Notes under the pieces: model-generated
Database searches by the model: none
What the model saw: only the letters and a program-made list of their open reading frames with translations
Told to the model about the DNA's origin: nothing
Part shown: positions 1-22,136 of the stretch, piece after piece
How positions within the stretch are numbered: position 1 is the stretch's first letter
Layout of the letters: each line of letters opens with the position of its first letter
From: a virus
Virus record (IMG/VR): IMGVR_UViG_3300015264_000054
Coordinates: 1 to 22,136 of that record
Direction: 5' to 3' (one strand)
Length of the DNA stretch: 22,136 nucleotides
Made by a program: the position numbers and the translations under genes

Positions 1-2
1 CA

Positions 3-1103
3 CCAGCGGCCCCGACACCGGCCCCTGAGGTGGTTCCAAACACGGGTGGAGTTCAGGTTGCCTCTAATGACCCGACTGCCGGTGTGGCTGCGGCAACTAA
101 AGCTCCAAGTCCTTTTGAAAGTGGTGTCCTTGCTATCCAGAATGTAGCTGCTGCTACCCCATTGGGTAAAATGGCTCAGGCTGGACCGCCCCCCGGTGTT
201 TCACAAGAGGATTGGGATACTTATACTCAAAAGAAGGCTTATGATCAAAAACAAGCCTTGGAGCAAGAACAAGGTAAGGCTGATATTGGTATTAAGGCAG
301 AAGCATCTAAGGATGCCAATAAGCTGAATGCCAAGCGTTATGAAGATCTTCAGAATAACGCAAATGCTGCTGCTGAACAGCGGAACAATGTTGCTACGGC
401 ACGTGCAATGACTGAAGACCCTAATTTCTACGCTGGACTTGCCAGTGGTGGTGTTGAGTTTTGGAAAAAACTTAAAGCAGCTACAGGTATTGATCCTAAT
501 GCGGCCATGCCAATGGAAGTCTTTACAAAGACCACGGCGCAATCCATCATGTCTGGTTTAAAAACTGCTTTTGGTGGGCTAGGCCAGATTCGTGTGGCTG
601 AAATCAAACTGCAAGAATTGGCTAATGCTAATAAAAACATGACGCCTGCCGCCATCAAAGCTCTTCTTATGATCACAGATAGGAATTCAGTTAAGATACA
701 ACAAATTGGTGAAATGGCTGCTGCTTATAAGTCAGGTGCGGCGGTAACTGATCCAACTGATCCTTCTAAGGTATTATTTAAGGCTAATGTTGCTGGGCCT
801 GATGGTGAGCCAATGGAGCGCACTGGCCTTGATTCGCATTGGGATAAATTGTTGCATCAATATCAAAAGGACCACCCTACTTTTAGTGAGGACGAATATA
901 AGAATCTTTCTGAAACTTTGAAAGGTGGCGGTAAAGGTGAGAAGGCTGGGCCGAATAAAGGTGCAGAAAATGCACCAGCTGGTGGATTTCCAACTGCCCC
1001 TCAAGGGGCTCTTAATGATTTGAAGGCAAATCCCGATACTGCTGCTCATTTTGATGCAGTGTTTGGCCCCGGTGCAGCTGCTAAAGCGCTAGGAACAAAA
1101 TAA
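3..1103 (+). CDS. Large virion protein, 5'-truncated (candidate internal/ejection protein)
   Basis: The frame is open to the left edge of the window, with a Pro/Ala-rich lead-in before the first in-frame GTG at 30, so the true start lies outside and about 366 residues are visible. The protein is rich in Ala, Lys and Gly. After a flexible N-terminal part, a charged Gln/Lys/Glu/Asn-rich stretch of roughly 70 residues looks like a long helix or coiled coil, followed by a mixed helical region and a Gly/Pro/Ala-rich tail. It has no signal peptide or membrane segment. Its stop directly abuts the GTG start of the next large virion-type gene, and tail fibres follow, which places it in the late structural block. 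I recognise no catalytic motif. An internal virion or DNA-ejection role is inferred from composition and position; a tail or scaffold component is possible. Confidence 0.6.
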   Translation, partial: PAAPTPAPEVVPNTGGVQVASNDPTAGVAAATKAPSPFESGVLAIQNVAAATPLGKMAQAGPPPGVSQEDWDTYTQKKAYDQKQALEQEQGKADIGIKAEASKDANKLNAKRYEDLQNNANAAAEQRNNVATARAMTEDPNFYAGLASGGVEFWKKLKAATGIDPNAAMPMEVFTKTTAQSIMSGLKTAFGGLGQIRVAEIKLQELANANKNMTPAAIKALLMITDRNSVKIQQIGEMAAAYKSGAAVTDPTDPSKVLFKANVAGPDGEPMERTGLDSHWDKLLHQYQKDHPTFSEDEYKNLSETLKGGGKGEKAGPNKGAENAPAGGFPTAPQGALNDLKANPDTAAHFDAVFGPGAAAKALGTK

Positions 1104-2864
1104 GTGGTAGACGATGTAAATCCATATGCCAAGTACGTGACGCCACAAGCGGATGAAAATCCGTATGCTAAGTATGTTACGAAAAAGGCTGAAGAATCTA
1201 AAGTTGGCTATGGTGAGGATATTGCCAAAGGAATTATTCCTGCTGCTGTGCAAGGTATCATGTCAGTTGCTGGTATGCCCGGTGATCTTCAAGCATTGGC
1301 TAAAGCCGGTTCTGAGAAAGCTACTGAGAAGGGTATCAACCCTTTTTCTGCTTTGGGTAATGCTTTTGCTAATTCCAAACTTGGACAATTTTTGAAAGCT
1401 GAAAGTGCCCCATATCAAAATTTTCCAACTGGCGGGGATATGCCCGGTAATGTTCCATTACCAACTTCTGCTGGTATTCAGAAAAAGGCTGAAGAAGTCA
1501 CTGGTCCCTTTTACGAATCACAGACTGGCCCCGGTAAGGCTGTACAAACTGGTTTGCGTGTTGCCCCAGCTCTGTTGGCAGGAGGTGAAGGGCTTCCCGG
1601 TGCTATTGCTAAGGCTACAGGTGCAGGTATCGTTGGTGAAGGTGCTGCTGAAGGTGCAAGTGCACTTAAAGGTCATTTGCCCGATGCTGCTCAACCTTGG
1701 GCCGAGCCGGTGGCGCGTGCGGCTGGTGTTATGGCTGGTTCGTTCACTCCAGCTGGTGTGCGCAAGGCAGCTACCCCGCTTCCATTGAGCCCTGAACGTG
1801 CTGCTACAGTGAATGCCTTACGGGCAGTTAATCCAGAGCTTGTAGAAGCATCTACTGCTGGGCAATTGGCTGAAGCCCCCGGTTTAATGACAGTTGAAAA
1901 TCGTTCACCACGCATGGCTGATTTGCCGCAACGTCAAGGCGAAGCTTATACACAAGGCGTGATGCGACAGGCTGGATCGGGTGGGATGTTTGATACGGCC
2001 GGGCTTGCTGAAGCTAAGAATACGGGTGCTCAAATAGATGCATTGCGAAATGCTCATAATATGTCGCCTGCTGAATTTGCTAATTTGAGGCGAGGTATCG
2101 GGCATGAGCAACGGCAAATATACCCAGCGGTTGGTAATCCACCAGCTATTGCCGATATTCGAGAACAAATTCTTAATGGTCCATCTGGTGGCAACCCCCC
2201 GCCTTTGAATATGACAGGAGATCGTTATGGGGCATTGAAACAGATAACTCAAGCTGCTTCTCAAGGTGCACCTTCGACGCATGAGCAGATTGCAATAGGG
2301 AATATTCGCCGTCGAATGACGGATGCATTTCATAGGTCAATGCGCCCTGACGAAGCACAACGCCTTCGTGATCTTGATCAGCAATATTCAAATTTCAAGA
2401 CCATAGAAAATATACCAATCAAGGTTGGTGAGAATACAGTTACTCCTCAACAGGTATTCAGTAAGGCCGCTAGAGGTAGTCCTCTGGAGACTCATGCTGA
2501 AAATGCTGCAAGTGTGATGGGGCCTTTGCCAAAACCAAATAAGGAAGGTGGTTCTGGGACTAAGATACTAGGATCAATTCTTGGGGGTTTGGGTGGTGGT
2601 GGTGCAGGGTTATATGCACAAAGTTTGCCTGAGGCTGTAGGGGCTGGTCTTTTTGGAAGTTATTATGGCATGAACCATCTGAATGATGTTGTTCAAGCCG
2701 TGAAGAATGTTGGTGGACGTGCTGCAGCCCATCCTGCAGGTCAATGGTATTTGAAGAATCAAGCATGGCGTCCGGGGGCAGCTACTTCTGCCGATCAAGC
2801 AACACTTTTACGTCTTTTGATGGCACCACCGACGAACCCAACTTTGGTTGGTCCTCAGCAGTAA
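1104..2864 (+). CDS. Large Ala/Gly-rich virion protein (candidate internal/ejection protein)
   Basis: 586 residues from a GTG that immediately follows the TAA of the preceding gene (0 nt gap), so translation is probably coupled. The N-terminus has a tandem repeat of the octamer NPYAKYVT (residues about 6-13 and 18-25), a short-repeat start I associate with phage internal virion proteins. Then comes an Ala/Gly/Pro-rich region, and around residues 320-450 a charged helical segment (RRRMTDAFHRSM followed by DLDQQYSNFKTIE) of a kind seen in many phage virion proteins. The C-terminal third has a Gly-rich hydrophobic patch (LGSILGGLGGGGAGL) that could be membrane-interacting. No enzymatic motif is visible. 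The last 83 nt overlap an antisense gene. Function is inferred only. Confidence 0.65.
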   Translation: MVDDVNPYAKYVTPQADENPYAKYVTKKAEESKVGYGEDIAKGIIPAAVQGIMSVAGMPGDLQALAKAGSEKATEKGINPFSALGNAFANSKLGQFLKAESAPYQNFPTGGDMPGNVPLPTSAGIQKKAEEVTGPFYESQTGPGKAVQTGLRVAPALLAGGEGLPGAIAKATGAGIVGEGAAEGASALKGHLPDAAQPWAEPVARAAGVMAGSFTPAGVRKAATPLPLSPERAATVNALRAVNPELVEASTAGQLAEAPGLMTVENRSPRMADLPQRQGEAYTQGVMRQAGSGGMFDTAGLAEAKNTGAQIDALRNAHNMSPAEFANLRRGIGHEQRQIYPAVGNPPAIADIREQILNGPSGGNPPPLNMTGDRYGALKQITQAASQGAPSTHEQIAIGNIRRRMTDAFHRSMRPDEAQRLRDLDQQYSNFKTIENIPIKVGENTVTPQQVFSKAARGSPLETHAENAASVMGPLPKPNKEGGSGTKILGSILGGLGGGGAGLYAQSLPEAVGAGLFGSYYGMNHLNDVVQAVKNVGGRAAAHPAGQWYLKNQAWRPGAATSADQATLLRLLMAPPTNPTLVGPQQ

Positions 2865-3024
2865 TTCTAAGATCACGGAAAGCACTAATAAGTGCAGTAG
2901 TGTACCAAGCTAAGATGCTGCCAAGGAAGAGACCGTGGCCAAATTCATTAGGTGAATGCCCGGACATAGTGCACCAGAAGTAGGCAACACCAATAACTAT
3001 TCCTGCTTGTAAAACATACCACAT
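2782..3024 (-). CDS. Small two-helix membrane protein, antisense to the structural operon
   Basis: 80 residues on the minus strand, in the only sizeable gap (2865-3048) of the rightward late region and overlapping the 3' end of the preceding virion gene by 83 nt. It is preferred over the opposite-strand reading because an AAAGGAG Shine-Dalgarno (3030-3036) sits 5 nt before its ATG, and because the translation looks like a real protein: two hydrophobic segments (about residues 3-20 and 32-48) joined by a short His/Asn/Gly-containing loop, then a charged soluble tail (RDLRITAEDQPK). Small two-helix proteins like this occur in rhizobial-type phages as I recall, but I cannot assign a function. 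A holin, antiholin or superinfection-exclusion role is conceivable. Its opposite orientation means it needs its own promoter, probably inside the fibre gene. Confidence 0.7.
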   Translation of the reverse strand: MWYVLQAGIVIGVAYFWCTMSGHSPNEFGHGLFLGSILAWYTTALISAFRDLRITAEDQPKLGSSVVPSKDVKVLLDRQK

Positions 3025-3029
3025 GGGTA

Positions 3030-3036
3030 CTCCTTT
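3030..3036 (-). promoter_or_regulatory. Strong ribosome binding site of the antisense membrane gene
   Basis: Read on the minus strand this is AAAGGAG, 5 nt upstream of the ATG at 3024. It is one of the best Shine-Dalgarno matches in the window and decides the strand of this locus. Confidence 0.75.
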
Positions 3037-3048
3037 GTTGAGTTTTGA

Positions 3049-3846
3049 ATGCCTCGAAATGGTCTAGGAACATATTTTCTTCCACAGCTACCATTTGTGG
3101 CTGGCACAGTTATTTCTTCAGCTGCGGTAAACAGCAATTTTGCTGATCTTGCTGTTGCTATGACTGGCTCTTTTGCCCGTGATGGGCAATCTAGTTTTAC
3201 TGGACAATTTAAACTTCCAGATGGAAGTTTAACCGCTCCAGCTTTATCATTTAATAATGAGACTAATACTGGGCTTATGAGGCCTGCTGGGCAGTTAGGT
3301 GTTGTAATTCAAGGAGCACAAGTTACTACGTTTGCTTCAACAGGAATTATAAATACCAATCTTGTATCTCCCACACTTAGTGGCATTCCTACAACTCCAA
3401 CAGCGGCCCCTTCAACTAACAATACACAAATTGCATCTACAGCTTATGCTGATGCAGCAGTTGCAGCTTCACAAGCTTTTCCTTCAGGAACTGTATTGTT
3501 GTTTTATCAAGCTGCCGCACCTACTGGTTGGACGAAGCTTACTACACAAAATGATAAAGCGCTTCGTGTTGTTTCGGGTTCAGGTGGTGTTTCGGGAGGA
3601 ACGAATGCTTTTTCAACTGTGATGGCACAAACAGTAGTTGGGAGTTCAACACTTTCGACGGCACAATTAGCATCTCATACTCATAGCTATACCGCGCCAC
3701 AAGCAGGCATCAATGGCGCTTCAAGTACTTGTGCTTCTGGTCCCGGCGGGAGCACTACTGGAGCAGCTGGCTCAGGAACATCACATAATCATACTATATC
3801 GATGTCAATTCAGTTTATTGATATCATTTTGTGCAGTAAGAATTGA
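3049..3846 (+). CDS. Tail fibre protein, His-rich C-terminus
   Basis: 265 residues. The N-terminus (MPRNGLGTYFLPQLPF, then VAGTVISSAAVNSNFADLA) is the typical virion-anchoring start of many short tail fibres and is nearly repeated in the fibre gene at 4769. The middle contains PALSFNNETNTGLMRPA, a motif common in phage fibres, then a Thr/Ala-rich shaft. The C-terminal part begins with a collar-like GTVLLFYQAAAPTGW and ends in a Gly/Ser/Thr-rich stretch with HTHSY and SHNHT, His-X-His pairs that in other fibres bind metal along the shaft or form the receptor tip. Compared with its paralogue it lacks the full collar core. Role: host recognition or adsorption at the distal tail, inferred from family. 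No clear Shine-Dalgarno is visible before this ATG. Confidence 0.85.
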   Translation: MPRNGLGTYFLPQLPFVAGTVISSAAVNSNFADLAVAMTGSFARDGQSSFTGQFKLPDGSLTAPALSFNNETNTGLMRPAGQLGVVIQGAQVTTFASTGIINTNLVSPTLSGIPTTPTAAPSTNNTQIASTAYADAAVAASQAFPSGTVLLFYQAAAPTGWTKLTTQNDKALRVVSGSGGVSGGTNAFSTVMAQTVVGSSTLSTAQLASHTHSYTAPQAGINGASSTCASGPGGSTTGAAGSGTSHNHTISMSIQFIDIILCSKN

Positions 3847-3861
3847 TGAAAGGAAAATCAA

Positions 3862-4170
3862 ATGCGGGTCACCATCATTGTTGATGACAGTCATGTTTAT
3901 GTTGAGGAACAAGCACTCAAGGTTGATTTAACTGGACTCGACGAGGATATTCATGCTGTGCAATGGTATGGTACTGTTGGAGAAATTGAATATCGGCATG
4001 ATCATATTGAAAATGTGCGTAAGGCAAATGAGCAGTTTATAGATTTTGCTCCATTTCAAGTTTTTGTTGATCGTTGGATGGTTGAAGCGCAAAAACCTGA
4101 TCCAGTTCCTGTAACACCAACTACGGCAGAATTCCCAGTTAGTATAGGCCCGATGCATGTCATTGCTTAG
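3862..4170 (+). CDS. Unknown phage protein between tail fibre genes
   Basis: 102 residues, start supported by an AAAGGA about 8 nt upstream. The sequence is acidic and aromatic, with a predicted beta-rich N-terminal half (MRVTIIVDDSHVYVEE, then DEDIHAVQWYGTVGEIEY) and a helical segment (KANEQFIDFAPFQVFVDRWMVEAQK), ending in a Pro/Thr-rich tail. Similar short proteins with an HAVQWYG-type core follow fibre genes in other phages as I recall, and a tail-fibre assembly chaperone or decoration role would fit, but nothing here proves it. It has no signal peptide, membrane helix or Cys. It overlaps the next gene by 14 nt if that gene starts at 4157. Confidence 0.7.
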   Translation: MRVTIIVDDSHVYVEEQALKVDLTGLDEDIHAVQWYGTVGEIEYRHDHIENVRKANEQFIDFAPFQVFVDRWMVEAQKPDPVPVTPTTAEFPVSIGPMHVIA

Positions 4171-4429
4171 TATGCCACTTAATACAGGAATTTTAAGGGG
4201 GGTTATCTATACCTTTGAAAAAGTTGGTGATACTCTTCCAATGCATCGACATACTGAGGCTGATGTACATATTACTATTGTTGCTCGTGGAAGTTTTCGC
4301 ATACATGGTTCTGAAATTGGTAACAAAGAATATCATGAAGGTGCTGTGATTGATTGGTCACCTGATGTTGATCATGAATTTATCGCCCTGACTGATAATG
4401 CACGTGTCGTTAACATTATAAAGAATTGA
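4157..4429 (+). CDS. Small single-domain cupin protein
   Basis: 90 residues forming essentially one cupin beta-barrel. The first cupin motif is visible as GDTLPMHRHTEAD (His-X-His plus the following Glu) leading to a conserved-looking Gly in ARGSFRIHG; the second motif is represented by PDVDHEFIAL with its single His. These residues normally form a metal site, so the fold is convincing, while the substrate is not predictable: cupins include isomerases, dioxygenases and non-catalytic binders. The start is ambiguous: ATG 4157 overlaps the previous gene by 14 nt and has a weak AGG 8 nt upstream, whereas in-frame ATG 4172 lies just past the previous stop. It lies within the tail fibre block, so a host-range or fibre-associated role is possible but unproven. 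Confidence 0.75.
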   Translation: MSLLSMPLNTGILRGVIYTFEKVGDTLPMHRHTEADVHITIVARGSFRIHGSEIGNKEYHEGAVIDWSPDVDHEFIALTDNARVVNIIKN

Positions 4430-4431
4430 AC

Positions 4432-4758
4432 ATGGTAAAGATACCACATGCAGACGAAGGTTCTATCTGTCCTTTGCATCAAAAGGATACAGCTACTGTT
4501 TGTCATTTATGTCCTTGGTGGACACGTGTGCTTGGAAAAAATCCGCAATCTGAAGAAATGATTGATGATTGGCGTTGTGCAGTTGCGTTACTTCCAATGC
4601 TTTTAATTGAGAATGCGCAACAAGGCCGTCAGACGGGTGCTGCTGTTGAAACATTGCGTAATGAATTGGTTGCTGGTGTTGTAGAAGCAGTTGGTCATGC
4701 TGCTAGAAATGTTGGAAATACTTCAACACGTCTATTAAATCCAAATCGTCATTATTAA
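4432..4758 (+). CDS. Cys-motif phage protein in the tail fibre block
   Basis: About 108 residues from ATG 4432; a TTG six bases upstream is also in frame. The N-terminal third carries ICPLHQKD, then CHLCPWWTRVLGKNP and WRCAVALLP, giving five Cys and nearby His spaced like a small zinc- or iron-binding module. The rest is helical (LLIENAQQGRQTGAAVETLRNELVAGV). Proteins with this CHxCPWW...CA(V/I)ALLPMLLIENA layout are, from memory, recurrent in rhizobial-type phages and unassigned. It starts 2 nt after the cupin stop, and the next fibre gene follows at 4769, so all three are probably co-translated. No function is claimed. Confidence 0.7.
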   Translation: MVKIPHADEGSICPLHQKDTATVCHLCPWWTRVLGKNPQSEEMIDDWRCAVALLPMLLIENAQQGRQTGAAVETLRNELVAGVVEAVGHAARNVGNTSTRLLNPNRHY

Positions 4759-4768
4759 GGAAGATACT

Positions 4769-5653
4769 ATGCCCCGTAATGGATCAGGGTCATACAGCCT
4801 CCCACAGGCAGCATTTGTGGCTGGTACGACTATTTCCTCTGCGTCAATGAATAGTGATCTCAGTGATATAGCCTCTGCTTTGACTGGCTCGCTTCCCCGT
4901 GATGGGCAAGCAGGTATGACAGGTCAGCTTAAGATTCCTGACGGGAGTTCCATTGCCCCAGCATTATCATTTAGTAATGAGCCTAATACTGGATTTACAA
5001 GGCCTAATGTTAATCAAATAGGTGTCGTAATTGGTGGTGTACAAGTTGGAACATTTTCCACAACAGGAATACAAGGGGGCGTGCCTATTGGAACTATTGT
5101 TAGTTTTGCTGGGGCTACAGCACCAACTGGATGGTTGCTTTGTTTTGGTCAAGCCATAAGTCGGGCTTCTAATGCTGCATTATTTACCGTGTTAGGAATA
5201 ACTTGGGGTTCTGGTGATGGTTCCACTACATTTAATATACCAGATTGTCGTGATTATGCTCTCGTTGGCAAAGGCGATATGGGTGGGTCTGATGCGGGGC
5301 GTTTGACTACTGCCTTTTATGGAACAAGTCCTACAGTTCTTGGAAACGTAGGTGGTGTGCAAAGTAAGGCATTGGTTACAGGAAATTTACCTCCTATAAC
5401 TCCTACAGGTACAGTTGGAATAACTGATCCGGGGCATAGTCATACTTCTCCTCAACAAACTTGTGCATCTTTTGTTAACGTTGGTTCTGGTCCCGGTGGG
5501 GGATTGCAAACTGCAGTTTCTATTACCATTAATTCGAATACTACTGGTATAACAGCTTCGTTTACTGGTACTGGAGGGGGAGGATCAAGTACAGCATTTG
5601 GACTTGTTCAACCTTCAATTATTGTTAATAAGATTATTTATACTGGAGGTTAA
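4769..5653 (+). CDS. Tail fibre protein with phage tail collar domain
   Basis: 294 residues with an AAGGAAG ribosome binding site. Residues 1-95 are a clear paralogue of the fibre gene at 3049 (shared MPRNG-G-Y--PQ start, VAGT-ISSA, RDGQ, PDGS--APALSF-NE-NTG). From about residue 103 the tail collar domain is visible: VPIGTIVSFAGATAPTGWLLC, then SNAALFTVLGITWGSGDGSTTFNIPDCRDYALVGKGDMGG, the signature of Tail_Collar proteins of T4 gp12 type. The C-terminal part has GHSHT and Gly/Ser-rich repeats ending in IIVNKIIYTGG, normal for a trimeric fibre tip. Role: receptor binding or fibre tip at the distal tail. Its stop overlaps the next fibre-like gene by 1 nt when ATG 5653 is used. Confidence 0.88.
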   Translation: MPRNGSGSYSLPQAAFVAGTTISSASMNSDLSDIASALTGSLPRDGQAGMTGQLKIPDGSSIAPALSFSNEPNTGFTRPNVNQIGVVIGGVQVGTFSTTGIQGGVPIGTIVSFAGATAPTGWLLCFGQAISRASNAALFTVLGITWGSGDGSTTFNIPDCRDYALVGKGDMGGSDAGRLTTAFYGTSPTVLGNVGGVQSKALVTGNLPPITPTGTVGITDPGHSHTSPQQTCASFVNVGSGPGGGLQTAVSITINSNTTGITASFTGTGGGGSSTAFGLVQPSIIVNKIIYTGG

Positions 5654-5655
5654 TG

Positions 5656-6285
5656 ATGTCTTTTAATAGCACAGGAATTTATACGCCTGCTGCTGGTGCA
5701 CTTACGGCGGCACCGGGAGGCATCATTAAATCTTCAGTGTGGAATGCTATCTTCACTGATATGACGGCTGCGTTCACACAAGTTGCACAATCAAGGTTCT
5801 TGCTAAATACTTTAACGGCTGCTGCTTCTGCTACATTGGGGGATACCACTAGTTTAACTTCTACTTTTAAAGATTATGAAATTGTCTTTGAAAATTTAGT
5901 ACCGGGAACCACTACCGTTACACTTGAGTTTCAAGTTCATTCCGGTGGTTCATTTCAAGCTACCAGCTATCTCAGCAGTACTTTTGGTACAAATGGCACT
6001 GCCACCATTCTTGCAAATGCGGCTACAACATTTATCCCTTTAACACATACTACTGTTACTACTGGAAATAATGGAGTATCAGGAACAATAAGGATATATG
6101 GACCTGTAAATGGAGCTACTTTAGCAAAAAGTGTAACGGGAAATACAACAGCATCTAATGGTGCTGTTTTGGCTACTGTAGTCGCTGGTTTTTGGAACAA
6201 CACTGCAGCACTAGATGGTTTTCAAATTCTTTTCTCATCTGGAAATATTGCAAGTGGAACAGTTAAAATTTATGGATTATTGTGA
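5656..6285 (+). CDS. Fibre-like distal tail protein, beta-rich
   Basis: 209 residues from ATG 5656. A GGAGGT (5645-5650) lies 5 nt before this ATG and only 2 nt before the in-frame ATG at 5653, so 5656 is preferred. The N-terminus (FNSTGIYTPAAGALTAAPGGIIKSS with VWNAIFTDM) resembles an anchoring segment of phage fibre proteins. The remainder is Thr/Gly/Asn-rich and alternates hydrophobic and polar residues as in beta-sandwich or jelly-roll carbohydrate-binding tips, ending DGFQILFSSGNIASGTVKIYGLL. No Cys and no membrane segment. It follows the collar fibre directly and precedes the endolysin with a TGATG overlap. A receptor-binding or tail-tip role is an inference from position and composition. 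Confidence 0.72.
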   Translation: MSFNSTGIYTPAAGALTAAPGGIIKSSVWNAIFTDMTAAFTQVAQSRFLLNTLTAAASATLGDTTSLTSTFKDYEIVFENLVPGTTTVTLEFQVHSGGSFQATSYLSSTFGTNGTATILANAATTFIPLTHTTVTTGNNGVSGTIRIYGPVNGATLAKSVTGNTTASNGAVLATVVAGFWNNTAALDGFQILFSSGNIASGTVKIYGLL

Positions 6286-6839
6286 TGAAAGAGAATAGAG
6301 TAATTACCCTTACTTCTATCCTTCGATGGGAAGGTAGTGACTTAAATACAGCACCGTCTGAACCCGGTGGTGCCAGTAAGTTTGGAGTGTCAGTTGATTT
6401 TTTGACTGATTATCACAAGAAGCATGGATGGCCCCGTGCCACAATCCACGATGTGTCAGTTTTAACCAATGACGACGCTATGTTGATTTATAATGAAATG
6501 CTTCTTGATCCCCTGCAATTTGATGATTTGCCTAGTGGGGTCGATTTCAGACTAGCTGATTTGACTACGAATTTAGGCATGACAGGTGGTCCAAACCTAC
6601 TTCAGCTTTGCTTGGGAATGTATCCTTTGACAGGGAAGATAGACAAACAGACCATAGATCTTGTAAAATCAATTGATCCAAAGACTTTGGTTATCGCACT
6701 GAGTGCAGCGTGGATAGCCGTCAAGCATCAGAGCCCCAATTGGGGGCCAAATCCTCCTACTACTAAAACTGGTTTTGGCCATGGTTGGTCTAACAGGAAC
6801 AATGCACAAAGGGATGATGCATTAGGGCTTATTAAATAG
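6285..6839 (+). CDS. Endolysin, GH108 N-acetylmuramidase
   Basis: 184 residues from ATG 6285 (TGATG overlap with the previous stop; an in-frame GTG lies 3 nt earlier). The N-terminal half matches glycoside hydrolase family 108: SILRWEGSDLNTAPSEPGG followed by ASKFGVS, where the Glu of the WEG motif (residue 16) corresponds to the catalytic Glu of the family's EGG motif. The second Gly of EGG is replaced by Ser here. The C-terminal half (TGKIDKQTIDLVKSIDP ... SAAWIAVKHQSPNW ... GFGHGWSNRN) fits the peptidoglycan-binding domain usually fused to GH108, with the normal GWxNR ending. It cleaves the murein glycan backbone. There is no signal peptide, so release presumably depends on a holin. It is paired with an amidase endolysin next door. 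Confidence 0.88.
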   Translation: MKENRVITLTSILRWEGSDLNTAPSEPGGASKFGVSVDFLTDYHKKHGWPRATIHDVSVLTNDDAMLIYNEMLLDPLQFDDLPSGVDFRLADLTTNLGMTGGPNLLQLCLGMYPLTGKIDKQTIDLVKSIDPKTLVIALSAAWIAVKHQSPNWGPNPPTTKTGFGHGWSNRNNAQRDDALGLIK

Positions 6840-6848
6840 GAGAGTAAC

Positions 6849-7418
6849 ATGACCTTCAGCCTACTCTGGTTGCCTAATGTTCTAAGGGCTTGGGGTCTAA
6901 CCGTCACTGAAGTACCCGGTTGGCAAAACAGAGGCCATGGTGATGAAGGTCAAGTTCTTGGTGTCCTTTGTCATCACACATGCGGGCCTCTTCACGGTGA
7001 CCTTCCCGATCTTAATGTGCTCGTTGATGGTAGGCCTGATCTTGGCGGCCCGCTTTGTAATTTGGGGCTGGGTCGTTCTGGTCATTATTGGATGATAGCA
7101 GCTGGAAAAGGTTGGCATGCTGGTGCCGGTATGTGGCAAGGAATCAAGGACGGTAATGCTCACTTTATTGGTATTGAAGCTGAGAATACTGGAGAGACGA
7201 AAGGCCCCCGAGCTGAGGCTTGGCCTGCTATTCAGATGGATGCTTATAAGCGGGGTTGTGCAGCCATCCTGACACATATCGGTGCTTCAGCTATTATGTG
7301 TGCGGGGCATAAGGAATATGCTCTGCCTCATGGACGTAAGGACGATCCAGACTTTGATATGATCAAGTTCCGTGAAGATGTCAGGAAACTTATGGCTTCG
7401 TCACCGTTGATATCATGA
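6849..7418 (+). CDS. Endolysin, zinc N-acetylmuramoyl-L-alanine amidase
   Basis: 189 residues with AGGAGAG before the ATG. This is an Amidase_2 (PGRP/T7-lysozyme type) domain: the strand VLGVLCHHTCG carries the first zinc His (H42/H43), FIGIEAENTG is the conserved mid-domain strand, and GHKEYALPHGRKDDPDF supplies the second zinc His (H154) and the third ligand (D166 in the K-x-D-P motif). It cuts the amide between muramic acid and the stem peptide. No export signal or separate cell-wall-binding domain is visible. Two endolysins of different bond specificity stand side by side here; together they would degrade both glycan and peptide links. Its last codons overlap the next gene by 4 nt (ATGA). 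Confidence 0.88.
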   Translation: MTFSLLWLPNVLRAWGLTVTEVPGWQNRGHGDEGQVLGVLCHHTCGPLHGDLPDLNVLVDGRPDLGGPLCNLGLGRSGHYWMIAAGKGWHAGAGMWQGIKDGNAHFIGIEAENTGETKGPRAEAWPAIQMDAYKRGCAAILTHIGASAIMCAGHKEYALPHGRKDDPDFDMIKFREDVRKLMASSPLIS

Positions 7419-7852
7419 TCGAAACTGTCATAGTGCCTCCTACGCCATACCCCACAGGTTTTTTGTGGTGGTTTCGCAATGGTGATAGTTGGCATGCTCC
7501 GGAGGAAAACAATGGGTTACCTTATCTTCCTGATATAAAGAATCAAGTTTTAAGAGATTTTCTATGGTTTTGCCGCAATCCTATTGGCAATTTCATGGGC
7601 TTTGTTATTGGATTTGAAGGCATGGGCTTTGTGGTTACTGGGGAAGCCCCAGTTATGATGACTACTGGGCGTGATGCTATTCCCCAAATACTAGGCTGGC
7701 GTTCGTGTGTTATTAATGGTTGGGCTCATTATGTTAGTTTTTGGGGTCCAGTATGGTATTTGCCCAAGAACTATAAGGTAGAATTTTATTTTGGTTGGCG
7801 TCCGGCCAGTGGCGGGTTCGGCTTGAAGTTCATCCCTACAACAAGGAGCTAA
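7415..7852 (+). CDS. Unknown phage protein, aromatic-rich
   Basis: 145 residues, start in an ATGA overlap with the amidase. The sequence is unusually rich in Trp, Phe and Gly. The central RDFLWFCRNPIGNFMGFVIGF and the end YFGWRPASGGFGLKF recall a family of small phage proteins with an RNPxxNF motif and a terminal Gly/Arg/Trp element (DUF7338-like, from memory). The central stretch is hydrophobic and could be membrane-associated, but no clean 20-residue helix is present. It stands between the endolysins and two small membrane proteins, so a lysis-related or envelope-related task is possible. Not identified further. Confidence 0.65.
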   Translation: MIETVIVPPTPYPTGFLWWFRNGDSWHAPEENNGLPYLPDIKNQVLRDFLWFCRNPIGNFMGFVIGFEGMGFVVTGEAPVMMTTGRDAIPQILGWRSCVINGWAHYVSFWGPVWYLPKNYKVEFYFGWRPASGGFGLKFIPTTRS

Positions 7853-7854
7853 AA

Positions 7855-8178
7855 ATGTTCGCGTTAATCCTTGGTGGCCCAATTGATGCGATAGCTGGTG
7901 CATTGGCGTTGGGTGTTATGTTTGTCACAATCTGTGTTTTTGTGGTTGCCTACATCAATAAGCGTCGTTCGCGACAGGAAATTGACAATGATTTTCAATT
8001 GGCAAAAATCAAACAACACGATTACACTGTTTCGCTTGACAAGAAAACACAATTTGATCATGAGGAAGCTTTGTTAAGACTCGATGCTAATAAGCAAATT
8101 GAATTTCGCAAAATTGAGACTGGATTGATCGAAGGCAAAGTTAATAAGCCAACTGACTATGACAATGGGAGAAATTAA
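7855..8178 (+). CDS. Small bitopic membrane protein with charged tail (possible inner-membrane spanin)
   Basis: 107 residues. ATG 7855 is chosen because AAGGAG (7843-7848) lies 6 nt upstream; the frame is open 60 nt further but those codons overlap the previous gene. One N-terminal hydrophobic helix (about residues 10-34, IAGALALGVMFVTICVFVVAYI) is followed by NKRRSR and then a long charged, helix-forming tail rich in Lys, Glu, Asp and Gln. A single N-terminal anchor with a charged helical tail next to endolysins resembles i-spanins, but the positive charges just after the helix would by the positive-inside rule favour a cytoplasmic tail, which argues against that. An XhlA-type or other lysis accessory is the alternative. 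Confidence 0.65.
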   Translation: MFALILGGPIDAIAGALALGVMFVTICVFVVAYINKRRSRQEIDNDFQLAKIKQHDYTVSLDKKTQFDHEEALLRLDANKQIEFRKIETGLIEGKVNKPTDYDNGRN

Positions 8179-8179
8179 A

Positions 8180-8473
8180 ATGAGTACAACCCCCACAGGC
8201 GCACAACCGACGATTGTTGCACAAGTTGACGTGCAATCCGCGTGGATAAGCAAGATAAATTGGACGCAGGCAATAGGTATTGTTGCTACTATTCTTGCAG
8301 TTGTTTCTAGTAATAAATATGAAATCCCGGCTGAAACACAGATTTCAATTGTTGCTGGCATCCAAGGCGTGCAGGCTGTTGTCACTTGGGTTATCAAGAC
8401 ATGGTTTACCAAGACCATTACCCCAGCATCTGCTGCTGCACCTGATGTTCCGACTAAGGTAATTGTGAAGTGA
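8180..8473 (+). CDS. Holin-like small membrane protein
   Basis: 97 residues. ATG 8180 is preferred over ATG 8159 because GGGAG lies about 8 nt upstream and the former overlaps the preceding gene only by the alternative start. Two hydrophobic segments, about residues 30-45 (WTQAIGIVATILAVVSS) and 55-75 (ISIVAGIQGVQAVVTWVI), are separated by the short polar NKYEIPAETQ, with hydrophilic Thr/Ala/Pro-rich ends. This two-helix hairpin of under 100 residues, directly downstream of endolysins, fits a class II holin, though the hydrophobic segments are modest. Small phage proteins with the same NKY-IPAETQ turn are usually left unassigned. Its stop overlaps the protease start as GTGA. Confidence 0.6.
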   Translation: MSTTPTGAQPTIVAQVDVQSAWISKINWTQAIGIVATILAVVSSNKYEIPAETQISIVAGIQGVQAVVTWVIKTWFTKTITPASAAAPDVPTKVIVK

Positions 8474-9267
8474 GAAAATATAAATTCAACTTACGAAGAA
8501 ATACAGCGTTGACAGGAGATCGTTTCCTGCCAACGCATTTAGGTTTTTCTGATGCTCGTCCTCCAATGGTTGATTTGCGACCCATGCTTCCACCTGCATT
8601 TGATCAAGGTGAAGAGGGTTCTTGTGGGCCTAACAGTGCTGCTGCTTTTATGCGTTTTCTCTATCCTGAAGTAGTTGATGGCTTCAGCCGTCAACAGATT
8701 TACTACAGTGTCCGTGTACTTGAACATGATGTAAGTGAGGATGCGGGTGTTGAGACTAGGGACTTGTTTGCTATCTTGCGGGATGTTGGGGCAGCTCCTG
8801 AAAGTCTTTGGGGATACACGCCGTCAAACTTCAAGTTAGTTCCTACACCGGAAGTTTTATTGGCAGCAGGAAACTATAAGATAGGTTCATATAGTCAGCT
8901 TACGGCGGAAGTAGACTTCTTAGATTGCTTAGCTGAGGGCTTTCCATTCATCCTTGGATTTGAATGTTATGAATCCATAAATGGTAAGGCTTTAGAAAAA
9001 ACTGGTGTGATGCCCCGTCCTGATGTTCGTAAAGAAGAGGACCTTGGTGGTCATGACGTGTTGGTTGTTGGGTATGATACCAATTTTTTAAAGAATGCTG
9101 ACTTTTTAAAATCAGGCATTACCCCTTCAAAGGTGAATAATACAGCACTTTTGATTAGAAATTCTTGGGGAGAAGATTGGGGTTTAAAAGGGCATTTCTG
9201 GATGCCTATTGATTTCGGGGCTAGCCCATTGACCGGGGGCGACGCATGGTCAGGCCGTTTAGTTTAA
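8470..9267 (+). CDS. Papain-family (C1A) cysteine protease
   Basis: 265 residues from a GTG overlapping the preceding stop by 4 nt. The C1 peptidase catalytic set is complete: Q46 (oxyanion) and C52 in FDQGEEGSCGPNSAAAF, H195 in GGHDVLVVGYD, and N231 in LIRNSWGEDWG, in the right order and spacing for a mature papain domain. There is no signal peptide and no inhibitory propeptide: the domain starts about residue 30 (VDLRPMLPPAFDQG), after a short basic N-terminus. It is inserted between a holin-like gene and a lipoprotein, so it may act at lysis (degrading membrane or periplasmic proteins), in virion maturation, or against host proteins; the sequence does not decide. The active site looks intact, so it is unlikely to be a pseudoenzyme. 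Confidence 0.88.
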   Translation: MRKYKFNLRRNTALTGDRFLPTHLGFSDARPPMVDLRPMLPPAFDQGEEGSCGPNSAAAFMRFLYPEVVDGFSRQQIYYSVRVLEHDVSEDAGVETRDLFAILRDVGAAPESLWGYTPSNFKLVPTPEVLLAAGNYKIGSYSQLTAEVDFLDCLAEGFPFILGFECYESINGKALEKTGVMPRPDVRKEEDLGGHDVLVVGYDTNFLKNADFLKSGITPSKVNNTALLIRNSWGEDWGLKGHFWMPIDFGASPLTGGDAWSGRLV

Positions 9268-9279
9268 CAGGAGAGTAAC

Positions 9280-9660
9280 ATGGCTAGGAATTACATTGCA
9301 CTTGCCCTTGCTACAACGCTTGTCAGCGTGAGTCTCGGGGGTTGTGCTACGGACCCAACTACAGGGGCAACTACAATTGATGTTGCTCAAATAACTTCTA
9401 TTGAGGCTGAAGTTCAAAAGAATGCTGCTATCATTTGTGGGTTTGTTCCTACAATTGGCACAGTAGCTTCTGTTATTGCATCACTTGTTGGCGGAAGTGC
9501 AGTGACAACTCTTGCCACTCAAGCCGCAAATGCAATTTGTGGAGCTGTAACCCCTGCAAAGGCACAAGCAATGCGTATGGGTACCCGTCGTTTAGTTGTG
9601 CGAAGGGGTACGGCACCAACTGTTAATGGCATTCCTGTTGAAGGTTACTTCATCAGGTAA
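9280..9660 (+). CDS. Phage lipoprotein (possible o-spanin or surface lipoprotein)
   Basis: 126 residues with AGGAGAG upstream of the ATG. The N-terminus is a lipoprotein signal: hydrophobic ALALATTLVSVSL then the lipobox LGGC (Cys22) followed by ATDPTTGATT. Asp at position +3 rather than +2 does not favour inner-membrane retention, so outer-membrane sorting is likely. The mature part has a second hydrophobic Ala/Val/Gly-rich segment between two Cys (CGFVPTIGTVASVIASLVGG ... NAICGA) and ends in a basic patch and a short beta-like tail (RRGTAPTVNGIPVEGYFIR). From memory, closely similar lipoproteins are common in rhizobial phages. It could be the outer partner of a spanin pair or a superinfection-exclusion lipoprotein; neither is proven. 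Confidence 0.78.
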   Translation: MARNYIALALATTLVSVSLGGCATDPTTGATTIDVAQITSIEAEVQKNAAIICGFVPTIGTVASVIASLVGGSAVTTLATQAANAICGAVTPAKAQAMRMGTRRLVVRRGTAPTVNGIPVEGYFIR

Positions 9661-9685
9661 TTATTGAAGATGGGGGTATTAATAA

Positions 9686-9994
9686 ATGGTGTCTCCAGAT
9701 TCAGACAATGGGAATAACGGGGATAATGGAGAAATTGAACCCCGATCACAAGCTATGTCGCTTGATAGCCGTGTCATACTATTGTCTGAACGTATCAGAA
9801 ATCTGACTAGAGAGGTTAGACAGCTTAAATCAATGTTATCTTCTGATAAGAAGGAACTTGTCTTACGACTTGGTAAATTAGAAGTGACATATCAGCGGGT
9901 ATTTGGAATTATCTTAGTGTTTCCAATTCTTGGTGCCGTGCTTGGTTTTATAGCGACTTATTGGTCATCGTTGTTCAAGCCATTGGTAAGGTGA
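9686..9994 (+). CDS. Coiled-coil protein with C-terminal membrane anchor (XhlA-like layout)
   Basis: 102 residues. The N-terminus is acidic and Asn/Gly-rich, followed by a heptad-like helix (about residues 24-68, with ILLSERIRNLTREVRQLKSM and LVLRLGKLEVTYQRV) and one hydrophobic helix (about 73-92, GIILVFPILGAVLGFIATYW) just before a short basic C-terminus. Coiled coil plus C-terminal anchor is the layout of XhlA-type holin partners, though no specific residues identify the family. It lies between a lipoprotein and another membrane protein, and its stop TGA overlaps the AAGGTGAG ribosome binding site of the next gene. Confidence 0.65.
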   Translation: MVSPDSDNGNNGDNGEIEPRSQAMSLDSRVILLSERIRNLTREVRQLKSMLSSDKKELVLRLGKLEVTYQRVFGIILVFPILGAVLGFIATYWSSLFKPLVR

Positions 9995-9998
9995 GTCT

Positions 9999-10442
9999 AT
10001 GCTCAAATTGCAGTGGTGGCATATAATTGGCATTGGCATGATGTTTCTAACAGCAAGCCTTGTCTTTATGTGGTTTGATACAACACTACCTTATGAGTTT
10101 GATGCCTCACAAAGCAAGATAACCCTGTCGCCCGCTGAGGGTGGTGGTATGCAGATTAGTGTTGAATGGAAGGCTAAAGTTAATAGGGTGTGTCCCGGTA
10201 CCAAAACGCGTGAACTATTTGATCCCACGATAAGGCCGCCAGTACGACTTGCGATTTATGATCCTGAGTCGACTGAAGATCGTCAAGTTAGGACCTTTAA
10301 ATTACCACGTAGGATTTCAGCAGGGCTAATTGGTTACCGGGCGCATTTGTCTTATAAATGTAATTGGTTACAGCGATTTTTCCCACTTGAATATGATACT
10401 CCTGATTTATTCTTTGAACTACCTAATCATACCGATAATTGA
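9999..10442 (+). CDS. Bitopic membrane protein with periplasmic beta-domain
   Basis: 147 residues with AAGGTGAG before the ATG. A single N-terminal hydrophobic helix (about residues 8-25, IIGIGMMFLTASLVFMWF) is followed by a beta-rich, presumably periplasmic domain with two Cys (VNRVCPGTKTRE and LSYKCNWLQRFFP) positioned to form a disulphide. The end (YDTPDLFFELPN) is typical of a small immunoglobulin-like or jelly-roll domain. Similar N-anchored phage proteins with a late YRA...Y-CN-LQ--FP element recur next to lysis genes, from memory. The function is unknown; an envelope-directed task is all that can be said. Confidence 0.68.
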   Translation: MLKLQWWHIIGIGMMFLTASLVFMWFDTTLPYEFDASQSKITLSPAEGGGMQISVEWKAKVNRVCPGTKTRELFDPTIRPPVRLAIYDPESTEDRQVRTFKLPRRISAGLIGYRAHLSYKCNWLQRFFPLEYDTPDLFFELPNHTDN

Positions 10443-10505
10443 GGGTTGTATTGCTTAATCATCACTGATATCTTCTAATAAACAGAAAAATGGTAAGGGT
10501 TTGAA

Positions 10506-10913
10506 ATGGATATAAATCTTTATCACTACTTCCCATCGGAGTCCGAGATCCTGAACCGATTGGATTATATTGCACAAAAATTGGATCTCATACTCAGAGT
10601 TGAACGACGAACGGAGAATGAAATGCAACTCGATTTTACTAAAATAGTTGCGGCAGCTGCCGCACAAGCGACTGTAACAAATAGTGTGCTGCAAACTTTA
10701 CAAGACCTTGGTGCAAAGGTTGCGGATATTTCAGCACAGCTTGCAGCAGCGATTGCAGCAAATGATCCGGTTGCACAACAGGCTGCACAGGATCAACTTG
10801 ATGCATTGGCTCAGGGTATTAGTGACAACGACGATAAGTTGGCGGCAGCCATTATTACCCCCGGACCAGCACCAGCTCCTACGCCAGCACCTACGCCTAT
10901 TCCTACAGTGTAA
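10506..10913 (+). CDS. Coiled-coil protein with Pro-rich C-terminus
   Basis: 135 residues. The start ATG 10506 has a weak TAAGGG upstream. Residues 1-50 contain aromatic and charged residues (INLYHYFPSESEILNRLDYI, LILRVERRTENEM). Residues 44-118 form a long Ala/Gln/Asp-rich helix with heptad character, and the last 20 residues are a Pro-Ala-Thr repeat (PGPAPAPTPAPTPIPTV). This architecture (short head, coiled coil, Pro-rich tail) is common among small phage proteins whose role is unassigned; oligomerising linker or virion accessory are possibilities. No membrane segment or signal peptide, in contrast to its neighbours on both sides. Confidence 0.65.
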   Translation: MDINLYHYFPSESEILNRLDYIAQKLDLILRVERRTENEMQLDFTKIVAAAAAQATVTNSVLQTLQDLGAKVADISAQLAAAIAANDPVAQQAAQDQLDALAQGISDNDDKLAAAIITPGPAPAPTPAPTPIPTV

Positions 10914-10926
10914 GTATTGAATGAGA

Positions 10927-10957
10927 TTGGGCCGTAATCATTATGACTGCGGCCCAA
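10927..10957 (+). repeat. Inverted repeat (hairpin) in the 68-nt gap before the four-helix membrane gene
   Basis: A perfect 8-bp inverted repeat, TTGGGCCG (10927-10934) and CGGCCCAA (10950-10957), extended by two inner pairs including one G-U, with an 11-nt loop. No T-run follows, so it is not a standard intrinsic terminator. It may stabilise or process mRNA, or weakly attenuate transcription. Confidence 0.6.
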
Positions 10958-10981
10958 ATAGCTTAATGAAAGGAATAGGTT

Positions 10982-11425
10982 ATGACTGGAAGCGCGTTAA
11001 TAGACTTCCTGATTGCGGTAGTCGGCCTATGCATCATCATTTATTTAATTTTCCTTGCCATTGATTTTATCACCCCTGATGATCGTTTTAGATTGTTTGC
11101 TCGCTACGCCGTAGGTGGTGCAGCGTTGTTGGTATTTCTAGTAGCTATTAAAGGTGTTTTGTTTGGGGGAGGTGGAGCTGGGATAGCGGTAAGCCCTGTT
11201 GGGGTTATTGAGTTTGCTATTGGGTTGATCGTGGTAATGGTAGTTCTCTACATCATTTACATGGTCATCGATCGCTTGGCCCCAGCTGAACTGGCTGTTC
11301 CGGTAAAATACATCATCGGGGCTATTGCTTTGATTGCAATATTGATTCTGGCAGAACGTGTGCTCTTTGGAGGAGGAAGTGTTGCCTTGACTGGGCCACA
11401 CAATACCTTTCAACTCTCAAAATGA
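10982..11425 (+). CDS. Four-helix membrane protein with internal tandem duplication
   Basis: 147 residues with AAAGGAATAGG upstream. There are two homologous halves, each with two transmembrane helices and a Gly-rich end. Half 1 (about 7-65) has IDFLIAVVGLCIIIYLIFLAID, then FARYAVGGAALLVFLVAIKGVLFGGGG. Half 2 (about 74-134) has IEFAIGLIVVMVVLYIIYMVID, then VKYIIGAIALIAILILAERVLFGGG. The aligned positions I-F-I, IDxxxP and VLFGGG show a gene-internal duplication of an ancestral two-helix protein. Even helix number suggests both ends on the same side. A holin or pore-forming role would suit the location but is only inference. Its stop TGA overlaps the following micro-gene by 4 nt. Confidence 0.72.
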   Translation: MTGSALIDFLIAVVGLCIIIYLIFLAIDFITPDDRFRLFARYAVGGAALLVFLVAIKGVLFGGGGAGIAVSPVGVIEFAIGLIVVMVVLYIIYMVIDRLAPAELAVPVKYIIGAIALIAILILAERVLFGGGSVALTGPHNTFQLSK

Positions 11426-11565
11426 ACCACCGCCTTCTATGGGTCGAACACCGAGTATTTGTCGTGGATGTTGATTCTGTATTTACTACACGAAATATTA
11501 TAGTTGGAGCTGTGACGGTGATTGTAATAGTCATCGTCATTGGCCTTATTTATGCACCATCCTAG
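11422..11565 (+). CDS. 47-residue single-helix membrane micro-protein
   Basis: A short gene starting in an ATGA overlap with the four-helix membrane gene. It encodes MNHRLLWVEHRVFVVD, a short polar turn, then one very hydrophobic helix, NIIVGAVTVIVIVIVIGLIY, ending APS. The start-stop coupling, the Val/Ile-rich helix with almost no other possible reading, and the tight fit before the next gene (11 nt) support that it is translated. Length and topology resemble phage micro-holins, antiholins or regulatory single-pass peptides, but no family is recognised. Confidence 0.6.
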   Translation: MNHRLLWVEHRVFVVDVDSVFTTRNIIVGAVTVIVIVIVIGLIYAPS

Positions 11566-11576
11566 AAAGGTAAAAG

Positions 11577-13424
11577 ATGATACGTTTTATCTTTAGTTTG
11601 TTGTTGTTAATGTGTTGTGAGACAATAGCCAAAGCGCAAACTTGTGGCATGCAATTGGGTGGTACAGCTATCTTTTGTGAAACTTTTGACAATAAAAATC
11701 CTGGCATCCAAAGTCGCACCGGTGATCTTGATCCAAATGTTTGGGGGGTATCACGTGCTGGTCTGGTTAATCTCGGTCAAGGCTTTTATAATGAGTGGTC
11801 GGTGGCTACTACGCTTCAGAGTTGCAATGGGCCAATTACTGTTACAGCACCCACTCATGATATAATGATTTGTAATGGTCAGCTTCGTGAAGCAACTAAT
11901 GATAACCCAACTGGCCAGTTTGATGCTGGTGACGTATCTACATTAGCAATGTATCCAAAACAGCCATTTGATTTTGTTGGAAGAACTGGTACTGTATCTT
12001 TTGATGTCAGCAATGACTCGTTTGGGACACATTCAGCATGGCCAGAATTTTGGCTAACTAACCTTCCTGTTCCAACTCCATTCAATCATTTTGACTCATG
12101 GCAATCCCTTCCACAACATGGCTTGGGGGTACGTTTTGCAAATGCAGTCGTTGCAGGTCAATGGGGTCTCTGCCCGAATGGTAACAATTTAGATAAGCCA
12201 CGTTGGACTGTTGATTCCGCTGTTGCTGTTCGAAATTACATTATGGATGATACGATTGGGTTGGGGGGTGTTCGAACTAATATGGCACTTCAGATACTTG
12301 ATTGTGTTATTGCATCACCAAATAATTCAGGGGTTATGAATCATATAGAACTTAAGATCTCTCAAAATCAAATTGATGTTTATGCCACTGATGCGGGTGT
12401 TGCTCCATCTCCGGCAACTCTCAGGAAGATAGCTGTTGTTACCAATGCGAACCTGTCATTTTCACGTGGATTGATTTGGCTTGAAGACGTTCACTATAAT
12501 GCGGATAAAGGTGGGGCACCATCACAGAGGCAGCACACATTTGTTTGGGACAACATAGCTTTTGATGGGCCATTCACCTATCGGGATTTCAGCTATGATG
12601 CTTTGGATGTCAATCAACCTGATGGAACTTCTAATGCAGTTAGTCTAGGTAAAGTATCTTTTCCTAATCAAACTACAAGCTGGAATGTCCTCAATCTACC
12701 AGCCAATCGTCAGGCAGAGGTTGTGCGTGTCCTATTCAATTTTTTCGAATACACTCCAGTTGCGACAGTCCTTAACGTGACAGTTAATGGCCACGCACAT
12801 TCAGTTCCTTGGCCATACCCTGATTCGCAAGGGTTTACGTGGAAAACCTTTGCCGTGACCGTTCCCATCACGGATCTTGTGACTGGTACCAATGTTGTAC
12901 AGCTTGGGTCAGACCAATCTATGGTGACTTCCAATGTCAACATCGTGCTCGTGAACGTCCCGGGTGGCATGCCAATCTTGCCCGGATCAAATAATGTGTA
13001 TCCTATTGGTGCAACGACACCACCTCCGCAACCAGTTAACGGTGCGTGTGGTTCAGCTAATGGCACCACTCTAGCATCTGCCCCTTCAACTAATCTTTGC
13101 TTAGCAGGCACTTCATCTCCAGTAATGGGTACTGGGCCATGGACGTGGAGCTGCAATGGTTCAAATGGTGGTAGCAATGCAAATTGCTTGGCTCAAAAAA
13201 CTGTTGTACCGCCTACAGTAGTTAATGGTGTTTGTGGATCGGCAAACGGTGTTGCTGTAACTTCTGTTCCAACTAGCAATCTTTGCTCTACTGGTAGCGT
13301 GATAGGCCCATGGAAATGGAGTGGTGGAAGTTTAAATGGAGTTGCGGACGGCCCGTGGTCATGGAGCTGTACTGGATCATCTAATGGTGGTATTACTGTA
13401 AATTGTTCTGCATCTCATAAATAA
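11577..13424 (+). CDS. Secreted lectin-like protein with two Cys-rich C-terminal repeats
   Basis: 615 residues. A Sec signal peptide is clear: MIR, hydrophobic FIFSLLLLMCC, cleavage probably after AKA at about residue 20. Residues about 25-335 resemble a concanavalin-A/glucanase-like beta-sandwich (IFCETFD start, WGVSRAG, AMYPKQPFDFVGRTGTVSFDV, WPEFWLTN); I see no family-16-type catalytic E-x-D-x-x-E. About 340-475 is a second beta-domain. Two modules at about 487-548 and 549-615 share VNGxCGSANG, LC, GPWxWSC and a final Cys, like the Cys-paired repeats at the ends of bacterial surface proteins; module 2 has an extra internal GPW-W copy. It is probably displayed outside the cell or in the periplasm; carbohydrate binding is inferred. 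It contains the only CCWGG found in the phage DNA (11700-11704). Confidence 0.75.
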   Translation: MIRFIFSLLLLMCCETIAKAQTCGMQLGGTAIFCETFDNKNPGIQSRTGDLDPNVWGVSRAGLVNLGQGFYNEWSVATTLQSCNGPITVTAPTHDIMICNGQLREATNDNPTGQFDAGDVSTLAMYPKQPFDFVGRTGTVSFDVSNDSFGTHSAWPEFWLTNLPVPTPFNHFDSWQSLPQHGLGVRFANAVVAGQWGLCPNGNNLDKPRWTVDSAVAVRNYIMDDTIGLGGVRTNMALQILDCVIASPNNSGVMNHIELKISQNQIDVYATDAGVAPSPATLRKIAVVTNANLSFSRGLIWLEDVHYNADKGGAPSQRQHTFVWDNIAFDGPFTYRDFSYDALDVNQPDGTSNAVSLGKVSFPNQTTSWNVLNLPANRQAEVVRVLFNFFEYTPVATVLNVTVNGHAHSVPWPYPDSQGFTWKTFAVTVPITDLVTGTNVVQLGSDQSMVTSNVNIVLVNVPGGMPILPGSNNVYPIGATTPPPQPVNGACGSANGTTLASAPSTNLCLAGTSSPVMGTGPWTWSCNGSNGGSNANCLAQKTVVPPTVVNGVCGSANGVAVTSVPTSNLCSTGSVIGPWKWSGGSLNGVADGPWSWSCTGSSNGGITVNCSASHK

Positions 13425-13822
13425 TGAGTTCTAGCATGCTTGATTGTCGTTGGTTTCTATCTGGTTTTTTAGTTAGTGTTGTTTACTGGATGGGTTATGC
13501 CCATGCCAACGAATACAATCATCATCCACTACAAAACCAAGCCATTCATGAACAGTTTTATAGTACATGGAAGATGCCGGATGATAGACGGATATCTTGT
13601 TGCCATAATAGGGATTGTTCACCAGCAATGACTTATTGGAAGAATGGTCACTGGATGGCTCGTAAAGTGGAAGAGCCTGATAAGAATTTTGTACCTATTC
13701 CAGATCAAAAAATAGAACAGGAACGAGATACTCCAGATGGACGGAGTCATCTTTGTGGGAGCAGAGCATTTCCAAGTGGTGATTTTACCGTTTATTGTTT
13801 CATCGTCGGAAATGGTTCTTAG
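13424..13822 (+). CDS. Secreted/periplasmic Cys-rich small protein
   Basis: 132 residues starting in a TAATG overlap. The N-terminal hydrophobic stretch (WFLSGFLVSVVYWMGYAHA) reads as a Sec signal peptide, cleavage near residue 28 after AHA. The mature part has CCHNRDCSP and later LCGS and YCFIV, so up to five Cys in an oxidising compartment. The layout (a CC-x3-DC motif, a central beta region and a final Cys pair) resembles a small periplasmic protein family common in Rhizobiales and their phages, unassigned as far as I recall. It is the last rightward gene; its TAG abuts the stop of the leftward operon with no intervening base. Confidence 0.72.
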   Translation: MSSSMLDCRWFLSGFLVSVVYWMGYAHANEYNHHPLQNQAIHEQFYSTWKMPDDRRISCCHNRDCSPAMTYWKNGHWMARKVEEPDKNFVPIPDQKIEQERDTPDGRSHLCGSRAFPSGDFTVYCFIVGNGS

Positions 13823-14353
13823 TTAATCTGTAGGATAATGCTTACGAGCGAGAAGTGTGTGTTCCAAACAATAGGGGGTGCGCTCACTGTCACTGACACG
13901 TCGTGCACCACAGAATCTGAAGTCTGATCGACGTGGATCGCCTTTCGGCCATCGGCAATGATGCCATTCAAGTTCCTGAAGGGTCACTTCAGTTGTATCA
14001 TTATCAATCATTCGTAATCTAACTCTCGTTTTAATAAGAGGTGATGTGATTGCGGGCATTTCACCTATTCTAGGTGATTGTTGAAAACCCTGCCTTGACT
14101 TACTGGGAGTCTCAACGGTTTTAACCCTACCCTTTGGGGGTTCACCACGTCTAGGTTTTAAATTGTCTTCGCTTAGCACTTTGCGTAAACGGGATATTCG
14201 TCCTGCGATAGAATTTCGAGACCGTTTTAGTTGATTAGCTATATCACCCATGGAATGGCCTTCCTTGAAGAGTTCAACAATTTTTTGATCATCTTCAGAT
14301 GTGAATGGAGATATCATCTGTTTATTGATTGTCAATGGTGATTGCTGATCCAT
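13823..14353 (-). CDS. gcrA: GcrA-family cell-cycle transcription regulator
   Basis: 176 residues; AGGA lies 5 nt before ATG 14353. Residues about 14-58 form the GcrA-type helix-turn-helix (FTSEDDQKIVELFKEGHSMG followed by DIANQLKRSRNSIAGRISRLRK), including the NxIxGxxxRL pattern that in GcrA reads W/S..NAVIGKVHRLGL. A Pro/Arg-rich linker follows. Residues 123-176 carry the family's C-terminal element: LQELEWHHCRWPKGDP, then FCGARR and YCLEH, with three Cys and a His. GcrA of Caulobacter works with sigma-70 at promoters methylated by CcrM (GANTC). A phage copy could redirect host cell-cycle promoters or drive phage promoters; I infer this. It is last in the leftward operon and overlaps the gp46-like gene by 32 nt. 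The residue replacing the first-helix Trp of host GcrA is Phe. Confidence 0.86.
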   Translation of the reverse strand: MDQQSPLTINKQMISPFTSEDDQKIVELFKEGHSMGDIANQLKRSRNSIAGRISRLRKVLSEDNLKPRRGEPPKGRVKTVETPSKSRQGFQQSPRIGEMPAITSPLIKTRVRLRMIDNDTTEVTLQELEWHHCRWPKGDPRRSDFRFCGARRVSDSERTPYCLEHTLLARKHYPTD

Positions 14354-16112
14354 TTTGATCCTTTCTTGCGGTTATGATTGCTTCGAACTCACCAAAGTTC
14401 GTGATTGTTGTGTGGTCTACTATCCAAATGCATTTATTTTCACTTATGGCGCGTTCATAGAGCATGTTAACTAGATCAAGCATGCCTTCGGGGGATAGAT
14501 GCGTAGAAGGTTCATCGAATATTTCAATGGTGTTATCTAAGCCGTGTTGGTGCATGATTAGGTTGGATAAGCCAAGGTCCCCGGCCAATTGTAAGCGTTG
14601 TGTCTCACCGCCTGACCAATTTTCCCACCTGACAGGTTCTGTGTTGGTGGGGCTTTTGATAAAAACCACAAAACCTTTTGTAATACCCCTAGATTTGTTT
14701 TCTCTTTCAACATCAAATGAAATTTGCCAATCAATCATCCCTAGTTGGGCTAAGCTGTTATTAATTTCAATTTCTAGTGTTCTAAATGCTTGTTCAATGA
14801 TGAATAACCGGACGCGTTTGAATCCTTTTACCCAAAATTGAGCAGCAGCCAGTTTAGCTTGATAGGTCTGAAGTAATTTACTATCTATGTTAATAAGATC
14901 TTTTACTTGTTTTAATTGGTGATTTTTTGATAAGATATAATCTAGCCATGGATTTATTTCTTTAGTAAGTTCAGCAATTTCAATTTCAAGATGGCAAATT
15001 TTTGTATTTAACAGTTTGAGTTCGGCTTCTTTATCTCTTATTTCATTTATTTCATCAGTTAGAGAATTAATCTTGTTGTTGGTTTTTACAAGAAGTTTCA
15101 TACACATGCTGTGATCTTCATCAATTTGAAAGATTGTGTCTTTAAGATTTTCAAGTATCAAGTTCAAATCATGCTTCAATGTGCTTAAGTGTTGCTTATC
15201 TACTATTTGTAAGCAAACGGGGCAGTCACTTTGAAGTTTATTAAATTCAGCAAATCGTTCTTCATGAACTTTTATTTTACCCAAGCATACAGATCGTTCT
15301 TGGGATGTTTTTTGTGTGCTAGATAGATATTCGTCACGTAGTCCTTCTAGTTTTTTAAGATTGGAAAGATTTTCATGTTTTATGTCAGTTAGTTTTTCAT
15401 CCAAGGAAATGGCTTTATCAACTACTCGGGACAGTTCTTTTGCTGCTGTTTTAATTTTTACTTCCCTGTTATTATCAAAAGTATCTGCGGATGCCCTGTA
15501 ATGCCTTAGATCATCTTCATAGGCATTTATGTAGTTACGAGATTTAGCAATTGATTTTTCAACATCTTCTATTTGATAATTTAACCCGTCTACCTTGTAA
15601 CCAGCTGTTTCACTTTTTTGTAACCAAAAATCTAATCCCATAATGTCAGAAAAAAGAGTTAGTTTGGCTGATGGTGTTAATGAAAAAAAGGATTGCCCAA
15701 ATTGAGCATTGATTACAGAATAAAGGAACGATTCAAAATTAAGCCGTATGTGGGTCTCCAGCTCGGTCTGATCTACTGGCTTATCATTCAGCAAAAGACT
15801 ATTAGGCTTTTGAGTGCGTTTGACTTGCAGCTCTTGTTGACCGACAGTTAATTCTAATGTGACAGAACAGCCGATGTCATTGCCCCACGAGAGTACTTCA
15901 TTAGCTTTTAGTTTACGTGTGGTAAGCCCGTAGAGGCACCATGTTATAGCGTCTAAAAAGGTGCTTTTCCCGCTACCATTGGCTCCAAGGGCAGGTTCAC
16001 TTAGATTTTTACCTGTGAAGTAATACAGTCCTACAGTTTGTGGGAATTTAAATTCATGAATTCCCACATAAGATCTGAAATTGTCGAGAATAATAGAATT
16101 AAACTTGAACAT
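14322..16112 (-). CDS. gp46/SbcC-like recombination endonuclease ATPase subunit (Rad50 family)
   Basis: 596 residues from ATG 16112, which overlaps the upstream stop as TAATG; longer in-frame starts are ignored for that reason. The full SMC-type ATPase set is present: Walker A GANGSGKST (43-51), zinc-hook CPVC (297-300) between two long coiled coils, ABC signature WSGGETQRLQLAGDL (from 499), Walker B IEIFDEPSTHLSP (529-541) and the switch His in IWIVDH (563-567). At about 600 residues it is short like T4 gp46 rather than bacterial SbcC. With the gp47-like nuclease encoded upstream it should form the Mre11-Rad50-type complex that resects DNA ends for recombination-dependent replication. Overlapping genes on both sides imply coupled translation. 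Confidence 0.93.
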   Translation of the reverse strand: MFKFNSIILDNFRSYVGIHEFKFPQTVGLYYFTGKNLSEPALGANGSGKSTFLDAITWCLYGLTTRKLKANEVLSWGNDIGCSVTLELTVGQQELQVKRTQKPNSLLLNDKPVDQTELETHIRLNFESFLYSVINAQFGQSFFSLTPSAKLTLFSDIMGLDFWLQKSETAGYKVDGLNYQIEDVEKSIAKSRNYINAYEDDLRHYRASADTFDNNREVKIKTAAKELSRVVDKAISLDEKLTDIKHENLSNLKKLEGLRDEYLSSTQKTSQERSVCLGKIKVHEERFAEFNKLQSDCPVCLQIVDKQHLSTLKHDLNLILENLKDTIFQIDEDHSMCMKLLVKTNNKINSLTDEINEIRDKEAELKLLNTKICHLEIEIAELTKEINPWLDYILSKNHQLKQVKDLINIDSKLLQTYQAKLAAAQFWVKGFKRVRLFIIEQAFRTLEIEINNSLAQLGMIDWQISFDVERENKSRGITKGFVVFIKSPTNTEPVRWENWSGGETQRLQLAGDLGLSNLIMHQHGLDNTIEIFDEPSTHLSPEGMLDLVNMLYERAISENKCIWIVDHTTITNFGEFEAIITARKDQNGSAITIDNQ

Positions 16113-16411
16113 TATGGCTCTGAAATTTGGGTTAAGGATCGAACCCTGTTCATCCAAACAACTTGACAGGTATCACACAAGTCCACACTTCCTATTTCAA
16201 TTGAATTGTTTGGTAGGGGTGCTGCCCCTTTTATTTGTTGTCCACAGTTTTGTTGGTTGTTTACAGGGACACTCTGACTGATACCAAGACTTGTGGTGTG
16301 TTGGTGGCTAGGGTCTCCCATACCAAAGAAAGCATGGTGTGGCCCAAAGTCGAATCTTTTTGCATTGTGGGCGGCATGGCCACAGTGATCGCAATACACT
16401 CTAACTACCAT
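16112..16411 (-). CDS. Small Cys-pair (zinc-ribbon-like) protein between gp47 and gp46
   Basis: 99 residues; GGAG lies 7 nt upstream of the ATG, which is inside the end of the gp47-like gene (11 nt overlap). Two CxxC pairs, VYCDHCGHAA near the N-terminus and DLCDTCQVVW near residue 80, could bind one zinc in a ribbon. Between them is a His- and Asn/Gln-rich, low-complexity loop (HHAFFGMGDPSHQHTT and NNQQNCGQQ), possibly flexible. T4 also has small genes between 46 and 47, but I see no similarity to those. Position suggests a co-translated partner of the nuclease complex; this is inference. Confidence 0.72.
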   Translation of the reverse strand: MVVRVYCDHCGHAAHNAKRFDFGPHHAFFGMGDPSHQHTTSLGISQSVPVNNQQNCGQQIKGAAPLPNNSIEIGSVDLCDTCQVVWMNRVRSLTQISEP

Positions 16412-17411
16412 TTAGAATCTCCATTCCTGTTTCTTTGACAAAGTTGGATACTTTCTCAATTTTACAGAATTGTTCAAATATCTGAACATGCCCTGTCCGT
16501 TTTTCATTTAAGTGAAGCCGTATGCTTTGTACGGTTTGAACCTCTACCTTGGCCCCAAAAACTTCAAGTTTTAGTTCTTTGCAAGCATCAAGCACCTGTT
16601 GTTTAATACGTTTCCAGTCAGTAGCTTCCTCACGAGTTATTTTGATGGTCAGTTTTACCTGATCATTTTCTCTTAGTTGACTATTATTAAGGATATCTTC
16701 AGCGTCACAGATAGTCAAAGACCATTTGTAGGGGGCACTGAAACATTTGTTAACAGTTTGTCCATTTTTAGCTATCCAGAGCACCCGTGGTGTGAAATCA
16801 TCACCAAAGCGGATATGGTAGGGGCACCCAACATAGGTCACTTGTCCTTGTGTCTGAGGGCGGTGTACGTCCCCGGCATACACTCCTAGCGGCGGTTTCA
16901 AAGACTCAACCAGTGAGGCTGACAAGCCCGATAAACGTACCCCTGACTCGGCTATAGCACCTTCAAAAGTTTGGTGAACCAAAAAAGCAGTTGGATTTTG
17001 GTCTGCCACTGATTTAATGGCCTGATCAAATTCGGCTTTAGTGCGGTAATGCGGAATTAGGGCTATTGGTGTCTTGAAATTGACAAGATATGGTTCAGTT
17101 ATAAATTTGATACCTTCAATATGATTAAGGAATTTGAAGAACGGGTTTTTAGGATCACGGTAATCGTGATTACCCATGACAATGTAGACAGGTGGCTGAA
17201 GCTTCAACAATCCACCGACTATTTTATTGACTAAAGTAGCTGAATGCCGATCTTTTTGATTAGTTAGATCTCCAGCCAAAAAGGTAGCGGCAACAGGGTG
17301 TTTTTCCTGCTGCCGCTTTATCCAGTCAAAGATACCAAATCTATAATTATCCTGCGCCCGATCCGTCAGATGGAGGTCGCCTACGATCATCCACATATGT
17401 TTCACTTTCAT
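16401..17411 (-). CDS. gp47/SbcD-like recombination endonuclease nuclease subunit (Mre11 family)
   Basis: 336 residues from ATG 17411; in-frame TTG 17420 and ATGs at 17396 and 17390 are alternatives, none with a good Shine-Dalgarno. Calcineurin-type metallophosphoesterase motifs are in order: GDLHLTD (I), GDLTNQKDR (II), MGNHDYRD (III), the His of FLVHQTF (IV) and GDVHRPQ (V). The C-terminal third is the capping/SbcC-contact region. Together with the gp46-like ATPase downstream it should process DNA ends. The start overlaps the small membrane gene at 17347-17550 by about 65 nt, and the end overlaps the Cys-pair gene by 11 nt. Confidence 0.92.
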   Translation of the reverse strand: MKVKHMWMIVGDLHLTDRAQDNYRFGIFDWIKRQQEKHPVAATFLAGDLTNQKDRHSATLVNKIVGGLLKLQPPVYIVMGNHDYRDPKNPFFKFLNHIEGIKFITEPYLVNFKTPIALIPHYRTKAEFDQAIKSVADQNPTAFLVHQTFEGAIAESGVRLSGLSASLVESLKPPLGVYAGDVHRPQTQGQVTYVGCPYHIRFGDDFTPRVLWIAKNGQTVNKCFSAPYKWSLTICDAEDILNNSQLRENDQVKLTIKITREEATDWKRIKQQVLDACKELKLEVFGAKVEVQTVQSIRLHLNEKRTGHVQIFEQFCKIEKVSNFVKETGMEILNGS

Positions 17412-17550
17412 GATGAGCAACCCAAATAGTTGCCATAAGTAGAAGGATATTTAGCATATGGACAATTAAGCTGGCTAATGTTGGCTGTGCCATGAAGGTT
17501 GTCAGCACAACAGAGCTAATGATCATCCATGTTGATGCTTTCATTTTCAT
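17347..17550 (-). CDS. Small two-helix membrane protein overlapping the gp47-like gene
   Basis: 67 residues; AGGAG lies 5 nt before the ATG. Two hydrophobic segments, about 7-24 (TWMIISSVVLTTFMAQPTLA) and 27-44 (LIVHMLNILLLMATIWVAHH), are followed by a charged Arg/Asp/Pro/Gly-rich tail. The strong ribosome binding site and clean two-helix topology argue that this is real, and the downstream nuclease start lies inside it in another frame. Its function is unknown. A membrane protein embedded in a recombination operon is odd; it may tether a complex or be a host-takeover peptide. Confidence 0.65.
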   Translation of the reverse strand: MKMKASTWMIISSVVLTTFMAQPTLASLIVHMLNILLLMATIWVAHHESETYVDDRRRPPSDGSGAG

Positions 17551-17569
17551 AATAACTCCTGAATTAGGT

Positions 17570-17591
17570 GGGGGGCTTTTCCGCGCCCCCC
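17570..17591 (-). repeat. GC-rich hairpin downstream of the TerB-like gene
   Basis: On the minus strand, GGGGGGC (17591-17585) pairs with GCCCCCC (17576-17570) around an 8-nt A-rich loop. It lies in the 48-nt gap between the TerB-like stop and the next membrane gene. There is no T-run after it, so complete termination is unlikely; it may partially attenuate or be a processing site separating the upstream and downstream parts of the operon. Confidence 0.6.
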
Positions 17592-17598
17592 CGTGCGG

Positions 17599-18060
17599 TT
17601 AGAACTCAAACTTGGAAGTATCAACGTTAAGGCGCTTTGCCAAACGATCAAGCACCTTCTGTTCATCCTCACCAATGCTGTGATGGGCATTTGATGAAGC
17701 CACATCCAAGGCAACCAAATAAACATCTTCAGCCATTTGGCTGCCATTGGGCAACGTCAGTACCCGGTCCAGTTCACGGGCAAGCTCTTGCTTGCCACTG
17801 GCAGTCTGAGCATGGCTGAGGGCCGTATTCAGCGCATTCTCAATTTGGGCACGTTGATAGAGTGCAGCTAACTGGGTATGCCCAGTCAGTACTTCCATTG
17901 CCTTCTTTTTCTCGGAGTCTTCCAAAGTGCCATCCGCATAGGCAACCAGTGCGCAAGACGCACAGACCGCGTTGAGGAAGTCTTCAGATTTTCCATACTC
18001 CTTATTTAGTTCTTTTGCCCCACTTGAAAGGGCACTTTTGAGTGCGGACAGGAAAGACAT
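17599..18060 (-). CDS. TerB-fold protein
   Basis: 153 residues with AGGAG 9 nt before the ATG. The N-terminus (MSFLSALKSALSSGAKELNK) and the core CALVAYADGTLEDSEKKKAM match the start and first acidic helix-loop of TerB-family proteins; the second acidic segment near the end (HSIGEDEQKVLDRLAKRLNVD) is the paired repeat, as expected for the full-length ~150-residue family. TerB is an all-helical metal-binding protein of tellurite-resistance and wider phage-defence-linked (Ter) gene clusters. Tellurite resistance itself is not implied: no other ter genes are present. In phage genomes TerB-like proteins recur near replication genes without assigned function. It is soluble. Confidence 0.83.
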   Translation of the reverse strand: MSFLSALKSALSSGAKELNKEYGKSEDFLNAVCASCALVAYADGTLEDSEKKKAMEVLTGHTQLAALYQRAQIENALNTALSHAQTASGKQELARELDRVLTLPNGSQMAEDVYLVALDVASSNAHHSIGEDEQKVLDRLAKRLNVDTSKFEF

Positions 18061-18103
18061 AAGTTTTAGCTCCTACTGTTTTACTGAGTGCCGCTCAGCT
18101 CGG

Positions 18104-18616
18104 TCATACGAATGGCTTGCACACTTTGATGAACTTTGGCATGTCAAGGATGTACAAATCATGCGGAGTGCTGATTAGGGTCGTTCTAATGTCATGCAAA
18201 CCTAGTTTGCGCATACCAGCTTTATCAAGGCATACGTGAGGATGCATGCGGTTTTGACGAGCCACTAAAAATGGAAGTTTACCGTACCGCCAAGCTTGCT
18301 CATTTATTTCAGACCAAAAAGCAAGTAGCTTGCCTTTCCCAGTAAGTAAGCCTTCATAGTCAAGTTTAGCATAAAATTTAACTTCGACAGCAAAGGTATT
18401 GATGAAGCGGTTGCCCATTGGATGGATACAAGATAGGTCTCCGACTTGTGTACTTAAACTTCGTCCTTTGGCATGTGCTATTGTTGCACGTCCCCCTGAA
18501 AGTGCGCTTCGCCAAAATACATCTTCTCTAGTTCCACTGGTCACCCATTTGGAGAGCAGGACACAAACTTCACGTTCAAAGGAAGCCCCTTTGCTTTTTC
18601 CACCACCCGGTTTCAT
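18104..18616 (-). CDS. PD-(D/E)XK nuclease, probable Holliday-junction resolvase-like
   Basis: 170 residues, start in an ATGA overlap with the methyltransferase stop and no Shine-Dalgarno of its own, so it depends on coupling. Catalytic pattern: E14/E16 in the first helix (KGASFEREVCVLLSKW), D60 in TQVGDLSCIHP, and E78-x-K80 in FAVEVKFY, the E...GD...ExK core of PD-(D/E)XK nucleases. The length and N-terminal helix fit archaeal-type Holliday-junction resolvases and phage equivalents; a Cas4-like or VRR-type nuclease is less likely since no Cys cluster is seen. Situated between RecA-like and gp46/47-like genes, branch resolution is the sensible role. Confidence 0.8.
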   Translation of the reverse strand: MKPGGGKSKGASFEREVCVLLSKWVTSGTREDVFWRSALSGGRATIAHAKGRSLSTQVGDLSCIHPMGNRFINTFAVEVKFYAKLDYEGLLTGKGKLLAFWSEINEQAWRYGKLPFLVARQNRMHPHVCLDKAGMRKLGLHDIRTTLISTPHDLYILDMPKFIKVCKPFV

Positions 18617-19374
18617 ACACGGTCTAATCTAGAACTAACATAAGCTACAAGATGTTTTTCTGTGTCAGGTACGCTGACTACATTTCCACCTAGTAAAAAA
18701 TGTTCAAAATCAAACAAGAAGGATTTTATTACTTCTTTACCGCAATGAATCCACTCAGTGATTACTACTGGTTTTAATTTTTCAATAGAAGCTTGTGCCC
18801 CTCTGAGTACATCCATTTCCATGCCTTCAACGTCTATTTTTAAAATGTCAATTCGTGATAATTTGGAATCATCTAAAGCAAAACAACTTACAATATCCAT
18901 GTCGTGCTTGTCATAGGATAGCTCTTGACCGGGGCCATGAACTAGTAGACCGTCACGCATGGCAATTCCACCAAAATTGGAAAGGACTTCATAGTTTATT
19001 CTAGGGACACACATAGTTCCTGATACATTGGAAATAGCTCCGTGAACTGCTTTGACATTCATGCAATTATTTAATGCAACATTTCCTGCCAATGCGTAAT
19101 AGATGCGTTCTTGTGGCTCAAAAGCTGTGATATGCCCCCATCCCTTGCAGTGTTTCGCCCATGGTATGGTGCAGGTACCTACGTTGGCCCCAACGTCAAT
19201 AATGTGGACTTTTTCGCCATAGAGAATGCTGCATTGTGCACTTAGGTCAGTATCAAGGGACACAACTTCATGTTCATGAGTTCCAAGCATGAGTAGTTGC
19301 CAACTGACACCTGTATCCATCCTGCTGATAATCATGGGGCCGTAAGCGGTAGAGGCTAGGATAAAAGGTGTCAT
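18613..19374 (-). CDS. FkbM-family SAM-dependent methyltransferase
   Basis: 253 residues from ATG 19374, which overlaps the previous stop as ATGA; an in-frame GTG 27 nt upstream is less likely. SAM motif I is VHIIDVGANVGTCTIPW (D60-VGANVG), followed by ITAFEPQERI (85-FEP) and NVKAVHGAIS; the FkbM signature IDILKIDVEGMEMDVLRGA is present. FkbM enzymes methylate hydroxyl groups of sugars, polyketides or glycopeptides. In a phage the target might be modified DNA sugars, host surface glycans or a protein; nothing nearby decides. It is one of two genes in this leftward operon with no obvious recombination role, and a simple acquisition from a host is likely. Confidence 0.87.
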   Translation of the reverse strand: MTPFILASTAYGPMIISRMDTGVSWQLLMLGTHEHEVVSLDTDLSAQCSILYGEKVHIIDVGANVGTCTIPWAKHCKGWGHITAFEPQERIYYALAGNVALNNCMNVKAVHGAISNVSGTMCVPRINYEVLSNFGGIAMRDGLLVHGPGQELSYDKHDMDIVSCFALDDSKLSRIDILKIDVEGMEMDVLRGAQASIEKLKPVVITEWIHCGKEVIKSFLFDFEHFLLGGNVVSVPDTEKHLVAYVSSRLDRV

Positions 19375-19601
19375 AGATCGGGGGCTTTCTTGACCGGCCA
19401 CTTTTTAGCTAGTTCAATATGGTCAGTAGTTGCCTCAATAATGCGTGGGTCACCCATGTCGGTTCGAACTAATTTTCTGTAATGTTGCAATATTTTGATA
19501 AAGTGTTTGTCCTGCGCTCGAAACAAAAACACTGGTTCATCATCTGGGATAAGTCCGGCTGGATCTTGAATGCGGTCATAATCTTTGCGTGCGTGTTTCA
19601 T
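19371..19601 (-). CDS. Small phage protein next to the RecA-like gene
   Basis: 76 residues with ATGA overlaps at both ends (with the RecA-like stop and with the methyltransferase start). The N-terminus MKHARKDYDRIQDP followed by DEPVFLFRAQD is characteristic of a small family found in many rhizobial-type phages, which I recall as unassigned. The second half is helical (FIKILQHYRKLVRTDMGDP, HIELAKKWPVKKAPDL). Highly charged, soluble and without Cys. Linkage to the recombinase may indicate a replication-accessory role. Confidence 0.75.
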   Translation of the reverse strand: MKHARKDYDRIQDPAGLIPDDEPVFLFRAQDKHFIKILQHYRKLVRTDMGDPRIIEATTDHIELAKKWPVKKAPDL

Positions 19602-20614
19602 GCGTATTTCTGCCTTTTTGGAAGAAAAGTAGTTTCTACTTCAGCCCATACTTCCTTGACTGCTTTGGCTGCTCGTGCACGTTCATCGGCATAGTCAGAC
19701 GAGTTAAGGTCAGCAAGGCTTTTTACATATTCTTTGTATTCACCTTTTTTCAATTCAAGGGTATCAAGCCTATCCACCTGATTAAGCCAAGTAACACTTG
19801 CCAAAAGATCATTGATGCCAAAGCCAAATTCAAAGATAAATTGTGCTTCACGGAAGGGCATCCCTACTTTGTTTTTCTTGACCTTGGCTAGAATTTCAAT
19901 GCCGTAAGGTCGTTCTACCTTGTTGATGGTTCGTCTTAGTATTTTGATATGGGCAAGCCAGAACACTTGGCTGGCGTAAAAGTCCAAAGCTTTTCCACCG
20001 CTGCGTTTGTGCTTCTCACCAAACATAGCACCAATATTGTCCCGCACTTGGGACACAATGAGTAGTAATACATTTGCTTTTGCCTGTTTACGTGTGATCT
20101 TACGAAACATCTCACTCATTTTCTTGGCTTTGGCAGCACCAAATGAGGCTTTGTCTATGTCACGAGCCATTTCAGCTTCGTCTGATAAGGCATCAAAGGA
20201 GTCAAGGACATATAAGCCCGGTTCACCCTTTTGTGCGTCACAGAACGCTTCAAAATCGTTGTGGAAGTCCTCTACGGTGATAATGGGATTTTCACGGTCG
20301 CCAAAATCAATCCTATCAATGGGCAAGCCCATGGCTTCAGCATATTCATCATCCCACGCTTCTTCAGTTTCTCGATAGGCAATTTTGGCTTTGGGAAATT
20401 GAATTGAGAAATTGATCATGACTTCGGTGGCAGTACCGGTTTTGGCTGTGCTCTTATCACCAACGACATTGACTGTACGGCCTAATGCTGCTCCACCTCC
20501 AAGTGCGCAGTCAAGAAGGGTGCATCCGGTACTGACAAACTTGATGTTTGCTTTTTCATCCGTAAAGTATGAGTTCTTCGGTTTTGCTGTTTGTACTCGT
20601 ACTCTTTTGGCCAT
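19598..20614 (-). CDS. RecA/UvsX-like recombinase with variant Walker A
   Basis: 338 residues from ATG 20614 (GGGGA about 10 nt upstream); the frame is open 57 nt further, but that part overlaps the micro-gene and is not protein-like. RecA features in order: VSTGCTLLDCALGGG, Walker A region VVGDKSTAKTGTATE, Walker B strand LYVLDSFDALS, and the L2-like loop region SQVRDNIGAMFGEKHKRSG followed by GKALDFYASQVFWLAH. In the Walker A (GDKSTAKT, residues 52-59) the Gly before Lys is Ala57. It is a compact phage recombinase rather than full bacterial RecA, with a charged C-terminal tail. It would pair strands for recombination-dependent replication with the gp32-like and gp46/47-like proteins. Confidence 0.9.
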   Translation of the reverse strand: MAKRVRVQTAKPKNSYFTDEKANIKFVSTGCTLLDCALGGGAALGRTVNVVGDKSTAKTGTATEVMINFSIQFPKAKIAYRETEEAWDDEYAEAMGLPIDRIDFGDRENPIITVEDFHNDFEAFCDAQKGEPGLYVLDSFDALSDEAEMARDIDKASFGAAKAKKMSEMFRKITRKQAKANVLLLIVSQVRDNIGAMFGEKHKRSGGKALDFYASQVFWLAHIKILRRTINKVERPYGIEILAKVKKNKVGMPFREAQFIFEFGFGINDLLASVTWLNQVDRLDTLELKKGEYKEYVKSLADLNSSDYADERARAAKAVKEVWAEVETTFLPKRQKYA

Positions 20615-20618
20615 GAGT

Positions 20619-20705
20619 TTATTTTCCCCATGTCCATTGCCAGTAAATGAACCGGGCAACAGCGAGTACAATTAAGATAATTAAAAGCCATTCATGCCAC
20701 GGCAT
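20619..20705 (-). CDS. 28-residue membrane micro-protein upstream of recA
   Basis: A very short gene: AAGG lies about 7 nt before the ATG, and the product is MPWHEW followed by one hydrophobic helix (LLIILIVLAVARFIYW) and a Trp-rich basic end. Its stop is 4 nt before the RecA-like ATG, so the arrangement suits either a real micro-protein or a leader peptide controlling the recombinase. Nothing else fills the 100 nt between the neighbours. I recognise no family. Confidence 0.5.
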   Translation of the reverse strand: MPWHEWLLIILIVLAVARFIYWQWTWGK

Positions 20706-20714
20706 CTTTATACC

Positions 20715-20996
20715 TTATCCGAATTTGGGAGCATTGGCATAAGCTTGTTCGAAGTTGGCACGACATACGTTGGTGAACTGTTCAGTAGTCATCCCAATGT
20801 CCACACCCAAGATGGCTGCCCATTGTGAAAATGTTATAACGCCAAGACGGTATAGCCTAACTTGATCAACTGTTGTGTCAGTAGTTTGTTCTGCCCAAAA
20901 AGCACGAATATCTTTAAGCATCTTTACACCCAAAGCATAATCAGTTTTTTGTTCAGAGGAAGGTGCTGGAGGTTGTGCATTAATTGCTTTTGGCAT
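20715..20996 (-). CDS. Small soluble phage protein of unknown function
   Basis: 93 residues from ATG 20996, chosen for its AAGGA five bases upstream; an upstream in-frame ATG at 21089 would run through the hairpin edge and an overlapping frame. The N-terminus is Pro/Ala/Ser-rich (PKAINAQPPAPSSEQK) and the rest helical with Trp (IRAFWAEQTTDTTVDQVRLY, GVITFSQWAAILGVDIGMT). It resembles small unassigned proteins near phage ssDNA-binding and recombinase genes. No Cys, signal or membrane helix. Confidence 0.65.
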   Translation of the reverse strand: MPKAINAQPPAPSSEQKTDYALGVKMLKDIRAFWAEQTTDTTVDQVRLYRLGVITFSQWAAILGVDIGMTTEQFTNVCRANFEQAYANAPKFG

Positions 20997-21093
20997 GTCT
21001 ATCCTTAAGAAGTTCAAACCAAGTACGATATCCTGCCCGGTTAATAATTTGTCGTTCACGTTCCCAACGAGCATAAGGTATCGAGTCATTCAT
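20980..21093 (-). CDS. Possible 37-residue basic micro-protein
   Basis: An ATG at 21093 directly follows the right arm of a strong hairpin, and the translation (MNDSIPYARWERERQIINRA, then GYRTWFELLKDRHAKSN) is compositionally protein-like, amphipathic and basic. It overlaps the start of the next gene by 17 nt. There is no visible Shine-Dalgarno, and the hairpin would interfere with ribosome access, so this may be a leader rather than an independent gene. Confidence 0.35.
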   Translation of the reverse strand: MNDSIPYARWERERQIINRAGYRTWFELLKDRHAKSN

Positions 21094-21119
21094 GGGCGGG
21101 CAAATATCTTTACCCGCCC
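21094..21119. terminator. Strong hairpin with T-rich flank (terminator-like, facing rightward)
   Basis: GGGCGGGCAAA (21094-21104) pairs with TTTACCCGCCC (21109-21119), 11 bp with one G-U and a 4-nt loop; on the + strand it is followed by CGTTTTATTATTTC. This fits an intrinsic terminator for rightward transcription, although no rightward gene is seen upstream. In the leftward direction it is a stable hairpin after the gp32-like stop with no T-run, and would attenuate or stabilise the mRNA 3' end of that highly expressed gene. Confidence 0.65.
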
Positions 21120-21139
21120 GTTTTATTATTTCGTCACGC

Positions 21140-21838
21140 TTAGTCGTCTGTGCTACGATTGCGACGCCTCGCGATACGTTCACGGAGGCTGCCGTTACCT
21201 TCCTCATCCTCAGTGCTTGACTCTCTTGTACGGCGGGTCGAAGGGGGGTCTTCAGATTCATTCTCTTCAGGGGCTGGACGTGCACGCCCCCGGTTTCGGT
21301 TCCTTGAGTTTTCTTCAAGCTGATCATCATCAGGGTCATGCCGTGGCCCTCGTTGTCGAGGTGTTGTTTCAGGCTCATCCTCTTCAGGATCGGGTTCACG
21401 ACGTGTACGGCTACGACGAGGCGGTGTTGTTTCTTCTTTTACTGTTCGTCCACGACGTTGAGCAGATTCATCATCATCTTCATTTTGACGTCCTGCCTGA
21501 CCGTCAAAAGTTGCTTTGATATGGTCATAGTCGTAAAAATTTAAAGTTTCTGGTATAGGATTGTCATAAATTAAATCAAGCCAATCTTGTTCTAATCCTT
21601 CATCCTCATGAATGTTTGAAGCTTTAAGCACTTTCATCTTACTTGGGTCATAGGTGGTATTAAGCCCAGTACCTTCACGATAGAACCGCACGTCGTGTCC
21701 ATCAGCTGTGCCGTCAATGAAGATAACGTCCTTGGTATCTTCATCAATGCAAAGATTGGCAAGTGACTTGTCAAATGTGAAAGGTGCTGCCCAAAGTAGG
21801 GGTCCTTCCTCTTCATCATTTCGGTCAATTCCTTGAAG
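21140..21838 (-). CDS. gp32-like ssDNA-binding protein, N-terminus missing
   Basis: About 232 C-terminal residues; the frame runs back to the junction near 21838, where it is cut, and the ORF closes two codons further. The visible core (IDRNDEEEGPLLWAAPFTFD, LCIDEDTKDVIFIDG, VRFYREGTGLNTTYDPSKM and DNPIPETLNFYDYDHI) resembles phage T4 gp32-type single-strand-binding proteins. The OB-fold N-terminal part with the zinc region lies beyond the junction and is absent here. The last ~100 residues are a disordered tail of alternating Arg and Asp/Glu with Pro, ending RERIARRRNRSTDD, unlike the purely acidic gp32 tail. It is the first visible gene of the leftward operon and coats ssDNA for the RecA-like and gp46/47-like proteins. 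Confidence 0.72.
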   Translation of the reverse strand, partial: LQGIDRNDEEEGPLLWAAPFTFDKSLANLCIDEDTKDVIFIDGTADGHDVRFYREGTGLNTTYDPSKMKVLKASNIHEDEGLEQDWLDLIYDNPIPETLNFYDYDHIKATFDGQAGRQNEDDDESAQRRGRTVKEETTPPRRSRTRREPDPEEDEPETTPRQRGPRHDPDDDQLEENSRNRNRGRARPAPEENESEDPPSTRRTRESSTEDEEGNGSLRERIARRRNRSTDD

Positions 21839-21842
21839 GCCT
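21829..21842. other. Junction between phage DNA and unrelated GC-rich DNA
   Basis: Left of this point the minus-strand frame of a gp32-like gene is intact to 21838. Right of it the + strand encodes an unrelated HAD phosphatase fragment and the base composition turns GC-rich. Both readings make sense across about 10 shared bases (21831-21841), so the exact break cannot be placed more closely. There are no attachment-site repeats or inverted termini visible at the joint. Confidence 0.8.
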
Positions 21843-21843
21843 C

Positions 21844-22136
21844 AATGAAGCGGAGTTCCCTTGCATCTGGCTGACTGGTCTAACCCGCGCGCAACTTGAT
21901 GAGCCGCGCCGCCGCCTGGGCCACGAGGATCCCTTCATCGGGGAAAGCGGTTGCGGCGTCTACCTCCCCGAAGACTATTTCCACTTGAAATCAGGAAATA
22001 CCATTCGACTCGGCCGCTTCACCTGTATTCCTGTCGCAAAACCGCAGCCCGCCGCCGCCGAAGCCCTGGAAGAACTTTCCAGCGATCTCGGCGTCGCGGC
22101 CGTCTCGCTTCGCAGCCTATCCCCGCGCGAACTGGT
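21844..22136 (+). CDS. Mannosyl-3-phosphoglycerate phosphatase-like HAD protein, internal fragment
   Basis: An open GC-rich frame of about 97 residues with no start or stop. It reads FPCIWLTGLTRAQLDEPRRR, then DPFIGESGCGVYLPEDYF and LGRFTCIPVAKPQPAAAEAL. This matches the part of HAD-IIB mannosyl-3-phosphoglycerate phosphatases after motif I: the T of the LT-G-TR motif II, and the DPFI-E-G-G-Y-P segment. The catalytic Asp motif would lie upstream but is missing, so the fragment starts after it. The enzyme dephosphorylates mannosyl-3-phosphoglycerate to the compatible solute mannosylglycerate in bacteria and archaea. It is cut at the window end and codon use is unlike the phage genes (G/C in third positions). 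It is probably not part of the phage. Confidence 0.75.

Follow-up and report, generated by a model that had tools for sequence, protein, structure and literature searches.

A xylellain-type papain-family peptidase gene next to the holin-like gene of a phage lysis cassette, a candidate auxiliary lysis enzyme

The DNA analysed here (the window) is a linear virus record of 22,136 bases, perhaps a fragment, which contains tail-fibre and collar genes and a lysis region, the tail-fibre genes lying upstream of the lysis cassette. Genes for SbcC, an SbcD-like protein, RecA/UvsX and GcrA map to the opposite strand. The GcrA homologue (13823-14353, minus strand) was recognised with PF07750 (profile E 6e-25); GcrA is a family of alphaproteobacterial cell-cycle regulators. 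A Hyphomicrobiales host is likely, because the amidase of the window is 74% identical to that of the Bradyrhizobium prophage ppBdUSDA122-1 and because a GcrA gene is present, and the host is probably a soil bacterium akin to Bradyrhizobium. An FkbM-type methyltransferase gene (18613-19401, minus strand; PF05050, E 6e-17) was found amid the phage recombination genes. Positions 11577-13424 encode a protein of 615 residues that apparently has a signal peptide and shows near-repeats (NG.CGSANG...GPW.W.C.GSNGG...NC) in its C-terminal part; it had no match in Pfam or PHROG and retains 71% identity in the related phage locus L086.

The lysis region comprises the following genes:

6282-6839, plus strand: GH108-type endolysin (muramidase); Pfam Glyco_hydro_108, E 1e-10; phrog_315 endolysin, E 2e-13
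6849-7418, plus strand: Amidase_2 endolysin; Pfam PF01510, E 8e-14; phrog_880 endolysin, E 3e-40
7415-7852, plus strand: DUF7338-like protein; Pfam PF24027, E 3e-5, below the cut-off; 68% in L086
7855-8178, plus strand: small protein with an N-terminal transmembrane (TM) segment followed by KRRSR and a charged helix, from hydropathy and sequence
8159-8473, plus strand: holin-like small protein with two weakly hydrophobic stretches; 80% homologue at the same place in L086
8470-9267, plus strand: C1A papain-family cysteine peptidase of the xylellain type, 265 residues, GTG start; Q46, C52, H195, N231
9280-9660, plus strand: lipoprotein, here named lipoB; lipobox LGGC, conserved CGFVPT, an IC Cys pair and C-terminal NG.P.EGYF
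9686-9994, plus strand: coiled-coil protein with one C-terminal TM segment (72-90); weak phrog_1296 holin match, E 0.027
9999-10442, plus strand: protein with an N-terminal TM segment; homologue near a distant lysis-located papain gene in L070, E 1.6e-7

The peptidase gene is thus placed between the holin-like gene, whose stop overlaps its start by four nucleotides (GTGA), and the lipoprotein gene, as the preliminary description had it. The product of 8159-8473 is called holin-like from its position and hydropathy; it had no family match, and its hydrophobic stretches fall below the TM threshold used. LipoB had no match in Pfam or PHROG, though a lipobox is present. No Rz-like spanin pair was recognised in the window, where small coiled-coil TM proteins near the peptidase gene could possibly have spanin-like roles. 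The protein encoded at 7855-8178 looks N-out/C-in by its predicted topology, hence not a classical i-spanin, and the product of 9686-9994 is a possible lysis accessory.

The peptidase matched Pfam Peptidase_C1 (PF00112; E 5.1e-7, 30.4 bits, curated cut-off 20.7) and, in PHROGs, phrog_16701 'peptidase' (E 2.8e-9). Its closest solved relative is xylellain (3ois), aligned over residues 28-261 with a sequence E-value of 1.8e-26. An AlphaFold2 model built from 34 phage homologues had a mean pLDDT of 91.9 and a pTM of 0.92, and its best fold matches in the PDB were both 3ois chains (E 6e-23, TM 0.80), followed by cathepsins. The complete Q-C-H-N active site proposed from the DNA alone, with the cysteine at position 52, was borne out by the alignment, in which Q46, C52, H195 and N231 are invariant across the 34 phage relatives, and the comparison of the predicted structure with C1 peptidases returned a papain fold. 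In the papains of the window's clade, an insert of ~20 residues separates the GYD and NSWG motifs.

The N-terminus (VRKYKFNLRRNTALTGD) is hydrophilic, and a hydropathy and sequence check of 8470-9267 detected neither a signal peptide, a lipobox nor a TM segment. Only ~30 residues precede the mature-like domain and PF00112 was the sole Pfam match, so that there is no long I29-type propeptide; the protein is therefore without signal peptide or long propeptide, in line with the original description. The N-terminal TM segment and the lipoprotein signal that characterise spanins are likewise missing from it. A chance open reading frame is ruled out because an intact, 75%-identical homologue with a dN/dS of 0.11 is present in L086. 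In this comparison of the window with L086, dN/dS was 0.114 for the papain gene, a sign of purifying selection, and similar for the amidase gene (0.076) and the holin-like gene (0.150). Judged by sequence and model, 8470-9267 encodes a xylellain-type C1A papain-family peptidase, which is predicted to be catalytically active.

One explanation for such an enzyme in a lysis cassette is a further peptidoglycan hydrolase, which would cut peptide stems or cross-links alongside the GH108 enzyme and the amidase. Mycobacteriophage LysA does contain papain-superfamily C39-like 'N5' domains (PMC3314691), phage MMB025 has a C1 domain in fusion with a lysin, and the BFVD structure matches of our model include phage proteins annotated as N-acetylmuramidase and peptidoglycan-binding. 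However, no muralytic or wall-binding domain was found in the window protein, in which Pfam and PHROGs recognised only Peptidase_C1 and phrog_16701, and both sequence and fold group it with the C1A protein endopeptidases (xylellain and the cathepsins) and not with NlpC/P60, CHAP or C39 enzymes. The phage is also already equipped with an amidase and a GH108 enzyme. Muralytic activity of the papain is thus quite unlikely.

The gene order around the peptidase was compared among its viral relatives. A scan of viral data with the single papain protein sequence returned no relatives, and alignment-based searches were needed; 134 relatives of the gene were counted in IMG/VR. Four of them (L086, L110, L111 and L112/L102) are 52-75% identical to the window protein, and the window, L086, L110, L111 and L112 form one clade with 100/100 support in the tree. 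All five clade members keep the order endolysin, holin-like gene, papain, lipoB, while the endolysin itself varies (GH108 plus amidase, amidase, GH19-like, peptidoglycan-binding enzyme or amidase-SH3). Coupling between the holin-like and papain genes is tight: the two overlap by 4 nt in the window and by 8 nt in both L110 and L112, abut in L086 and are 9 nt apart in L111. In L086 the order is amidase, DUF7338, holin-like gene, papain (75%) and lipoprotein (75%); no homologue of the GH108 endolysin was found there, and the amidase, holin-like, papain and lipoB genes are all kept. In L111 a glycosyltransferase gene and a phosphoesterase-like gene lie between the peptidoglycan-binding enzyme and the holin-like gene. 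A frameshift at some point from 4526 to 4592 breaks up the papain gene of L112/L102 (3984-4779); it could be a sequencing error or decay. Scans of a collection of genome contigs with close-clade papain patterns and lipoB patterns found no relatives, bacterial or prophage; xylellain-type genes are present on bacterial plasmids.

This arrangement bears on the possibility that the papain is a virion component, such as a tail-borne one, that would cleave surface proteins during entry. A papain domain fused to tail-fibre and collagen-like sequence in L032 and the tail-fibre genes upstream of the cassette in the window would fit such a role. Nevertheless, Pfam detected neither a tail-binding nor a fibre domain in the window protein, the papain and fibre genes are separated by the two endolysin genes and the holin-like gene, and the clade keeps the papain adjoining the holin and lipoB genes, all of which make a virion-borne enzyme highly improbable in this phage.

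The linkage to lipoB extends beyond the clade. As an independent test, a search of viral contigs with lipoB alone recovered the known members and one new phage, L119. Its lipoB (3965-4318) overlaps by 1 nt the start of a C1 papain gene at 4318-5079 (profile E 5.9e-81), and lipoB is preceded by a membrane protein of the L112 type (phrog_17576 in both). L081, found via its papain, contains a papain, a holin-like protein of 71 residues and lipoB (E 2e-11), in that order. Together with the order kept throughout the clade, these two linkages answer the earlier call for a search of the same neighbourhood in related phages. The papains of L119, L081, L070 and L113 are far from the window clade on the tree, and in L070 and L113 a GH19-like or M15 endolysin is close to the papain gene. 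The starred branches of the papain tree force at least five changes of the lysis-setting label, a descriptive count with labels hand-picked from the examined loci.

Two further loci, L087 and L103, were found via the amidase and contain lipoB and no C1 papain. Their slot between the endolysin/holin region and lipoB is occupied by a protein of 251-252 residues (55% identical between the two), which in L087 (7133-7891) matches phrog_19005, of unknown function in PHROGs. Comparison of this protein with the C1 family by hhalign gave a probability of 93% (E 2.9e-7), with the Cys and His regions aligned, and the expected catalytic Asn was not evident in the aligned TWG motif. The AlphaFold2 model of L087:7133-7891 from a single sequence reached a pLDDT of only 32, so that the papain fold of the slot protein rests on profile comparison, from which a papain-like function is probable. 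A relative annotated 'cysteine protease and beta' directly follows an amidase in the myovirus ctsHD2. The phrog_19005-type loci L087:7133-7891, L103:11094-11849 and L115:6923-7654 look like a remote papain-fold family in lysis regions.

Other phages with amidase homologues carry a different module in the slot. At 13 loci (about 11 distinct) it is filled by a lipoprotein (lipoA) followed by a small helical protein (helB), with no protease; these loci (L088, L089, L091-L098, L100, L105 and L108) have the pair downstream of the amidase, after the holin. Conversely, the amidase-homologue loci with lipoB have a protease and lack lipoA and helB, and no locus has both modules. This alternation of lipoB/protease with lipoA/helB suggests that the modules do related work. 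The lipoA/helB pair had no match in PHROG and is a possible unrecognised spanin-like pair of Bradyrhizobium-type phages. In L101 the slot instead has two small overlapping genes, and the lipoprotein encoded there shows weak similarity to an Rz-like spanin (phrog_1275, E 0.015).

Nine loci had suggested the rule that lipoB always occurs with a protease, but three phage records contradict it: Mesorhizobium phage vB_MseS-P1 and the Synechococcus phages Ssp-JY39 and Yong-M2-251 have endolysin-lipoB-holin cassettes without a protease. LipoB therefore does not require the protease; it is a lipoprotein of lysis cassettes with a papain-fold gene next to it in many cases but not in all.

A general association of the phage C1 family with lysis was considered and rejected. 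A recognised lysin was found within 3 kb in about 7 of 72 representatives, which might be near chance expectation, and the neighbours across the broad family are mostly head, terminase, portal, tail-fibre and other late genes. The family is therefore versatile, and the lysis reading holds for the clade of the window and for a small number of other lineages. Several members illustrate other arrangements. The endolysin of Alicyclobacillus phage MMB025 (L004:8001-10262) has an N-terminal C1 papain domain followed by Ig-like, Rv2525c GH-like and PG_binding_1 domains. In L032 (4738-6438) the C1 papain domain is fused to tail-fibre/collagen-like repeats, which suggests virion-borne papains in other phages. 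One phage contig, L015, has two different C1 papain genes in tandem (8964-9782 and 9872-10675), and gp163 of FLC9 is a solitary gene in opposite orientation to those around it.

Given this versatility of the family, action in the cytoplasm has to be weighed for the window enzyme as well, whether in host takeover, anti-defence or phage-protein maturation, the gene being in the lysis region only as a late accessory. Morons also accumulate around lysis cassettes; the wider C1 family lies amid diverse late genes, as morons often do, FLC9 gp163 is solitary and oppositely oriented, and the window protein has no export signal. Against this, the holin-papain-lipoB order is retained in all five clade members despite endolysin swaps, distant C1 papains and the remote homologue share the setting, and the slot alternates with another lipoprotein module. 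A cytoplasmic function is regarded as unlikely. The preliminary description had offered three roles, namely cleavage of cytoplasmic host proteins, anti-defence, and holin-mediated release followed by digestion of periplasmic or outer-membrane proteins at lysis. Comparative evidence best supports the last, and no support was found for the first two.

We therefore favour, with a probability of roughly one half, the reading that the papain peptidase is an active auxiliary lysis enzyme, released by the holin, that cuts envelope proteins, which would be an unusual role. Among the roles considered it is the best supported by gene comparisons, namely the conserved slot, the coupling to the holin-like gene, the repeated linkage to lipoB and the alternation with lipoA/helB; the counter-evidence is that lipoB cassettes without a protease exist and that the wider C1 family is not lysis-specific. 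The C1 domain at the N-terminus of the MMB025 endolysin and the N-acetylmuramidase and peptidoglycan-binding annotations among the structure matches also speak for this reading. Canonical endolysins are without signal peptide and await the holin in the cytoplasm, and both endolysins of the cassette and the papain protein alike have no signal peptide. Late in infection the peptidase would be made in the cytoplasm, presumably in co-translation with the holin-like gene, and, lacking an export signal, it would stay there in the fashion of canonical endolysins. Once the holin opened the inner membrane, it would reach the periplasm alongside the muralytic enzymes and there cut envelope proteins, helping to clear away the outer-membrane barrier, with lipoB acting together with it or beside it in outer-membrane removal.

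The most attractive substrates would be the beta-barrel outer-membrane proteins that are covalently bound to peptidoglycan in Hyphomicrobiales. In Rhizobiales the N-termini of outer-membrane proteins are covalently tied to peptidoglycan and Lpp is absent (PMC10787603), and for these reasons a lysis protease in Hyphomicrobiales would be biologically sensible. Any phage of a Gram-negative host has to break through the outer membrane, and in about 13% of the phages surveyed, Rhizobium phage 16-3 being one of them, no spanin was recognised (PMC6139136). A bolder proposal, which we consider rather unlikely, is that in some Hyphomicrobiales phages the holin-released papain and lipoB replace spanins by cutting peptidoglycan-anchored outer-membrane proteins. 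If this were true, papain plus lipoB would be a further route for opening the outer membrane besides spanins and disruptins, and papain-fold enzymes would have been recruited to it several times.

The presence of the C1A family in phages (PMC10380794) and of papain-superfamily domains in endolysins (PMC3314691) is already known. In the open-access literature we found no description of a lysis-cassette gene for a stand-alone C1A peptidase, nor of the module suggested by the recurrent pairing of papain-fold enzymes with a single lipoprotein family. Among known lysis systems, spanins (Rz/Rz1, u-spanin; PMC6139136) would share with the window papain the outer-membrane step and the lipoprotein partner gene, a hypothetical likeness; the papain is a soluble protease without i-spanin topology or spanin family match. 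A second hypothetical likeness is to mycobacteriophage LysB (PMC5707550), a mycolyl-arabinogalactan esterase that is likewise an extra cassette enzyme directed at a host-specific outer layer; LysB is an esterase whereas the window papain is a protease, and no sequence relation is claimed. The endolysins with papain-superfamily domains (the C39-like N5 of LysA, PMC3314691; the C1 of MMB025) have such a domain inside a lysis enzyme, while the C1A peptidase of the window stands alone, with neither a peptidoglycan-binding domain nor a second catalytic one attached to it. The closest known group is that of the xylellain-type short bacterial C1A peptidases (3ois; MEROPS C1A, PF00112), genes of which are reported to have been acquired by Myoviridae and Siphoviridae (PMC10380794). 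The window papain shares with them the fold, a full-length alignment, the Q-C-H-N residues and a short N-terminal segment in place of an I29 propeptide, but it is only about 30% identical to xylellain, has the ~20-residue insert, and is set in a phage lysis cassette with coupling to a holin-like gene.
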